The position numbers and the translations under genes are program-made. A DNA stretch of 64,000 nucleotides from Halobaculum saliterrae (GTDB taxonomy: Archaea > Halobacteriota > Halobacteria > Halobacteriales > Haloferacaceae), in contig NZ_WUUS01000004.1 in NCBI RefSeq assembly GCF_009831625.1, positions 77,743 to 141,742 of the forward strand, given 5' to 3'. Positions 1 to 64,000 of this stretch are shown here, in pieces. Numbering within the stretch: the first letter of the stretch is position 1; every line of letters starts with the position of its first letter. The notes beneath the pieces were generated by a model. The model ran no database searches. It was not told where the DNA came from and saw only the letters and a program-made list of their open reading frames with translations.

Positions 1-151
1 GTTCCTCTGGCTGCCTCGTCTCCTCGACCGGCTCCGGATCGACGTGCTCGTCGAGCACACGGTGCGGATGGCCGCGGACGACGGCGCGACCGCCGAGGAC
101 GTCGTGAGGCGAGCGGACCCGGCCGTCACGGTCGGCTCCCGACGCCCGTGA
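1..151 (+). CDS. C-terminal fragment of an unidentified protein
   Basis: An open frame enters from the left edge in phase 2 and stops with TGA at 149-151, giving 49 residues. They start FLWLPRLLDRL and include EHTVRMAADDGATAEDVV. The Leu-rich start could be the end of a membrane or regulatory helix, and the tail is acidic and soluble. The codons have the GC-rich third positions of the neighbouring genes, so the frame is probably coding. It converges on the PhoU/RCK_C gene with only 7 bases between the stops. The fragment is too short to assign a family. Confidence 0.6.
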   Translation, partial: FLWLPRLLDRLRIDVLVEHTVRMAADDGATAEDVVRRADPAVTVGSRRP

Positions 152-158
152 GTCCGTC

Positions 159-1481
159 TCAGTTGGTGTCGAACTCCTCGGGGGACCCGGCCAGCGCCGT
201 GAACCGCTCGGCGCCCGCGCGGGTTCCCTTCGCGATGAGCACGTCGCCGACGCGCAGTCGCGTTCCCGCTCCCGGCGAGACGATCCACTCGCCGTCCTCG
301 TCTTGGGTCTCGCCGTCGTTCCCGTCCTCCGCGGCGGCTGGGTCGTCCCGGGCCCCCTCCTCGTCGGCGCGACCGTCGCCCTCCTCCCGGCGACCGCGAC
401 GGACGGCGATGACGCGCATGCCGGTCTCCGTCTTCACCTCGCGGTCTCCCAACGTCGCACCGGCGAGCCCCGACTCCGGTGCGACGACCGTGCGGACGAT
501 GACCTCGTCGGACTCCTCGACGGCCTCCGCGACGACCGGGTGCGCCTCCAGCCCGCGGAGGACGCCCTCGCTGATCTCGAGGGCGGCGTCGCTGATCACC
601 TCGGTCGCCGACGCGAGGTGGACCAGCCCCCGCAGCGACACCGGGTCGTCGACGCCGGCGGCCGCCCGGAGCGTCCACGCCTCGAAGCGGGACTGCAGGG
701 CGTCAACCTCCGCCTCCAGCTCGGCGACCTCCTCGGCGACGCCCCGGCTGTCGAACAGCACGGCGCCGTAGGCCAGATCGACCGCGAGCTCGCTCATGTT
801 CTTCATCAGGACGATGGAGTCGACGGCGCGTTCGAGGTCGGCGACGGCCGGCTCGGGCGACGCCGGGGGCTCGTACGCCTCCCCCGAGGCCGCCTCGTAC
901 ACCTCGCTCAGTCCCTCGTCGAACCCCCGGAGGATCAGCGCGTCGCCCGCGCGGAGCTCGGTCTCGCGGTCCGGGTTGGTGATCCAGCGGGCCTTGCCGG
1001 TCGCCTGCTCGCGGCGGACGGCGATGACGCGCACCCCCGTCTCGGTCTCCATGTTGATGCCGGCGAGGGTCCGGCCGACGTACGGCGAGTCGTCGGCGAC
1101 GGGGACGCGCACGAGCGTCTCGACGGCCTCCGGCAGCGCCGCCCGCATCGCGTCGGGGAGGCCCACCTCCTCGAGCACGACCTTCGCGATGTCGCCCGCG
1201 GCGTCGCTGATCTTCTCGGCGGCGCCGACGACGCCCAGCACGGGCGCCAGATCCTCCACGTCCTCGGGCGAGCGCGCGGCCATCATCACGCTCATGCGCG
1301 CCTGCAACTGGAGCACGTCCATCCGCGACTCCAGCGCCAGCACCTCCGCCGCGAGGTCCGGGCTCCCGTGCAGCACCGCCGAGTACGACAGGTCGATGAG
1401 CAGCTCCGCGGTGTCCTTCATCTCGGCCAGCACGGCCTTCACGCTCGTCGGCTCGTACTCGACGGGCTCGTCTCGGTGCAT
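159..1481 (-). CDS. PhoU-like / TrkA-C (RCK_C) duplicated regulatory protein
   Basis: This 440-residue soluble protein has two copies of one module. Residues about 12-105 and 213-312 are PhoU-like helical segments. Residues about 120-190 and 325-430 are RCK_C/TrkA-C domains with repeated motifs (GVRVIAVRRE, GMRVIAVRRG, each followed by LRAGDALI or LRVGDVLI). RCK_C domains bind small ligands in K+ channels and transporters. The protein has no membrane segment of its own, so it probably acts on a partner transporter, which may be the truncated gene at the left edge or one elsewhere. The start at the MHRDEPVEYE methionine is chosen because the open frame further upstream is Arg/Pro-rich and overlaps the thioesterase gene. 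The second RCK_C carries an acidic insertion (about residues 355-385). Confidence 0.8.
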   Translation of the reverse strand: MHRDEPVEYEPTSVKAVLAEMKDTAELLIDLSYSAVLHGSPDLAAEVLALESRMDVLQLQARMSVMMAARSPEDVEDLAPVLGVVGAAEKISDAAGDIAKVVLEEVGLPDAMRAALPEAVETLVRVPVADDSPYVGRTLAGINMETETGVRVIAVRREQATGKARWITNPDRETELRAGDALILRGFDEGLSEVYEAASGEAYEPPASPEPAVADLERAVDSIVLMKNMSELAVDLAYGAVLFDSRGVAEEVAELEAEVDALQSRFEAWTLRAAAGVDDPVSLRGLVHLASATEVISDAALEISEGVLRGLEAHPVVAEAVEESDEVIVRTVVAPESGLAGATLGDREVKTETGMRVIAVRRGRREEGDGRADEEGARDDPAAAEDGNDGETQDEDGEWIVSPGAGTRLRVGDVLIAKGTRAGAERFTALAGSPEEFDTN

Positions 1482-1531
1482 CCGGTCGGGGAACGGTTCG
1501 ACGGGCCGGCCCAAAAGGGTTGCTCGGGCGC

Positions 1532-2011
1532 CTACTCCCGGTCGGCGTCCCGGAACAGCCGGTAGGAGGTCCGACCGACGGCGACGTCCTTCTGCTCGCC
1601 GTCGGGGGCGACGCTGGAGACCAGCGTGTCGGTGAAGCCCATCGAGCCGCCGGCTCGCAACACCTCGGCCTCGACGCGGAGGTCGTTGGTGGCGGGGCGG
1701 AGGTAGGTGACGTTGAGGTCGGTCGTCGCCAGCGACCCGGTGGTCGGCTCGTCGAACGTCGACCGCAGGGCGAACCCGGAGGCGGTGTCCACGAGCGTCG
1801 CCGCGATGCCGCCGTGGACCGATCCCACCGGCGACCCCGGGTTGATCAGCTTCTCGTCGTACGGGACGGACATGACGATCCGGCCGCGATCGAGCTCCTC
1901 GACGGTCAGATCGAGCCACGAGAGGAAGCCGTGGCTCTCGATGAACGCCTGCAGGAGCTCGACGTGGTCGGCGTCGATCGGATCGGATCCGTCGGTCGGG
2001 CCGTCGTGCAT
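1532..2011 (-). CDS. PaaI-family hotdog-fold thioesterase
   Basis: This 159-residue protein is a single hotdog domain of the usual size for PaaI/YdiI thioesterases, which hydrolyse acyl-CoA or aryl-CoA thioesters in the cytoplasm. The family signature is visible as GSVHGGIAATLVDTASGFA around residues 63-81: HGG at 66-68 with Asp75 in the helix that usually holds the catalytic acid. The C-terminal strands DLNVTYLRPA and VAVGRTSYRLF fit the fold. The start at MHDGPTDGSD is preferred because the open frame upstream is Arg-rich shadow. The gene runs in the same direction as the DUF502 gene, with 83 bases between them, and may be cotranscribed. The substrate cannot be told from sequence. Confidence 0.85.
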   Translation of the reverse strand: MHDGPTDGSDPIDADHVELLQAFIESHGFLSWLDLTVEELDRGRIVMSVPYDEKLINPGSPVGSVHGGIAATLVDTASGFALRSTFDEPTTGSLATTDLNVTYLRPATNDLRVEAEVLRAGGSMGFTDTLVSSVAPDGEQKDVAVGRTSYRLFRDADRE

Positions 2012-2094
2012 GTCCCGAGCACCGCCGGGGGCGTACTTCACGGTTCGGTTCGACCGGCCGCGAGCGAAGCGTCGACCGAACGGTGCCCCGGCGC

Positions 2095-2742
2095 TCAGTC
2101 CTCGCCGGCGACGCCGTCGATATCGCCGATAGCGGTCTCCTCGGGGGCCTTCGCCCCATTCCCGCCCTCGCCGAAGCCGGCCGAGAGGATGCGGGTGAGC
2201 GCCTCCTCGACCTTCTCGTCGGTCTCCTGCAGGTCGTCGGGGTCGACCTCCATGACGAACCCGGTGGTGATGTTCGGCGCGGTCGGCATGAACACGACCT
2301 CGCGACCGTCGTCCGTGGTCTTGCCCGTCTTGAACGCCGTCATTCGCATGCCGTTCCACGGCTCCAGCTTCACGGGCGTCTGGAGGTCCTCGGTCCCCGT
2401 GAGCGCGGTTTCTACGGCCAGCTTCGAGGCGTTGTAGATTACGCGGAGCCCCGGAACGCGGTTGATGGCGTCGTCGATGACCCCCTCGGCGAGCCGCCCG
2501 GCGGTCGTTCGCATCAGGTACCCCGCGGAGAACACCAACAGGACGAACACCACGAGCGCGGTGATCACCTCGGCGAACTCGTAGACGGCGAGATATCGCG
2601 GGTCCGGATTCTCAGGCGTGATCGTCGGAACGAACGGAAGCGCCGACAGGAGGTTGTACAACCAGTTGGTGACGAAGAGGATGACGAGAAGCGGCGTGAT
2701 CACGACCAGCCCGCTCGCGAAGTCGCGCTTCCACGTGGACAT
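2095..2742 (-). CDS. DUF502 family membrane protein
   Basis: A 215-residue protein with two N-terminal membrane segments (about 11-31 and 58-80), followed by a soluble C-terminal domain of roughly 120 residues. The pattern matches DUF502: short positive N-terminus (MSTWKRDFASG), the loop VGP-like region before helix 2, and a conserved block containing VPGLRVIYNASKL. DUF502 proteins occur in archaea, bacteria and plants (LIKE-COV); no biochemical role is established for the archaeal ones. The last 25 residues are acidic and probably disordered. The family assignment is by recognition of pattern and topology. Confidence 0.8.
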   Translation of the reverse strand: MSTWKRDFASGLVVITPLLVILFVTNWLYNLLSALPFVPTITPENPDPRYLAVYEFAEVITALVVFVLLVFSAGYLMRTTAGRLAEGVIDDAINRVPGLRVIYNASKLAVETALTGTEDLQTPVKLEPWNGMRMTAFKTGKTTDDGREVVFMPTAPNITTGFVMEVDPDDLQETDEKVEEALTRILSAGFGEGGNGAKAPEETAIGDIDGVAGED

Positions 2743-2797
2743 TCGGAGTTCGTCCCTTACTCGGGGACGGGGCCATATCAGCCCTTCTACACGGCGC

Positions 2798-3637
2798 TCA
2801 CACGCCGACGACCGCTCGAAGGGCGAACAGGGCGTTCTCCTTGCGCTCGCGCACGCGGCGGGAGAAGTACGAGAGCCACTTGTCCCCGTAGGGCGCGTAC
2901 TGCCAGGTCTCGACGCCCTCGCTCGCGAGCCGCCGCTGTTCGTCCTCCCGGACGCCCATGAGCAGCTGCACCTCGTAGTCGGCGTCGTACTCGGCCGCCA
3001 GCTCCGCCGCGAACGAGATCATCGCCGGGTCGTGGCTGCCGACGGCGATCCCGTCGTCGCGCTCCTTGAACAGGAACTCGAGGTCCTCGCGGTACGCCTC
3101 GTTCACGTCGGCCTTGTCGGTGTACGCGATCGACTCGGGCTCGTCGTAGGCGCCCTTCACGAGCCGGATCTTCCCGGGCACGTCCGCCAGCCGGTCGAGG
3201 TCCGAGCGGGTGCGACGCAGGTTCGCCTGCACGCACTGCCCGACGCCGCCGTCGAACTCGCGGGCCAGCGTCTCGAACGCGTCGAGCGTCGCGTCGGTCG
3301 TGTCGGCGTCCTCCATGTCACACCAGACGAACACGCCGTGCTCGTCGGCGACCTCGACGACCCGGCGGAAGTTCTCGCGGAACACCCCGTCGGAGATATC
3401 GATCCCGAGCTGTGAGGGCTTCACGGAGACGCAGGCGTCGAGATCGGTTCCGCCGATGTCTCGGATCACGGAGGCGTACGCCTCGACGTCGGCGTCGGCC
3501 TTCGCGCGGTCGTGGTAGTGTTCGCCGAGGAGGTTGAGGATCACCTTCACGCCGTCCTCGTTGGCGCGGCGGACGTGGTCGAACGCCGCCGCCGGCGTCT
3601 CGCCCGCGACGAACCGGCTGGCGATGGGCGGGATCAT
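2798..3637 (-). CDS. Proline dehydrogenase family protein
   Basis: A 279-residue enzyme with the (beta/alpha)8 layout of monofunctional PRODH, which oxidises L-proline to pyrroline-5-carboxylate and passes electrons through FAD to the respiratory chain. Visible signatures are the strand-like CVSVKPSQLG, the motif VFVWCDMEDADTT, RLVKGAYDEPE, and the terminal YAPYGDKWLSYFSRR followed by a RxxEN-like box (RERKEN), the part that binds the proline carboxylate in known PRODH enzymes. The length equals that of short archaeal and bacterial homologues. No P5C dehydrogenase gene is adjacent. The start follows directly from the ATG at 3637. Confidence 0.88.
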   Translation of the reverse strand: MIPPIASRFVAGETPAAAFDHVRRANEDGVKVILNLLGEHYHDRAKADADVEAYASVIRDIGGTDLDACVSVKPSQLGIDISDGVFRENFRRVVEVADEHGVFVWCDMEDADTTDATLDAFETLAREFDGGVGQCVQANLRRTRSDLDRLADVPGKIRLVKGAYDEPESIAYTDKADVNEAYREDLEFLFKERDDGIAVGSHDPAMISFAAELAAEYDADYEVQLLMGVREDEQRRLASEGVETWQYAPYGDKWLSYFSRRVRERKENALFALRAVVGV

Positions 3638-3790
3638 GTCGGTGGCAACGCTTGCCGCCCGCGTGTCTTGAGTTCAGGGGATCCGTCGCGACGCCGTCGC
3701 CGGGCCGCCGGTCGGGTCGACGGCGTTCGACACACGCCGGCGCGTCGGAACCCCGCCCACTTAACATCGAACGCGAACCAGCCGCATTCG

Positions 3791-4339
3791 ATGACCGCAC
3801 TGGTCGGACTCGTCGCGGGCGCGCTGTGGGCGATGCTGCCGGCGTACGTCCCGAACAACGCCGCCGTGCTCGCGGGCGGGGGCGCCCCGATCGACGGCGG
3901 GCGGACGTGGGACGGCCGCCGCGTGCTCGGCGACGGCAAGACGTGGCGCGGCACCGCCGTCGGCACGCTCGTGGGCGTCGCACTCGCGTTCGCGCTCAAC
4001 GCCGTCGCCGGGGCCGCCGGCGCCGCCGTCGGCGTCGACCTGCCGGGATTCCCGCCGCTGGCGGCGCTCGGGCTCGCGTTGGGCGCGATGCTCGGCGACA
4101 TCGGCGCCTCGTTCCTCAAGCGCCGGTCGGGGCGCGAGCGGGGCGCCTCCTTCCCCGGGCTCGACCAGCTCGACTTCGTCGTCGGCGCGCTCGGGCTCGC
4201 GCTGGTGCTTTCCCCCGCGTGGACGCTCGAGACGTTCACGCTCGAACGCCTCGCCGTCGTGCTCGTCGCGACGCCGCTCCTGCACGTCGTCACGAACGTC
4301 ATCGCGTACCTGATCGGCGCGAAGAACGAGCCGTGGTGA
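3791..4339 (+). CDS. carS: CDP-archaeol synthase CarS
   Basis: A 182-residue integral membrane enzyme that transfers CMP from CTP to 2,3-di-O-geranylgeranylglyceryl phosphate to make CDP-archaeol, the branch point of archaeal phospholipid synthesis. It shows several hydrophobic helices and the conserved cytoplasmic loops of the CarS/CdsA fold: YVPNN near residues 19-23, the polar block DGGRTWDGRRVLGDGKTWRG at 35-54, and GDIGASFLKRRSGRERG with FPGLDQLDF further on. The ATG at 3791 lies about 30 bases after an AT-containing stretch (acttaacatc near 3760), which would fit a leaderless transcript. It is divergent from the proline dehydrogenase gene. The long open frame antisense to it is a shadow. 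Confidence 0.93.
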   Translation: MTALVGLVAGALWAMLPAYVPNNAAVLAGGGAPIDGGRTWDGRRVLGDGKTWRGTAVGTLVGVALAFALNAVAGAAGAAVGVDLPGFPPLAALGLALGAMLGDIGASFLKRRSGRERGASFPGLDQLDFVVGALGLALVLSPAWTLETFTLERLAVVLVATPLLHVVTNVIAYLIGAKNEPW

Positions 4340-4417
4340 CGACGCGCACGACCCGTCGGACTCACTCGTGAGAATCGGGGCGCTGTGGTTTTGAGGGATA
4401 GTCGCGACGGTCCGGGC

Positions 4418-4930
4418 GTGAGCGAATCGGACACGGCCGAGTCGAGCGATCCTCCCGAGGGCGTCGAGGAGGAGGGCGACCTGTCGCCCCGCGAGCACGT
4501 CCGGGTCATGTTTCCGACCATCGCGCTGGCGTTCATGCTGGTCGCGGCCGCCAGCGTCGCCGGGATCGGCGGCGTCGTCGCGACCGGACTCGGCGGCGAG
4601 CCGATCGACCGGCCCGAGGGGTTCTCCTTCTCCATCGACGGGGAGGGCGACGACACCGCGATCGTGGTCACCCATCGCGACGGCGCCGTGCCCTCGGTGG
4701 AGCGCGTCGTCGTCGTCGACGAGGCCGGCACGAAGGTGCCGTGGACGGACCTCCGAACCGACGAGGGCGAGGCGCGGATCACCGGCCGCAGCGCGCTCGC
4801 GTGTCCGACGCAGGGAGCGACGTATCGCGTCGTCTTCGAGGGCCGCGCGGCCGACCACACCGTCGGCGCCTACGAGGTCGGCGCGCCGATCCCCGCGAGC
4901 GTCATCGAGCGGTGTGAGGCGGCGAACTGA
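4418..4930 (+). CDS. Membrane-anchored protein of unknown function
   Basis: The 170-residue product has an acidic N-terminal tail, one hydrophobic segment (around FPTIALAFMLVAAASVAGIGG), and an outward domain of about 110 residues rich in beta-like strands. Two Cys (in ALACPTQG and VIERCEAAN) might form a disulfide outside the cell. The outward domain resembles those of haloarchaeal pilin-like or secreted proteins in style, but there is no cleavable class III pilin motif. The GTG at 4418 (VSESDTAESS) is preferred; a GTG at 4385 would add 11 residues. No family is recognised. Confidence 0.6.
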   Translation: MSESDTAESSDPPEGVEEEGDLSPREHVRVMFPTIALAFMLVAAASVAGIGGVVATGLGGEPIDRPEGFSFSIDGEGDDTAIVVTHRDGAVPSVERVVVVDEAGTKVPWTDLRTDEGEARITGRSALACPTQGATYRVVFEGRAADHTVGAYEVGAPIPASVIERCEAAN

Positions 4931-5047
4931 CCGGCGCCGTCGGTCCCCGCGGGACCGCGAGCAGGAAGGTCTCGCCTGTTCCGTGGCGAGCGCCCGCGGC
5001 GACCGCGGACCGATAGCCTTTCGCGGCGTCGCGCGCCTCCCACGGGT

Positions 5048-5593
5048 ATGAGCGACTCCACCGACGGCGCCGTCGGCGACGCGGAGCTGATCGCCGCGCT
5101 TCGGGACGCGGAGGCCGTCCTGTTCGGCGAGTTCGAACTCTCCCACGGCGGGACGAGCGACTACTACGTCGACAAGTATCGCTTCGAGACGGACCCCACC
5201 TGCCTGGGACTCATCGCCGAGGCGTACGCCGAGCGCGTCGGCGACGCGACGCTCGCGGGCGTCGCCCTCGGCGCCGTTCCGCTGGTGGCCGCGACCGCCG
5301 TCGAGACCGGCTCGCCGTACCTCATCGTCCGAAAGGCCGCCAAGGAGTACGGGACCGGAAACCGGATCGAGGGGACGTTCGACGAGGGCGAGGAGGTCGT
5401 CGTTCTGGAGGACATCGCGACGACCGGCCAGTCCGCGCTCGACGCCGTTGAGGCGCTGCGAGAGGCGGGCGCGACCGTTAACAGGGTGCTCGTCGTCGTC
5501 GATCGCGAGGAGGGAGCCGCGGAGCTCCTCGCCGAACACGACGTGGAGCTGGAGTCGTTGCTGACGGCGACGCGTCTCCTCGAGGACGAGTAG
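5048..5593 (+). CDS. pyrE: Orotate phosphoribosyltransferase PyrE
   Basis: A 181-residue type I phosphoribosyltransferase that converts orotate and PRPP into OMP in de novo pyrimidine synthesis. The PRPP-binding loop EDIATTGQS lies at residues 121-129, the flexible-loop region around [17 protein letters not shown] at 93-109, and the N-terminal substrate segment [12 protein letters not shown] at 32-43, all matching OPRTases. Haloarchaea often have two pyrE-like genes; this one corresponds to the full enzyme (pyrE2 type). A PRTase-domain regulator follows 153 bases downstream. Confidence 0.92.
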
Positions 5594-5665
5594 CGGCCCC
5601 TTAGACACGGGTTCTCTCGTCTGTTCTTCGCGTGTCCAGCCCGCGGCGGCGGCCGTGCGATGAGG

Positions 5666-5675
5666 TATACACACA
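5666..5675 (-). promoter_or_regulatory. Candidate operator half-site before gfcR-type gene
   Basis: TATACACACA lies about 80 bases before the regulator start. Its complement, TGTGTGTATA, is close to the TTTGTGTATA element before the purine permease at 6591. A second shared element, TGCAC, appears as TTGCACGAACG near 5726 here and as ATGCACAAGTG near 6636 there. The shared elements suggest one regulator acting at both promoters, but they are short. Confidence 0.3.
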
Positions 5676-5746
5676 TACGCAACGCTGGCAGATCCGGCCG
5701 TAGCTGAATCCGAAGTGTTCATAGTTGCACGAACGAGCATAGATCC

Positions 5747-6460
5747 ATGAACAGGGCCGAGAAGGCCGCCCTGCAGTTGCAGGCGGTCGCCGTGTTGCGG
5801 ACGCTGAAGGAGACGCGAACGTACGACGAGCTCGCGGAGGTAACCGGTCTGCCGGCGGGCGACCTGAACCGCTACGTCAACGGACACGTCCTGCCGGGCG
5901 CCGAGCGCGCTCGGGAGGTCGTCGGCGGCATCGGTCGCGAGACGCTCGCCGCCGAACTGGAGGCGCGAATCGGCTTCGACGACGAGGGGTACGTCGACAA
6001 CTCCGGCGTCGTGTTCGACCAACCGTTCCTCGACCTGGTGGCGCCAGTCGCCGCCGAGTCGTTCGACTTCGAGACGCCCGACGTGGTGCTCACCGCCGCG
6101 ACAGACGGGATCACGCTGGGGGCGGCCATGGCGAGTCACTTCGACGCCCGCGTCGCTTACGCGAAGAAGTCCAAGGAGACGGCCGTCGAGGAGTTCATCG
6201 AGTCGCGCCAGCGCCTCGCCTCCGGCATCGAGCTCACGTACTACCTTCCCGCGAGCGCCATCGACGCCGGCGAGTCCGTGCTCGTCGTCGACGACCTCAT
6301 CCGATCGGGGGAGACGCAGGAGCTCCTGCTCGACATCGCCCTGCAGGCGGACGCCGAGGTGACGGGCGTGTTCGCGCTCATCGCCGTCGGCGAGGAGGGA
6401 ACCGACCGGGCCGCCGAGATAACGGACGCGCCGGTCGGAGCCCTGGCGCGGTTCGAGTAG
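5747..6460 (+). CDS. gfcR: GfcR-type transcriptional regulator with phosphoribosyltransferase domain
   Basis: A 237-residue protein with an N-terminal helix-turn-helix (about residues 24-46, TYDELAEVTGLPAGDLNRYV) and a PRTase-fold domain (about 85-230) that keeps the PRPP loop VVDDLIRSGET at 180-190. Such proteins were first annotated as OPRT-like; the Haloferax homologue GfcR activates sugar-catabolism genes. The PRTase domain probably senses PRPP or a nucleotide instead of acting as an enzyme, as in PurR of Bacillus. Its position between pyrE and a purine permease suggests nucleobase control for this copy, although KDG kinase and GAPDH genes also lie in this window. The sequence alone does not settle which regulon it controls. 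Confidence 0.85.
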   Translation: MNRAEKAALQLQAVAVLRTLKETRTYDELAEVTGLPAGDLNRYVNGHVLPGAERAREVVGGIGRETLAAELEARIGFDDEGYVDNSGVVFDQPFLDLVAPVAAESFDFETPDVVLTAATDGITLGAAMASHFDARVAYAKKSKETAVEEFIESRQRLASGIELTYYLPASAIDAGESVLVVDDLIRSGETQELLLDIALQADAEVTGVFALIAVGEEGTDRAAEITDAPVGALARFE

Positions 6461-6590
6461 GGCGGACCGTCCGCGAGCGCTGTCCCGTCGCACGAGTGGA
6501 TCTCGTTGCGGCCGGACCGTTGTCACGATCGACCGCCGTCGCGGACGACCCCTCGACAGTGTGACGCGTTCTCGTCAGTAAGTATCCATG

Positions 6591-6644
6591 TTTGTGTATA
6601 TATTGTCGGTATAAAGCCGAATGGTTAAGTGATATATGCACAAG
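6591..6644 (+). promoter_or_regulatory. Promoter with imperfect inverted repeat before the purine permease
   Basis: TTTGTGTATAT (6591-6601) and ATATGCACAAG (6634-6644) form an imperfect inverted repeat, 9 of 11 positions pairing, around the AT-rich stretch gtcggtataaagccgaatgg. Either gtgtatatatt or ggtataaag could be the TATA box, which would place the transcript start close to the ATG at 6654. A regulator bound to the repeat would cover the promoter. Confidence 0.45.
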
Positions 6645-6653
6645 TGTGGCGAT

Positions 6654-8060
6654 ATGGGCCTGCAACAGCGGTTGGCTGAGTACTTCGAGTTCGAGGAGCT
6701 CGGGACGGACCTCGGGACCGAGGTCGTCGCCGGGGTATCCACGTTCCTGACGATGAGCTACATCGTCTTCGTGAACCCGAGCATCCTCGTCGGCATCGAG
6801 GGCGAGAAGCCGGGGATCATCGTCGACGGGGTCTCGTACGCACAGACCCTGCAGATGGTGGCGGTCGTGACGCTGATCGCCGCCGCGGTGGCGACGCTGA
6901 TCATGGCGCTGTATGCGAAACGGCCGTTCGGGCAGGCGCCCGGACTCGGCCTGAACGCGTTCTTCGCGTTCACCGTCGTCGGCGCCCTCGGGATCCCGTG
7001 GGAGACGGCGCTGGCGGCCGTCGTCGTGGAGGGACTGCTCTTCATCGCGCTCACCGCGGTCGGCGCGCGCGAGTACGTCATCAACGTCTTCCCGACGCCC
7101 GTGAAGCTCGCGGTCGGCACCGGGATCGGGCTGTTCCTCGCGATCATCGGGCTGGAGGCGATGGGCGTCGTCGTCGACGACCCCGCGACGCTCGTGACGC
7201 TCGGGTCGGTCGCCTCCGACCCGGTCGCGATCGTCTCCATCCTCGGGCTGTTCCTGACGTTCGGACTGTACGCCCGCGGCGTCACCGGCTCGGTCGTCAT
7301 CGGCATCCTGTTCACGACCGTGCTCGGCTTCCTCGCGGCGCGGTTCGGCCTCGGGCCGGCCGACGCGCTCGTGGGGAACCTCACGGCGCAGGCGACGTAC
7401 GATATCACGCCGCTCGCGGGCTCGTTCATCGGCGGGCTCTCGAACGTCGAGCCGTTCGCCTTCGCGCTCATCGTGTTCACGTTCTTCTTCGTCGACTTCT
7501 TCGACACCGCCGGCACGCTCGTCGGCGTCTCGCAGGTCGCTGGGTTCCTCGACGAGGAGGGCGACCTGCCGGACATCGACAAGCCGCTGATGGCCGACGC
7601 CGTCGGCACCACCGTCGGCGGGATGCTCGGCACCTCGACGGTGACGACGTACATCGAGTCAGCCGTCGGCGTCGAGGAGGGCGGCCGCTCGGGAATGACG
7701 GCGCTCGTGGTCGCGCTGCTGTTCCTGGCGGCGCTGGCCGTCGTCCCCCTGGCGGCGGCGATCCCGCTGTACGCCAGCCACATCGCGCTGGTCGTCATCG
7801 GCGTCGTGATGCTGCGCAACGTCGTCGAGGTCGCGTGGGACGATCTGACGGCCGCCATCCCGGCCGGGATGACGGTGCTCGTCATGCCGTTCACGTACTC
7901 GATCGCGTACGGCATCGCCGCCGGTATCGTCACGTACCCGCTCGTGAAGCTCGCCGCCGGGCGCGCCGACGAGACTCGTCCCGGTCACTGGGTGCTCGCG
8001 GGCGCGTTCGTCGTCTACTTCGTCGTCCGAACGAGCGGCGTCCTCTCCGCCGCGGTCTGA
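6654..8060 (+). CDS. NCS2 (AzgA-type) xanthine/hypoxanthine/guanine permease
   Basis: A 468-residue polytopic transporter with about 12-14 membrane segments. AzgA-family features are visible: FSTFLTMSYI-like start (GVSTFLTMSYIVFVNP), GQAPGLGLNAFFAFT in helix 3, the VDFFDTAGTLVGVS motif in the transport domain (ending in FFVDFFDTAGT), and GTSTVTTYIESAVGVEEGGRSG, the substrate-site region of NCS2 carriers. Members of this subfamily import purine bases by proton symport. ATG 6654 (MGLQQRLAEYFEF) is preferred; an ATG at 6636 adds six residues. With pyrE and the PRTase-type regulator upstream it forms a nucleobase group; each gene appears to have its own promoter region. Confidence 0.88.
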   Translation: MGLQQRLAEYFEFEELGTDLGTEVVAGVSTFLTMSYIVFVNPSILVGIEGEKPGIIVDGVSYAQTLQMVAVVTLIAAAVATLIMALYAKRPFGQAPGLGLNAFFAFTVVGALGIPWETALAAVVVEGLLFIALTAVGAREYVINVFPTPVKLAVGTGIGLFLAIIGLEAMGVVVDDPATLVTLGSVASDPVAIVSILGLFLTFGLYARGVTGSVVIGILFTTVLGFLAARFGLGPADALVGNLTAQATYDITPLAGSFIGGLSNVEPFAFALIVFTFFFVDFFDTAGTLVGVSQVAGFLDEEGDLPDIDKPLMADAVGTTVGGMLGTSTVTTYIESAVGVEEGGRSGMTALVVALLFLAALAVVPLAAAIPLYASHIALVVIGVVMLRNVVEVAWDDLTAAIPAGMTVLVMPFTYSIAYGIAAGIVTYPLVKLAAGRADETRPGHWVLAGAFVVYFVVRTSGVLSAAV

Positions 8061-8164
8061 GGGAGACCCCGTTCGGGGCCGGTCGACATCCCCGACGACG
8101 TGCCGCTCTCATACCGCCGGACCGGAGCACAAGAGTTTCCATCCCACATCCCGCCGTTCGGGGT

Positions 8165-9583
8165 ATGGCTTCCTCCCTCCCCGTCTCCAGGCGGACGGCC
8201 GCCCGGGCGCTCGTCGCGCTCGTCGTCGTCGGCCTGTTCGCCCCCGCCGCGGCACAGGCGATCGCGCCGGGAGACTCGGGCACGCCGGGCACCGTCGGCC
8301 TCGAGGCCGGCACGATCGACTCCGAGGCGAACAACGACACCGTGGTCGCGATCCAGGGCTTCCACTTCCAGGGACAGGGCTCACAGAAGAAGCCAGCCCG
8401 ACTGGTCCAGGTGACGCCCGACGGGTCGACCGACTGGGTGTACGACGGGTCGAACCAGAACGCGCGGTGGTTCTACGACGTCGACCCGCTCCCGAACGGG
8501 AACCTCCTCGTCGTCGGGACGAACCCGGACGGAACGACGGTCGCGGAGATCGACCGCGAGACGCGCGAGCCGGTGTGGACGGAGCGGTTCGACTTCCACG
8601 ACACCCACGACGTGGACATGCTGCCGAACGGGAACCTCCTCATCGCGAACATGCGCAACTGGAACGAGGAGGAGCAGCGGTCGGACGACCGGATCCTCGT
8701 CTACAACCGGACGACCGACGAGACCGTCTGGGAGTGGACGTTCCGCGAGCACTACCCCAACTCCACGGACGGCGGGTTCAACGAGGACTGGACGCACGTC
8801 AACGACGTGGACCGCATCGCCGAGGGACAGTACCTCGTCTCCCCGCGCAACTTCGATCAGGCGATCGTGGTGAACCGGTCGACCGGGGAGATCGACTACC
8901 GCCTCGGGACCGACGGGAACCACGACGTGCTCAACGAACAGCACAACCCCGACTGGCTCGTCAGCGAGGACGGCAACCCGACGGTGCTCGTCGCCGACTC
9001 CGAGAACGACCGCGTCGTCGAGTACGAGCGCCGTGACGGCGAGTGGGTCGAGACGTGGGAAGTCGGCACCGGACAGCTCTCGTGGCCGCGCGACGCCGAT
9101 CGACTGCCGAACGGGAACACGCTCATCACGGACTCGCTCAACCACCGGGTCATCGAGGTGACGCCGCGCGGCGAGATCGTCTGGGAGTACTACGCCACGT
9201 GGGGACCGTACGACGCCGAGCGGATCGGGACCGGCGACGAGTCGAACGGCCCGACGATGGCGGACCAGGGCGTCTCCGGGAGCTATCGGCTGTACGGCTC
9301 CGCCGGGCTCATCGAGGGGACCGGCGACAGCGCGACGTTCGCCGCCACGGTACAGAACACCTTCGCGGGCACGGCGCTCGCCGGCCCCGCGCGGGCGTTC
9401 GCGACCCGGTGGGCCCACGTGACGCCGTGGATCCGACCGGTCTGGATGGGCTCGTGGCCGTTCGCCGGCGTCGTGGCCGGACTGATCGTCCTCGTCGGCT
9501 GGGCGCTCGGCGAGGTGTTCGCGTCGCGCGAGGCCATCGGACGTGGCCTCCGCAGGGCGGCGGGGGAGGTTCGCGCTCGCTGA
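8165..9583 (+). CDS. Exported arylsulfotransferase (ASST) family protein
   Basis: A 472-residue protein with an N-terminal hydrophobic signal (about 12-33, ending AAAQAIAPG) and a C-terminal membrane helix (about 435-455) followed by a basic tail. The domain between is a beta-propeller with repeated blades: DPLPNGNLLVVG, DMLPNGNLLIAN, DRLPNGNTLITD, the aryl-sulfotransferase/NHL-like pattern. Bacterial ASSTs transfer sulfate between phenolic esters through a His residue; here HDTHDVDML and WTHVNDVDRI hold candidate catalytic His residues. The anchor at the C-terminus suggests action at the outer face of the membrane. The activity is inferred from family likeness only. Confidence 0.75.
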   Translation: MASSLPVSRRTAARALVALVVVGLFAPAAAQAIAPGDSGTPGTVGLEAGTIDSEANNDTVVAIQGFHFQGQGSQKKPARLVQVTPDGSTDWVYDGSNQNARWFYDVDPLPNGNLLVVGTNPDGTTVAEIDRETREPVWTERFDFHDTHDVDMLPNGNLLIANMRNWNEEEQRSDDRILVYNRTTDETVWEWTFREHYPNSTDGGFNEDWTHVNDVDRIAEGQYLVSPRNFDQAIVVNRSTGEIDYRLGTDGNHDVLNEQHNPDWLVSEDGNPTVLVADSENDRVVEYERRDGEWVETWEVGTGQLSWPRDADRLPNGNTLITDSLNHRVIEVTPRGEIVWEYYATWGPYDAERIGTGDESNGPTMADQGVSGSYRLYGSAGLIEGTGDSATFAATVQNTFAGTALAGPARAFATRWAHVTPWIRPVWMGSWPFAGVVAGLIVLVGWALGEVFASREAIGRGLRRAAGEVRAR

Positions 9584-9603
9584 TCGGAGCATCGTCGACC
9601 GTC

Positions 9604-9675
9604 GTCCCGCTCGCTTCGCTCACGGTGACTCCGTTCCCCGTCCCGCTCGCTTCGCTCACGGTGACTCCGTTCCCC
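9604..9675. repeat. 36-bp perfect tandem duplication
   Basis: Two identical adjacent 36-base units begin at 9604 and 9640, each reading gtcccgctcgcttcgctcac and onward to ccgttcccc. The unit has no long internal palindrome. It lies between the arylsulfotransferase stop and the atpH promoter. Confidence 0.95.
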
Positions 9676-9797
9676 GTCCGCGTCTCGGGGGCTCACTGTG
9701 TTCACCCCCGGTTCGCTCTCGTGGCCGAAAACCGCCGTCGATAGTCGTCTCGCTCGCTCGCTCCACGACGCCACTGACGCCTGCGTTCCGCAAACAC

Positions 9798-9806
9798 CTT
9801 ATATCG
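9798..9806 (+). promoter_or_regulatory. TATA-like box of the ATP synthase cluster
   Basis: CTTATATCG lies about 35 bases before the atpH ATG. With a start site about 25 bases downstream of the box, the leader would be only about 10 bases. Confidence 0.5.
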
Positions 9807-9837
9807 ACGTGGGATAACCCACAGACGACGAGTATCC

Positions 9838-10170
9838 ATGCCGAGACCCGAAGTTCTCGAACGCGTGAAGGAGGCCGAAGCCGATGCCGAGGAGATCGTC
9901 GCCGAGGCCGAGGCCGACCGCGAGGCGCGGATCTCGGAGGCCCGGTCGGAGGCCGACGAGATCGTCGCCGAGGCCGAGGCCGAGGCCGACAGCATCGAGC
10001 AGGAGCGCCTCGACGAGGCACGCGAACAGATCGAGGAGAAGCGTGAGGAGACCATCGCGGCGGGCCGCCGCGAGCGGAACGAACTCGTCGACGAGGCGAG
10101 CGACCGGGTCGACGAGGTCGTCGAGTTCGCGGTGGAACGGTTCGAGGAGGCGGTACATGCTCAGGCCTGA
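9838..10170 (+). CDS. atpH: A-type ATP synthase subunit H (peripheral stalk)
   Basis: A 110-residue, almost fully helical protein with heptad-like acidic repeats (EAEADAEEIVAEAEADREARI), as expected for subunit H, which forms the right-handed coiled-coil peripheral stalk with subunit E. It has no membrane segment. It opens the cluster and its last 14 bases overlap the start of atpI, so the two are translationally coupled. The assignment rests on length, coiled coil and position. Confidence 0.9.
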   Translation: MPRPEVLERVKEAEADAEEIVAEAEADREARISEARSEADEIVAEAEAEADSIEQERLDEAREQIEEKREETIAAGRRERNELVDEASDRVDEVVEFAVERFEEAVHAQA

Positions 10171-12421
10171 GCGGATGAGCAAGGTCTCGGTGACCGGCTC
10201 CAAGGCGTACATGGAGTCGGTCGTCGAGGCGGTTCACGAGCTCAACCTCCTGCACGTCACCGAGTACGGCGGCGGTTGGGAGGGGTTCGTTCAGGGTAAC
10301 CCGCAGTCGGGCGCGGAGGACGCGGCCGAGAAGCTGGTCACCGTTCGTTCGCTGAAGTCCATGCTCGGCGTCGAGGGCGACGACGCGGGGCCGACCCGCG
10401 TGGTCGACGACGACGAGCTGACGGCCGAGCTCGAGGAGCTCCGCGAGGAGGTCAACGCGATCGACGACCGCCGCGACGAGATCCGCTCACAGCTCCGGTC
10501 CGTCGAGGAACGCATCGAGGCGGTCGAGCCGTTCGCCGAGCTCGGTATCGACCTCGACCTGCTGCAGGGCTACGATTCCGTGCAGGTCGCGGTCGGCGAG
10601 GGCGACCGCGACACCGTCGAGCGCGCCGTCCTCGACGCGCCCGCGCTCACCGAGTACCAGTTGTTCGGCGACGACGTGTTCGCCGTCTTCGCGCGTCCCG
10701 ACCGCGACGCCGACGAGAGCGCGCTCTCCGACGCGCTGGTGGGAGCCGAGTTCGCCGCCATCGAGGTGCCCGACGTCGAGGACGACAGCGTCTCGCCGGA
10801 GGCGTACGTCGCCGAGCTCGAGCGCGAGCGGGAGTCGTTGGAGTCGGACCTCGAGTCGGTCGAGAGCGAGCTCGACACGCTTCGATCGGACGCGGCCGGC
10901 TTCCTGCTGGCCGCCGAGGAGAAGCTCGCTATCGAGGTTCAGAAGACGGAGGCGCCGCTGTCGTACGCGACGACGCGCAACGCGTTCGTCGCCGAGGGGT
11001 GGATCCCCACCGACAGCTACACCGAGTTCAAGTCGGCGGTGCAGGACGCGGTCGGCGGCCACGCCGAGGTCGAGGAGATCGAGCGCGCCTCCTTCGGCGC
11101 CGACGGCGAGGTGCAGGTCCGCGAGGACGTGCCCCCATCCGTCGAGGACGCCGGTCCGGACGAGGAGCTCGAGGCGGGCGACGAGGACGAACGCGAGTCC
11201 AAGCGCGCCGTCGCCGACGGCTCCGGCGGCTCGGTCGTCATGCGCGACGACGACCCGCCGGTCGTGCAGGACAACTCGGGGATCGTCTCGCCGTTCGAGG
11301 TGCTCGTGCAGGCGGTCGGGCGCCCGAACTACCGCGAGTTCGACCCGACGGTCGTCCTGTTCCTCACGTTCCCGGCGTTCTTCGGGTTCATGATCGGCGA
11401 CCTCGGCTACGGCATCCTCTACGGGCTCATCGGCTACTATCTGTACTCGAACTTCGACTCGCAGGCGTTCAAGTCCATGGGCGGCGTCACCATCGCGGCC
11501 GGTATCTTCACCGCGATCTTCGGCGTCCTCTACGGCGAGTTCTTCGGCCTCCACGTCATCTCGACGTACTTCTGGGAGGGCGTCGTCGGCCTCTCCAGCG
11601 CCCCGATACACAAGGGGCTGCAGCCGGCCGACATCTACTGGGCGCAGGCGTGGCTGGTCGTCTCCGCGCTCGTCGCGCTCGTCCACCTCAACGTGGGGTA
11701 CGTCTTCGGCTTCCTCGAGGAGCTCGAGTTCCACGGGCCGAAGGCGGCGATCACCGAGAAGGGTTCGTGGTTGCTGGGCATGAACGGCCTCTGGCTGCTC
11801 GTGTTCAGCCGGCTGGCCGCCGGCACCGCGCCCTCGTTCATCTACACCGTCTTCGACGGGACCGGGGCGGCGCCGGAGGCGACGGGCGAGTACGCCAAGG
11901 CGGCGTTCGCGCTCGGGTTCAACGGCTTCCCGCCCGTCGTCGGCTACGTCGGCCTCGCGATGTTCCTCGTCGGCGCGCTCCTGCTGCTACTGGGTGCGCC
12001 CGCCGAGCTGCTGGAGATCTTCGACGTGCTCGTGAACGTGCTGAGCTACACCCGGATCGCCGCGGTGCTGCTCGCCAAGGCGGGGATGGCGTTCGTCGTC
12101 AACCTCCTGTTCTTCGGCGTGTACGAGCACCACGGCGAGTACCACTACATGCTCTCGCACGGACCCGAGTACTACGCCGCCGAGTACGGCGCCGAGGCGA
12201 TCCTGTTCCCCGGGCTCGCCCACGGCGGCGTGGCGGCGCTCGTCGGCGGGCTGCTCATCCTGGTGATCGGGCACGTCCTCGTGCTCGCGCTGGGGGTGAC
12301 CTCCGCCGGTCTGCAGGCCGTCCGTCTGGAGTACTACGAGTTCTTCTCGAAGTTCTTCGACGGCGGCGGCACCGAATACGAGCCGTTCGGTCGCGTCCGT
12401 CGGTTCACCGCCGACGAGTAG
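10157..12421 (+). CDS. atpI: A-type ATP synthase subunit I (a-type membrane subunit)
   Basis: A 754-residue protein with a cytoplasmic N-terminal half of about 400 residues and a C-terminal half with seven or eight membrane helices. The N-terminal half is alpha/beta with coiled coils (ELEELREEVNAIDDRRDEI, ESLESDLESVESELD) and holds the stalks. The membrane half forms the proton or sodium half-channels against the c-ring: FPAFFGFMIGDLGYGILYG, VLYGEFFG and the helix VLVNVLSYTRIAAVLLAKAG with the essential Arg in SYTRIAA. A roughly 60-residue acidic insertion (around EDAGPDEELEAGDEDERES) precedes the membrane part, a haloadaptation seen in these proteins. The start ATG lies inside atpH. Confidence 0.95.
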   Translation: MLRPERMSKVSVTGSKAYMESVVEAVHELNLLHVTEYGGGWEGFVQGNPQSGAEDAAEKLVTVRSLKSMLGVEGDDAGPTRVVDDDELTAELEELREEVNAIDDRRDEIRSQLRSVEERIEAVEPFAELGIDLDLLQGYDSVQVAVGEGDRDTVERAVLDAPALTEYQLFGDDVFAVFARPDRDADESALSDALVGAEFAAIEVPDVEDDSVSPEAYVAELERERESLESDLESVESELDTLRSDAAGFLLAAEEKLAIEVQKTEAPLSYATTRNAFVAEGWIPTDSYTEFKSAVQDAVGGHAEVEEIERASFGADGEVQVREDVPPSVEDAGPDEELEAGDEDERESKRAVADGSGGSVVMRDDDPPVVQDNSGIVSPFEVLVQAVGRPNYREFDPTVVLFLTFPAFFGFMIGDLGYGILYGLIGYYLYSNFDSQAFKSMGGVTIAAGIFTAIFGVLYGEFFGLHVISTYFWEGVVGLSSAPIHKGLQPADIYWAQAWLVVSALVALVHLNVGYVFGFLEELEFHGPKAAITEKGSWLLGMNGLWLLVFSRLAAGTAPSFIYTVFDGTGAAPEATGEYAKAAFALGFNGFPPVVGYVGLAMFLVGALLLLLGAPAELLEIFDVLVNVLSYTRIAAVLLAKAGMAFVVNLLFFGVYEHHGEYHYMLSHGPEYYAAEYGAEAILFPGLAHGGVAALVGGLLILVIGHVLVLALGVTSAGLQAVRLEYYEFFSKFFDGGGTEYEPFGRVRRFTADE

Positions 12422-12564
12422 ACCGGACCGTCGAACCGGCCGGACCGTCGGACGGTCCCGGCTCGGTTTCGCGGCTGTCGACCGTGCTCGGATGTGGACG
12501 ATTCACACGCCCAGCGACGCGTCACACGTCCGTATTCCGGACTCTCGTCGCTCTCTTTGGGAAC

Positions 12565-12572
12565 CTTTATGC
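12565..12572 (+). promoter_or_regulatory. TATA-like box before atpK
   Basis: CTTTATGC stands about 60 bases before the atpK ATG in a 208-base gap. It suggests a second promoter inside the cluster, serving the rotor and head genes, with a leader of roughly 35 bases. A transcript-start map would be needed to confirm it. Confidence 0.45.
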
Positions 12573-12629
12573 ACTCCACAGGTGCAACACAGACTTGTCC
12601 GGAGTTAGGCAATCCGCCTACCGAATACC

Positions 12630-12890
12630 ATGCTCGAAATCGCATCCGAAGTCGGCAACGTTGTACTGCAGGAGACCGGATCCAGTTCCCCCGCCATCAC
12701 CGCCAACGCGGCGGCGGCGCTCGCCGTGGGCCTCGCCGCGTTCGGCGCGGGCTATGCGGAGCGCGGCATCGGTTCGGCCGCGATCGGGGCCGTCGCCGAG
12801 GACGAGGACCTGTTCGTGTCCGGGCTGATCTTCACGGTCCTCCCGGAGACCCTCGTCATTCTCGCACTGGTCACCATCTTCCTGGTCTAA
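12630..12890 (+). CDS. atpK: A-type ATP synthase subunit K (proteolipid c-ring)
   Basis: An 86-residue hairpin of two membrane helices (about 24-50 and 62-86). The ion-binding carboxylate is Glu73 in the motif VLPETLVILAL of helix 2, and the first helix is Ala/Gly-rich (AAAALAVGLAAFGAGYAERG) as in c-subunits. It is a single hairpin, not a duplicated K subunit. As the ring needs many copies per complex, its own promoter region upstream is notable. The atpE gene begins 20 bases downstream. Confidence 0.95.
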   Translation: MLEIASEVGNVVLQETGSSSPAITANAAAALAVGLAAFGAGYAERGIGSAAIGAVAEDEDLFVSGLIFTVLPETLVILALVTIFLV

Positions 12891-12910
12891 ACCGCTTCCT
12901 CCCTTTCATC

Positions 12911-13495
12911 ATGAGTTTGGAGACCGTCGTCGAAGACATCCGAGACGAGGCCCGCGCGCGTGCGGAGGACATCCGCGAAGAGGGCGAGGAGCGCGCCGCG
13001 GAGATCGTCTCGGAGGCCGAGGAGGAGGCCGAACGAGTGGTCCAGGAGCGAGAACAGCAGGTCGAGCGACAGATCGAACAGGAGCGCGAGCAGACGCTCT
13101 CGGCGGCGAAGCTGGAGGCGAAACAGCAGCGGCTCGAGGCGCGCCGCGACGTGCTCGCCGACGTGCGCGAGGGAACCGAGGCCGCCATCGCGGACCTCGA
13201 GGGCGACCGGCGCGAGGAGCTGACGCGCGCGCTCCTCGACGCCGCGGCCGTCGAGTTCGAGGACGACGAGTCCGTCGCGGTTCGCGGCCGAGCGGACGAC
13301 GAGGAGCTGTTGACCGAGATCCTCGACGACTACGAGGGCTGGTCGTTCGCCGGCGAGCGCGAGTGCCTCGGCGGCGTCGTCGTCGAGAGCGAGGAGTCGC
13401 GCGTCCGGGTGAACAACACGTTCGACTCGGTCCTCGAGGCCGTCTGGGAGGACAACCTCAAGGAGCTGAGCGACCGACTGTTCGACGATGAGTAG
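12911..13495 (+). CDS. atpE: A-type ATP synthase subunit E (peripheral stalk)
   Basis: A 194-residue protein with a long N-terminal coiled coil (about 1-105, Glu/Arg/Gln-rich) and a C-terminal globular domain that binds the A3B3 head. In the latter, GGVVVESEESRVRVNNTFDSVLE shows the conserved ending of subunit E, which pairs with subunit H. The start at 12911 (MSLETVVEDIRDEA) is preferred to an upstream start whose residues look non-native. The stop overlaps the atpC start by 8 bases. Confidence 0.94.
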   Translation: MSLETVVEDIRDEARARAEDIREEGEERAAEIVSEAEEEAERVVQEREQQVERQIEQEREQTLSAAKLEAKQQRLEARRDVLADVREGTEAAIADLEGDRREELTRALLDAAAVEFEDDESVAVRGRADDEELLTEILDDYEGWSFAGERECLGGVVVESEESRVRVNNTFDSVLEAVWEDNLKELSDRLFDDE

Positions 13496-14540
13496 TCGCG
13501 CCGGCACGTCGAACCCCGAGTACGTGAACGCCCGCGTCCGATCGCGGCGGTCGTCGCTGTTCGAGGAGGACGACTACCGGAAGCTGGTCAGGATGAGCCC
13601 GGCGGAGATCGCCCGGTTCATGGAGGAATCGCCGGCGTACGAGGAGGAGATCAACGCGCTCGGCTCACGGTTCTCGGGCGTCGACCTCATCGAGTACGCG
13701 CTGAACGCGAGCCTCGCCGAGGACTTCGAGGACATCCTCCGCTGGGCCGAGGGGGAGCTGTACGGGCACGTCGCCCGCTACCTCCGGAAGTTCGACGCGT
13801 GGAACGTGAAGACCGTCCTGCGGGGCATCTACTCGGACACCGAGCGCGAGGCCGTCGCCGACGACCTCATCCGCGCCGGGGAGTTCGACGACCGACTGCT
13901 CGACCGGCTGCTCGACGCGGGCACCGTCGAGGAGGCCGTCGAGGTGCTGTCGTCGACGGTGTTCGGCGACGCGCTCGCGGACGCCCTCGACGACTACGAG
14001 TCCGAGGGCGTGCTGGTGCCGCTCGAGAACGCGGTCGACCGCGCGTACTACGACCTCCTGCGGACCGACGACCTCTCCGGCGAGGCGCTGTCGGAGTACC
14101 GCGAGTTCCTCGAGGCGGAGATCGACTTCCGCAACGCGATCAACGCCCTGCGGCTGGCGCGGTCGGGGGCCGACCTCGACCCGTCGGAGTACTACATCGA
14201 GGGCGGCGTCCTGTTCTCCGCGGGCGAACTCCAGCAGCTGGCGTCGAACACCGACGAGCTGATCGATCGAGTCCGCGAGTCGCGGTACGGCGACCGGCTC
14301 TCCGACGCGCTGGCGGAGCTCGAGGGGGCCGAGAGCCTCATCGCGTTCGAGCACGCGCTGGAGGCGGCGCTGCTCGAGTACGCGGACTCGCTCGGGCTGA
14401 TCCACCCGCTGTCGGTGACGCCCGTCGTGTCGTACGTGCTCGCGAAGGAGCGTGAGGTCGACAACATCCGCGCCATCGCGCGCGGGAAGGAGGCCGGCCT
14501 CGACCCCGAGGAGATCGAATCCGAGTTGGTGATTATATGA
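13488..14540 (+). CDS. atpC: A-type ATP synthase subunit C (central-stalk socket)
   Basis: A 350-residue, all-helical protein of the V-type d/A-type C family, a funnel-shaped socket joining the central rotor shaft (D, F) to the proteolipid ring. Family features include the N-terminal NPEYVNARVRSRRSSL and repeated helical units containing FEDILRWAEGELYGHVARYLRKFD and FRNAINALRLARSG. The end, KEREVDNIRAIARGKEAGL, is the classic conserved C-terminal motif. It overlaps atpE by 8 bases and atpF by 4 (ATGA), so it belongs to a coupled operon. Confidence 0.95.
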   Translation: MSSRAGTSNPEYVNARVRSRRSSLFEEDDYRKLVRMSPAEIARFMEESPAYEEEINALGSRFSGVDLIEYALNASLAEDFEDILRWAEGELYGHVARYLRKFDAWNVKTVLRGIYSDTEREAVADDLIRAGEFDDRLLDRLLDAGTVEEAVEVLSSTVFGDALADALDDYESEGVLVPLENAVDRAYYDLLRTDDLSGEALSEYREFLEAEIDFRNAINALRLARSGADLDPSEYYIEGGVLFSAGELQQLASNTDELIDRVRESRYGDRLSDALAELEGAESLIAFEHALEAALLEYADSLGLIHPLSVTPVVSYVLAKEREVDNIRAIARGKEAGLDPEEIESELVII

Positions 14541-14860
14541 GTCAGGAGATCGCGGTGATCGGCAGTCCCGAGTTCACCACCGGCTTCCGGCTCGCCGGCG
14601 TCCGGAAGTGCGAGAACGTCCCGGAGGACGAGAAGGACGAGCGCCTCGACGAGGCGGTCGAGGAGACGCTCGCGGACGACGGCGTCGGCATCGTCGTGAT
14701 GCTCGACGAGGACCTCGAGCACCTCTCGCGGACCGTCCGCCGGGACGTGGAGGGCAGCGTGGAACCGGTGTTGGTCACGCTCGGCGGCGGCGCCGGGAGC
14801 GGCCTACGCGAACAGATCAAGAGAGCCATCGGGATCGACCTGATGGACGAGGACGAGTGA
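14537..14860 (+). CDS. atpF: A-type ATP synthase subunit F
   Basis: A 107-residue Rossmann-like protein matching subunit F of the central stalk. It starts [19 protein letters not shown], the conserved first strand-loop-helix, and has [14 protein letters not shown] in the third strand. The length is typical. F binds subunit D and is thought to help regulate rotation. The start overlaps the atpC stop by four bases, and atpA begins four bases after its stop. Confidence 0.94.
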
Positions 14861-14864
14861 ACAC

Positions 14865-16628
14865 ATGAGTCAGGCAACCGAAACCGAGACGACCGAAGGA
14901 ACCGGACGCATCAAGAGCGTGAGCGGTCCGGTCGTGAAGGCCGTCGACCTCGACGCCCGGATGAACGACGTCGTCTACGTGGGCGACGAAGGGCTGATGG
15001 GCGAGGTGATCGAGATCGAGGGTGACGTCACGACCATTCAGGTGTACGAGGAGACCTCGGGGGTCGCCCCCCAGGAGCCCGTCGAGAACACGGGCGAACC
15101 CCTCTCCGTGGACCTGGGGCCGGGGATGCTGGACGCCATCTACGACGGCGTCCAGCGCCCGCTCGACGTGCTGGAGGAGAAGATGGACAGCGCGTTCCTC
15201 GACCGCGGGGTCGACGCGCCCGGCATCGACCTGGAGAAGGAGTGGGAGTTCACTCCCGAGGTCGAGGTCGGCGACAGCGTGGAGGCCGGCGACATCGTCG
15301 GCGTCGTCCCCGAGACGGTCACCATCGACCACAAGGTCATGGTGCCGCCGGACTACGAGGGCGGCGTCGTCGAGAGCGTCGAGGAGGGCGCGTTCACCGT
15401 GGACGACGCCGTCGTCACGCTCGAGAACGGCGAGGAGATCTCGATGCGCCAGGAGTGGCCGGTCCGCGAGAAGCGGCCGACCATCGAGAAGCGAACGCCC
15501 CGCGAGCCGCTCGTGTCGGGCCAGCGCATCCTCGACGGCCTCTTCCCGATCGCCAAGGGCGGTACCGCGGCGATCCCGGGCCCGTTCGGCTCCGGGAAGA
15601 CGGTCACCCAGCACAGCCTCGCCAAGTTCGCCGACGCCGACATCGTCGTCTACGTCGGCTGCGGCGAGCGCGGCAACGAGATGACCGAGGTCATCGAGGA
15701 CTTCCCCGAGCTGGAGGACCCGAAGAACGGGAACTCCCTGATGGCCCGGACCTCGCTCATCGCGAACACCTCGAACATGCCCGTCGCGGCCCGCGAGTCG
15801 TGCGTGTACACCGGCATCACCATCGCCGAGTACTACCGCGACATGGGGTACGACGTGGCGCTGATGGCCGACTCCACCTCGCGGTGGGCGGAGGCCATGC
15901 GCGAGATCTCCTCCCGGCTGGAGGAGATGCCCGGCGAGGAGGGGTACCCCGCGTACCTCGCCGCCCGCCTGGCGGAGTTCTACGAGCGCGCCGGCTACTT
16001 CGAGAACCTCAACGGCACCGAGGGGTCCGTCTCCGCGATCGGCGCGGTCAGCCCGCCCGGCGGCGACTTCTCGGAGCCGGTCACCCAGAACACGCTGCGC
16101 ATCGTGAAGACGTTCTGGGCGCTGGACGCCGACCTGGCGGAGCGCCGCCACTTCCCGGCCATCAACTGGAACGAGTCGTACTCGCTGTACCAGGACCAGC
16201 TCGACCCGTGGTTCAAGGAGAACGTCGCGGAGGACTGGCCCGAGCGGCGGCAGTGGGCCGTCGACACGCTCGACGAGGAGGGTGAACTCCAGGAGATCGT
16301 CCAGCTCGTCGGGAAGGACGCCCTGCCGGAGGACCAGCAGCTCATCCTCGAGGTGGCGCGGTACCTGCGTGAGGGCTACCTCCAGCAGAACGCCTTCATC
16401 GACGTGGACATGTACTGTCCGCCCGAGAAGACGTACGCGATCCTCACGACGATCCAGACGTTCAACGACGAGGCGTTCGACGCGCTCGACGCCGGCGTCC
16501 CCATCGAGGACATCACCGACATCGACGCGGCGCCGAAGCTCAACCGGATCGCGACCCAGGAGGACTGGGAGGCGTACGTCGACGAACTGAAGTCGGACAT
16601 CACCGAGCAGATCCGCTCGCTCTACTGA
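14865..16628 (+). CDS. atpA: A-type ATP synthase catalytic subunit A
   Basis: A 587-residue catalytic subunit of the A3B3 head, where ATP is made or hydrolysed. The P-loop GPFGSGKT is at residues 239-246, and the segment [14 protein letters not shown] holds the catalytic Glu (in GERGNE). [16 protein letters not shown] follows as the Walker B and arginine-contact region. The A-specific non-homologous insertion of about 90 residues (near 110-200) is present. Its length shows no intein, although intein insertion in this gene's P-loop is known in other archaea. The largest frame on the opposite strand is a GC-driven shadow. Confidence 0.97.
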
Positions 16629-16631
16629 ATC

Positions 16632-18062
<1,431 letters not shown>

Positions 18063-18241
18063 ACCCACAGCTCCGTTCGGTCAGTTTTTCTCGTTACCCG
18101 GGTCTCGACTGCTCAGGACGGACAGTCGCCACACAGCGGACCGGGACGACGTGTCGGGGGAGGAACGCCCCTCCGCGCCCCGCACGCGCACGCCGACTAA
18201 CAAGGGTTAACACGCTCGCCGCGCAACGCACTCGCAAGACT
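18063..18241. terminator. Possible atpB terminator and atpD promoter gap
   Basis: The 179-base gap has a T5 run at 18085-18089, a possible archaeal termination signal. GTTAAC at 18206-18211, about 33 bases before the atpD ATG, is a candidate TATA box. The gap suggests that atpD is made partly or wholly from its own transcript. Confidence 0.35.
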
Positions 18242-18949
18242 ATGGCGAACGACGTCAAACCGACCCGGAAGAACCTCATGGAGATAGAGGACCGGATCGA
18301 CCTCTCCGAGCGGGGCCACGACACGCTCGAGCAGAAGCGCGACGGCCTCATCATGGAGTTCATGGACATCCTCGATCAGGCACAGGACGTCCGCGACAAG
18401 CTCGAGGGCGACTACGACACGGCCCAGGACAAGATCAACAAGGCGCGCGCGATGGAGGGTGACGTGGCCGTTCGCGGCGCCGCGGCGGCGCTGAAGGAGC
18501 ACCCCGAGATCACGACCCAGTCGAAGAACATCATGGGCGTGGTCGTCCCGCAGATCGAGTCCTCGAAGGTGCGGAAGGACCTCGACGAGCGCGGCTACGG
18601 CGTGCTCGGCTCGTCGGCCCGGATCGACGAGGCGGCCGACGCCTACGAGGAGCTGATCGAGTCGATCATCCTCGCGGCGGAGGTCGAGACGGCGATGAAG
18701 AAGATGCTCGAGGAGATCGAGACCACCAAGCGCCGCGTCAACGCGCTGGAGTTCAAGCTCCTGCCCGACCTCAACGAGAACAAGGAGTACATCGAGCAGA
18801 AGCTCGAGGAGCAGGAGCGGGAGGAGATCTTCCGGCTCAAGAAGATCAAGGCGAAGAAGGAAGAGGAGGAGAAGGAGGAGGAGGCCGAGGCGGCCGCGGA
18901 GGCCGAGGCGGAAGCGCTCGAGGCGGGCGTCGCCGAGAGCGACGACTGA
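18242..18949 (+). CDS. atpD: A-type ATP synthase subunit D (central shaft)
   Basis: A 235-residue rotor-shaft subunit made mostly of two long helices in a coiled coil (about 1-70 and 125-200). The conserved start [15 protein letters not shown] and the C-terminal block [21 protein letters not shown] match subunit D. The last 45 residues are a Lys/Glu/Ala-rich acidic tail ([20 protein letters not shown]), probably disordered and typical of halophile copies. It turns within the A3B3 head and connects through subunits F and C to the proteolipid ring. It is set apart from atpB by a 179-base gap. Confidence 0.95.
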
Positions 18950-18976
18950 CGCCGGGGTACCGTTCGCCGTCCGGAA

Positions 18977-18986
18977 CTTTATATCG
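18977..18986 (+). promoter_or_regulatory. TATA box for a leaderless transcript
   Basis: CTTTATATCG lies 20-30 bases before the GTG at 19007, the spacing expected when transcription starts at or next to the start codon. Confidence 0.5.
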
Positions 18987-19006
18987 GTCCGCCCGTACCG
19001 CCGGGT

Positions 19007-19450
19007 GTGACCTGCCCCCACTGCGACACCGCAGTCGTCGCGTTTCCCGTCCCGGAGGACCTCCGTTCGCACGCGCCCGAGGACGCCGCGGCGGCGAGCA
19101 TCTGTCCCGGCTGTCTCGCCGTCGGCGCCGTCGACGGCGACGGAGTCGCCGACCCCGAGGCGGACGCGGCGACCGCCGGCGACGCCGCCCCGGAGTTCGA
19201 CCGCGTCCACGAGTCGTTCCCGGCCGGTGAGGGCGCCGTCGCGTTCGCGCTGCTGATCGGAACGTTGCCCTCCATCGCCCTGCACAGGGAGTCCGCGGCC
19301 ACGCTTCGCGAGCGTGCCGAACGCGAGGGCGTCGACACCGCCCTCGCGTTCGACCGGCTGGTCGAGGCGGTCCACGAGGCGGAGATCGTCCCCGAGTTCG
19401 ATCTGGAGCGGCGAGTTCGACAGCTCGACTCCCTGTTGGACCGTCGCTGA
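19007..19450 (+). CDS. DUF6276-like haloarchaeal zinc-ribbon protein
   Basis: A 147-residue acidic protein with an N-terminal zinc-ribbon pattern: CPHC at residues 3-6 and CPGC about 30 residues later. The rest is helical and ends RRVRQLDSLLDRR. It resembles haloarchaeal proteins annotated DUF6276, usually found just after atpD; this naming is from memory. A strong TATA box upstream supports the GTG start. Its role is unknown; linkage to the ATP synthase cluster could be chance synteny or a function in assembly. Confidence 0.65.
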   Translation: MTCPHCDTAVVAFPVPEDLRSHAPEDAAAASICPGCLAVGAVDGDGVADPEADAATAGDAAPEFDRVHESFPAGEGAVAFALLIGTLPSIALHRESAATLRERAEREGVDTALAFDRLVEAVHEAEIVPEFDLERRVRQLDSLLDRR

Positions 19451-19512
19451 CCGGGACGGACCGAACGGCAAGACGTATGCCGCGGGTCGGCCTCCGACCC
19501 GAACACGAACCG

Positions 19513-20400
19513 ATGGACAGCGACACGGCCGGAACCCTCCTCGTGCTCGCGTCGGCGGCGGCCTTCGGCACGCTCGGCGTGCTCGGCGCGGTGGCGTTCC
19601 GGGCCGGACTGTCCGTGCCGTCGGCGCTCGCGCTCCGGTTCGCCGTCGGGACGCTCGTCCTCTGGGGTGGGCTGCTCGGCTATCGCGCGGTGGCCGGCGA
19701 CGACGCGCCGACGCTCGGGCTGCCGACCCGCGAGACGCTCACCGCGGTCGCGCTGGGCGCGGTCGGCTACGCGGGCGTCAGCTACGGGTTCTTCGTCGGC
19801 GTCGAGCGCATGAGCGCCGGGCTCGCGACCGTGCTCCTGTACACGTACCCGCTGTTCGTCGTCGCGCTCGCGGCGACGTTCCTCGACGAGCCGGTCGGTG
19901 CCAGGACGGTCGTCGCGGCGGGACTCACCCTCGGGGGCGTGATCCTCATCTCCCGAGGCGGGGCGAGCGCCTTCGATCCCGTCGGCGCTGCCGCGACGGT
20001 CGCCGCCGCAGGACTGTACGCGGCGTACATCGTCGTCTCGCGGGTGACGCTGGAGACGACCGACGAGCGCGTGCTCACCGCCTACGTCGCCCCCGCGGCC
20101 GCGGTGTCGCTGGCGATCGTGGCCGCGCTCACCGACGCGATCACGCTCCCGACGACGGTCACGGGATGGGGGGCGGTCGTCGCGCTCGGCGTCGTCGCGA
20201 CCGCGTTCGCGATGGTCGCGTTCTTCGCCGGGCTGGCGCGCGTCGGCGCCGGACGGGCGGGGGTGCTCTCGACGGCGGAGCCGGCGGTGGCGGTCGCGTT
20301 GGGTGCCGCGCTCCTGGGGGAGCCGGTGACACCCACGATCGTCGCGGGCGGTGCGCTGGTGATCGTCGGGGTCGTACTGGTCCGGACCGCCGGCGAGTGA
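19513..20400 (+). CDS. EamA/DMT superfamily transporter
   Basis: A 295-residue protein with ten predicted membrane helices in two EamA repeats (about 5-140 and 150-290), the layout of drug/metabolite exporters. The repeat signature is seen as LLYTYPLFVVALAATFLDEPV in the first half and STAEPAVAVALGAALLGEPV in the second. The substrate is unknown; relatives export amino acids or metabolites. The start at MDSDTAG is preferred to an ATG 12 codons upstream, which precedes a short basic stretch that looks like spacer. The next gene, prf1, is on the other strand and ends 91 bases away. Confidence 0.82.
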   Translation: MDSDTAGTLLVLASAAAFGTLGVLGAVAFRAGLSVPSALALRFAVGTLVLWGGLLGYRAVAGDDAPTLGLPTRETLTAVALGAVGYAGVSYGFFVGVERMSAGLATVLLYTYPLFVVALAATFLDEPVGARTVVAAGLTLGGVILISRGGASAFDPVGAAATVAAAGLYAAYIVVSRVTLETTDERVLTAYVAPAAAVSLAIVAALTDAITLPTTVTGWGAVVALGVVATAFAMVAFFAGLARVGAGRAGVLSTAEPAVAVALGAALLGEPVTPTIVAGGALVIVGVVLVRTAGE

Positions 20401-20491
20401 CGCCGGGCGAAGCGGAAGAATGGACGAGGAGAGGCGGAGGCGACGTGGGGGGTCGAGAACGGCCGGGCGGCGATCGACGCGCCGGGTCGGC

Positions 20492-21757
20492 TTACACGCC
20501 CGTCGAGTAGCGGAGGATGCCGGCGACGCCGCCGAAGGCGTCCATGAGCTGGTCGCCCTTCTCGAAGTCGGTGGAGATGAACTTCGTCTCCGTGCCGCGC
20601 TGCTCGGCGATGTCGATGAGGTGCTCGACGACGTCCTCGCGCTCGCCGGCGTCGCTCGCGGGGACCGTCTCCCCGCACTCCTCGCACTCGTGTTCGGGCG
20701 TCGAGTGGCGCCGCTCGACGACCTCGCGCTCCTCGTGGCCGTTCGGGCAGGTGTACGTGACGACGTCGTCCTGCAGGTCCTCCGACAGGAGTAGGCGTTC
20801 GACCGAGCCCATGATGAGGTTGCGGCGGGTCTGCTCGAAGCCGTAGGTCGCCTTGTCGCCGGTGTGAAGGTTCTCGAAGAACTCCTCCATCTCCCGCTTG
20901 TCCTTCATCACCTCCTGGTCGGCGAGCACGTCGCCCGCGGCGTCGACCAAGTCGTACAGCCCCGACTCGTCGGTGTAAGCCACGTCGAACTTCCCGAGCA
21001 CGTGGTCCTGCAGCTCGTGGTGGAGGTAGTCGCCGTCGAGGAACTCGTCCTTCGTCGGCGACGGGCCGCCCACGAGGATCCCCTCGAGGTCGTGGCGCTT
21101 GTCGACCATCAGGTCGTTCGCCATCCCCGCGACCTCCTGATAGAAGTTGTCGATGGCCTCCAGACGGAGACGGGCGAACCGCTGGGCGGACTGGCCGCCC
21201 TTCCGCTGCTTGCCGGGCACCAGCGAGGAGGCGGACTTGACGGGCACGACGCGCTTGCCCTTGAGCCAGCCGACGTTCGCCTCTCGTCGGTCGAGGACGA
21301 TGAGCCCGAACAACCCCTTGTCGGTCATCATGTCCTCCAGCGGCTGGGTGAGGAAGTCCGAGTCGCAGTGGTACCGGAACGACTGGATCGGCTCGGGCGG
21401 CGACTCCAGCACCTTCGTCACCATCTCGGTCTGCCCGCCGCCGGAGTCGACCGCCCCGGAGAAGATGACGATCCCGTTGTCGGGCGGGTAGACGTCGTAG
21501 TAGCGGAGTCGATCCTTGATGCTCGTGAGCGCGTCCTGGACGGCCGTCCGGGTCTGCTTGGACTTGATGTTGGACGCCTCGCTGTGCTCCTGGGTGACGT
21601 GGGCGACCACGTCGGAGATCTGCTTGTCGTCGGGAATGTAGATCGTGACGAGCTGAGTCCCCGAGCCCTCGAAGTCGTCGAGCTCGTCGAGGACCTTCCG
21701 GAACTCGTACTTCCGGCGGTCGTCGCTCGCCTGCCCCTCCTGGGCGTCGCTGCTCAT
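20492..21757 (-). CDS. prf1: Peptide chain release factor aRF1
   Basis: A 421-residue class I release factor that reads all three stop codons and triggers peptide release. The stop-codon motif NIKS is at residues 63-66 and the catalytic GGQ at 187-189 within PGKQRKGGQSAQRFARLR. Domain 3 has a zinc-finger-like region (CPNGH and CEECG, about 338-365). A second GGGQ at 107-110 lies in domain 1 and is not the catalytic site. The taagtac sequence at 21784-21790, read on the minus strand, is a plausible TATA box for leaderless transcription. The gene is divergent from minD. Confidence 0.97.
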   Translation of the reverse strand: MSSDAQEGQASDDRRKYEFRKVLDELDDFEGSGTQLVTIYIPDDKQISDVVAHVTQEHSEASNIKSKQTRTAVQDALTSIKDRLRYYDVYPPDNGIVIFSGAVDSGGGQTEMVTKVLESPPEPIQSFRYHCDSDFLTQPLEDMMTDKGLFGLIVLDRREANVGWLKGKRVVPVKSASSLVPGKQRKGGQSAQRFARLRLEAIDNFYQEVAGMANDLMVDKRHDLEGILVGGPSPTKDEFLDGDYLHHELQDHVLGKFDVAYTDESGLYDLVDAAGDVLADQEVMKDKREMEEFFENLHTGDKATYGFEQTRRNLIMGSVERLLLSEDLQDDVVTYTCPNGHEEREVVERRHSTPEHECEECGETVPASDAGEREDVVEHLIDIAEQRGTETKFISTDFEKGDQLMDAFGGVAGILRYSTGV

Positions 21758-21852
21758 TACGGGCTAGTAGGCCCTCCGCGGGGTAAGTACCTGTTGAATA
21801 CCCGAGTGAGGGGGCCCACATTTATCACGCGGGACCGCCGTAGCCACGACAA
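21758..21852. promoter_or_regulatory. Divergent promoters of prf1 and the MinD gene
   Basis: CATTTATC at 21819-21826 lies 27 bases before the MinD ATG. The complement of taagtac at 21784-21790 lies 27 bases before the prf1 ATG. Both fit leaderless transcripts, and the two core promoters are about 35 bases apart. Confidence 0.5.
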
Positions 21853-23223
21853 ATGCCGAAGATCTACGCCGTCGCGAGCGTCAAAGGGGGGGTCGGCAAG
21901 ACGACCACGGCCGCCAACCTCGCGGCCACGCTCGCGGCCGCCGGCTACGAGACGGTCGCGGTCGACGCCGACCTCGGGTCGGCCAGCCTCGGGCCGTCGC
22001 TCGGAGTCCACCCCGGGGAGGTGACGCTGCACGACGTGCTCGCGGGCGAGGGCGATCCCGCCGAGGCGACCCGCGAGGGACCCCACGGCCTCGCGGTGGT
22101 CCCCGGAGGCGACAGCCTCGAACACTTCCGGAAGGCCGAGCCGGGGGAGATCACCGACGTGCTGGAGGCGATCACGGGCGCCGACTACGTGATCGTCGAC
22201 ACGGGCGCCGGCCTGACGCACCAGACGGCGCTCCCGCTGTCGGTCGCCGACGGCGTCCTCCTCGTGTCGACGCCGACGCGCGACGGCCTCGCCAACACCC
22301 GCAAGACGCAGGACCTCACCGAGAAGCTCGGCGGCGAGGTCGTCGGCCTCGCGCTCAACGAGGCCGAGGGCGACGAGGACACCGGCGACGTCGACGTGCC
22401 GGTGCTCGGCGCGATCCCGGACGACCCGCTCGTCGCCGAGGCACAGGCGGCCGGCAGTCCCCTCTCGGCGTACGCGCCCGACAGCGACGCCGCGGCGGCG
22501 TACCGCTCGCTCGCCTCCTCGCTCACCGGCGAGCCGATCCGGCCGGCGGTCACTCCGGACAACGCCGAGGCGGCCCCCGAGGACCCCGAGTACGAGGCGG
22601 CGGCCGATCCCGACGATCACCCGGAGGCCGCGCTCGATCTGCCCGAGGTGGACGAGGAGTCCGAGCGGTCCGAGGAGGAAGCCGACTCCGAGGACCCCGG
22701 GCCGGAGACGGAGGGCGGGGAGCAGGACGGCGAATCCGGGTCGACGGACGAGGCGACGGCCGAGTCGGGGACGACGGACGAGGCGACCGTCGAGCGCGAT
22801 CCGGAGAACGCGACGACGGGAGGGGACGGAACGGAGGGCGCGACCGACGCGGACGCCGACGACGCGACCCCCGCCGTCGAGGCGGACGCGGACCCCGAGG
22901 TCGACGACGCGGTCATCCTCGACGACGACGCCGGCGAGGACGAGGAGGACGACGCGGCGACGGCCGCCCGGAGCACGGTGCTCGAGGAGGACGAGTACGA
23001 CGCCTACCGGGGCGACCGCGAGGGAACGCCGACCGTCGAGGACGCCGAGTCGGGCGAGTCCGCGGAGATCGGCGACGACGTGATCCCGTTCGCCCAGCAG
23101 AGCAAGGAGCGGGCCGAGCAGGCGAAGGGAGACGGGTCGGAGGACGACGCGGACGACGAGGACGACGACCGGGACGACCGCGACGGCGGCGGGTTCCTCG
23201 GTCGACTGTTCCGGTCGTCGTAG
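21853..23223 (+). CDS. minD4: MinD/ParA-type ATPase with long acidic C-terminal tail (MinD4-like)
   Basis: A 456-residue protein with a ParA/MinD ATPase domain in the first 225 residues. The deviant Walker A is KGGVGKTT at 11-18, with VDADLGSASLGPSLG as switch I, and DYVIVDTGAG as Walker B. Residues about 226-443 are an Asp/Glu/Ser/Thr-rich tail with little predicted structure, and the last residues (GGGFLGRLFRSS) form a short basic-hydrophobic patch that could bind membrane or a partner. In Haloferax volcanii, MinD4 (HVO_0322 as I recall), an oscillating MinD that positions archaella and chemoreceptor arrays, has a similar extended tail and the same neighbours, prf1 and argS. Orthology is inferred from that synteny and architecture. 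Confidence 0.8.
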   Translation: MPKIYAVASVKGGVGKTTTAANLAATLAAAGYETVAVDADLGSASLGPSLGVHPGEVTLHDVLAGEGDPAEATREGPHGLAVVPGGDSLEHFRKAEPGEITDVLEAITGADYVIVDTGAGLTHQTALPLSVADGVLLVSTPTRDGLANTRKTQDLTEKLGGEVVGLALNEAEGDEDTGDVDVPVLGAIPDDPLVAEAQAAGSPLSAYAPDSDAAAAYRSLASSLTGEPIRPAVTPDNAEAAPEDPEYEAAADPDDHPEAALDLPEVDEESERSEEEADSEDPGPETEGGEQDGESGSTDEATAESGTTDEATVERDPENATTGGDGTEGATDADADDATPAVEADADPEVDDAVILDDDAGEDEEDDAATAARSTVLEEDEYDAYRGDREGTPTVEDAESGESAEIGDDVIPFAQQSKERAEQAKGDGSEDDADDEDDDRDDRDGGGFLGRLFRSS

Positions 23224-23280
23224 CCGTCCGCGGGGATCGGATCGGGAGTTTCTTTTCCGTCGCCCCCGCCCCTCGGGAGT

Positions 23281-23424
23281 ATGAGCGAAGCTGACAGCGA
23301 CTCCGTGCCGATCTGGTGGATCCTCGTCTTCATCGTCCTCGCGCTCGGCCTGGGGGCCGTCGCGGTGCTCTCGGTCGGCGGGAGCCTGATCACGCCGGGG
23401 GCGCTGTTGCCGACGCTGGCGTAG
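23281..23424 (+). CDS. 47-residue single-span membrane protein
   Basis: The frame from ATG 23281 to TAG 23422-23424 encodes 47 residues: a short acidic start (MSEADSDSV), one hydrophobic helix of about 25 residues (IWWILVFIVLALGLGAVAVL) and a small Gly/Pro-containing tail outside. It begins 57 bases after the minD stop on the same strand and has haloarchaeal codon use, so it is likely real and possibly cotranscribed with minD. It matches no family I recognise. Its topology would suit a small membrane partner or anchor, but nothing in the sequence proves this. Confidence 0.65.
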   Translation: MSEADSDSVPIWWILVFIVLALGLGAVAVLSVGGSLITPGALLPTLA

Positions 23425-23479
23425 TCGAACCGCGATCGGAGAACGGAGACGAGCGTGACGACTGCGGAGTTCCTCCTTC

Positions 23480-25240
23480 CTACATCGACTCGGGCGCCTC
23501 GACCCCGAGCACGTCGAGCGCGTTCGCGACGGTGTGTCGCGCGGCGGCGACGAGCGCGAGGCGCGCCTCGCGGGTCGCCTCGTCGTCGGCGGTGAGCACG
23601 GGGCACTCCCGGTAGAAGGCGTTGAACGTCTCGGCGAACTCGCGGGTGTAGGTGGCGACGCGGTGCGGCTCCAAGTCCTCGGCCGCCCCCTCGACGACGG
23701 CGGGGAAGCGCGCGACGACCTTCAGCAGGTCGCGTTCCTCGGGCGTCGACAGCGTCTCGGGGTCGACGGCGGCGTCGGGGGCCAGCCCCTCCTCGCCCGC
23801 CTCGTCGACGATCCCACAGCACCGTGCGTGGACGTACTGCACGTACGGGGCCGACTGCGCCTCGAAGTCGAGCGCGCGGTCCCACTCGAAGGTGATCGAC
23901 TTGGTCGGCTGCTTGCTGACGATGTCGTAGCGGACGGCGCCGATGCCGACCTGTCGGGCGATGCGGTCGACGTCCTCCGCCGCGAGGTCGTCGTCGCGGA
24001 TGCGGTCGTCCATCCGGCGCTCGACCTCCTCGCGGGCGCGGTCGATCGCCTCGTCGAGCAGGTCGTCGAGGTTGACGGCCGTGCCCGCGCGCGTGGACAT
24101 CTTCCCCTCGGGGAGGTTCACGTACGAGTAGAACGTCGACTCCAACCGGTCGGTGTCGTTGCCGAGGAGGTCGAGCGCGGCCCCCAGCTGGCCGGCCTGC
24201 AGCTTGTGGTCCTCCCCGAGCACCGTCACCGCGCGGTCGTAGTTCTCGAACTTCCACTCGTGGTGCGCGAGGTCGCGGGTGGTGTACAGCGACGTGCCGT
24301 CCGAGCGGAGGAACACGAGCTTCTTCTCGTAGCCGTACTCAGAGAGGTCGACCTGCCAGGCCCCCTCCTCGATCACGGACTCCTCCAAGTCCTTCAGGCG
24401 CTCGGCGACCTCGTCGCTGGAGCCGTCGCGGATGAAGCGCGTCTCCTTGACGAACTCGTCGAACGCGGCGGGCAGGCGCGCGAGCGACTCCTCCATCCCC
24501 GCGAGCACGGTGTCGACGACCTCGCCGACGCGCTCGTACGTCTCCTCGTCGCCCGACTCCAGTCCCTGCAGGATCGACGCGACCTCCGCCTCGGCCGCCT
24601 CGACCGTCTCCTCGTCGCCCGACTCCAGCACCTCGTTGCCCTTGCGGTAGTAGCGCACGAGGTCGTAGTCGTCCTTCTCGCGGGCCGGCTCGGGCAGTTC
24701 CGACTCGTCGAACGTCTCGTAGGCCCACGTGAAGATCGCCATCTGTCGCCCGGCGTCGTTGACGTAGTAGTGACGGTCCACGTCGTAGCCGGCGTAGTCG
24801 ACGGCGTTGGCGATCGCGTCGCCGATGATCGGGTTTCGTGCCCGACCGACGTGGACGGGGCCGGTCGGGTTCGCGGAGGTGTGTTCCACGACGACCGACT
24901 CGCCGTTCGGCGGGAGCCGGCCGTACTCGTCGTCGCGGGCGGCGTCGAGCGTGTCCGCGAGGTACGCGTCGTCGACGAGGAAGTTCACGTACGGCCCGTT
25001 GGTCTCGACGCGTGCGAGGTACTCGGTGGCCGCCACGTCGACCGCCTCGGCGACCTCGGCGGCGACCTGCGGCGGCGGGGCGCCCGCCTCGCTCGCCAGC
25101 CGGAACGCGACGCTGGAGGCCAGCGTCGCGTCGACGCCGTCGGGCGGGTCCTCGATGCCGAGGTCGTCGGTCGGATAGCCGAGGTCGGCGAGCGCGTCCG
25201 AGAGCGCCGCCGCCACGGCCGACCGGAACTGTCTGAACAT
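23480..25240 (-). CDS. argS: Arginyl-tRNA synthetase
   Basis: A 586-residue class I synthetase that charges tRNA-Arg. The N-terminal tRNA-binding domain is at about 1-95. The HIGH-type motif is in [17 protein letters not shown] (residues 120-136, HVGR at 130-133), the KMSKS-type motif is KMSTR at 380-384, and the anticodon-binding helical domain covers the last 130 residues, ending with the conserved Arg[11 protein letters not shown]-type tail. In the insertion at 206-250, the eight residues LESGDEET occur twice, 22 residues apart, an internal repeat also visible in the DNA. The start at [12 protein letters not shown] is preferred; the open frame upstream is Arg-rich. Confidence 0.96.
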
Positions 25241-25406
25241 GCGCGTGGCTTCCCCCGCCGCCGATAAATGGGTTTCCGAACCGCCCCGCCGGCGGCGTCG
25301 GCGACGGCGCCAGCGGCGCTCCCGAGCACGGCCGACTCGCCGACACCGACGCCTTTTGGTGTGTCGGGGGCGCAGATCGTGTACGAGTCTCGGTCGCGTG
25401 ACGCAC

Positions 25407-25441
25407 CGTAACGGTTCTGTTACGCATACCGTATTCGGTAT
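25407..25441 (+). promoter_or_regulatory. Two adjacent palindromes before rbkR
   Basis: CGTAAC-GGTTCT-GTTACG (25407-25424) and ATACCG-TATT-CGGTAT (25426-25441) are two perfect-armed inverted repeats one base apart, starting 67 bases and ending 33 bases before the rbkR ATG. Such a layout suits dimeric HTH regulators; RbkR itself is a candidate binder. They also lie within the divergent region of argS. Confidence 0.6.
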
Positions 25442-25473
25442 CCTTTTGGGCGGCCACCACCGACGTACGTGCA

Positions 25474-26229
25474 ATGAGCACTTCCACGACGACCGTCGGC
25501 CACGACGAGGTGGCGGCGCTGAAGACGGTCGCGCTCCGCGGGGGACTTCGCGAGTCGGTGAAGGTCTCCTGTTCGACGCTGGGCGAGCGACTCGACGCCT
25601 CCAGCCAGACGGCGTCCCGGCGGCTCCAGCGGCTCGAGGCCGCGGGGCTGCTCGACCGCGACGTCGTCGGCGACGGGCAGTGGGTCACGGTGACCGACGC
25701 GGGCGAGCGCCGTCTCCGTGCGGAGTACACGGACTATCGCCGCCTGTTCGAGGGAGATGCGGGACTCACCCTCTCGGGAACGGTCACCTCCGGGATGGGC
25801 GAGGGTCGCCACTACATCCAGCTGTCGGGCTACCACGAGCAGTTCGTCGAGCGCCTCGGCTACGAGCCGTTCCCGGGAACCCTGAACGTCTCGCTGTCGG
25901 AGGCGGCGGTTCGCGCCCGTGCGGGGCTCGACTCCGTCGAGGGAGTCCCCATCGACGGCTGGGAGGACGAGGACCGGACGTTCGGGCCGGCGACGTGTTA
26001 TGCCGCCGAGGTGGTCGCGGACGGGGAGTCGTTCGAGCCGGTTCACGTCATCGTCCCCGAACGCACCCATCACGATGAGGACCAACTGGAGGTGATCGCG
26101 CCCGCGAAGCTGCGCGAAGAGCTGGGACTCGACGACGGCGACGAGGTGCGCGTCCGTGTCACCGACGCCGAGCGGGCCGACGGGACGGGGCGGCCGACCG
26201 GAGCCGCGGAGTCCGGGGGGTCGGCGTGA
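25474..26229 (+). CDS. rbkR: Riboflavin kinase / transcriptional regulator RbkR
   Basis: A 251-residue bifunctional protein. Residues about 8-90 form a winged helix-turn-helix ([23 protein letters not shown]), and residues about 95-225 a CTP-dependent riboflavin kinase domain (DUF120) with [18 protein letters not shown] and [12 protein letters not shown]. The kinase makes FMN using CTP; in archaea RbkR was shown to regulate riboflavin genes. The overlap with ribB (GTGA, 4 bases) supports this role. The last 25 residues are a poorly conserved Gly/Ala-rich extension. Two palindromes upstream are candidate autoregulatory sites. Confidence 0.92.
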
Positions 26230-26900
26230 GCCGGCAGGCCGGCCGGCTGGACCGCGCGCTCGCGGCCTTCCGCGCCGGCGAGCCGGTGCTCGTCCACGAC
26301 TTCGACGACCGCGAGGGGGAGACCGACCTGGTGTACCCCGCCAACGCCGTCGAACCGGCGGACGTGGCGCGCATGCGCAACGACGCCGGCGGACTGATCT
26401 GTGTCGCCGTCTCCGACCCGGTCGCCGACGCCGCGGGCCTCCCGTTCCTCGAGGACCAGATCGACCACCCGGCGGCCGCGGGCCACGATCTCGCGTACGA
26501 CGACCGGTCGTCGTTCTCGCTGCCGGTGAACCACCGCGACACGTTCACCGGGATCACCGACGACGACCGGGCGCTGACGATCACGGAGCTGGCCTCGATG
26601 GCTTCCGCCGTCGACGCCGGCGTCGACTACGGCCCCGAGGAGTTCGCCGCGGAGTTCCGCGCGCCCGGCCACGTCCACGTGCTGCGCGGCGCGCCCGAGG
26701 GGCTCTCGGATCGACTGGGCCACACGGAATTGGGGCTCGCGATGGCCGCCGAGACGGGCCAGCCGCCCGCGGTCGTCGTCTGCGAGATGCTCGACGACGA
26801 GACCGGCGGGGCGCTGTCGCCGGCGGCCGCGCGGGAGTACGCCGAACGCCACGGCTTCCCGTACGTCGAGGGCGAGGAGTTGGTCGAGACGCTGCGGTAG
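26226..26900 (+). CDS. ribB: 3,4-dihydroxy-2-butanone 4-phosphate synthase
   Basis: A 224-residue enzyme that converts ribulose 5-phosphate to 3,4-dihydroxy-2-butanone 4-phosphate and formate, the four-carbon precursor of riboflavin. Catalytic-region motifs are [15 protein letters not shown] (acidic residues that bind metal), [12 protein letters not shown], and the His-containing [10 protein letters not shown]-like region ([12 protein letters not shown]). The GTG start overlaps the rbkR stop, so the two are cotranscribed and probably coupled. No fused GTP cyclohydrolase II (ribA) domain is present, as is usual in archaea. Confidence 0.93.
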
Positions 26901-26977
26901 GCCGCCGTTTCCGTCACCGCGGCCGCTCGTTGATTCGCGTATCCGCACACTCGTACACCTCCGAAACGACTTTTCTG

Positions 26978-27520
26978 ATGACGGTCAACGACGCGATCGT
27001 GTCGACCGACGTGACGGTCCGCGTGGCCGTCGAGGACGATCTCAACGAGGTTCAGGAGACGCTGGCAGGTTCGTGGCGACGCGGCTACGACGGCGTCGTC
27101 GACGCCGACGCGCTGACGGAGGCGACGGTGGACCCGGCGGAGTTCTATCCGGCGGAGCGCTTCGAGCGGAAACGGGCGGCCGACGACCTGCTGTTTCTGG
27201 TCGCCGTCGCCGACGAGCGCGTCGTCGGAGTCTGCAACGTCGCGCGCGGCGAGAGCCACACCCATGCGTTCGTCCCCGACGACGCGGCACAACTCCGTGC
27301 GGTCTACGTCGATCCGGCGCACTGGGGGGCGGGTGTCGGCACGGCATTGGTGCGGAGGGGAACGGACGACATCGACGGCGGGACGTGCGTGTACGTCGAG
27401 TGTCTGGCCGCGAACGAGCGCGGGCGTCGGTTCTACGAGTCGCTCGGGTTCGAGCGCTACGACGGAGGGACCGTCGACCTGTTCGACGGGGCACATCCGA
27501 CCGATCGGTTCACGCGGTAG
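26978..27520 (+). CDS. GNAT family N-acetyltransferase
   Basis: A 180-residue GNAT domain protein. Acetyl-CoA motif A is readable as LRAVYVDPAHWGAGVGTALV in the second half, and motif B as YVECLAANERGRRFYESLGFERYDG near the end. Such enzymes move an acetyl group to an amine (protein N-terminus, polyamine or small metabolite); the acceptor here is unknown. An ATG at 26978 (MTVNDAIVSTD) after an AT-rich stretch (gacttttctg) is the probable start. It converges on the antiporter gene downstream. Confidence 0.82.
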   Translation: MTVNDAIVSTDVTVRVAVEDDLNEVQETLAGSWRRGYDGVVDADALTEATVDPAEFYPAERFERKRAADDLLFLVAVADERVVGVCNVARGESHTHAFVPDDAAQLRAVYVDPAHWGAGVGTALVRRGTDDIDGGTCVYVECLAANERGRRFYESLGFERYDGGTVDLFDGAHPTDRFTR

Positions 27521-27580
27521 CGACGGAGGTCGGCTCGAAGGACTCGATCCTTGTGGGCGGCTCGGCACATAGACCTCGCG

Positions 27581-29038
27581 TCAGTCGTCCGCGGGTGCGG
27601 CCCCCGCCGGCGCCTCCGTCGGCGTCGTCGCCCGCCCGGCCAGCGCCATCCCGACGAGCGCCAGTACCGACAGCGGCCCGAAGAAGTAGAAGGGGACGAA
27701 CGCCCACGACGACTCGAATCCGAGCGACGCCGCCATGAAGACGGCGCCCGCGTGCCACGGGAACAGCGGCCCGGTCGGGGTCCCGGCGGCCTCGACGGCC
27801 CGCGAGAGGTCCCGCGAGTCGAGGCCGTACTCGTCGTACAGCTCCCGGAGGCTCACGCCGGGAACGACGATACTCATGTACTGCTGGGCGGTGAACGCGT
27901 TCGTGAGGAGCGCGGCGGCGCCGGTGCCGACGACGAGGGAGTTGCGCGACCACACCACGTCCGCCAGCCGGTCGGCGACGACCGCGAGCACGTCAGTGCC
28001 CTCCAGCAGGCCGCCGAGCGCGAGCGCGGCGACGACGACGGCGATGGTCCAGCCCGAGCCCGCGAGGCCCCCCGTCGTCAGCAGGCCGTTGACGAGCTCG
28101 CTCCCGGTTTCGGGGGCGGTCCCGTTCAGGAAGGCGTCCCAGGCGGCGGTGAACGACCGACCCTGTGCGAGCACGGTCGTCCCGGCGCCCGCGAACACGC
28201 CGGCGACCAGCGCCGGCAGCGCGGGGTACCCGCGGATCGCGAGGCCGAACGTGACCACCAGCGGGAGGAACACCAGCGGACCGAGCGCGTACGTCGACGC
28301 CAGCGGCCCGGTGATGGCGGCGGTGTCGCCGCCGGATCCGCTCACGACGAAGGCACCGAGGACGGCGTAGCCGACGACCGAGAGGCCGAGCGCGACGGCG
28401 GTGCCGAGGCGCATGGCGTTGATGTGGTCGTACAGGTCGGTGTTCGTCACCGCCGCCGCGAGGTTGGTGGTGTCCGACAGCGGGCTCTGCTTGTCGCCGG
28501 CGTAGGCGCCGGAGACGATGGCGCCGGCGGTCATCGGCGCCGACACGCCGAGCCCGCTCCCGATGCCGATGAAGGCGACGCCGAGCGTCCCGACGGTCGT
28601 CCACGACGACCCGATCGCGAAGGCCACGATCGCCGCAAGCAGGGCCGTCACCGGGAGGAACACCTGCGGCGACAGCAGGCCCAGCCCGTAGTACATCAGC
28701 CCCGGGATCGTCCCCGCGCTGGTCCACGTCGCGATCAGCCCGTAGATGACGAACAGGATCAGTATCGCCTGCATCCCCATCCGCAGGCCGCCCTCGGCGG
28801 CGTCGTAGAGGCCGTCCCAGTCGTAGCCGAGCCGGTAGTGCGCGAACAGCCCGGCGAACGCGATGCTCCACAGCAGCGGTCCGTGCGGGGCGAGTCCGAG
28901 CAGCCCCGAGCCGACGCCCAACGAGGCGACGACGATCACAAGCGGCACGATCGCCTCCGGGAACGTCGGCCGCCGCGGGCCGCCGTCGGTCCCGTCGGCG
29001 CGTGTCGTTCGTGTATCCATCACCGACGAGTAATTCAT
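27581..29038 (-). CDS. nhaC: NhaC-family Na+/H+ antiporter
   Basis: A 485-residue protein with about 11-12 membrane helices of the NhaC ion-transporter family. Signature stretches include FAIGSSWTTVGTLGVAFIGIG and GAIVSGAYAGDKQSPLSDTTNLAAAV, where the polar DKQSPLSDTTN block is typical of NhaC. It probably exchanges Na+ for H+ or acts with malate/lactate as in some relatives. The start at 29038 (MNYSSVMDTR) lies about 30 bases after an AT-rich tract (complement of gtttattattcat), a plausible TATA box; ATG 29020 is an alternative. Confidence 0.85.
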   Translation of the reverse strand: MNYSSVMDTRTTRADGTDGGPRRPTFPEAIVPLVIVVASLGVGSGLLGLAPHGPLLWSIAFAGLFAHYRLGYDWDGLYDAAEGGLRMGMQAILILFVIYGLIATWTSAGTIPGLMYYGLGLLSPQVFLPVTALLAAIVAFAIGSSWTTVGTLGVAFIGIGSGLGVSAPMTAGAIVSGAYAGDKQSPLSDTTNLAAAVTNTDLYDHINAMRLGTAVALGLSVVGYAVLGAFVVSGSGGDTAAITGPLASTYALGPLVFLPLVVTFGLAIRGYPALPALVAGVFAGAGTTVLAQGRSFTAAWDAFLNGTAPETGSELVNGLLTTGGLAGSGWTIAVVVAALALGGLLEGTDVLAVVADRLADVVWSRNSLVVGTGAAALLTNAFTAQQYMSIVVPGVSLRELYDEYGLDSRDLSRAVEAAGTPTGPLFPWHAGAVFMAASLGFESSWAFVPFYFFGPLSVLALVGMALAGRATTPTEAPAGAAPADD

Positions 29039-29331
29039 CTAAGTAATTAAGTTGCACGAGTTTATTATTCATGGTCGTAAATGGGGGTCGGCGTTCACGA
29101 CTCCGACGACGCGAACGGCGCCCGCGACGCGAACTGCGCCGTCAACTCGGCCGGAGTCGGCGACCTGACCGGCGCCGGCGACCCGATCGGCGCCGGCAAC
29201 TCGGTCGACGTCGACGACGACGGAGGCCGAACGGTCGACGGGCGTGGCGGGACGCCGACGAGGGCGAACGTGGGGGAGACCCGCCGGTCGTTTCTGTGGT
29301 CTTTATTGTCCGGCAAATCCTGCGCTCGGGT
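29039..29331. other. Spacer with coding-like, repeat-containing segment
   Basis: The region holds the nhaC promoter at its left end and the ilvE promoter at its right. Between about 29081 and 29275 one plus-strand frame has GC-rich third positions and Asp/Gly-rich residues (DLTGAGDPIGAGNSVDVDDD), with an 18-base imperfect repeat (ctgaccggcgccggcgac, ccgatcggcgccggcaac). It runs out of frame into ilvE and has no proper end, so no gene is called. Confidence 0.5.
29301..29308 (+). promoter_or_regulatory. TATA-like box of ilvE
   Basis: CTTTATTG stands 24-31 bases before the ilvE ATG at 29332, which fits a leaderless transcript. Confidence 0.45.
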
Positions 29332-30264
29332 ATGTCCGGCTTCGCGGAGATGGACGTCGACACCATCTGGCACGACGGCGAGTACGTCGACTGGGAGGAC
29401 GCGACGACGCACGTCCTCACACACGGACTGCACTACGGCACGGGCGTCTTCGAGGGCGTGCGCGCGTACGACACCGGGGACGGGACGGCGGTGTTCCGCT
29501 GGGAGGAGCACCTCGACCGCTTCTTCGAGTCGACGAAGCCGTACGACATGGAGATCCCCTTCTCCCGGGAGGAGCTGACCGAGGCGACGATGGAGGTCAT
29601 CCGCCGCAACGACCTCGACTCGGCGTACGTCCGCCCGATCGCCTACTACGGCTACCACAGCCTCGGCGTCTCGCCCGGCGACTGCCCCACCGAGGTCGCC
29701 ATCGCGGCGTGGCCGTGGGGGACGTACCTCGGCGACGACGCGCTGGAGAACGGCATCAAGGCGATGGTCTCCTCGTGGCGCAAGCACTCCTCCTCGCAGA
29801 TCCCGACGAACGCGAAGACGACGGGGCTGTACGTCAACTCCCTGCTGGCGGGCGAGGAGGCCCGCCGCAACGGCTACAAGGAGGCGATCGTCCTCAACAA
29901 GGAGGGGAACGTCGCGGAGGGTCCCGGCGAGAACATCTTCCTCGTGCGCGACGGCGAGATCTTCACGCCCGGGCTCTCGGAGTCCATCCTCGACGGCATC
30001 ACCCGCAACACGGTGATCGAGTTGGCCCGCGAGCGCGGCTACACCGTCCACGACAACGTGAGTATCTCCCGCGGCGAGCTGAACACCGCCGACGAGCTGT
30101 TCTTCACCGGCTCGGCGGCGGAGGTCACGCCGATCCGGCAGGTGGACAACGTCGAGATCGGGAACGGCTCGCGCGGGCCGATCACCGAGGAGCTCCAGAC
30201 CGCGTTCTTCGACCTCGTGGAGCGTCGTACCGACGACCACGAGGAGTGGTTGACGTACGTCTGA
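29332..30264 (+). CDS. ilvE: Branched-chain amino-acid aminotransferase
   Basis: A 310-residue class IV PLP aminotransferase that interconverts Val, Leu and Ile with their 2-oxo acids, using glutamate/2-oxoglutarate. Lys162 in the segment NAKTTGLYVNSLLAG is the expected Schiff-base residue. Motifs typical of BCAT are HGLHYGTGVFEGVRAY near the start, EGPGENIFLV, and ELFFTGSAAEVTPI. Length matches bacterial and archaeal IlvE. The ATG at 29332 follows a TATA box by about 27 bases. It converges on meaB. Confidence 0.95.
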   Translation: MSGFAEMDVDTIWHDGEYVDWEDATTHVLTHGLHYGTGVFEGVRAYDTGDGTAVFRWEEHLDRFFESTKPYDMEIPFSREELTEATMEVIRRNDLDSAYVRPIAYYGYHSLGVSPGDCPTEVAIAAWPWGTYLGDDALENGIKAMVSSWRKHSSSQIPTNAKTTGLYVNSLLAGEEARRNGYKEAIVLNKEGNVAEGPGENIFLVRDGEIFTPGLSESILDGITRNTVIELARERGYTVHDNVSISRGELNTADELFFTGSAAEVTPIRQVDNVEIGNGSRGPITEELQTAFFDLVERRTDDHEEWLTYV

Positions 30265-30271
30265 CCGGGGA

Positions 30272-30314
30272 GTTCGGTCGTCTCGGTTCGCAGTGTTCGG
30301 TCGTCTCGGTTCGC
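30272..30314. repeat. 20-bp direct repeat between ilvE and meaB
   Basis: The 20 bases gttcggtcgtctcggttcgc occur at 30272-30291 and 30295-30314, three bases apart, followed by further degenerate gttcg copies. This is a simple-sequence-like spacer between convergent genes. Confidence 0.85.
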
Positions 30315-30417
30315 GGCTTCGTTCGTTCCGGTTCGTTCGGTCCGCTGACCGACCGGTGAAACGGGTCGCGGGCGCCGACTTTCACCTCGTCTCGCCGCTA
30401 CGGACGAGCGAGGCGGC

Positions 30418-31485
30418 TCACCGCTCCAACTCCTCGTCGACGCACTCCCGCACGGGCGCGACCAACTCGTCGGCCACGCTGTAGGGGTCCGTCTCCCGCG
30501 AGAGCACGTCCTCGGCGAGCGCGTCGATCCCGCCGCGGGCCTCGATCACCCCCTCGAGCAGCTCGGCGGTGTCGGCGCGGATCAACTGTCGGATCTCCTC
30601 GGCGTAGCGGGTGCGCGCCCGGTCGTCGATCTGACCGGTCTCCTGAAGCCACGTGGCGTGCTCGTCGAGCGTCTCGATCAGCTCGTCGACGCCGGTGGCG
30701 TCGGTGGCGACCGTCTCGACGACCCGGGGGTTCCACGCCTCCTCGTCGGGGTCGTCGAGGGCGACCTCGGCCATCTCCTCGTCGTCGACGGGGCCGTGGT
30801 GGCCGGTGTTCAGCCCCGCGGCGGGGTTCTCCCGCATGTGGATCATCTCCTCCAGTTCGGCGACGGTGCGCTCGGCGCCGTCCATGTCGGCCTTATTGAC
30901 GACGAACACGTCGCCGATCTCGAGGATGCCCGCCTTCAGCATCTGCACGTCGTCGCCCGAGCCCGGCTGGACGAGCACACACACCGTGTCGGCGGTCCGC
31001 ACGATGTCCACCTCGTTCTGCCCGGCGCCGACCGTCTCGATGATCACCTTGTCCTTGCCGAACGCGTCGAGGGCCTTGATCGCGTCCGACGTGGCCGTCG
31101 AGAGGCCGCCGAGCGTCCCGCGGGCGGACATCGACCGGAAGAACACGTCCATGTCGCCGACGTTCGAGGCCATCCGGATCCGGTCGCCAAGCACCGCCCC
31201 GCCGGTGTACGGCGAGGACGGATCGACCGCGATGACGCCCACTGTGTCGCCGCGGTCGCGGTACACGCTCGCCAACTTGTCGACGAGCGTCGACTTGCCG
31301 GCGCCGGGGCTGCCAGTGATCCCGATCACGTCCGCGGTCCCGGTGTGGGCGTGGAGCTCGGAGACGATGTCGCGGTACCCCGGCGAGCGGTTCTCGATCT
31401 TCGTGATGACGCGCGCGAGGGCCCGATGTCTCCCGTCCAGCAAGTCATCGACCAGCGCCGACTCCGTCCCAGTTGCCGTCATCAC
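30418..31485 (-). CDS. meaB: Methylmalonyl-CoA mutase-associated GTPase MeaB
   Basis: A 355-residue G3E-family P-loop GTPase that chaperones cobalamin loading and protects methylmalonyl-CoA mutase. The Walker A motif is GSPGAGKST at 58-66; other features are DPSSPYTGGAVLGDRIRM (switch I), the ETVGAGQNEVD switch II/III block, and NKADMDGAE as the base-recognition motif. The N-terminal and C-terminal helical arms match MeaB/ArgK. The upstream gene, a cobalamin-binding mutase subunit, overlaps it by four bases, so both are coupled. Confidence 0.95.
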   Translation of the reverse strand: MMTATGTESALVDDLLDGRHRALARVITKIENRSPGYRDIVSELHAHTGTADVIGITGSPGAGKSTLVDKLASVYRDRGDTVGVIAVDPSSPYTGGAVLGDRIRMASNVGDMDVFFRSMSARGTLGGLSTATSDAIKALDAFGKDKVIIETVGAGQNEVDIVRTADTVCVLVQPGSGDDVQMLKAGILEIGDVFVVNKADMDGAERTVAELEEMIHMRENPAAGLNTGHHGPVDDEEMAEVALDDPDEEAWNPRVVETVATDATGVDELIETLDEHATWLQETGQIDDRARTRYAEEIRQLIRADTAELLEGVIEARGGIDALAEDVLSRETDPYSVADELVAPVRECVDEELER

Positions 31486-31907
31486 TCGCGGTTGGGGACG
31501 TTCTCGCGGACGAACTCGATCGTCTCCTCCATCGGGGTGCCCGGCCCGAAGACGGCGCCGACACCCATCTCGAGCATCTCGTCGCGGTCGTCGTCGGGGA
31601 CGATCCCGCCGACGAGAATGAGCGTGTCCTCGAAGGCGTCGTACTCCTTCAGCCCGTCCACGATCTTCGGGACGAGCGTGTTGTGCGCCCCCGAGAGGAT
31701 CGAGATGCCGAGGACGTCGACGTCCTCCTGAACGGCCGCCTGGACGATCTCGTCGGGCGCGCGGTGGAGTCCGGAGTAGATGACCTCGAAGCCGGCGTCG
31801 CGAAACGCACGCGAGATGACGTGTGCACCGCGGTCGTGGCCGTCGAGGCCCACCTTCGCGATGAGACAGCGGATCTGCCGCCCCTCCTCGCGCTCTTGTG
31901 TACTCAT
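31482..31907 (-). CDS. Methylmalonyl-CoA mutase cobalamin-binding (C-terminal) subunit
   Basis: A 141-residue B12-binding Rossmann domain. The DxHxxG motif that supplies the lower His ligand to cobalt reads D22-G-H24-D-R-G27, followed by GISILSGAHNTL and LILVGGIVPDDD, the conserved B12-domain strands. In haloarchaea the mutase is split, with a separate large catalytic subunit and this small subunit; no large subunit lies in the window. The gene overlaps meaB by four bases, consistent with a mutase repair and assembly pair in propionyl-CoA or 3-hydroxypropionate metabolism. Confidence 0.92.
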   Translation of the reverse strand: MSTQEREEGRQIRCLIAKVGLDGHDRGAHVISRAFRDAGFEVIYSGLHRAPDEIVQAAVQEDVDVLGISILSGAHNTLVPKIVDGLKEYDAFEDTLILVGGIVPDDDRDEMLEMGVGAVFGPGTPMEETIEFVRENVPNRE

Positions 31908-32011
31908 GGATCTCGGTTGGGCGGCGCCGGTGTTGACTTTAACGGACGTCCATGATGCCTCACGGTGGTCCGCGGATCCGCCGAACAGGCCGGCGCCCGG
32001 GCCGAGCCCCG

Positions 32012-33190
32012 CTACGGGAACTCGATGTCGGCCGCATACAGCCCGAACGCCGCGGCCTCGACCCCGGAGAGCGGAACCGGGACCACGCCGACGGTGAGAT
32101 CGGCCGGACCGTCGACCGTCTCACGGGTGATGTCGCGGTGGACGACCTCGGCGGGGCCCTCGGAACCGAACAGGTCCCGCTCGGTCTCCGTCGGGAACGC
32201 GTCCGATACCGGTTTCCCGAGCCCCTCGGAGCCGAACAGCGCCTCGTAGGCCGTGTTGATCTCCGTGAGTACCGGCTCGTCCCCGTTCCTCGACTCGACG
32301 TACACCGCCGGCGACCGGATCCCGTCGAAGAAGTAGTGGAGCCGGTCGCGCTCGACGCGGAGGTCCGCCTCCCGCTCGAGTCGCGCGAGCGCCTCGGCGG
32401 CGTGCGAGCTGACGATCTCGAGGAACTCGGCGTCCTGCCGGTCGAACGCCTCCTCCCTATCGGTCGTCACTTGCAACACGCCCACGTCGCTGATCGGAAC
32501 ACTCACGACTGACCGAACGGCGACGTCCCGCGCCCGGTCCGGGTCGGACCGGTAGTCGCCGACGATCTGCGTCTCGCCCGTGCGGTACGTCCGCCCGGCG
32601 ATCCCCTGATCGATATCCAGGCGAACGTTCACCTCGCCCTCGAGCGTGTGGCCGTGCGGATAGAACTCGTCGCCGTCGCGTAACGCGAGGACGCACCGCC
32701 CGTGTCCGAGGGCGTTCGTCACCGCCGACACAACCGTGTCGCTCACCTCCTCGACCGACTGACACGCGGTCAGCTCCTCCGTGTACGTGTTCAGCGCCGA
32801 CAGCTTCGCGTTCGCCTCCGCGAGGGCGTTGCGCTCGCGTTCGCGCTCGATGCGCTCGGAGACGCGGCGCGCGAGGAGGTCCGTCCCGCCGTCGGTGGCG
32901 ACGACTTCGTCGACCGGCACGGACGGGACCTCGTTCCCGTAGACGATCAACGGGACGTCCCTCGTCTCGGAGACGAGGTTCTCCACGCAGTCCGTCCGGT
33001 GCGACACGACCACGACACAGTCGAGCGTCGGCCCGATCTCGCGAAGGTACTCCGTGGCGACGGCGCCGCGTTTGTGCAGGACGGTCGCGTCCAGGCTGGA
33101 CTCGATCGCCTCCACGACGTCCGCGCCGTAGTCGCTCGGCGTCCCGTCGGAGACCGCGACCAGAACGCGGGCGTCGTGTGAGGTGGGCAT
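32012..33190 (-). CDS. GAF/PAS sensor protein with degenerate receiver domain
   Basis: A 392-residue soluble protein with three parts. Residues about 5-110 have receiver-like alternation, but the third strand reads LDCVVVVSHR, with no phosphorylatable Asp. Residues about 125-275 form a GAF domain (AVTNALGHGRCVLALRDGD, YRTGETQIVGDYR, VSVPISDVGVLQVTTD), and residues about 285-385 a PAS-like domain (YFFDGIRSPAVYVES). A coiled linker (SERIERERERNALAEANAKL) lies between the first two. No histidine kinase or HTH domain is present, so it may signal by protein contact. It belongs to the varied haloarchaeal GAF/PAS families. Confidence 0.75.
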   Translation of the reverse strand: MPTSHDARVLVAVSDGTPSDYGADVVEAIESSLDATVLHKRGAVATEYLREIGPTLDCVVVVSHRTDCVENLVSETRDVPLIVYGNEVPSVPVDEVVATDGGTDLLARRVSERIERERERNALAEANAKLSALNTYTEELTACQSVEEVSDTVVSAVTNALGHGRCVLALRDGDEFYPHGHTLEGEVNVRLDIDQGIAGRTYRTGETQIVGDYRSDPDRARDVAVRSVVSVPISDVGVLQVTTDREEAFDRQDAEFLEIVSSHAAEALARLEREADLRVERDRLHYFFDGIRSPAVYVESRNGDEPVLTEINTAYEALFGSEGLGKPVSDAFPTETERDLFGSEGPAEVVHRDITRETVDGPADLTVGVVPVPLSGVEAAAFGLYAADIEFP

Positions 33191-33299
33191 CGTTCGTCTC
33201 GTCGGTAATGACGGATCGCAGAGAGATAACTCATTCGTCTACCGAACGTCGTGACAGATCGAACTGGCACAGTGACGGACGGGTTCCGTGGCCCGCCTC

Positions 33300-35174
33300 T
33301 CAGACGTGTTCGTGGAGGAACTCGACGATCGCTCGGTACGCCTCGATCCGGTTCTCCAGCTTCGAGAAGCCGTGGCCCTCGTCCTCGAAGATCAGCTTCC
33401 GGGTGGGGACGTGCTCGCTCGCCTCCTCGACGATCTGCTCGGCCTCCCCCACCGGGACGCGCGGGTCGTTCGCGCCGTGGAGCACGAACAGCGGCGCGGC
33501 GATCTCGTCGACGTGGTTGATCGGGGAGACGGACTCGAGGAACTCCCGATCCTCCTCCAGCGACCCGTACTCGGCCTCCCGGAGCTCGCGGCGCCAGTCG
33601 CCGGTGTTCTCGAGGAAGGTCACGAAGCTGGCGATGCCGACGATGTCGATCCCGGCGGCCCACAGGTCGGGGTACTCGGTCATCGCGGCGAGCACCATGA
33701 ACCCGCCGTAGCTGCCGCCCATGGCGACGATCCGCTCGTCGTCGACCGCGGGGTGGTCGTGGAGCCACTCGACTGCCGCCTCGATGTCGGCCACCGAGTC
33801 CATCCGCCGTTCCACGTCGTCGAGGTGCGAGTACGCCTTCCCGTAGCCCGCGGAGCCGCGGACGTTCGGCTCGAAGACGGCGTAGCCGTTGTTGAGGAAG
33901 TACTGCTTCACCGCGTTGAACGACGGTCGTCGTTGGCTCTCGGGGCCGCCGTGGATGTCGACGACGACCGGCGTGTCGCCCTCGCCCGCGTCGTCGGGCG
34001 TCGAGAAGAACGCGGGGATCTCGCGGCCGTCGAAGGTCGGGTAGTGGACCAGCTCGGGCTCGACGAACGTGTCCTCGGAGATGCCCGCCGTCGCGGCGTG
34101 CGTCCATCGCGTCGTCTCGCCGGACTTCACGTCCACGACGTACGTGTTCGTGTTGACGGTGCTGCCCGTGACCGTGACGGCGACGCGGTCGGCGTCGGGA
34201 CCGAACGAGACGCCGCCGGCGACGCACTCCGGGAGGTCCGGTTCGGCGAACGCGTCGATCCGATCCGGCGCGGTGAACTCGCCGACCGTGAGCTCGGTGT
34301 AGCCCTCCACGTTTCGCGAGTAGGCGACCCGGTTGGTGTCCTCGTCGACGACGACGCCGTCGACGTTCCACTCGCCGCCGTCCTCGACGACGAACAGGTC
34401 GCCGAGCGCCTCGCCGGCCCTGTCCCCGTCGCCGCCGTCCGGTCCGCCGCCCCCGTCGCCGCTCTCGCCGTCGGTCCCGAGTGAGATCCGCTCCAGTCGG
34501 AGCGTGTCGGAGGCGTGATCGGTGCACACGTACACGCTGTCGCCGTCGGGGGACCACTCGGGGCTCTGAAACCGCGCCTCCGACGTGTGGGGCGTGAGGT
34601 GGGTGCGTTCCCCGGTCCCGATGTCGAGCACGTGGAGGTCGTGGTCGAAGCTCCCCCGGGCCTCGTGGACGAGCAGCCGCGTGTCGTCGGGGGACCAGCC
34701 GGCCACCGAGAGCCAGCCGTCGCCCTCGTACACCAACTCGGCCTCCTCGCCCGTCTCGTCGCGCCCCTGCACGTACACGTCGAAGACGGACTCGTCGCGG
34801 CGGTTCGAGGCGAACGCGAACCGCTCGCCGTCGTGGGACCAGCCGCCCCAGCGGTGTTTCGCCTCGGGCATCCCCGTCAGCTCGGTGACGACGCCGGCGT
34901 CGGGGTCGAGCCGGAACAGCTGCGCCCGCTCGTTTCCGCCCTCGTCCATACCGAACGCGAGCTCTCGCCGCTCCGGCGACCAGTCCACGAACGTGACGCG
35001 CTCGTCGTAGAAGGTGTGCTGCTCGGGCCACGCCCCCGGCTCGTCGAGGCTCCACACCTGCGGCGTGCCCGTGGTGTCCATCAGGAACGCGAGCGTGCCG
35101 TCGGGGGCGAACGCGGCGCTGTGGGCCGAGCGCACGTTCAGGTACCGCTCGATGTCGTACGTCGGGTCCGTCAT
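33300..35174 (-). CDS. S9 family prolyl-oligopeptidase-like serine peptidase
   Basis: A 624-residue protein with an N-terminal beta-propeller (about 1-370, blades with WSPDG-type turns such as VDWSPERRELAF and WSPDDTRLLV) and a C-terminal alpha/beta-hydrolase. The catalytic triad is readable: Ser488 in GGSYGGF, Asp570 in HGANDPRVP, and His601 in DEGHGFS. Such enzymes cleave acyl or oligopeptides after the propeller selects short substrates. A Gly/Asp-rich loop (about 233-255, GDGGGGPDGGDGDRAGE) in the propeller is probably a halophile insertion. No signal peptide is visible, so it is cytoplasmic. Confidence 0.93.
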   Translation of the reverse strand: MTDPTYDIERYLNVRSAHSAAFAPDGTLAFLMDTTGTPQVWSLDEPGAWPEQHTFYDERVTFVDWSPERRELAFGMDEGGNERAQLFRLDPDAGVVTELTGMPEAKHRWGGWSHDGERFAFASNRRDESVFDVYVQGRDETGEEAELVYEGDGWLSVAGWSPDDTRLLVHEARGSFDHDLHVLDIGTGERTHLTPHTSEARFQSPEWSPDGDSVYVCTDHASDTLRLERISLGTDGESGDGGGGPDGGDGDRAGEALGDLFVVEDGGEWNVDGVVVDEDTNRVAYSRNVEGYTELTVGEFTAPDRIDAFAEPDLPECVAGGVSFGPDADRVAVTVTGSTVNTNTYVVDVKSGETTRWTHAATAGISEDTFVEPELVHYPTFDGREIPAFFSTPDDAGEGDTPVVVDIHGGPESQRRPSFNAVKQYFLNNGYAVFEPNVRGSAGYGKAYSHLDDVERRMDSVADIEAAVEWLHDHPAVDDERIVAMGGSYGGFMVLAAMTEYPDLWAAGIDIVGIASFVTFLENTGDWRRELREAEYGSLEEDREFLESVSPINHVDEIAAPLFVLHGANDPRVPVGEAEQIVEEASEHVPTRKLIFEDEGHGFSKLENRIEAYRAIVEFLHEHV

Positions 35175-35368
35175 GTCCTAACAGTCCCCGGCGCGCGTCG
35201 AAAGCGTTCGGGTCGGCGAAGCGTCCGGTCGAGGCGGCGGCGCCTCGGGGGCACTCGGCGGGCGCCCCTCGATGACCGTCGACGAGCGCCGACACCCGTC
35301 GGCCGATGACCGACGCCCGCGGGGAGTATCGCCTCCCTTTTTGTTCTCTCACCGGTAGCCGATCGCAC

Positions 35369-36430
35369 ATGCGCGTCGCGGTGGTCTCGATGGACACGGT
35401 GGCAACGCGGGACACCGCCGCGGTCCGTCGGACACGCCGCGTCGCCGCCGGGCTCGCCGCCCGCGGCCACGAGGTCCACTGGCTGTGTGCACAGTGGTGG
35501 GGCGGCGAGATCCGCCACTTCGAACAGGACGCGATCGAGTACCACGCCGTGACCGAGCGTCCCGCGCCGGGGCGCTTCCGGTCGAAGCTCCCGTTCCTCC
35601 TCCGCCGCGTCGACCCGGATCTCGTCCACGCCGTCTCCGTCCCGCCCGGACACGCGACGACCGCGAAGACGACCGCCGCGATACTTCGGGTTCCGGTCGT
35701 CCTCGACTGGTGGGAGCGCGACCCCGACCGCGGCTCCGACCGGCGCTACCGGAAGGCGGCGACGCGCGCGGACCGCGTGATCGCGCCCTCCGAGACGGTT
35801 CGAACGGCCGTCCGCGAGCACGGCGCAAGCGACGTGAGCGTCCGCGTGATCCCCGAGAGCATCGACGTCGACCTCGTTCGCTCGGCGGACGCGGACGACC
35901 GCTTCGACATGGTGTGGGGGCGCGACCTCGACGGCGACGCGAACGTCGGCGAGTTCCTCCTCGCGCTGGCGGAACTGCGCGACCGCGACTGGCGCGCGGC
36001 GGTCGTCGGCGACGGCCCCGCCCGCGACGACGCCGAGCGCATGGCCGCCGACCTCCGGATCGACGACCGCGTGCACTTCCTCGGCGACCTCGACGAGACG
36101 GAGTTCGTCCCGGTGCTCAAGGGCTCGCACGTGTTCGCGCAGACGGCCACCTACGAGCCGTTCGCGACCGAGCTGCTGTGGGCGCTTGCGTGCGGCTGCG
36201 TCGGCATCGTGGAGTACCAGGCGGGCTCCTCGGCGCACGAACTCGTCGAGGGGCTCGACCGCGGTCGGCTCGTCACCTCGCCGCAGGAGCTGGCCGACGA
36301 GATCGTCGCCTGCGGCGACCTTCCGGAGTGGGAACGGAACGACGGGTTCGCCGGCTTCGACCACGACGAGGTGCTCGACGAGTGGGTCGACTGCTACGAG
36401 GACGCGCTCGACGGGCAGGGCTGGTTCTAA
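35369..36430 (+). CDS. GT-B glycosyltransferase (family 4-like)
   Basis: A 353-residue protein with a GT-B fold. The N-terminal half has the starting strand RVAVVSMDTVATRDTAAVRR and the segment VHWLCAQWWGGE; the C-terminal half has WRAAVVGDGPARDDAERMA and the EX7E-type region around THVFAQTATYEPFATELLWALACGC, which binds the sugar nucleotide. The substrate is unknown; possible roles are glycolipid, N-glycan or exopolysaccharide synthesis. ATG 35369 begins MRVAVVSMD and follows the T-rich ctttttgttc by about 25 bases. No other glycan genes lie nearby, so it appears solitary. Confidence 0.85.
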   Translation: MRVAVVSMDTVATRDTAAVRRTRRVAAGLAARGHEVHWLCAQWWGGEIRHFEQDAIEYHAVTERPAPGRFRSKLPFLLRRVDPDLVHAVSVPPGHATTAKTTAAILRVPVVLDWWERDPDRGSDRRYRKAATRADRVIAPSETVRTAVREHGASDVSVRVIPESIDVDLVRSADADDRFDMVWGRDLDGDANVGEFLLALAELRDRDWRAAVVGDGPARDDAERMAADLRIDDRVHFLGDLDETEFVPVLKGSHVFAQTATYEPFATELLWALACGCVGIVEYQAGSSAHELVEGLDRGRLVTSPQELADEIVACGDLPEWERNDGFAGFDHDEVLDEWVDCYEDALDGQGWF

Positions 36431-36678
36431 ACGAACCGCTTTTCACGGGGGCCTCGCGCCCCTCCGGGGCGCTCGACCCCCGCCAGACCTCGTTCATGAT
36501 CAAACGGCCGCTCGCTCGGCCTTCGGCCTCGCTCGCGGTACGACCGCTAGCGACTTCCGCACCGCAACCGCGACCGCACCGCTTCAGCGACAGCGACCGC
36601 GTTCGCACCGCCTGCCCGCGGTCCCCCGACACGGATTCGATCGACGGATATACGTTCGGGACACGCCTAGCCGCGAGC

Positions 36679-37245
36679 ATGGAAGACGACACGCTCAGCC
36701 GCCGGAGCTTCATCCGGGGTGCGGCGGGCGCGACCGCCGCCGCGGGCGCGGTCGCGGCGGGCGCCGGAACCGCAGCCGCACAGGCGACTGCCGACGGCTC
36801 CGGGACCGTGGAGGTCGGCGCCGGCAGCGACGGGCTGAAGTACACGCCGGGAACCGACGAACCGCTGTACGTGACGCCCGGGACGACCGTCACGTTCGAG
36901 TGGGTCTCCGGCGGCCACAACATCGCCGTCAACAGCCAACCCGACGGCGCCGGGTGGGAGGGTCACTCCCCGATCGAGGACGAGGGCTTCTCGACGGAGT
37001 TCACCTTCGAGACCACCGGCGTGTACGAGTACGTCTGTGAGCCGCACGCCTCCGTCGGCATGGAGGGCACCATCGAGGTCGTCGAGGAGCTCCCGACTCC
37101 CGAGCCGACGGCCGCCGGCCCGCCGGAGGTCCCCGACTCCGCGAAGAGCCTCGGCATCGCCTCGTTCATCGCGATGGTGTCGACGCTCGGACTCGCGTTC
37201 TTCTTCACGAAGTACGGCGGCGACTACGAGCCGCCCGAGGAGTAG
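36679..37245 (+). CDS. Membrane-anchored halocyanin-like blue copper protein
   Basis: A 188-residue plastocyanin/azurin-family protein. The N-terminus has a Tat signal with twin arginines at residues 8-9 (SRRSFIRG). The copper domain (about 38-135) keeps the ligands His80 (GGHNI), Cys120, His123 and Met128 (CEPHASVGM). A Pro/Thr linker then leads to a C-terminal membrane helix at about 158-178, so the copper site faces outside. It should carry electrons in the haloarchaeal respiratory chain, probably between a bc-type complex and an oxidase. The sequence ggatatacgt (36648-36657) upstream could be its TATA box. Confidence 0.92.
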   Translation: MEDDTLSRRSFIRGAAGATAAAGAVAAGAGTAAAQATADGSGTVEVGAGSDGLKYTPGTDEPLYVTPGTTVTFEWVSGGHNIAVNSQPDGAGWEGHSPIEDEGFSTEFTFETTGVYEYVCEPHASVGMEGTIEVVEELPTPEPTAAGPPEVPDSAKSLGIASFIAMVSTLGLAFFFTKYGGDYEPPEE

Positions 37246-37673
37246 CGCTTCACCCCTTCCCGCCCCAGTTTCCGCTCGTTCCGTGTGCTCGTTCCGCCCG
37301 GAGCGGCGGCGACGCGCTCCCGCGTTCTCTCTCGATCCCGACCGACGCCCCGTCGCCGACAGCGGCGCGAGCCCACCGACTCACCGCGTGGCGCAGCCGG
37401 GCTCGACACGTACCTCTCCACGATCCGGGATACACCGGGCATCCATCCTGCAATTAGTATCGGAATCTCGACAGATACATCACCGGCAGGCCGAAATCGG
37501 AGATGGGGGCGGAGGGGGATCCGAGAGGCACACGACGATCGCCCCCGACCGGGCGCGGTTCCGACGGGGGAGGGACCGCCCCGGAACCGTGATACGCCCG
37601 AGGCGACTCCTCGGCGGTCCGATCGCGAGAACGGTGATCCGACGGCCGTGTTATACTGCGCGGTGCAAGCGAG
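37246..37673. other. 428-base gene-free spacer
   Basis: The spacer lies between the convergent halocyanin and M42 peptidase genes. It has only short Arg-rich shadow frames, no tRNA-like fold and no repeat. A slightly AT-richer patch (caattagtatcggaatctcg, 37451-37470) stands out but is unexplained. Confidence 0.7.
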
Positions 37674-38726
37674 TCACAGCGAGTAGTCGTGGCCGCCGTC
37701 CTCGCTCGCGAGGAACGCCGTCAACAGGTCGATCGTCGAGCGGATGTCGTCGCCGTGAGCGGTCTCGGTGACTGTGTGGAGATACCGGGTCGGGATCGAC
37801 ACCGCGCCGACCGGCTTCGCGCCGTTGGCCTTCTGGAAGGCCGCGGTGTCGGTGCCTCCCGAGGGGAGCACCTCGAGTTGGTGCTCGATCCCCTCGGCCT
37901 CGGCCACGTCGCGCAGTCGGCGCGTCACCTTCGGGTTCGTGATGACCGAGCCGTCCTTCAGCTTCACTGCCGCGCCGTCGCCCAGTCGGGTCACCTGCTT
38001 GTCCTCGGCGACGCCCGCGGTGTCGGAGGCGATCGTCACGTCGAGCGCGATCGCGAGGTCGGGGTCCACGTCGACGCCGAGCGCCTGCGCGCCGCGCAGG
38101 CCGACCTCCTCCTGCACCGTCGCACAGAAGTGCACCGTCGCCTCCGGATCCTCCAACTCGCGGGCGGACTCCAGCATCGCGAACAGGCACACGCGGTCGT
38201 CGAGCGCCTTCCCGGTGACCGTGTCGCCCATCTTCACCGTCGACTGCTCCATCGTCACGAGGTCGCCGACGGAGACGACCTCCTCGACCGCCTCGGGCTC
38301 GCGCCCGAGGTCGATCACCACGTCCTCGACCGCGTCGTCCTTCTCGCGCTCCTCCTCCGAGAGCGTGTGCGGCGGCACCGACCCGATGACGCCCGTGAGG
38401 TCGCCCTGCTGGGTGTGGACGCGGACGCGCTGGGCGCGCAGCACGCGGGGGTCCCAGCCGCCGAGCGCGTCGACCTTGAGGAAGCCGTCGTCGGTGACGT
38501 GTTTCACCATGAACCCGATCTCGTCCATGTGAGCGGCGACGGCGACCTCGTAGTCGCCGCTGCCCTCGACGGTACCGATCACGTTCCCCATCTCGTCGGT
38601 ACGTACCTCGTCGACGGCCCCGTCGAACACCGTGCGGACGCGGTCGCGAACGCGGTCCTCGTAGCCGGGCACGCCGCTGGCCTCTGTCAACTCGCGAAGC
38701 AGGTCGAAGTCGAAATCGAACGCCAT
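37674..38726 (-). CDS. M42 family aminopeptidase (TET-like)
   Basis: A 350-residue dinuclear metal peptidase of family M42, whose members form large dodecameric tetrahedra and trim peptides from the proteasome. Expected metal ligands are in AAHMDEIGF (His), ALDDRVCLF (Asp), QEEVGLRGA (Glu catalytic base and Glu ligand), ALDVTIASD (Asp) and RYLHTVTE (His). The length is typical. The start at MAFDFDFDLLRE is preferred; the open frame upstream overlaps the divergent MTH865-type gene. The minus-strand reading of ggattaatcg at 38749-38758 is a plausible TATA box. Confidence 0.94.
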   Translation of the reverse strand: MAFDFDFDLLRELTEASGVPGYEDRVRDRVRTVFDGAVDEVRTDEMGNVIGTVEGSGDYEVAVAAHMDEIGFMVKHVTDDGFLKVDALGGWDPRVLRAQRVRVHTQQGDLTGVIGSVPPHTLSEEEREKDDAVEDVVIDLGREPEAVEEVVSVGDLVTMEQSTVKMGDTVTGKALDDRVCLFAMLESARELEDPEATVHFCATVQEEVGLRGAQALGVDVDPDLAIALDVTIASDTAGVAEDKQVTRLGDGAAVKLKDGSVITNPKVTRRLRDVAEAEGIEHQLEVLPSGGTDTAAFQKANGAKPVGAVSIPTRYLHTVTETAHGDDIRSTIDLLTAFLASEDGGHDYSL

Positions 38727-38853
38727 GGACGACCGTTCGGCGGGGTCTGGATTAATCGCCGGGGTTCCGGCCCGCCCCGCCGGCTGTATAAACTGTCCCG
38801 GAGTTCCCCGTGGTTCCGGAACGCTTTTGCGGCTATCGCCACGCTGTATGCGT

Positions 38854-39114
38854 ATGTCAGACGACGTCGAGGCCGACCTCCGCGAGCAGTTCACGGACGC
38901 GTTCTCCGGCGCCGACTTCCCGGTGTCGAGCCAGATGGACCTCGTGCCCGCGCTGCCGCAGGGCCCGGGCACGAAGTTCGAGTCCGGCGACTTCTCGGTC
39001 ACCGCGATGGAGCTTGCCGCGAAGCTCGGATCCAGTCAGGACTTCCCCTACGAGGACGTCGAGACCCTCGTCGACGACGTCATCGAGGGGCTGAAGGACA
39101 ACGGGATGATCTGA
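38854..39114 (+). CDS. MTH865-like family protein
   Basis: An 86-residue acidic, helical protein similar to the MTH865 family (a small calcium-binding-like helical bundle known from Methanothermobacter). Recognisable stretches are LREQFTDAFSGADFPVSSQMDL and the C-terminal YEDVETLVDDVIEGLKDNGMI. Function is unknown in any organism. It starts at ATG 38854 (MSDDVEADL), with ATG 38848 as an alternative, and is divergent from the M42 peptidase gene. ctgtataaac (38783-38792), upstream, is a possible distal TATA box. Confidence 0.75.
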   Translation: MSDDVEADLREQFTDAFSGADFPVSSQMDLVPALPQGPGTKFESGDFSVTAMELAAKLGSSQDFPYEDVETLVDDVIEGLKDNGMI

Positions 39115-39301
39115 GGAAGGCGACGCCGCAGCGACGCCGAATCGACGGACAGCAGCGTTCTCGTTCCCATCGACTGCCGACCGTACCGTTCGCGCTTGAG
39201 CGACCGCGCCCGGACTCGCCGCGTACCCTGACGCTACGGGTCGGGACGGGCCGTTCCACCGGCGCCGAGGGGTTCAATAGCGCCCGTCGCCAATCGCGGG
39301 T

Positions 39302-39976
39302 GTGTTCGGTGAGTGGATCGCGGCGCTTCCGGGGTGGCTGGTGTGGGGAGTCGCGGCCGGCGTGGTCGCCTCCGCCGGCGTCGCGAGCGTCTTCCTCGCG
39401 GCGAACCGACTGTTCCCGGACCCGCCGGCGCGCTCGGGGGGTCCCGACCGTGGGTCGCTTCGCCGGGAGGCCGAGATCCGCGAGTACCTCCGCCGGATCG
39501 ACGAGCGGTTCGTCGAGGACGTCGACCTCGACGGCACGCGCGTCGCCTTCTACCTCCCCGAGCGGGGCGTGGCGCTCACCTTCGACGTGCACGCCTACTT
39601 CGCCATCCGGGACGACGAGGAGCGTACGGATCGCGTGATCCTCTGTGAACACGAGATGCCCGGGCGTCACCTCGGTCGCCGCCTCCCGTTCGAGGTGCCC
39701 GAGGTGGACGTCGGCCCGGGCTCGGGAACCGCGGCGGGGTCGGCGCCGGTCGCCTCGGCGTTCGACACGCTCGAATTGCCGACGACCGCCGGCGAGGAGT
39801 CCGTCGAGCGGGCCTACCGAGAGAAGGTGAAGGAGACCCACCCGGACCAGGGCGGGAGCCGGGAGGCGTTCGCGGAGGTCCGCGAGGCGTACACGACCGC
39901 GCTGGAGCACGCGGAGGGCACCTCCGGCGACGGGCGCGGCCCCGGGGACCGAACGGTCGACCGCGGACGCGCCTGA
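39302..39976 (+). CDS. Membrane-anchored J-domain protein
   Basis: A 224-residue protein with an N-terminal membrane helix (about 11-34), a central domain of unknown type (about 55-135), and a C-terminal J domain (about 153-210) that has the essential HPD tripeptide at 180-182 (THPDQGG). J domains stimulate the ATPase of DnaK. Since the anchor places the rest in the cytoplasm, it may recruit DnaK at the membrane. The tail is Gly/Arg-rich. The start is GTG 39302. A T6 run at 39980-39985 just after the stop is a likely terminator and separates it from the convergent kinase. Confidence 0.82.
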   Translation: MFGEWIAALPGWLVWGVAAGVVASAGVASVFLAANRLFPDPPARSGGPDRGSLRREAEIREYLRRIDERFVEDVDLDGTRVAFYLPERGVALTFDVHAYFAIRDDEERTDRVILCEHEMPGRHLGRRLPFEVPEVDVGPGSGTAAGSAPVASAFDTLELPTTAGEESVERAYREKVKETHPDQGGSREAFAEVREAYTTALEHAEGTSGDGRGPGDRTVDRGRA

Positions 39977-39979
39977 CCG

Positions 39980-39985
39980 TTTTTT
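39980..39985 (+). terminator. T-run terminator after the J-domain gene
   Basis: Six T bases directly follow the J-domain gene stop (ccgttttttcctg), between it and the convergent KDG kinase. This fits archaeal intrinsic termination. Confidence 0.45.
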
Positions 39986-40018
39986 CCTGCGGGAATCTCC
40001 CGACCCCGAGGACGCCTC

Positions 40019-40972
40019 CTACCGAGAGATGCCGCCGTCCCCCTCGTCGATCACTCGCTCGACCTCCGCCGGGGTGACGACCGCGAGGTCGCCGGCGATC
40101 GTTCGCTTGAGCGACGCCGTCGCGGCGCCCCACTCCAGCGCCTCGTCGACGCTCCCGCCGTCACAGCGCTTCGAGAGGAAGCCGCCGACGAACGCGTCGC
40201 CGGTGCCGATGGCGTCGAGCGTGTCGGCCTCGTACACCGGCTGTTCGAACACCTTGTCGCCGTGGAGCGCGAGCGCGCCGCTGTCGCCGCGGGTGACGAC
40301 CACCGTCTCGAAGCCGAAGTCGGTCGCCAGCCCGTGGGCGATCTCGACGGCCTCGCCGTCGCGGTCGAGCACCGCCTCGGCGTCCCGCTTCGCGACGAAC
40401 AGCGCGTCGACGTGCTCGAACAGCACCGTCAGGGTCTCGCGGGCCTCAGCGTGGCTCCAGAGCTTGCTCCGGTAGTTCAGGTCGAGGCTCGTCGTCGTCC
40501 CCGCGGTCTCCGCGCGTTCCAGCACCGCGCGCGTCGTCTCCGCGGCGGCCTCGGACAGCGCCGGCGTGATCCCGGTGGTGTGGAACGCGGTCGCCTCCCC
40601 GAGCACGTCCAGCGGAAGCTCCTCGGGCGTCACCGTCGTCACCGCCGAGTCGGCGCGGTCGTAGACGACGTTCGTGCCGCGGGGCTCGCCGCCGTGTTCG
40701 AGGTAGTACGTGCCGAGGCGCGCGTCGTCGTCCCACGCGACGCCCGTGCGGACGCCGTGGGCGCGCAACTCGCTGACGACTCGGCGACCCAGCGGCGAGC
40801 GCGGCAGCTTCGAGAGCCACACCGAGTCCAGCCCCAGCGACGCGCCCGCGACGGCAACGTTGCTCTCGGCGCCGCCGACGCGCACGTCGAACTCCTCGGT
40901 CGTCTCCAGTCTGGTCCCCCGCGGCGGGGAGAGCCGAAGCATCGTCTCCCCGAACGTGACGAGATCGGTCAT
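40019..40972 (-). CDS. kdgK: PfkB-family 2-keto-3-deoxygluconate kinase
   Basis: A 317-residue ribokinase-fold sugar kinase. The N-terminal [13 protein letters not shown] and [15 protein letters not shown] match KDG kinases, and the C-terminal ATP/catalytic signature is [16 protein letters not shown], with the catalytic base Asp in GTGDAF. In haloarchaea KdgK phosphorylates KDG in the semi-phosphorylated Entner-Doudoroff pathway. The start at MTDLVTFGE is preferred to an ATG nine codons upstream. The gene follows mutL on the same strand (120 bases apart). Specificity for KDG over fructose or other ketoses is inferred from similarity. Confidence 0.85.
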
Positions 40973-41092
40973 ACGCGGGACGACGGCCGGGGCCGTCAAG
41001 AAGGGTCTGGAAGCGCCCCGGCGTGGGTCGACCCGTGTCGCGATCGGCGATGGCCCCGAGTTCGCCGCCTCGGTGGTCCGACCCGGTCGGCG

Positions 41093-43513
41093 CTACTCCG
41101 CGCGCCGGCCGCCGTGGCCCGGGTAGTCGCGCTCGAATCGATCCTCGATCTCCTCGCGCCCGAACTCCACGATCACCGGGCGACCGTGCGGGCACGCGTA
41201 GGGGTTCTCACAGTCGTCGAGGGCGTCGAGCAGGTCGGCCACGCTCCCCTCGGTGAGCGAGGTGTTGCCCGTCACGGAAGGGTAACAGGCCAGATCCGCC
41301 AGCAGCGCGTCGGCCACCTCCGAGACGGGACGGTCACCGGCAGTCACCTCGTCGGCGAAGGCGGCGAGCACGTCCCGCAGGAGATCCGGGTCCAGCGTCG
41401 CGTCGAACACCGCGGGGACCGCCGTCACCGCGACGACGTGGCTCGGGGGAACGTCGCCGCGGTCGTCCCCCGCTCCCCCGTCGGCGTCGCCACCGACGCC
41501 GGTGACCCCGTCGTCGCCGTTCCCCCGATCCACCCGCTCCGCGCGGAAGCCGACCTCGCGCAGGGCCTCGCGGAACGTCTCGAACAGCTCGGACTCCCGG
41601 GCGGTCAGCTCCAACTCGACGGGCGTCGCGAGCGTCTGTGCCGGCGCCTCGTCGCCGACGGCGCCCCGAAGTCGCTCGTAGTTGACGCGCTCGTCGGCGG
41701 CGTGTTGGTCGAGCAGGACGAGGCCGGCGTCGGTCTCACAGACGACGTAGGTGTCGTCGTACTGGCCGAGCACGCGCATCGCCGGCAGCCGGTCGTGTTC
41801 GGTCCGCTCGTCGGTGGTACCCCCCGCGAGCGTCGCCTGCGAGGGCGCTCCCCACGTTCGATCTCGGGCCCGGTCGGCCGCCGTCGTCGCCGCGGGATCG
41901 GTGTCGGAGTTGGGGGCCGCGTCGTCCGATCGTTCGCCGTCGCCAGTCTCGTCACTGTCGTCCGCCTCGTCGCCGCCGGACTGCCACGCGCGCGGTGACG
42001 GCGCCCCGCCCGCGGTCGCGTCCGTCCGCCCGCGCTCGGGGTGGTCCGTCGGGCGGTCGGTCGCGTCGCCGCCCCCGCCGATGTCGACTCGCCACGCCTC
42101 GTCGTCGGCTGCGGTGTCTCCGTCCACAGGTGTCGGGTCGTCGGGCGTCCGCTCCTCCGCGCCGGACTCGGCGGCGTTCGAGTCCGAACCCGAGGTCGCT
42201 GGCGGCGTTACGCCGTCGGTCGGCGCGTCGGCCGGAGCTTCGGAGTCCGCGGCGTCGGAGCCGCCCCAGGCGTCGAGCACGGAGGAGGTCGTCTCCGAGC
42301 CGGGGCTCGTCGCGTCGCGGTCGTCGTCGCGGCTGACGGCGGCGTCGACGGAGTCGGCAGCGTCGTGGTCGTCGTCGCCGGCGTCGCCGTCCGCCTCCCG
42401 TCGGTCGCTCGCGGCGCGCTCGTGGTCGGTGCCGGCGCCGCCGACGACCTCGGGGTCGACGGCGGCCTCCTCGGGCGCCGAGCGCCCGCGCGGCGCCGAC
42501 GATCGAACGAGCCCGTGCTCCAGCAGCGCGGCCCGAACCGCCTCGCGGACGGTGTCGACCACGCCGGCGTCGTCGTCGAAGCGCACCTCCGTCTTGCGGG
42601 GATGAACGTTCACGTCGACGGCGACGGCCGGCACGTCGACGAACAGGACGGCGAACGGGTAGCGGTCGGTGGCGAGTTGGCCGCCGTAGGCGTCGACGAC
42701 GGCGCCCCGGAGGTCGCCGTCGCGCACCCAGCGGTCGTTCACGTACGTGGTGAGGTACTCCCGGCCCGCGCGGGTGGTCTCGGGATGCGAGACGAGCCCC
42801 GAGACCGTCACCTCCCCGGAGTCGGACTCGTACGCCACGTCCACCATCGACTCGGCGACCTCGCGGCCGTACACCGCGAGCACCGCCGAGCGACGGTCCC
42901 CGTCGCCGGGGGAGGCGAACACCTCCCGGCCGTCGTGCTCCAGCGACACCGCCACGTCCGGGTTCGCGAGCGCGTACGCCGAGACGACGCCGCTGACGCG
43001 GTCGAACTCCGTGGCCGGCGTCTTGAGGAACTTCCGACGGGCGGGCGTTCGCCCGAACAGGTCGCGCACCTCGACGGTCGTGCCGACGGGACAGCCCGCA
43101 GGCTTCACCTGGCCCTCGTCGCCGTGGTCGACGACCAACTCCGCGCCGGTGTCGGCGTCCGAAGTGCGCGAGCGGACCGTCAGCTCCGCGACCGCACCGA
43201 CGGAGTGGAGCGCCTCGCCGCGGAAGCCGAGCGTGGCGACGCCGGAATCGAGGTCGTCCATCCCATCGAGCTTGCTGGTCGCGTGTTTCGCCACGGCCAT
43301 CGGGATCTCCTCGGGGGGGATCCCGGCGCCGTCGTCGCGGACGCGGATCCCGTCGATGCCGCCGTTCTCGACGGCGACGGCGACCCTCGACGCGCCGGCG
43401 TCGAGGGCGTTCTCGACGAGTTCCTTCACGACGGAGGCGGGCCGCTCGACGACCTCGCCCGCGGCGATCTCGCGGACGGTTCGGTCGTCGAGCGCGCGGA
43501 TCTCCCCAGTCAT
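41093..43513 (-). CDS. mutL: DNA mismatch repair protein MutL
   Basis: An 806-residue MutL. The N-terminal GHKL ATPase (about 1-190) has Glu34-Asn35 in ELVENALDAGA, DDGAGI at 60-65 and LGFRGEALHS; the transducer domain follows to about 330. A long Asp/Ser/Thr-rich linker (about 335-590) joins the C-terminal domain. There the endonuclease motif DQHA(X)2E(X)4E is complete (Asp602, Glu608, Glu613), as is CPHGRP at 774-779, so a nicking MutL is predicted. No mutS lies in this window. A NucS gene occurs 15 kb away, so two mismatch-related enzymes coexist. Confidence 0.95.
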   Translation of the reverse strand: MTGEIRALDDRTVREIAAGEVVERPASVVKELVENALDAGASRVAVAVENGGIDGIRVRDDGAGIPPEEIPMAVAKHATSKLDGMDDLDSGVATLGFRGEALHSVGAVAELTVRSRTSDADTGAELVVDHGDEGQVKPAGCPVGTTVEVRDLFGRTPARRKFLKTPATEFDRVSGVVSAYALANPDVAVSLEHDGREVFASPGDGDRRSAVLAVYGREVAESMVDVAYESDSGEVTVSGLVSHPETTRAGREYLTTYVNDRWVRDGDLRGAVVDAYGGQLATDRYPFAVLFVDVPAVAVDVNVHPRKTEVRFDDDAGVVDTVREAVRAALLEHGLVRSSAPRGRSAPEEAAVDPEVVGGAGTDHERAASDRREADGDAGDDDHDAADSVDAAVSRDDDRDATSPGSETTSSVLDAWGGSDAADSEAPADAPTDGVTPPATSGSDSNAAESGAEERTPDDPTPVDGDTAADDEAWRVDIGGGGDATDRPTDHPERGRTDATAGGAPSPRAWQSGGDEADDSDETGDGERSDDAAPNSDTDPAATTAADRARDRTWGAPSQATLAGGTTDERTEHDRLPAMRVLGQYDDTYVVCETDAGLVLLDQHAADERVNYERLRGAVGDEAPAQTLATPVELELTARESELFETFREALREVGFRAERVDRGNGDDGVTGVGGDADGGAGDDRGDVPPSHVVAVTAVPAVFDATLDPDLLRDVLAAFADEVTAGDRPVSEVADALLADLACYPSVTGNTSLTEGSVADLLDALDDCENPYACPHGRPVIVEFGREEIEDRFERDYPGHGGRRAE

Positions 43514-43682
43514 CGCTCCAACGCTCGGGGGCGAAGGGTATCAATCCCGTGTTCGGGTCCGCGATGCGCGCCCGAACCGAAGCGCCGTCGCGTCCGGTGT
43601 CCGCCGTCGTCGGCCGGCCGTGGCCGGCGGGGTACGGCCCCGCCCGCCCGCGATTCTACGCGCTGAGAACTTCGACAAACCG

Positions 43683-43690
43683 ATTAAATA
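43683..43690 (+). promoter_or_regulatory. BRE/TATA of the DUF7504-like gene
   Basis: ATTAAATA, preceded by the purine/cytosine BRE-like caaaccg, lies about 30 bases before the ATG at 43719. It is one of the clearest promoters in the window. Confidence 0.6.
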
Positions 43691-43718
43691 CTCCCTCCGA
43701 ATACATCCGGGTACGCAG

Positions 43719-44309
43719 ATGAGTGGGAGCGGGACACGACAGGGAACGGGGCCCCGAGAGGACGAGTGGGAGCGTTCGTCGAACGCCGAGTTGGTGTTGA
43801 CGCCGCCGGGACCGGAGCGACGGACGATGGTGAAACGGCAGGCCGTCGCGGGGTACGCGGAGCACCCCACCGTCGTCGAGTTCACGTACGACACCGACCC
43901 CGTGACGCTTCACGAGCGCTGGCGCACCGAGGTCGGGGCCCCGCCGTGTCACATGATCGTCGACGCGTCCGGAACGGGCGAGGTCCCCGGCCCGCGCGTC
44001 GCCGCCGACGGCGGGTCCTTCGCCGTCGAGGGGGCCCACCCACAGGACCTCACCGGACTGTGCATGAAGTGGCAGGACGCCCTGCAGGAGGCTAACGGCC
44101 GGGGGAACCTCTTCGTCGCGTTCGACTCGGTGACCGCGCTCCTCCAGTACGTCGACCTGAGCGTGGCGTACCGCTTCCTCCACACGCTCGTCACCGGCGT
44201 CCACCGCGCCGGCGCCCGCGCGCAGTTCTACCTCGACCCGAAGGCGCACGACGAGCGGACGGTCTCGACGGTCCAGGGGCTGTTCGATTCGGTCCGTCGG
44301 ATCAGCTGA
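43719..44309 (+). CDS. RecA/KaiC-like haloarchaeal protein (DUF7504-like)
   Basis: A 196-residue protein with RecA-like strand-helix alternation but no Walker A motif. A Walker B-like strand reads LFVAFDSVTALLQYVD, followed by FLHTLVTGVHRAGARAQFYLD, the pattern seen in KaiC-type and haloarchaeal DUF7504 proteins, which I name from memory. The absent P-loop suggests a non-ATPase partner of a RecA-like or signalling protein. The N-terminus (MSGSGTRQG) is disordered. A strong promoter precedes it, so it is expressed by itself, divergent from mutL. Confidence 0.65.
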   Translation: MSGSGTRQGTGPREDEWERSSNAELVLTPPGPERRTMVKRQAVAGYAEHPTVVEFTYDTDPVTLHERWRTEVGAPPCHMIVDASGTGEVPGPRVAADGGSFAVEGAHPQDLTGLCMKWQDALQEANGRGNLFVAFDSVTALLQYVDLSVAYRFLHTLVTGVHRAGARAQFYLDPKAHDERTVSTVQGLFDSVRRIS

Positions 44310-44374
44310 ACGGTGAAGGAGCGTCATCACCGATCCGCGATAGGTTGATCTCTCCCCCTCGCGTACGGGCGGGT

Positions 44375-44824
44375 ATGAAGCTCCGACGACGGTGCGCCGA
44401 CCTCGACGTGTTCTGGGAGCGCCACGCCAACCCCAAAAGCGGGTGGTCGCGCCTCCTCACGATGCCGCTGCTGCTCGCGGCGGCGTACACCCGCGACCGA
44501 CGGCTGCTGACGGTCGCGCTCGGCTGGACCGTCGTCAACCCGGTCGCCTTCTCCCGGGTCGACCGCGACCCCGAGGCCGACACGGCGTGGATGACTCGCG
44601 TCGTCGACGCCGAGCGCGCGTGGCTTCGCGAGGAGGTGACGCCGGGCCCGTGGGACCGGCTGAACGCCGTCTCCGGCCCGGTCTCCGCGTACGCGCTGTA
44701 CGCCGCCTACCGCCGTCGTCCCGGCCGCGCCGCGCTCGCCGGGGCGCTGTCGATGGCGCTGAAGTTGGCGTTCGTGTGGGGACTGGAACGGCGGTGGCGG
44801 GTCGGAACCGCCGAGGAGAGCTGA
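44375..44824 (+). CDS. DUF6653-like membrane protein
   Basis: A 149-residue protein whose start, VFWERHANPKSGWSRLLTMPLL, matches haloarchaeal proteins annotated DUF6653 (from memory). It has three or four hydrophobic segments (about 27-38, 42-57, 94-105 and 111-130) separated by Arg-rich loops. Function is unknown. It follows the DUF7504-like gene on the same strand after 65 bases. The gap to the convergent aminopeptidase is about 120 bases. Confidence 0.65.
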   Translation: MKLRRRCADLDVFWERHANPKSGWSRLLTMPLLLAAAYTRDRRLLTVALGWTVVNPVAFSRVDRDPEADTAWMTRVVDAERAWLREEVTPGPWDRLNAVSGPVSAYALYAAYRRRPGRAALAGALSMALKLAFVWGLERRWRVGTAEES

Positions 44825-44948
44825 TTCAGGACGCCACGAGTCGGGCCGGAACACTTCCACACCGTCTCGCCCTCGGCCGCTCACGGGTCACTTCGTTCCC
44901 CGTTCGCTTTCTCGTGGCCCCCCTTCGGTCGGCCACACGCCGTTCGCG

Positions 44949-45893
44949 TTATCGAGGAAGTTCCACTTCCTCGCCGTCCGCCCACACGGTCGGCTCGGTC
45001 ACGATCCCGTCGAGGTGCAGCGGCGCCTCGGTGTCGCCGCCGATCCCCGCGTCGTCGCCGATGGCGATGTGCACCGTCCCCGCGGCCTTCTCGTCCAGCA
45101 GCACCGAGCCCACCAGATCCGTGACGCCGACGTTCGTCCCGATCCCCAGTTCCGCGAGGTTGTAGGCGTCGTCGCCGACCTCCTCGGCGGCGGCCTCGAC
45201 CTGCTCGCGGACCTCGTCGTCGGAGATGTCGGTGACGAAGCCGTCCTCGACCTCGAAGCGGAGTTCCCGCCCGTCCAGCAGCCCGTGGGGCATCATCGTC
45301 CCGTCGACGACGTAGGTCCCGTTCGCGTTCTCGGGGCTGACGAACACCTCGCCCGCGGGAAGGTTCGAGAACGACCCCGCCTCGCTCACGTCGCCGGTGT
45401 CGGACAGGAACTCGCGGTCGCCGGGTTCGAAGGTGATGTCGGTCCCCGCCTCCGTCGTGACGCGGATCTCGTCGGCGCCGTCGACCTGCGCGCGCACGTC
45501 GGCGCAGTGTCGCGCGATCGTCGCGTAGTTGGCGTCGAGACCGGCGACGAACACGTCGCGGGTGATCCCGGGCAGCGTCGCGCCGCGGGCGCCCGCCTCG
45601 CAGGCGGCACCGCGGGCGCGGGTGTGGCTGAGGCTCTTCGTCGTCGGCGCGAGGAAGGCGTCGGCCTCCCGCATCGCGGCGGCGACTGGGGCGGGCGGCT
45701 CCTCGCCGTGCTGAGTCGCGGGCGGGTAGCGGACGACACTCGCGTCGGCGGTCACCTCGCTTGCGACCGTATAGAGCGCCTCGCCGATCGTCTCCCGCTC
45801 GTCGTCAGTGACGACCGCGAGCGACTCGTCGCTCCCGAGGTCGAGACACTGGTGGATCGCCGTTTCGGCCGCGGCACGGAGGTCGTCGTCCAT
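44949..45893 (-). CDS. M29-like aminopeptidase / NicX-type metalloprotein
   Basis: A 314-residue protein resembling the thermophilic aminopeptidase M29 and the related NicX dioxygenase family. Metal-ligand candidates are Glu in LPAGEVFVSPEN, Glu in AELGIGTN, His in GTVHIAIGDD, and His/Asp in LHLDGIV, in the order found in the M29 catalytic site. The activity is either peptide N-terminal trimming or a ring-cleaving reaction; peptide trimming is more common in haloarchaeal annotation. The start at MDDDLRAAAETA is preferred because the frame upstream is not coding-like. Confidence 0.78.
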   Translation of the reverse strand: MDDDLRAAAETAIHQCLDLGSDESLAVVTDDERETIGEALYTVASEVTADASVVRYPPATQHGEEPPAPVAAAMREADAFLAPTTKSLSHTRARGAACEAGARGATLPGITRDVFVAGLDANYATIARHCADVRAQVDGADEIRVTTEAGTDITFEPGDREFLSDTGDVSEAGSFSNLPAGEVFVSPENANGTYVVDGTMMPHGLLDGRELRFEVEDGFVTDISDDEVREQVEAAAEEVGDDAYNLAELGIGTNVGVTDLVGSVLLDEKAAGTVHIAIGDDAGIGGDTEAPLHLDGIVTEPTVWADGEEVELPR

Positions 45894-46069
45894 ACCGACG
45901 CTGGGATCCGATCCGATTTGGGCCTGTCGGAGCGGACCTCGAACTACAACGCTCGGAACCGCCACCCTACTCGTCCGGCTCGCCCCGTCGACCGCGGGAT
46001 CCAGCGTTCCTCCTGAATTCCGTGCTCTTACTCGCTCTGTAGTTGCTTTCTGATTACTCGACCCGTAAC

Positions 46070-46076
46070 GATTAAC
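46070..46076 (+). promoter_or_regulatory. TATA-like box of gap
   Basis: GATTAAC is 25-32 bases before the gap ATG. The purine-rich cgtaac sequence just upstream could be a BRE. Spacing fits a leaderless transcript. Confidence 0.45.
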
Positions 46077-46101
46077 CTCGGCCACGAGGGACCATCCGAC
46101 A

Positions 46102-47178
46102 ATGATCCAGGTTGGCGTCAACGGGTACGGCACGATCGGGAAGCGGGTCGCCGACGCGGTGGCCGCACAGCCCGACATGGCGCTGACGGGCGTCGCGAAG
46201 ACGCGCCCGAACTACGAGGCGGAGGCGGCGGTCCGGAAGGGGTACCCGCTGTACGCCGCGATCCCGGAGCGCGCGGACCTGTTCCACGACGCCGGGATCG
46301 ACCTCGCGGGCGAGGTCGAGGACATGGTGATGACCGCCGACGTGATCGTCGACACGACGCCCTCCGGCGTCGGCGCCGACAACCGCGAACTCTACGAACG
46401 ATACGACACGCCGGCCATCCTTCAGGGTGGGGAGGACGCCGACGTGGCGGACGTGAGTTTCAACGCCCGTTCGAACTACGACCTCGCGCGCGACGACGAC
46501 GTCGACACCGCCCGCGTCGTCTCCTGTAACACGACCGGGCTCTCGCGCCTGCTCACGCCGTTGATCGAGTCGTACGGCGTCGAGAAATCCCGCGTCACGC
46601 TGGTCCGCCGCGGTGGCGACCCCGGGCAGACATCGCGCGGGCCGATCAACGACATCCTTCCGGACCCGGCGACGATCCCCTCCCATCACGGACCGGACGT
46701 GAACACGATCATCCCCGACGTGGACATCGACACCCTCGGTGTGAAGGTGCCGGCGACGCTGATGCACCTCCACTCGGTGAACGTGACGCTGGATGAGGCG
46801 CCCTCGGCCGACGAGGTGCGCGACCTGCTCTCGGCCGAGTCGCGGCTGTTCCTCGTCCCCGAGGAGACGGGTATCGACGGGACGGGGAAGCTGAAGGAGT
46901 TCGCGATGGACACGGGCCGTCCCCGCGGCGACCTCTGGGAGAACTGCATCTGGGAACACTCCGTCTCGATGGAGGGCCGCGACCTCTACCTGTTCCAGTC
47001 GATCCATCAGGAGTCGGACGTGATCCCGGAGAACATCGACGCGATCCGAGCGCTCCTCGACTGGGAGGACCGCGAGACGAGCATGGCGACCACCGACGAG
47101 ACGCTCGGCGTCGGGCTGGAGTCGCTGTTCGACGGGCAGCGCAAGCGGGTCGTTCCCAAGAGCAACGGCGACGACTGA
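46102..47178 (+). CDS. gap: Type II glyceraldehyde-3-phosphate dehydrogenase
   Basis: A 358-residue archaeal-type GAPDH that converts glyceraldehyde 3-phosphate and phosphate to 1,3-bisphosphoglycerate. The NAD(P)-binding motif [12 protein letters not shown] is at 5-16, and the catalytic Cys142 is in [31 protein letters not shown] fits the phosphate-binding loop. The family is that of archaeal GapII, distant from bacterial GapA. pgk lies nearby on the other strand, with a phosphodiesterase gene between them; the same gap/pgk neighbourhood occurs in Haloferax, as I recall. It probably works mainly in gluconeogenesis. Confidence 0.95.
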
Positions 47179-47269
47179 GGTGAGACCGACCGAAGTCCTC
47201 GTGAACGGGGCGAACGAGGGCACGCGGGACGAGCAGGGCGAGTCTCGCGGAGGGAGTCCTCGGGAAAAC

Positions 47270-47296
47270 GGCGGCGGACCCCGGAGGTCCGCCGCC
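47270..47296. terminator. 11-bp-arm hairpin between convergent genes
   Basis: GGCGGCGGACC, CCGGA and GGTCCGCCGCC form a perfect 11-bp stem with a 5-base loop. It lies after gap and before the end of the convergent phosphodiesterase gene. Archaeal termination rarely needs hairpins, but the position suits a bidirectional transcript end. Confidence 0.55.
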
Positions 47297-47368
47297 CACG
47301 AACGCGGCGTGACGCGAGCGGAGCGAGGCGACGGGAGCGCGACGGAGCGGTCCCTCCGCCGCGCTTGT

Positions 47369-47884
47369 CTACCCCAGATCGTGGACGGTCACGTCGCCGG
47401 ACTCCGTGTCGACGATCACCGCGGCCGGCTCCTCCTCTCGGCCGGGGATCGGCACGCCGCCGGGGTTGAGGTGGACGGTGCCCTCGCGATCCTCGTGGAC
47501 GCGCTCGTGGGTGTGGCCACGACAGACGTAGTCGTAGCTCCCGCTCGCGACCAGGGCGTCGACGATCGGCTCGCTGGTACCGTGGTAGACGGCGAACGCG
47601 GTCCCGTCGAGCGTCAGCGAGGCGAACTCGCCGTGGTAGGTGCCGAACGCATCGACGGCGTCGGCGAGGGCCCACTCGCCGTCGTTGTTGCCACGGACGG
47701 CGTGAAACTCCCAGTCGGCGCCCGAGGCGTCGACCGCGTCCGGATCGAACGGACTCGCGGAGAACGGCGCGACGATGTCGCCGCAGTGGATCACGGCGTC
47801 GGCGCCCGCGTCCGCGAACGCGTCGACCGCGGCCTCGACGTACTGTGCGTTGTCGTGGGTGTCGGAGACGACGCCGACGAGCAT
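47369..47884 (-). CDS. YfcE/MJ0936-type metallophosphoesterase
   Basis: A 171-residue calcineurin-like phosphodiesterase. All metal-binding motifs are present: VSDTHDN near the start, IHCGDIV, VRGNND and CRGHTHERVH. MJ0936 and YfcE act on phosphodiesters in vitro; cellular substrates are unknown. MLVGVVSDTHD is the likely start, with a longer frame upstream giving a basic extension. The gene lies between convergent gap and the same-strand pgk, downstream of pgk by about 70 bases. Confidence 0.87.
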   Translation of the reverse strand: MLVGVVSDTHDNAQYVEAAVDAFADAGADAVIHCGDIVAPFSASPFDPDAVDASGADWEFHAVRGNNDGEWALADAVDAFGTYHGEFASLTLDGTAFAVYHGTSEPIVDALVASGSYDYVCRGHTHERVHEDREGTVHLNPGGVPIPGREEEPAAVIVDTESGDVTVHDLG

Positions 47885-47952
47885 GGTCGCCAGATCGCGT
47901 CGCCGCCTAATCAACCGTCCGCCCGATCCGTTGTGGTCACCTCGGCTTCCTG

Positions 47953-49179
47953 TTACGCGTCGCGCTCCGCGCTTCGGATCAGCAGTTCGACCGCCGGCAG
48001 CGGCTCGCCGGTGAGGGCGCGGATGTACGCGCCGCCGGCGATAGACACGTGTGAGAAGTCGTCCTCGTCCATCCCGTACATGGTGATGGCGCGAGAGGTG
48101 TCGCCGCCGCCGACGACCGAGAAGCAGTCGGTCTCGGCGATGGCCTCCAGCACACCGACCGTCCCGACGCTGAATCGTTCGTCCTCGAAGACGCCCAGCG
48201 CGCCCTTCACGAACACGGCCTCGGAGTCGCGGATGACCGGCTCGTAGTCGGCAACGGTGTCGCTACCGATGTCGAGGAACGACTGGGTCTTCTCAACGAT
48301 ATCGTCGACTGCGACCTCGGCGCGCTCGCCGTCGGCGTCCGCGTACGCCAGATCCGACGCGAGCGTCACCTGATCCCGACGCTCGTCGAGCACCGAACGG
48401 ATCGTCTCCTCGTTGGCATCCCACTGCTCGTCGAACAGTTCGGTGTCGATGTCCTCGCCGACGGGGTAGCCGGCCGCCCGGAGGAACAACTCGCCGGCGA
48501 CGCCACCGAGGAGGAACCGGTCGACCTTCCCGTCGAGCGCCTCCATCACGCCGATCACGTCGGTCGCCTTCGTCCCGCCGACGACCATCGTCACGTCGCC
48601 GTCGAACTCGCGCTCGGCGATGGCGGTGTTCGCCTCGTACTCCGTCTCCATGACGCGACCCGCGTAGCTCGGGAGCCGCAGCGGGAACCCGACGAGCGAC
48701 GCGTGCTTTCGGTGGGCCGCCGAGTACGCGTCGTTGACGAACGCGTCGAACTCCGGTCCGAGCGTCTCGACGAAGTCGCTCGCGGCGTGTTCCTCGGGCT
48801 CCTTCTCCGGCAGTTCGTCGTCGGTCATCCGGGTGTTCTCCAGCAGGAGCACGTCGCCCGTGTCCAGATCCCGGACGGCGGCGAGCGCGTCGTCGCCGAA
48901 GGTGTCGGCGACGAAGTCCACGTCGACGCCGGCGTGCTCGGCGAGGATCTCGGCGTGCTGTTCCAGCGAGACGAAGGTGTCCCTCCCGGGACGGCCCTGA
49001 TGGGCCATGAGCGCGACGCGGTGGCCGGCCTCGGCGAGTTCCGCGACGGTCTCGGCGTGGCGGGAGAACCGGCGGTTGTCCTGTACGACGCCGTCCTCGA
49101 CCGGGGAGTTGAGGTCGAGACGGACGAGGACGCGCTGCTCGGCGGGGAGGTCGTCGAGAGTACGGAAGGAGCTCATCAT
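47953..49179 (-). CDS. pgk: Phosphoglycerate kinase
   Basis: A 408-residue phosphoglycerate kinase that interconverts 1,3-bisphosphoglycerate and 3-phosphoglycerate with ADP/ATP. Features include VLVRLDLNSPVEDG in the N-terminal substrate domain, VALMAHQGRPGRD, and the C-terminal nucleotide-site segment VVGGGDTSRAITMYG. The length is right for an archaeal enzyme. It starts MMSSFRTLDDL, with a second Met one codon later possible. It probably cooperates with the GAPDH on the other strand. The long spacer upstream (49180-49660) separates it from the ABC exporter. Confidence 0.95.
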   Translation of the reverse strand: MMSSFRTLDDLPAEQRVLVRLDLNSPVEDGVVQDNRRFSRHAETVAELAEAGHRVALMAHQGRPGRDTFVSLEQHAEILAEHAGVDVDFVADTFGDDALAAVRDLDTGDVLLLENTRMTDDELPEKEPEEHAASDFVETLGPEFDAFVNDAYSAAHRKHASLVGFPLRLPSYAGRVMETEYEANTAIAEREFDGDVTMVVGGTKATDVIGVMEALDGKVDRFLLGGVAGELFLRAAGYPVGEDIDTELFDEQWDANEETIRSVLDERRDQVTLASDLAYADADGERAEVAVDDIVEKTQSFLDIGSDTVADYEPVIRDSEAVFVKGALGVFEDERFSVGTVGVLEAIAETDCFSVVGGGDTSRAITMYGMDEDDFSHVSIAGGAYIRALTGEPLPAVELLIRSAERDA

Positions 49180-49660
49180 CCGGGGTGTCGGAGGTTATCG
49201 ACTTAGAAGGCGCGGATGGCACGAGCGCTGTCGCTCGAACGATGGCGAACAGGTGGCCGTGCTCGGGGCGAGGACGGGTCCGGTGTGGACGCCGACACCG
49301 TCGTCAGGACGCGCCGTCGGGCCACGCGCGCTCACGGCTGTCGCCGTTCGCATCGAGGCCTCCTTTGTCGGCCTCGCACTCCGCGTTCCGGCGCGCCGTC
49401 TCGGCTAGCGCATCGGCGATGCTGGTTCGGTATCGGTGAAGAAGGTTCACCCGCTTGCTCCGCTCGGTTCGCGCCTCGATCGCTGTGCGCGGGTCACTCC
49501 CGCCTCGATCGTGGGCGGCTCGGGCCGCGCGGCTTCCCCGCGCACACCTCGCCGTTCACGAGACCACAGGTCTCGTGAGCTCACAAATCGCAGAGCGATT
49601 TGTGAACGCCGGTTCTCCGAGGCCTCGGTCGCTCGCTGCGCTCGCTCCCCCGACCTCGCC
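49180..49660. other. 481-base spacer with structured palindromes
   Basis: No gene is seen. The right part (49473-49605) carries direct copies of gcctcgatcg, a 10-base inverted pair (TGTGCGCGGG 49484-49493 and CCCGCGCACA 49537-49546) and two tight hairpins. The left part is GC-rich spacer without clear coding signal. Confidence 0.7.
49556..49605. repeat. Twin palindromic hairpins
   Basis: The first hairpin is TCACGAGACC-aca-GGTCTCGTGA at 49556-49578 (10-bp arms). Two bases later TCACAAATCGC-aga-GCGATTTGTGA lies at 49581-49605 (11-bp arms). Both arms pair perfectly with 3-base loops. The AT-rich second hairpin is unlike the surrounding sequence. Confidence 0.92.
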
Positions 49661-51592
49661 TCAGTCGTCGCCGGCTTCCGCCTCGGTCCGCGAGGCGCGC
49701 TTCGCCGCGCGGTCGATGAACTCCTGGGGAAGCTCGTCGATCTCGCCGGCCTGCACGCCCCACAGGTGGCCGTAGAGGCCGTCCTCGCTCAACAGCTCCT
49801 CGTGGGTGCCGCGCTCGGCGATCCGGCCGTCCTCGAGGACGACGATCTGGTCGGCGTCCTTGATCGTCGAGAGACGGTGGGCGATGGCGAAGGTGGTGCG
49901 GTCCTCGGTGAGCTTGTCGATGGAGCGCTGGATGAGCATCTCCGTCTCCGTGTCGACGTCGGAGGTCGCCTCGTCGAGCACGAGGATCTCCGGGTCCTTC
50001 AGCATCGCGCGGGCGATGGAGAGGCGCTGGCGCTGCCCGCCGGAGAGCTTCACGCCGCGCTCGCCGATCTCGGTGTCGTAGCCCTCCGGCAGGTTCGTGA
50101 TGAACTTGTGGGCCTCCGCCGCCTTCGCGGCCTCGATCACCGCCTCGTCGTCGGCCTCGAAGGTCCCGTAGGCGATGTTGTCGCGGACCGTCCCGTAGAA
50201 CATGAACGTGTCCTGACTCACGTAGCCGAGCGACTGCCGCAGGCTCGGGATCGTCACGTCGCGGATGTCCTGTCCGTCGATCGTGATCGAGCCCTCGTTC
50301 ACGTCGTACATCCGGAGGAGGAGCTTGAGCACGGTCGACTTCCCGGCGCCGGTCGGGCCGACGAGCGCGAGGGTGTCGCCGCCGTCGACCTCGAAGGAGA
50401 TGTCGTCGACGATCGTCTCCCCCTCGTCGTAGCCGAACGTCACGTCGTCGTAGACGACCTCGCCGTCGTCGACGACGAGGTCTTCGGCGGCCGGGTCCTC
50501 GACGATGCGCGAGGGCGTGTCCATCAGGCCGAACAGGCGCGCGCTGGACGCGCGGGCGCGCTGGTACATGTTGATGATGGAGCCGAACTGCGCCATCGGC
50601 CAGATGAACCGCTGGGTGTAGAGGATGAACGTCGTGAACACGCCGACGGTCAACTCGTTGCCGCCGGTCAGCCAGAACGGCGCCTCGCCGAGCACCCAGA
50701 AGCCGCCGACCGCGAAGGTGATGACGAACCCGATACCGGCGATGACGCGCAGCGCGGGGAAGAACTTGATCCGGGTGGTGATCGCGTCCCAGTTGGCGTC
50801 GTAGTAGTCGTACGAGACGTCGTCGACGCGCTCGGATTCGAACCCCTCGGTGTTGAACGTCTTGATCACCTTGATGCCGCCGAGGTTGTTCTCCAGTCGC
50901 GAGTTGAGGTGACCGACCGTCTTGCGCACGTCGGCGTACTTCGGCTGGATCACGTCGATGAACTTCCAGGTCACGACGGCGATGACGGGCACCGGCAGAA
51001 GGGAGACGACTGCCAGCCGGGGGTTGAGCCAGAGCATGATGGCGGCGATCCCGATCACCATCACCGACAGGCGGAACGCGGAGTTCATGCCGTCGTTGAG
51101 GAACCGCTCCAGGCGATTCACGTCGTTCGAGAGCACGGACATCATCTCGCCGGTCTGCTTCTCGGCGAAGAAGTCCATGTTCAGCCGCTGCATCTTGTCG
51201 TAGGTGTCCGTCCGGATGTCGTGCTGGATGTTCTGGGCGAAGGAGTTCCAGCCGTAGTTGCGGATCCAGTGGAACACCGACCCGCCGAAGAACGCGAACG
51301 CGATGATGCCGACGGTGAACACCAACTGGTCCCGTGGACCGGTCGGGATGACGCTCGCGGGCACCAACGGGAGGTCGAACGGAACGTTCTGCTCGAACAC
51401 GGCGTCGATCGCGATCCCGAGGAGAAGCGGCGGGAGCAGATCGAGCACGCGCGCGGCGACGCTGCCGAAGAAGCCCAGCCCGAAGTACCGGAGGTTTCTG
51501 GACCCGTACTCCGAGAACAACCGCTTCATCGGATTATCCGTCTTCTCACGGATGTCCTCGAAGGGGTCGTCCTCGTCGGAGGGATGACTCAT
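49661..51592 (-). CDS. ABC transporter, fused permease/ATPase exporter
   Basis: A 643-residue half-transporter of the type I exporter class. The N-terminal part has six membrane helices (about 30-360), with a coupling segment near NPMKRLFSEYGSR. The C-terminal ATPase has Walker A GPTGAGKST, the Q-loop region YVSQDTFMFYG, the ABC signature LSGGQRQRLSIARAM, Walker B ILVLDEATSDVD, and the H-loop IAHRLST. A homodimer is expected. The cargo (lipid, drug or peptide) is not evident. The acidic C-terminus (ASRTEAEAGDD) and the tail are typical of halophile proteins. Confidence 0.93.
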   Translation of the reverse strand: MSHPSDEDDPFEDIREKTDNPMKRLFSEYGSRNLRYFGLGFFGSVAARVLDLLPPLLLGIAIDAVFEQNVPFDLPLVPASVIPTGPRDQLVFTVGIIAFAFFGGSVFHWIRNYGWNSFAQNIQHDIRTDTYDKMQRLNMDFFAEKQTGEMMSVLSNDVNRLERFLNDGMNSAFRLSVMVIGIAAIMLWLNPRLAVVSLLPVPVIAVVTWKFIDVIQPKYADVRKTVGHLNSRLENNLGGIKVIKTFNTEGFESERVDDVSYDYYDANWDAITTRIKFFPALRVIAGIGFVITFAVGGFWVLGEAPFWLTGGNELTVGVFTTFILYTQRFIWPMAQFGSIINMYQRARASSARLFGLMDTPSRIVEDPAAEDLVVDDGEVVYDDVTFGYDEGETIVDDISFEVDGGDTLALVGPTGAGKSTVLKLLLRMYDVNEGSITIDGQDIRDVTIPSLRQSLGYVSQDTFMFYGTVRDNIAYGTFEADDEAVIEAAKAAEAHKFITNLPEGYDTEIGERGVKLSGGQRQRLSIARAMLKDPEILVLDEATSDVDTETEMLIQRSIDKLTEDRTTFAIAHRLSTIKDADQIVVLEDGRIAERGTHEELLSEDGLYGHLWGVQAGEIDELPQEFIDRAAKRASRTEAEAGDD

Positions 51593-51693
51593 TACCTACT
51601 CTCAGCGACACCAACGCCCTAAACGGTTCGCTTCGAAACGAAACACCTCCGGTTCGGAACGGTCCCCTCTGCCACGATCCGCGGCGGCGACGC

Positions 51694-52188
51694 TCAGTAG
51701 TCGCCGGCGATCTCGACGGTGTCGCCCTCGCATACGCCGTGGTCGGTCGTCCAGCCGAACGGCACTTCGAGCACGTACTTCCCGGTTCCGCGGTACCGTT
51801 TCAGTTCGGACTCGCTCGTTCCCTCGGGCGGGAGTTCTGCGTGGTGGATCCGGGTGATCGTGCCGTTGGCGGCGACGAACACGATGTCGATCGGGAACGC
51901 CATGTCGCGCATCACGTACGCGTGGCTGTCCTCGTTGTCGTGGACGAACAGCATGCCCTCGTCCGGCCCGAGCGACTCGGTGTCGGAGAGTCCGGTGTAG
52001 CGCTTGTCGAAGGTGTCGGCGACCCTGGCGTCGACGCTGCCGAGTTCGGTGCCGCTCCCGTCGACGACGGTGACCGTCGTGCGCTCGTACTCGCCGTCGT
52101 TCGCGACGTTCGCCACGGTGCCGGTGCAGCCGGCGAGCACGACCAGGAGCGCGAGGAGCGCGGGGGCGACGCGGCGGCGGAGGGCCAT
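51694..52188 (-). CDS. DUF192 family lipoprotein
   Basis: A 164-residue exported protein. The N-terminus has a signal peptide with the lipobox LAGC (Cys at about residue 21), so it is probably a lipid-anchored protein outside the membrane. The DUF192 domain spans about 40-160, with the motif TGLSDTESLGPDEGMLFVHD and the conserved AFPIDIVFV. DUF192 has no confirmed function. The start ATG at 52188 is preferred to an upstream frame that overlaps the tRNA promoter region. Confidence 0.88.
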   Translation of the reverse strand: MALRRRVAPALLALLVVLAGCTGTVANVANDGEYERTTVTVVDGSGTELGSVDARVADTFDKRYTGLSDTESLGPDEGMLFVHDNEDSHAYVMRDMAFPIDIVFVAANGTITRIHHAELPPEGTSESELKRYRGTGKYVLEVPFGWTTDHGVCEGDTVEIAGDY

Positions 52189-52271
52189 ACCGACACAGTC
52201 GGGCGGCGATCGGGAAAGCGTATCGGGCGAAAGGTAAGCGTTATTCGAGCGCGGCCGGTGTGTCCGGGTAC

Positions 52272-52344
52272 GGGCTCGTGGTCTAGTGGTTATGACGCTT
52301 CCCTTACAAGGAAGAGATCGGTGGTTCAACTCCGCCCGAGCCCA
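52272..52344 (+). tRNA. tRNA-Val (anticodon UAC)
   Basis: The 73-base gene folds as a full cloverleaf. The acceptor stem is GGGCTCG/CGAGCCC. The anticodon loop TTACAAG has anticodon TAC, and the T arm is GGTGG-TTCAACT-CCGCC. It lacks an encoded CCA and ends with A as discriminator. No intron is seen. Confidence 0.95.
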
Positions 52345-52389
52345 CTCCTCCGCTTTAGACCCGTCGCCGACGGGGTGCCGAACGCGACG

Positions 52390-53745
52390 TTACTTCGCGG
52401 GAACGGGCTCCTCCGCGTAGGGGAAGTTCCCGATCGTCTCCTCGCGGAACGCCTCCTCGTCGAAGGAGTACTCGCCGTCGAAGAAGTCCATCAGCGTGTG
52501 GGTGTCGCGCATCGCGTTCTTGAGGCACGTCGAGGCCCCGGGCGACGGCGTGATGTTGAAGACGATGTCCTTGCCGACGATCTTCGCCTCCCCCATGTCG
52601 AGCGAGCGCTTCTCGGTGTCGACGATCTGCGGACGAACGCCGCCGTACCCCTTGGCGCGCTCGATGTCGTCGAGCTCGACGCTCGGAACGACCTTCCGAA
52701 CGTTCGGGAGGAACTGCTTCGGTCCCACCGCGGGGAGGTCGTACACGAGGTTCCGGAGCACGTACGGCAGGAGGATCCGGTCCGCGAGGATGGTGGCGTA
52801 GCTGAGGAACGACGCCGCGTTGAGCCCGAACACGTCGAGGAAGTCCGACACCGTCGAGACGCGCCCGCGTTCGAGAGCGGGAACGAGCTTCGCCGTCGGG
52901 CCGAACCGCGTCACGCTCGGGTCGTGCACGTCCGCGTCGCCGTGGACGGCCGCGAAGGGGAGCTTCTTCATCTGCAGCGTGTACACCTTGCCGTTCAGGA
53001 GATCGTCGGCGAGGAAGAAGCTGCCAGCCACGGGCAACAGGACCTTGTTCTGGCCGTACCCGAGCTCCTTCGCCATCTGGAGGCTGTGTGAACCGGCGGC
53101 GACGACCGCCGCCTGCGACTCGATCTCGCCTGCGGACGTCTCGAACGTGTAGCCGTCGGGGGTTGGCTCGACCGACGTGACCGCCGTTCCGGTCTTGATG
53201 TCGACGGTCGTCTCCTCGCTGGCCTCCTCGACGAACGACTCCGTCGTCTCGCCGTAGTCGACGACGTAGCCGTCGGGCGTCTGCAGCGCGAGCATCTCCG
53301 TGCCCGGGTCGCGCCCCTCGACGACCTTCGGCTCGATCTCGGCGATCTCGTCGCGGCCGATCGGCCGGAGCTTCGGGAAGAGGTCCCCGAACCCGTTCTC
53401 GTAGCGCTGTTCCAGCTTCTCGACTTCCTCGTCGCCGACGCCGAGCACCATCTTGCTGCGCTTGGCGTGCATCTCCCGGTCGGCGTCCTGATTCTCGAGG
53501 TAGCCGGCGAGCAGTTCGGCGCCCTCCTTCACCTCCTCGGCCTTCTCGAGGGTGTAGTTGGTCTCGATGTCCCCGAAGTGCAGGGTCTGGGAGTTGTTCG
53601 TGTGATGGGAGTTGATCGCGGCGACCTCCGGCTCCTTCTCGATCAGCGCGATCGACTCGATGTCGGTGAACTTCGCCGTCGTGTACAAGAGCGAGGCACC
53701 GCTGATTCCGCCGCCGACGATAACGAGGTCGTACGTGTCGGGCAT
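52390..53745 (-). CDS. mqo: Malate:quinone oxidoreductase-like FAD protein
   Basis: A 451-residue FAD enzyme with the dinucleotide-binding start YDLVIVGGGISGASLLY (residues 5-21). The block INSHHTNNSQTLHFGDIETNYT resembles the Mqo substrate region, and the end NITPSPGASTCLKNA contains the GAST signature of Mqo. Mqo oxidises malate to oxaloacetate and feeds electrons to quinone on the membrane; no membrane segment is visible, so it would be a peripheral protein. Related 2-hydroxy-acid oxidoreductases are alternatives. The gene is divergent from the SLC6-type transporter. Confidence 0.8.
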   Translation of the reverse strand: MPDTYDLVIVGGGISGASLLYTTAKFTDIESIALIEKEPEVAAINSHHTNNSQTLHFGDIETNYTLEKAEEVKEGAELLAGYLENQDADREMHAKRSKMVLGVGDEEVEKLEQRYENGFGDLFPKLRPIGRDEIAEIEPKVVEGRDPGTEMLALQTPDGYVVDYGETTESFVEEASEETTVDIKTGTAVTSVEPTPDGYTFETSAGEIESQAAVVAAGSHSLQMAKELGYGQNKVLLPVAGSFFLADDLLNGKVYTLQMKKLPFAAVHGDADVHDPSVTRFGPTAKLVPALERGRVSTVSDFLDVFGLNAASFLSYATILADRILLPYVLRNLVYDLPAVGPKQFLPNVRKVVPSVELDDIERAKGYGGVRPQIVDTEKRSLDMGEAKIVGKDIVFNITPSPGASTCLKNAMRDTHTLMDFFDGEYSFDEEAFREETIGNFPYAEEPVPAK

Positions 53746-53936
53746 TGTGGTGGGTACTACCTACACCGCGATACTGGAGGGTGATAACTCGTCTTCTTTG
53801 TGTCCGTTATTGCCGGCCGCCCGCCGGGCGACGAACGGCGTCTCGTCGCGCCGTTCGCCCTCCTGTGTCTCCCACGACAGGATTTACAACGGTCCGAAGG
53901 AATCATCAGTGTCAGCGGAATCCGTCAGGACGAACC

Positions 53937-55283
53937 ATGAGCGACCGGGAGACCTGGACGTCACGAGTCGGATTCATTCTCGCCGCCGTCGGCAGCGCGG
54001 TGGGGCTCGGAAACATCTGGTCGTTCCCCTTCCAGACCGCCTCCAACGGCGGGGCCGCGTTCCTCGTCGTCTACCTGCTGGCGGTGACCCTGATCGGGTT
54101 CCCGGTGATGCTCGGGGAGTTCGTCATCGGACGACGAAGCGAGCGCAACGCCGTCGAGGCGTTCCGGTCGCTCGGTTTCGGCGAGTGGTCGATCGTGGGC
54201 GGGCTGGGCGTTCTCGCGTCGTTCGTGACGCTGGCGTTCTACAGCGTCGTCGGGGGATGGGTGTTGAGCTACATCGTCGGCAGCGTCACCGGTGGCTACC
54301 TCGGCGACGCGGGCGCCTACTTCGCCGCCGTCTCCGCGGGTCCGATCACGGTCGCCGCCCACGCGGTGTTCATGGGGCTGACGATCGCGATCGTCGCGCT
54401 CGGCGTCACCGACGGTATCGAGCGCGCGACGAAGCTGATGGTGCCCGCGATCTTCGTTCTCATGGGCGGACTCGCCCTCTGGGTGAGTACTCTCGACGGC
54501 GCGGCCGAGGGATACGCGTACTACCTCTCCCCGGACGTTGGCGTGATCGCCGGCAACCTCGCGGGGATCGTTCCGCCGGCCGTCGGTCAGGCGTTCTTCA
54601 CCCTCTCGCTGGGGTTCGGTGTGATGATCGCCTACTCGTCGTACCTCGGGCGCGACGACAGTCTCCCGGCCGACGGGTCGGCGATCGTCGTGGTGAACAC
54701 GCTGGTCGCGCTGCTGGCGGGGTTCGTCGTCTTCCCGGTCCTGTTCGCGATCGAGGGCTCGATCCCCTCCTCGGGCGGGGCGGGCACGGCGTTCACGGCA
54801 CTCGCCGGCGCGTTCAGCCAGATCCCCGGCGGCCGGGTCATCGGTCTCGGCTTCTTCGTCGTGCTCCTACTGGCCGCGCTCTCCAGCTCGATCAGCCTCC
54901 TCGAGGTCCCCACGTCGTTCGTCGCCGACCGGACCGGGTACGACCGAACCCCGACCGCGCTGGGGCTCGGCGCGCTCGTCGCGCTCGTCGGCGTGCCGAC
55001 CGCGCTCGACACCGGCGTCCTCGGCTGGTACAACGACGTGGTGTTCAACCTGCTGCTGCCGCTGGCGGTGCTTTTCATCTCGCTGTTCGTCGGCTGGGTC
55101 GCCGACGACCAACTGGCGGCGGAGTTGAACCTCGGGAGCTCGTTCGGGAGCGGGTTCTCGTCGGTCTGGCTGTGGTGGGTCCGGATCGTGATCCCGGTCG
55201 CCATCGGGGGGACGCTGTTGCTCGGGATCCAGTCGCTGCTCGTGAAGGCGGGGGTCCTCGCGGCGCCCATCGTCCTCGGGTAG
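53937..55283 (+). CDS. Neurotransmitter:sodium symporter (SLC6) family transporter
   Basis: A 448-residue LeuT-fold transporter with about 11-12 membrane helices. The helix 1 signature GFILAAVGSAVGLGNIWSFP contains the unwound Na+ and substrate-binding region of this family; GFPVMLGEFVIGRRS follows in helix 2, and LLLAALSSSISLLEV in helix 8 is the Na2-site region. Prokaryotic members import amino acids with sodium; the substrate is unknown. The gap to the divergent Mqo-like gene is about 190 bases and contains both promoters. gatttacaac (53881-53890) is a possible TATA box. Confidence 0.9.
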   Translation: MSDRETWTSRVGFILAAVGSAVGLGNIWSFPFQTASNGGAAFLVVYLLAVTLIGFPVMLGEFVIGRRSERNAVEAFRSLGFGEWSIVGGLGVLASFVTLAFYSVVGGWVLSYIVGSVTGGYLGDAGAYFAAVSAGPITVAAHAVFMGLTIAIVALGVTDGIERATKLMVPAIFVLMGGLALWVSTLDGAAEGYAYYLSPDVGVIAGNLAGIVPPAVGQAFFTLSLGFGVMIAYSSYLGRDDSLPADGSAIVVVNTLVALLAGFVVFPVLFAIEGSIPSSGGAGTAFTALAGAFSQIPGGRVIGLGFFVVLLLAALSSSISLLEVPTSFVADRTGYDRTPTALGLGALVALVGVPTALDTGVLGWYNDVVFNLLLPLAVLFISLFVGWVADDQLAAELNLGSSFGSGFSSVWLWWVRIVIPVAIGGTLLLGIQSLLVKAGVLAAPIVLG

Positions 55284-55444
55284 TCGGGTCGCCTTCCCGG
55301 GGAACTCGCTCGGCGGACGATCCCGGTGCCGCGACTGAATCCCGGTTGATCCGAGTTGAGGTGGACGAATGAACACACCTCCTTTTATCGCTCGCGACGG
55401 TACGTTCTCCCCATGCACGAACGCACCTGCGGGGGGAAGCCACG

Positions 55445-56038
55445 ATGAACCTGAAGGCGCTCGCGGCCGTCGGCGCCGTCGTCCTCGTCGTCGCTGCCGG
55501 CGGTGCCGCGGCGTTCATCGCGGGGATCGGTCCGCTCGGCGACATCGGCGGCGGCTCGTCCGACACCGTGACCGAGACGCCGGCGTCGACCGGGACGGTG
55601 TACGGCGATACCGGCGGCTCATCCGGCGGTGACACCGATGGGAGCGCCGGCGAGAGCACCACCTCGGACGGTTCGAACACTGCCGAGTCGGTGCCGCCGT
55701 ACACGTTCGCGGTCGAGTCGATCGAGGAGTGTGGACAGACCTGCCGGGACGTGACCGTCCGACTCGACAACAACCGCGACGAGACGGCGACGGGGATCAA
55801 CGTCTACACGCGAATATTCGCCGGCAACTCCACCGACTCCGGCGACAAGGTGTGGGAGGGCACCCGCGACGTGGGGTCCCTCGAGGCGGGCGCCTCGACC
55901 ACGGAGACGAGCCGGGTGGAACTCTCGTTCTCGGAGGGATATCAGATCCAGCAGGCCGACGGCTGGATCACGATCCTCACGACCGTCGAGTCCGACGACG
56001 TGACGATCACGTTCAAGGAGCGCCGTCAGGTCCTGTGA
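55445..56038 (+). CDS. Anchored extracellular protein with Ser/Thr linker
   Basis: A 197-residue protein with an uncleaved or cleavable N-terminal hydrophobic helix (about 5-28), a Ser/Thr/Gly-rich linker (about 37-85), and a domain of about 110 residues that looks like a beta-sandwich (FxxG-type domain). A Cys pair (ECGQTC, about residues 98-103) may form a disulfide. Similar haloarchaeal proteins are anchored by the N-terminus. ccttttatcg at 55381 is a TATA-like box. No specific function can be given. Confidence 0.65.
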   Translation: MNLKALAAVGAVVLVVAAGGAAAFIAGIGPLGDIGGGSSDTVTETPASTGTVYGDTGGSSGGDTDGSAGESTTSDGSNTAESVPPYTFAVESIEECGQTCRDVTVRLDNNRDETATGINVYTRIFAGNSTDSGDKVWEGTRDVGSLEAGASTTETSRVELSFSEGYQIQQADGWITILTTVESDDVTITFKERRQVL

Positions 56039-56097
56039 CCGCCGGCCCGCGGGCGATTCGAAACGCTTTTTCATACCGCCGGGGTTCGTTGAGACGC

Positions 56098-56171
56098 GCC
56101 GCCTTAGCTCAGATTGGGAGAGCACTCGACTGAAGATCGAGCTGTCCCCCGTTCAAATCGGGGAGGCGGCA
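56098..56171 (+). tRNA. tRNA-Phe (anticodon GAA)
   Basis: The 74-base gene has the acceptor stem GCCGCCT/AGGCGGC, anticodon stem CTCGA/TCGAG with loop CTGAAGA (anticodon GAA), and T loop GTTCAAATC. CCA is not encoded and no intron is present. A T-rich sequence upstream (gctttttcatacc) is a likely TATA element. Its 3' end is repeated twice downstream. Confidence 0.96.
56151..56171 (+). repeat. tRNA-Phe 3'-end sequence, copy 1 (in the tRNA)
   Basis: The last 21 bases of tRNA-Phe (gttcaaatcg to gcggca) are the source of two downstream copies. tRNA 3' ends are usual integration sites for archaeal elements. Confidence 0.9.
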
Positions 56172-56299
56172 TCTCCTCCGGCCGACAACGCGAACGAGCG
56201 GGGCGAGTGAGCCGTCGGCCGGTGGTCGTGCGTTCCCGACACGATTTGAACAGACGAGTCACAGCCCGGGAGCGCAGCGGAGCGAGCACCCCGGAACGC

Positions 56300-56334
56300 C
56301 TCGGCGAGTTCAAATCGGGGAGGCGGCATGTTCT
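56300..56334 (+). repeat. tRNA-Phe 3'-end copy 2 with flanks
   Basis: A 35-base segment identical to that at 56428-56462. Bases 56308-56328 repeat the last 21 bases of tRNA-Phe. The 5' half of the T stem is not kept, so it cannot fold into a tRNA. It may be an old attachment site. Confidence 0.9.
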
Positions 56335-56427
56335 GAACCCGTGAGCGACAGCGAACGGGTGAGGAGACGACGCCGGACCGATCTGAGCAGACGAGTCGCA
56401 GCGGCCGAGCGAAGCGAGGCCGACCGT

Positions 56428-56462
56428 CTCGGCGAGTTCAAATCGGGGAGGCGGCATGTTCT
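56428..56462 (+). repeat. tRNA-Phe 3'-end copy 3 with flanks
   Basis: The second full 35-base copy, with the tRNA-derived 21 bases at 56436-56456. It is 128 bases after copy 2. Flanks ctcggcga and tgttct are shared with copy 2 but not with the tRNA. Confidence 0.9.
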
Positions 56463-56571
56463 CGATTCCACCGTGGCGAGCGAGGCGAACACCGGTGGAT
56501 CGTTCGTCACCGGAGCCGGCCACTGGACTCTGGGGGCAACGTCCTTGACCCCTCGTTGCGAAGGCCGAGCG

Positions 56572-56994
56572 ATGGCAGACATGACGCCGTCCGACTCGTC
56601 TCGAAGGCGCCCCCTCCTGTACGCCATGAGCGCGGTGTACGTCGTCGCCGGCGTGCTGCACCTCGTCAAACCCGGACCGTTCGAACAGATCGTCCCCGAG
56701 GAACTGCCCGCACCGCGCGCGCTCGTGTACCTCTCCGGACTCGCCGAGGTCGCCCTCGGGGTCGGCGTGCTGGTTCCCCGGACGCGACGACGCTCCGCGA
56801 AGGGCCTGATCCTGCTGCTGATCGCGGTGTTTCCCGCGAACGTCAACATGGCGACTCGCGGGGTCGGGCTGGAGGCGGTCCCCGACCGGTTGCGACCCGC
56901 CGCGACCGCGGCGGCGTGGGTCAGGCTCCCGCTGCAGGCGGTACTGATCGCGTGGGCGTGGGTGTACGCCCGCGCTGACGACGACTCCAGTTGA
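56572..56994 (+). CDS. DoxX-family membrane protein
   Basis: A 140-residue protein with four hydrophobic helices (about 11-28, 43-62, 75-92 and 112-130) and the DoxX/DUF-like pattern: AMSAVYVVAGVLHLVKPGPF at the start, followed by LSGLAEVALGVGVLVP and FPANVNMATRG. DoxX proteins accompany quinone or thiosulfate oxidoreductases in some organisms, while others are of unknown role. The gene stands alone after the tRNA repeats, in the same direction as its neighbours. Confidence 0.75.
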   Translation: MADMTPSDSSRRRPLLYAMSAVYVVAGVLHLVKPGPFEQIVPEELPAPRALVYLSGLAEVALGVGVLVPRTRRRSAKGLILLLIAVFPANVNMATRGVGLEAVPDRLRPAATAAAWVRLPLQAVLIAWAWVYARADDDSS

Positions 56995-57129
56995 CATCGC
57001 CGTCGCCGTTCGATACCCACGTCGCCGGTCGATACCCACGTCACACGTCGCCGCCCCCTTGGACGACCAGTGGCGGCGGCGCAACGTCGCCGCGGCGTTT
57101 ATCACGCGGGTCGCCGAAGCGGCCAGTCG

Positions 57130-57444
57130 ATGACGAAGCTCGCGATCACCCTCCGGCGCCGGGAGGGAACGTCGTTCGAGGAGTTCCGGGAGTACTACCG
57201 CGAGGAGCACGCGCCGCTGGCGGCCGACCTTCCGGGGTTGGAGCGGTACGCCGTCTCGTTCCCGTCCGACCCGGAGTCGGCGTCGTACGACGCCCTCGCG
57301 GAGCTGTACTTCCCGGACGGCGAGACCATGGCGGCGGCGTTCGACTCCGACCTCGGCCGGGAGGTCACCACCGACGCCGAGACGTTCGCCGACATGGACG
57401 CCGCCGAGCGCGTCGTCCTCGAGGAGGACGTCGTCGTCGACTGA
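57130..57444 (+). CDS. EthD family protein
   Basis: A 104-residue dimeric alpha-beta barrel domain protein of the EthD type. Family pattern: KLAITLRRREGTSFEEFREYYREEHAPLAADLPGLERY, with the HAP-type segment (EEHAPLA), and a C-terminal strand ERVVLEEDVVVD. Members take part in monooxygenase chemistry (EthD with the ethyl-tert-butyl-ether P450) or are of unknown role. gtttatcacg (57097-57106), about 25-30 bases upstream, is a probable TATA box for a leaderless message. Confidence 0.78.
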   Translation: MTKLAITLRRREGTSFEEFREYYREEHAPLAADLPGLERYAVSFPSDPESASYDALAELYFPDGETMAAAFDSDLGREVTTDAETFADMDAAERVVLEEDVVVD

Positions 57445-57553
57445 TCGCGCCGCCGCCGGCCGAGCCGCGTCGATCGACCGGTTCGCACCCCGAACGGCTG
57501 TGAATCCGATCCCGTGAGTGGGTCCCTCTCACGCGCGACGACGACTCGGAAGG

Positions 57554-57559
57554 GTTAAC
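57554..57559 (+). promoter_or_regulatory. TATA-like box of cold-shock gene
   Basis: GTTAAC within agggttaacc, about 25-30 bases before the ATG at 57584, is consistent with a leaderless message. Confidence 0.45.
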
Positions 57560-57583
57560 CGTTACCCGCCGCTCGTACCGTGT

Positions 57584-57778
57584 ATGGCAACTGGGAAGGT
57601 CGACTTCTTCAACGACACCGGCGGCTACGGATTCATCGAGACTGAGGACGCGGACGAGGACGTGTTCTTCCACATGGAGGACGTTGGCGGTCCTGACCTC
57701 GAGGAGGGGCAGGAGGTCGAGTTCGACATCGAGGAGGCCGAGAAGGGCCCCCGCGCGAAGAACCTGCAGCGCCTGTAA
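57584..57778 (+). CDS. cspA: Cold-shock domain protein
   Basis: A 64-residue single cold-shock domain. RNP1 reads GGYGFI and RNP2 reads DVFFHM, on the OB-fold strands that hold nucleic acid. GKVDFFNDTGGYGFIE is the classical Csp start. It likely binds single-stranded RNA or DNA as a chaperone. The protein is more acidic than bacterial CspA, as expected in a halophile. A possible terminator follows. Confidence 0.93.
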   Translation: MATGKVDFFNDTGGYGFIETEDADEDVFFHMEDVGGPDLEEGQEVEFDIEEAEKGPRAKNLQRL

Positions 57779-57791
57779 GGTTCCGACGAAT

Positions 57792-57827
57792 CGGTCGAGA
57801 GACCGTACCGCAGTTTTCACCGTTTTT
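57792..57827 (+). terminator. Hairpin and T-runs after cspA
   Basis: CGGTC-gaga-GACCG (57792-57805) is followed by T4 and T5 runs (cagttttcaccgtttttcat). This fits termination of the csp transcript before nucS. Confidence 0.5.
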
Positions 57828-57987
57828 CATCCGACAGCGAGCGACCGCCGTGCCGTTCGGCCCCGAACGCGACGGGGCCGCGGTCGTTCGTCAGCGACGG
57901 CGGTAGCGACACCGACGGCACCGGCGGCTCCAGCGCGTCGCTTATCTTCGACCGCGCCGAACCCGCCGACGTGAACACGGGACGGCG

Positions 57988-58749
57988 GTGGTCAGGGTGA
58001 CGGCGACGACGCTCCACGAGCCGGCACACCGGGAGGCGCTGTGGGAGCTGGAGTCGGCGTTCGACCGCGGCGACCTGGTCACGCTGTTCGGCACCTGTAC
58101 GGTCGAGTACGACGGCCGCGCCGCCTCCTCGCTGGGGCCCGGCGCGCGGCTGCTCGTTCTGAAGCCGGACGGCTCGGCGCTGGTACACACCGACGAGGGC
58201 CGAACCCCCGTGAACTGGCAGCCGCCGGGGAGCGAACACCGCGCGGCGGTTCGCGACGGACGCCTTCGCGTGCGCAGCGTGCGCGAATCGCCCGACGAGA
58301 CGCTCGACGTGTGGTTCACCGCGGTGGACCAGCTCGCCGCCTACGGCGTCACCGGCGGCCGCGCCGTCGAGGTGATCGGGAGCGAGGCGGACCTGAAGGA
58401 GCGCGTACTCGAGGACCCCACGCTCGTCGAGGAGGGGTTCGAGCCGCTGGCAACCGAGCGCGAGACGGACGCCGGGCCGATCGACGTGTTCGGTCGCGAC
58501 GACGCGGGCCGCCCGGTCGTCGTGGAGTTGAAGCGGCGCCGCGTCGGTCCCGACGCCGCGGGCCAACTCGCCCGGTACGTCGGCGCCGTCGACCGCGAGG
58601 AGCCCGACGGAACGGCGGTCCGCGGGGTCCTGCTCGCGCCGTCGATCACCGACCGGGCGCGGGACCTGCTCGCCGACGAGGGGCTCGAACACGTCGCCGT
58701 GGAACCTCCGACGGGCGCCGACGAGGGCGGATCCGGCGGGGACACGTAG
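57988..58749 (+). CDS. nucS: Mismatch endonuclease NucS/EndoMS
   Basis: A 253-residue endonuclease of the NucS family that cuts both strands at mismatches. The N-terminal dimerisation domain (about 1-120) is followed by a RecB-like nuclease domain, whose catalytic residues are Asp166 (PIDVFGRD), Glu180 and Lys182 (VVVELKRRR). GQLARYVGAVD fits the motif III region. The Gly-rich end shows no evident PCNA-binding box. GTG 57988 is the chosen start; GTG 57997 would be shorter by three residues. MutL also occurs in the window, at 41-43.5 kb. Confidence 0.93.
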   Translation: MVRVTATTLHEPAHREALWELESAFDRGDLVTLFGTCTVEYDGRAASSLGPGARLLVLKPDGSALVHTDEGRTPVNWQPPGSEHRAAVRDGRLRVRSVRESPDETLDVWFTAVDQLAAYGVTGGRAVEVIGSEADLKERVLEDPTLVEEGFEPLATERETDAGPIDVFGRDDAGRPVVVELKRRRVGPDAAGQLARYVGAVDREEPDGTAVRGVLLAPSITDRARDLLADEGLEHVAVEPPTGADEGGSGGDT

Positions 58750-58843
58750 TCCACGCCCCCGTCCGAATGCTCGACTCACCCGCCCGTCGATCGGTTCATC
58801 CGCCCGTGCGGGCCGGCCGCACGGCGGGCGGGCGAAACGTAGG

Positions 58844-58850
58844 GTTTAAC
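58844..58850 (+). promoter_or_regulatory. TATA-like box of rpl10e
   Basis: GTTTAAC in agggtttaac stands 33-39 bases before the ATG, following a purine-rich gcgaaacg that may be the BRE. Confidence 0.45.
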
Positions 58851-58882
58851 CACGCCACCGCCGTCGTCTCGGTCAAGTAACC

Positions 58883-59413
58883 ATGTCCGAAAAGCCGGCC
58901 TCCATGTACCGGAAGATCGACAAGCCGTCGTACACGCGGCGTGACTACGTCACCGGTATTCCGGGTTCGAAGATCGCACAGCACAACATGGGCGACCTGA
59001 CGAGCGACCCCGAGGACTACCCCGTCCACATCTCGCTGGTCACCGAGGAGGACGTCCAGATCCGCCACGGCTCGCTGGAGTCCGCGCGCCTGTCGGCCAA
59101 CCGCCACCTCATCCGTGAACTCGGCGAGGGGAACTACAAGATGGTCCTCCGCAAGTTCCCGCACCAGATCCTGCGCGAGAACAAGCAGGCGACCGGTGCG
59201 GGCGCGGACCGCGTCTCCGACGGGATGCGTCAGGCGTTCGGCAAGCCCGTGGGCACCGCCGCGCGCATGAACGCCGGCGAGACCGTCTTCACCGCGTACG
59301 TCGACGCCGACCAGGCCGACGCCGTGAAGGAGGCGTTCCGCCGCGCGTACAACAAGATGTCCCCGCCGTTCCGCGTCGTCGTGGAGAAGGGCGAGGACCT
59401 GCTCGTTCGGTAA
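58883..59413 (+). CDS. rpl10e: Ribosomal protein L10e / L16 (uL16)
   Basis: A 176-residue archaeal uL16. Conserved blocks are [23 protein letters not shown] at the start, [18 protein letters not shown]-like sequence ([20 protein letters not shown]), [26 protein letters not shown], and [11 protein letters not shown]. These residues lie near the peptidyl transferase and tRNA-accommodation site. It stands as a single-gene transcript. Confidence 0.97.
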
Positions 59414-59611
59414 CGTCGGACGGTCGACGCCCGGACCCCCGTTCTCATCGTTCTCGCTTCCGCGAGCGACGGCGTCGGTGCTCCAGACGGCGTCGTTCGC
59501 GACGTCGGCTCCGTCGAAAGACAACCCGGACCCGAGTGAAAACGCCACACAGCGCCAGCGAGAACACGGAACTCCGGCAGGTCTTTGGCCCGCGGGCGAC
59601 CATCCACGCAC

Positions 59612-60778
59612 ATGACGGGAGTACGAGTCGCGGGGGTCGGGCTGACGCCGTTCGGCGAGCACGCCGGGCGGACCGGGCGGGACCTGTTCGCGGAGGCGGC
59701 GCTCGCGGCGCTCGACGACGCCGGCGTCGCCGGCGACGAGGTGGAGCATCTCAACTACGGCAACTTCATGGGCGCGCTCGCCGAGCGGCAGGGGCATCAG
59801 GCCCCCATCATGACCGAGGCGGCGGGCCTGCGCTGTGCGGGCACCCGCTACGAGGAGGCGTGCGCGTCGGCGGGCGTCGCCGTCCGCGAGGCCGTCCGCG
59901 CGGTCCGCTCGGGCGAGAACGACGTCATGCTCGCCGGCGGGATGGAGCGGATGACGAACCTCTCGACGGCGGAGGTGACCGAGTCGCTGGCGGTCGCCGC
60001 CGACGAGCTGTTCGAGGTGCGTGCGGGCGTCACCTTCCCCGGGGCGTACGCGCTGATGGCACGCGCCTACTTCGACGAGTACGGCGGGGACCGCGAGGAC
60101 CTGGCCCACGTCGCGGCGAAGAACCACGCCAACGCCGTGAACAACGAGTACGCGCAGTACCAGCGCGAGATCACCGTCGAACAGGCGCTGGACTCGCCGC
60201 CGGTGGCGTCCCCCCTCCACCTGTTCGACGCGTGCCCGATCACCGACGGCGCGAGCGCGCTCGTGCTCGTCTCCGAGGAGTACGCCGAGGAGCACGACCT
60301 CGACGCGTCGGTCGCGATCACGGGAACGGGACAGGGCGGCGACCGCGCGGCGCTGCAGGACCGCACGGACATGGCCCGCACCCCCGCCGCCGCCGATGCG
60401 GCCGCCGAGGCGTACGGCGACGCCGGCGTCGGGAGCGATCAGGTGGACGTGGCGGAGGTGCACGACTGCTTCACCATCGCGGAGGTGATGGCGCTGGAGG
60501 CGCTGGACCTGTTCGACCCCGGCGAGGGGGTCGGCGCCGCGCGCCGCGGCGACACCACTCGCGACGGCGACCTCCCGGTGAACCTCTCGGGCGGCCTGAA
60601 GGCGAAGGGGCACCCGGTCGGCGCGACCGGCGGCTCGCAGATCGCCGAGATGACGCGCCTGCTGCGCGGCGATCACCCGAACAGCGACGCCGTGCCCGAC
60701 GCGACGGTCGGGCTCACCCACAACGCGGGCGGAACGGTCGCAAGCGCCGTCGTTCACGTGCTGGAGGTGGCCGAATGA
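59612..60778 (+). CDS. Thiolase (acetyl-CoA acyltransferase family)
   Basis: A 388-residue thiolase-fold enzyme. The nucleophile Cys84 lies in EEACASAGVAVR; the active-site His is in LKAKGHPVGATGGSQIAE, and the C-terminal block HNAGGTVASAV replaces the usual CxGGG-type loop. The pattern places it in the archaeal thiolase/SCP2-like group, which needs a DUF35 partner and carries out acetoacetyl-CoA formation or cleavage. The DUF35 gene overlaps by four bases (ATGA). The start at MTGVRVAGVG is preferred to an ATG nine codons earlier. The pair may also make HMG-CoA precursors; degradation is equally possible. Confidence 0.9.
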   Translation: MTGVRVAGVGLTPFGEHAGRTGRDLFAEAALAALDDAGVAGDEVEHLNYGNFMGALAERQGHQAPIMTEAAGLRCAGTRYEEACASAGVAVREAVRAVRSGENDVMLAGGMERMTNLSTAEVTESLAVAADELFEVRAGVTFPGAYALMARAYFDEYGGDREDLAHVAAKNHANAVNNEYAQYQREITVEQALDSPPVASPLHLFDACPITDGASALVLVSEEYAEEHDLDASVAITGTGQGGDRAALQDRTDMARTPAAADAAAEAYGDAGVGSDQVDVAEVHDCFTIAEVMALEALDLFDPGEGVGAARRGDTTRDGDLPVNLSGGLKAKGHPVGATGGSQIAEMTRLLRGDHPNSDAVPDATVGLTHNAGGTVASAVVHVLEVAE

Positions 60779-61170
60779 GCGACGCCGAGCCCGATCCGCC
60801 GGCGAACACCGGGTACGACGAGTGGGCCGACGCGCTGGCTGACGGGGGGTACTTCGTCGAGTGCGCGAACGGGCACGGCAGCCTCCCCCCGCGGCGCGTG
60901 TGCCCCGAGTGCGGGAGCACCGACCTCTCGGAGGAGTCGCTTCCCGAGACCGGGGAGGTCGCGACGTTCTCGGAGGTCCACGTCGCGCCCTCCGGCTTCG
61001 GCGAGGAGCCGCCGTACGTCACGGCGGTCGTCGGGTTCGGGTCCGTCCGGCTCACCGGCATCGTCCGGGACCTGTCGGCCGAGGAGATCGAGATCGGAAC
61101 CCCCGTGCGCCCCGACGTGGAGCGCAACGACGCCACCGGGAACCGGCTGGTCGTGTTCCGGCCGGCCTGA
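60775..61170 (+). CDS. DUF35 Zn-ribbon/OB-fold thiolase partner
   Basis: A 131-residue protein with an N-terminal zinc ribbon: Cys30, His34 (ECANGHG), Cys43 and Cys46 (CPECGS). The first half-site is C-x3-H where many relatives have C-x2-C. The C-terminal OB fold is rich in beta strands. In archaea such proteins bridge thiolase and HMG-CoA synthase so that acyl groups can be channelled. The coupling to the thiolase by ATGA supports a complex. Confidence 0.9.
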   Translation: MSDAEPDPPANTGYDEWADALADGGYFVECANGHGSLPPRRVCPECGSTDLSEESLPETGEVATFSEVHVAPSGFGEEPPYVTAVVGFGSVRLTGIVRDLSAEEIEIGTPVRPDVERNDATGNRLVVFRPA

Positions 61171-61216
61171 GGGATCGGTCGACGTGGAAGTGACGCCGCC
61201 CCCGGTCGGTTCTCTC

Positions 61217-62188
61217 CTACTCCCGTTCGTCCTGCTCGACGGTCACCGTCCCGTCGGGTCGCTCGCCGACGACGACGTCGACGAACTGATCGCCGAACTC
61301 GACGTGCGGGAGCAGCATCGCGTCGTCGAACACGACCAGCTCGCAGCCGGCGGCGTCGGCTAACTCGCGCCCCTCCGACAGCGGCGGGAGGTCGGCCTCG
61401 CGCCCCCACACGATCGTCGCCGGGGCGTCGAGGGCCGCGAGCGCGCCCGCGAGGTCCACGTCGCTGTTCAGGAAGCCGGAGACGAACGACGCCGGCGCGA
61501 AGCGCGCGCCCTTCTGGTGGGTCGTGCGCCACTCGTACGCCTGCCACTCCTCGCCGGCCTTCTCGGGGTCCCAGTAGCCGTGGTCGGCGTTGAAGTAGGC
61601 GATGGAGGGCTTCGAGGCGAGCAGGCCGAAGACCGCGTCGCCGACGATCGGCGCCCGGAGCAGCTCCCGGACGGCGGTCTTGGGCGGCTCGGGGCCGGCG
61701 ATCGCGGTCGGGCACACGAGGGTGAGATCGGCGAGATCGAGGTCCTCGGCGACGCCGACGACGTACGCCGCCGTCAGCGACGACGCGACGACGCGCGGCT
61801 CGTCGTACTCGGCGAGGAAGTCGCGTACGAAGTCCTCGTACAGCGCCGCCGAGTAGCGCAGCGGCGGCCGGTCCGAGCGACCGAATCCGGGGAGGTCGGG
61901 CGCGACGACGCGGTACTCCGCCGCGAGGGCGTCGAACACCTCGCGCCACTCGCCGGCGGATCCGGCGGCGTTGATCCCGTGGAGGAGGACGAGCGTCTCG
62001 TCGTCCTCGTCGCCGGCCTCCGTACAGGAGATGTCCATCCCGCGCCAGCGATAGCTCCGTTGTCGTCCGTCGAGCGGCGGCTCGAGTTCGCCCGCCCTCG
62101 CGCGCAGTGCCCGCGTCGCGGCGACGCTGGCGCCCGCGCCGAGCGCGACGTACTTCGCGGTCGAGGCGAGCTTCGATCGGAGAGTCAT
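61217..62188 (-). CDS. Alpha/beta-fold hydrolase
   Basis: A 323-residue hydrolase with a possible N-terminal hydrophobic helix (about 10-25). The oxyanion-side motif VLLHGINAAGSAGEW and VVAPDLPGFGRSDRP are clear. The nucleophile elbow reads VVASSLTAAYV, so both flanking Gly positions of GxSxG are replaced (A and T); Ser is still present, and the late His (in LPHVEFGDQ) can complete a triad. Substrate unknown; candidates are esters, thioesters or lactones given the neighbouring acyl-CoA genes. Its end converges on the DUF35 gene. Confidence 0.82.
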   Translation of the reverse strand: MTLRSKLASTAKYVALGAGASVAATRALRARAGELEPPLDGRQRSYRWRGMDISCTEAGDEDDETLVLLHGINAAGSAGEWREVFDALAAEYRVVAPDLPGFGRSDRPPLRYSAALYEDFVRDFLAEYDEPRVVASSLTAAYVVGVAEDLDLADLTLVCPTAIAGPEPPKTAVRELLRAPIVGDAVFGLLASKPSIAYFNADHGYWDPEKAGEEWQAYEWRTTHQKGARFAPASFVSGFLNSDVDLAGALAALDAPATIVWGREADLPPLSEGRELADAAGCELVVFDDAMLLPHVEFGDQFVDVVVGERPDGTVTVEQDERE

Positions 62189-62295
62189 ATCGTCTCATAC
62201 GGGCGCCGTCGACTTAGTTCGCGTGGCACCAGCGTGACACGCCGGCGCGGGCGGACCGCCCGAACGGTCGGTGCCGTCGGGGATCCGGCGCCCGC

Positions 62296-63366
62296 CTACA
62301 GCGGCTCCTCGCCGTCGACGATCCGCAGGCACCGCTCGGCGAGCGCCGGCACCCGCGTCTCCATCGTCGGGTACAGCGGGTCGTCGCTGTTACCCTCCAG
62401 GTACCGCCGGTAGAACATCTCCCCCAGCGCGGCGAGCTTGTACACCGCGAGCGTGCGGTAGAAGCGGTCGTGCTCGTAGTCGATCCCCGTCGCGTCCTCG
62501 TAGCGCGCGACGAGATCGCGCCGGCTCGGGTAGCCCTCGCGCTCCATGAACGTCGAGGTCAGCTCCGGCGTCGCCGGCGCCGGGTCTCCCGGGTCGCGCC
62601 AGAACGAGAGCATCCAGCCCAGGTCCGTGAGCGGGTCGCCCAGCGCCGACAGCTCCCAGTCGAGGACGGCGACCAGTTCCGGCGGGGTCCCCGGCGCGAA
62701 CATGACGTTGTCGAGCTTGTAGTCCCCGTGAACGAGCGCGTGCTCGTGGTCGGCCGGGCAGTTGTCCCGCAGCCAGTCCGTCACCTCAGCGATCTCGGGC
62801 ACCTCGCGGTCCTCGGCGGTCACCTCGAACGCCCACCGGAACTGCGTCGCCCACCGGTCCACCTGTCGCTCGGTGAAGCCCGCGGGACGGCCGAAGTCGC
62901 CGAGGCCGACCGCCCCGGGGTCGACCGCGTGGACCGCCGCGAGGGTGTCGACGAGTTCCTCACCGACGCGGCGGCGGTGCTCGGGCACGGCGAAGCGCTC
63001 GGGCTCGTCGTCGCGGAGCACGTCGCCCGCGGTCCGGCCCATCACGTAGAAGTCCGAGCCGAGCACGTCGCGGTCGTCGCACGCGAGCACCGTCTCGGGC
63101 AGCGGCACGGAGGTGTCCTGCAACGCGTCCATCACGCGGTACTCCCGGAGCACGTCGTGGGCCGTCTCGGCGGTCTCGCCGGGCGGCGGCCGCCGGATCA
63201 CGAGCTCTCGGTCGCCGTAGGTGACGAACAGGGTCTCGTTGGAGTGACCCTCCGGATGGCGGCGCACGTCGAACTCGTCGACCGGCCCCAACTCGGCGGA
63301 CAGTCGCTCGCGCAGCGCTGGCGGGTCGACGAGGCGGCGGAAGTACGCCTCGGAGTCGTCCGACAT
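62296..63366 (-). CDS. ACAD10/11-type phosphotransferase (APH-like kinase)
   Basis: A 356-residue kinase-like protein of the aminoglycoside phosphotransferase fold. The catalytic loop is HGDYKLDN (213-220, base Asp215) and the metal site DWE at 236-238 (LDWELSALGDPL). Segments such as REYRVMDALQDTSVPLPET, GLGDFGRPAGF and VHGDYKLDNVMF resemble the N-terminal kinase half of ACAD10/ACAD11, where it phosphorylates 4-hydroxyacyl-CoA. The divergent acyl-CoA dehydrogenase gene starts 126 bases away, giving the two halves as separate genes. The antibiotic-kinase reading is less likely. Confidence 0.87.
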   Translation of the reverse strand: MSDDSEAYFRRLVDPPALRERLSAELGPVDEFDVRRHPEGHSNETLFVTYGDRELVIRRPPPGETAETAHDVLREYRVMDALQDTSVPLPETVLACDDRDVLGSDFYVMGRTAGDVLRDDEPERFAVPEHRRRVGEELVDTLAAVHAVDPGAVGLGDFGRPAGFTERQVDRWATQFRWAFEVTAEDREVPEIAEVTDWLRDNCPADHEHALVHGDYKLDNVMFAPGTPPELVAVLDWELSALGDPLTDLGWMLSFWRDPGDPAPATPELTSTFMEREGYPSRRDLVARYEDATGIDYEHDRFYRTLAVYKLAALGEMFYRRYLEGNSDDPLYPTMETRVPALAERCLRIVDGEEPL

Positions 63367-63492
63367 GCGGGTCAGTTGCACACCCCGAACGAAAAGCGCC
63401 GGGGGTCGTGAGCACCGCGGCAGCGTCCCCGCCGTGCGGTTTGAGCGACCGTTCGGGGGTACTGTTTTGCCCCGGCGGCCGGACTCGATGGT

Positions 63493-64000
63493 ATGGAGTA
63501 CGACGACAGCGAGGCGGCGCGCGCGCTGGCCGAGCGGACGCGGGAGTTCGTCGAGGAGGAGGTCATCCCGGTGGAGCGGGAGGTCCTCGGGGACGGACCC
63601 GTGAGCGACGAACAGCTCTCGGATCTCCGGGAGGCGGCTCGCGAATACGACGTGTTCTGCCCGCAGATCGGCGAGGAGTTCGGCGGCATGGGGATGGACT
63701 TCCGCGACGTGCTTCCCATGTTCGAGCAGGCGGGGCGCTCGCTGTTGGGCGCGGCGGCCTGCCGCGTCGACGCGCCCGACGAGGGCAACATGCACACGCT
63801 GGAGCTGTTGGGCACCGACGAGCAGCAGGAGCGGTGGCTCCGCCCGCTCGTCGCCGGCGAGATCTCCTCGGGGTTCTCGATGACCGAGCCGATGCAGGGC
63901 GGCGGGTCGGACCCGAAGATGATCCGCACGAGCGCGGAGAAGGAGGGCGACGAGTGGGTCATCGACGGCCACAAGTGGTGGACCACCGGCGGCACCGAGG
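63493..64000 (+). CDS. Acyl-CoA dehydrogenase (ACAD10/11-like), truncated by window end
   Basis: The first 169 residues of an acyl-CoA dehydrogenase, with the gene running off the right edge. Visible features are EEEVIPVEREV in the first helix, VDAPDEGNMHTLELLG, the MTEP motif (SGFSMTEPMQGGGSDP) that contacts FAD, and IDGHKWWTTGG, also close to the ACAD10/11 dehydrogenase domain. In those enzymes the domain removes the phosphate of 4-phosphoacyl-CoA. ATG 63493 is the likely start. The active-site base cannot be judged from this fragment. Confidence 0.9.
   Translation, partial: MEYDDSEAARALAERTREFVEEEVIPVEREVLGDGPVSDEQLSDLREAAREYDVFCPQIGEEFGGMGMDFRDVLPMFEQAGRSLLGAAACRVDAPDEGNMHTLELLGTDEQQERWLRPLVAGEISSGFSMTEPMQGGGSDPKMIRTSAEKEGDEWVIDGHKWWTTGGTE

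Follow-up and report, generated by a model that had tools for sequence, protein, structure and literature searches.

Animal ACAD10 and ACAD11 phosphorylate 4-hydroxyacyl-CoA and then eliminate the phosphate (PMC12440821, PMC11342911). In the mammalian enzymes a kinase half and an acyl-CoA dehydrogenase (ACAD) half form one chain, and in ACAD11 (8V3U/8V3V/2WBI) the residues R626, H634 and R637, beside the base D753, grip the 4-phosphate; mutating them leaves the phospho-intermediate (PMC12440821). A helix-breaking proline, Pro463, reported for ACAD10/11 and also for LCAD, is said to widen the ACAD11 cavity (PMC11342911; PMC11153573), and ACAD10 carries a HAD domain, attached to its kinase, which has an incomplete DxD motif, shows hardly any phosphatase activity and holds the kinase in check (PMC11342911). 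In bacteria split kinase/ACAD pairs are known, namely LvaA/LvaC of Pseudomonas putida and the Burkholderia pseudomallei orthologues, and the characterised LvaA/LvaC-type members convert 4-hydroxyacyl-CoA to 4-phosphoacyl-CoA and on to enoyl-CoA (PMC11342911, PMC6692424). Each half of ACAD10 can be exchanged for its B. pseudomallei counterpart, and the assays of ACAD10/11 and of a Burkholderia orthologue contained no LvaB (PMC11342911), a protein that P. putida requires. A further relative of APH fold, the 25-hydroxy-steroid kinase (25-HSK) of Sterolibacterium denitrificans (9FSG), phosphorylates a tertiary alcohol and thereby activates it for phosphate elimination (PMC8449060).

Here we report a pair of haloarchaeal genes which, like ACAD10 and ACAD11, comprises kinase and ACAD halves of the same fold and, like the bacterial pairs, is split, the comparison with the Lva proteins being made by description. 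We propose that the two proteins very probably divide an ACAD10/ACAD11-like activity between them, one as a 4-hydroxyacyl-CoA kinase and the other as a phosphate-eliminating flavoenzyme that feeds beta-oxidation. A literature search, with thin coverage of subscription papers, found no archaeal report of such a pair; since functional split pairs are already established in bacteria, the haloarchaeal pair is a new archaeal member and the split form itself is not new.

A divergent gene pair at the window edge

The window, the whole 64,000-base stretch of DNA that was analysed, spans G000:C4:77743-141742 in a haloarchaeal draft genome of 3.78 Mb, and the pair lies at its edge (Table 1). The ACAD gene runs 716 bases beyond that edge, and the part outside the window was taken from the same contig (G000:C4; full 407 aa at L006:4236-5459); the phosphate-pocket motif RLGPARLTHCMR and the catalytic aspartate of DGADEVH, both discussed below, lie past the edge. 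The preliminary description of this DNA had read the two genes as standing head to head at 126 bases: the spacing is exact, both genes are real, and every motif that it listed was found, REYRVMDALQ, GLGDFGRPAGF, LVHGDYKLDN and LDWELSALGDPL in the kinase and APDEGNM, MTEP and GHKWW in the ACAD. Two blocks of the intergenic region are kept within the genus, GGGGGTA-TGTTTT preceding the ACAD and AAAAGCGCC preceding the kinase, and appear promoter-like. In Pfam the kinase matches APH (6.7e-48) and the ACAD the N, M and C domains of Acyl-CoA_dh, while neither protein reaches the cut-off of any NCBIfam family. The nearest named ACAD matches are those of Halobaculum gomorrense (93%) and H. litoreum (92%).

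Table 1. Features of the pair and its flank, in window coordinates.
Feature	Position	Strand	Remark
Thiolase-like protein	59585..60778	plus	Neighbour of the pair conserved within the window's genus alone
DUF35/ChsH2-type OB-fold partner of the thiolase	60775..61170	plus	
Alpha/beta hydrolase	61217..62188	minus	Downstream of the kinase, same strand; conserved next to the pair within the window's genus alone
ACAD10/11-type small-molecule kinase (PF01636 APH), 356 aa	62296..63366	minus	Candidate 4-hydroxyacyl-CoA kinase; ATG at 63366, stop ends at 62296
Kinase metal-binding D-W-E motif (DWELS)	62653..62661	minus	
Kinase catalytic loop HGDYKLDN	62707..62730	minus	Equivalents of ACAD11 D220 and N225
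Kinase helix alphaC Arg-Glu	63142..63147	minus	Arg adjoining the alphaC Glu is a proposed CoA contact in ACAD11 (PMC12440821)
Divergent intergenic region	63367..63492		126 bp between the two ATGs
ACAD10/11-type acyl-CoA dehydrogenase	63493..64000	plus	ATG at 63493; first 169 of 407 codons

The dehydrogenase retains the phosphate pocket of ACAD11

With alignment columns checked against the ACAD11 chain numbering, the equivalents of R626, R631, H634 and R637 and of the base D753 are kept in the window ACAD and in all 34 aligned haloarchaeal ACADs, each of which carries RLGPARLTHCMR or a close variant together with the aspartate. The spacing R-x4-R-x2-H-x2-R is present in 121 of 121 haloarchaeal ACADs and the sequence DGADEVH around the base in 119 of the 121. 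None of 17 conventional ACADs (12 haloarchaeal, one from Thermus and four from the PDB) has the full Arg/Arg/His/Arg set, R631 alone being held in common, and the base is Asp in the window ACAD whereas it is Glu in every conventional ACAD aligned. The conventional ACAD that neighbours the pair in the window genome lacks both the Arg/His/Arg set and the Asp base. The equivalent of Pro463 in ACAD11 is Ala in the window ACAD, and P, A, Q or M occur there among haloarchaea and P, S or H in bacterial pairs; because its tree-mates vary at this site too, we treat it as variable and non-defining.

Comparison of whole sequences and folds places the protein in the same company. A sequence search of the PDB returned 4hr3 (Mycobacterium abscessus) and ACAD11 above all conventional ACADs, and the AlphaFold model of the H. 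gomorrense orthologue (pLDDT 88.8) gave 4hr3 and ACAD11 (8v3u, 2wbi) as its top fold matches, at TM 0.85-0.87 versus 0.78-0.84 for conventional ACADs. A tree of 53 rows, which included 25 haloarchaeal and 14 conventional ACADs, resolved the haloarchaeal proteins as one clade (100/100), sister to the ACADs of Thermus, Azospirillum, Cupriavidus, Massilia, Streptomyces and Georgenia (97/82) and contained within the ACAD10/11-type clade (100/100), with all 14 conventional ACADs outside. The nearest relatives, from Thermus thermophilus pTT27, Streptomyces, Georgenia, Cupriavidus and Massilia, share about 40-45% identity with the haloarchaeal ACAD, and a literature search found no assayed function for the Thermus, Cupriavidus and Streptomyces group. 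Besides an orthologue at 68-70%, G055, G024, G047, G079 and other genomes of genus code g25 have another ACAD with 61-64% identity to that of the window.

The kinase belongs with the kinase halves of ACAD10/11-type enzymes

The catalytic Asp and Asn of HGDYKLDN and the DWE of DWELS are invariant across the aligned kinase family, and the equivalents of ACAD11 D220, N225 and R176, together with the alphaC Arg, are present in 26 of 26 haloarchaeal kinases. The alphaC Arg, a proposed CoA contact like R176, is absent from the DUF6285-type kinases of Thermus and Massilia and from 25-HSK. In the PDB the best sequence matches were 9o56, ACAD11 (34% identity to the window kinase) and 3dxp, far above the aminoglycoside kinases, and the AlphaFold model of the window kinase (pLDDT 91.4) matched 3dxp best (Z 31.2) and the ACAD11 kinase at Z 21.2 over 231 residues, although such fold matches are by themselves no proof of function.

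The kinase tree used here has 38 rows and leaves other APH proteins out; an earlier version, in which three APH proteins of the same genome served with 9fsg as outgroup, had very long branches and was distrusted and rebuilt. The haloarchaeal clade (100/99) joins ACAD11, 3dxp, 9o56 and kinases of Burkholderia, Rhodococcus and Streptomyces, while those of Thermus and Massilia split off (100/99); the latter are of a distant type, 25-27% identical and encoded beside DUF6285, in contrast to the ACAD10/11-type kinases of haloarchaea. In Thermus and Massilia the ACAD is close to its haloarchaeal counterparts and the kinase distant, so that the histories of the two proteins differ among bacteria. Genes for DUF6285 proteins follow the distinct kinase type that has no alphaC Arg (L070, L204). 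In haloarchaea that lack the pair, namely G095, G056, G113, G082 and 14 other genomes, a remoter APH kinase was matched at E 1e-36 to 1e-54.

The second-best fold match of the kinase model is 25-HSK (9fsg/9ft5), which raises the question of the hydroxyl group attacked. The same two-step chemistry might be directed at a 3- or 5-hydroxyacyl-CoA, at a branched or isoprenoid acyl-CoA or at a sterol-like side chain, and the substrate range may indeed differ, given that the haloarchaeal ACADs form a clade of their own in which the cavity-shaping Pro463 position is variable. We nevertheless regard such a substrate as quite unlikely: 25-HSK is only about 25% identical to the haloarchaeal kinase, lacks the alphaC Arg-Glu pair and has other active-site residues and no known ACAD partner, no phosphate-eliminating partner gene is known near it (PMC8449060), and the residues that surround the 4-phosphate in ACAD11 are unaltered in the window ACAD.

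Kinase and dehydrogenase are inherited together

Presence was scored in 293 haloarchaeal genomes at E < 1e-90 for the kinase and E < 1e-100 for the ACAD. The kinase was found in 163 and the ACAD in 162, never alone: 162 of the 163 kinase-bearing genomes have it, as against none of the 130 kinase-less ones, and the sole genome with a kinase only is 78% complete. This co-occurrence is far beyond chance, with Fisher P-values that take no account of shared ancestry and are used descriptively. In each of twelve genera (by genus code) with mixed presence and absence, both genes shift together. Beta-oxidation capacity was considered as a cause of the pattern and ruled out; because a generic beta-oxidation protein, the fused 3-hydroxyacyl-CoA dehydrogenase/enoyl-CoA hydratase (HCDH-ECH), is present in 284 of the 293 genomes, the pair is not a mere mark of fatty-acid users. 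Across the phylum, a draw of 247 genomes yielded 19 ACAD matches, all inside the window's order and none in another class.

Among the matches listed, 126 genomes have both genes, which are divergent and less than 400 bp apart in 67, convergent at less than 400 bp in two and within 10 kb in 16 more; in the remaining 41 they lie far apart or on different contigs, and therefore the co-occurrence rests on more than linkage. Divergent adjacency below 400 bp was also seen at 44 of 80 named loci, and divergent pairs occur in Halobaculum, Haladaptatus, Halorussus, Halorubrum, Halorientalis, Natronococcus, Halococcus and Halorutilus, and on plasmid pHME132 of Haloferax mediterranei, where kinase and ACAD are WP_004060557.1 and WP_004060558.1. 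The bacterial pairs examined are co-directional, whereas the haloarchaeal ones are mostly divergent. A local order other than the divergent one is seen in the mapped loci L093, L108 and L109, where kinase and ACAD converge across some 2 kb that hold the HCDH-ECH fusion gene; to judge by the gap, the two genes are placed likewise in the Haloarcula loci L168, L173, L175 and L178.

A resemblance to a split ACAD10/ACAD11 was the central proposal of the preliminary description, and trees built with the ACAD10/11 relatives, in which both proteins fall into ACAD10/11-type groups, agree on it with the pocket and catalytic residues, the co-inheritance and the usual adjacency across haloarchaea. None of the refuting results that the description had named and that sequence analysis can reveal was encountered. 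The same observations bear on the reading that an ordinary ETF-linked acyl-CoA dehydrogenase happens to adjoin an unrelated APH-type kinase acting on a sugar, choline or an aminoglycoside. Databases do label the pair of strain DL31 generically, as an isovaleryl-CoA dehydrogenase and an aminoglycoside phosphotransferase, and the identity of the window ACAD to conventional ACADs (29-33%) is little under that to ACAD11 (33-35%). An ordinary dehydrogenase is, however, difficult to reconcile with an Asp base in place of Glu, an intact Arg/His/Arg pocket and the position of both proteins in the trees, and an unrelated kinase with a strict co-occurrence that extends to unlinked genes and with the alphaC Arg and R176, both proposed CoA contacts; we thus consider this reading very improbable. 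The two labels, which are carried by CP002989.1 (Halar_0303/Halar_0304) and other haloarchaeal records, are probably misleading, in that they suggest a false antibiotic resistance and a wrong pathway.

Neighbouring genes

Several genes recur around the pair at the 44 haloarchaeal loci that were mapped: the HCDH-ECH fusion, a short-chain dehydrogenase/reductase (SDR), a MaoC hydratase, acyl-CoA ligases, a conventional ACAD, small HTH regulators and a HAD hydrolase. The thiolase, DUF35 protein and alpha/beta hydrolase to which the preliminary description had drawn attention are all present, but outside the window's genus this neighbourhood is not conserved. A different alpha/beta hydrolase directly follows the ACAD (L006:5528-6415, equivalent to 64785-65672 and so beyond the window edge), and hydrolases related to it at 54-69% are found in other families close to the pair or to other genes of beta-oxidation (L074, L084, L094, L112). 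Its sequence HDIGG has Asp rather than Ser as the residue at the nucleophile site, a feature of haloalkane dehalogenases and epoxide hydrolases; a role as a Ser lactonase is thereby ruled out, and the enzyme therefore lends no support to the idea of lactone substrates.

The bacterial plasmid loci have related contents, with ACAD, SDR, kinase, DUF6285, thiolase and ligase in Massilia, ACAD, kinase and SDR in Georgenia, and SDR, ACAD, kinase, DUF6285 and a histidine phosphatase in Thermus. No counterpart of the LvaB that P. putida requires was recognised in haloarchaea. DUF6285, possibly the LvaB family, was sought as a haloarchaeal LvaB, with no such protein in any of the 293 genomes.

The SDR encoded downstream of the window ACAD (L006:7808-8635) bears on the pathway that the pair may serve. 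It shares 73% identity with the SDR next to the pair of Haloferax mediterranei. In bacteria SDR genes are neighbours of the pair in Massilia, Thermus and Georgenia and of the ACAD in Azospirillum, and LvaD is itself an SDR (PMC6692424). The pair could thus act chiefly in the catabolism of levulinate or other 4-keto acids with this SDR in the LvaD role, as a 4-ketoacyl-CoA reductase, which would be a special case of the activity proposed above and compatible with it. Yet the haloarchaeal and bacterial neighbouring SDRs are 31-36% identical, a level at which orthology is not established, and SDRs are commonplace in beta-oxidation clusters, so that we judge a principal role of this kind unlikely.

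Proposed mechanism and significance

Characterised relatives suggest a model for the 4-hydroxyacyl-CoA kinase and its flavoenzyme partner, including the reactions, the 4-position and the flow into beta-oxidation (PMC12440821, PMC11342911, PMC6692424). The kinase would transfer phosphate from ATP onto the hydroxyl of 4-hydroxyacyl-CoA, and the resulting 4-phosphoacyl-CoA would be bound by the Arg/His/Arg cluster of the flavoprotein ACAD. There the aspartate would take the C2 proton and, with transient reduction of FAD, phosphate would be expelled to leave 2-enoyl-CoA with no net oxidation; this product could then enter ordinary beta-oxidation through hydratase, 3-hydroxyacyl-CoA dehydrogenase and thiolase. 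If this model is correct, the phosphate-activation route for 4-hydroxy acids extends to a third domain of life, where the majority of sampled haloarchaea would have it.

As to natural substrates, we can only speculate that gamma-lactones or 4-hydroxybutyrate (4HB) are used. Haloferax mediterranei incorporates 4HB from gamma-butyrolactone into polymer (PMC3880725), and at least one organism with the pair therefore very likely contains a 4-hydroxyacyl-CoA, an observation with no tie to the pair itself. This cultured maker of 4HB bioplastic, with its pair on pHME132, makes the pathway testable, and the pathway might affect 4HB polymer yield.

A HAD-fold protein co-inherited with the kinase

A HAD-fold protein is encoded on pHME132 of Haloferax mediterranei (L067:5912-6634). 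Orthologues occur in 116 of the 293 haloarchaeal genomes; each of these 116 also has the kinase, and the 130 kinase-less genomes have no orthologue. Among the matches listed, the gene lies within 5 kb of the kinase in 57 genomes, 34 of them without the ACAD within 5 kb, cases that are not independent because many belong to one family. The distance to the kinase is often no more than some hundreds of bases, also where the ACAD is located elsewhere. Motif I reads D-x-G-G in 20 of 20 aligned sequences, so that the second Asp is absent, and the remaining HAD motifs are present. The DxGG form is found in other HAD proteins as well. An orthologue is absent from the window genome (28 PF00702 matches, none orthologous at E 1e-25) and from five sampled congeners, in contrast to ACAD10 with its attached domain, and beside the split pairs on bacterial plasmids only remote HAD matches, and no orthologues, were found.

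The parallel with the HAD domain of ACAD10, drawn from the published description of the latter, is suggestive only. We tentatively raise the possibility that many haloarchaea have a three-gene split ACAD10, composed of kinase, ACAD and DxGG HAD protein, in which the HAD protein might restrain or proofread the kinase as in ACAD10; the co-inherited gene could then allow the still unexplained regulatory HAD domain of ACAD10 to be modelled by a separate protein. In bacteria a histidine phosphatase gene follows the kinase in T. thermophilus pTT27 (L070:7029-8999) and Deinococcus radiodurans (L071:6013-7801), and its product is possibly a phosphate-removing or proofreading partner; the levulinate cluster of P. 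citronellolis likewise has a histidine phosphatase gene (PMC6692424).
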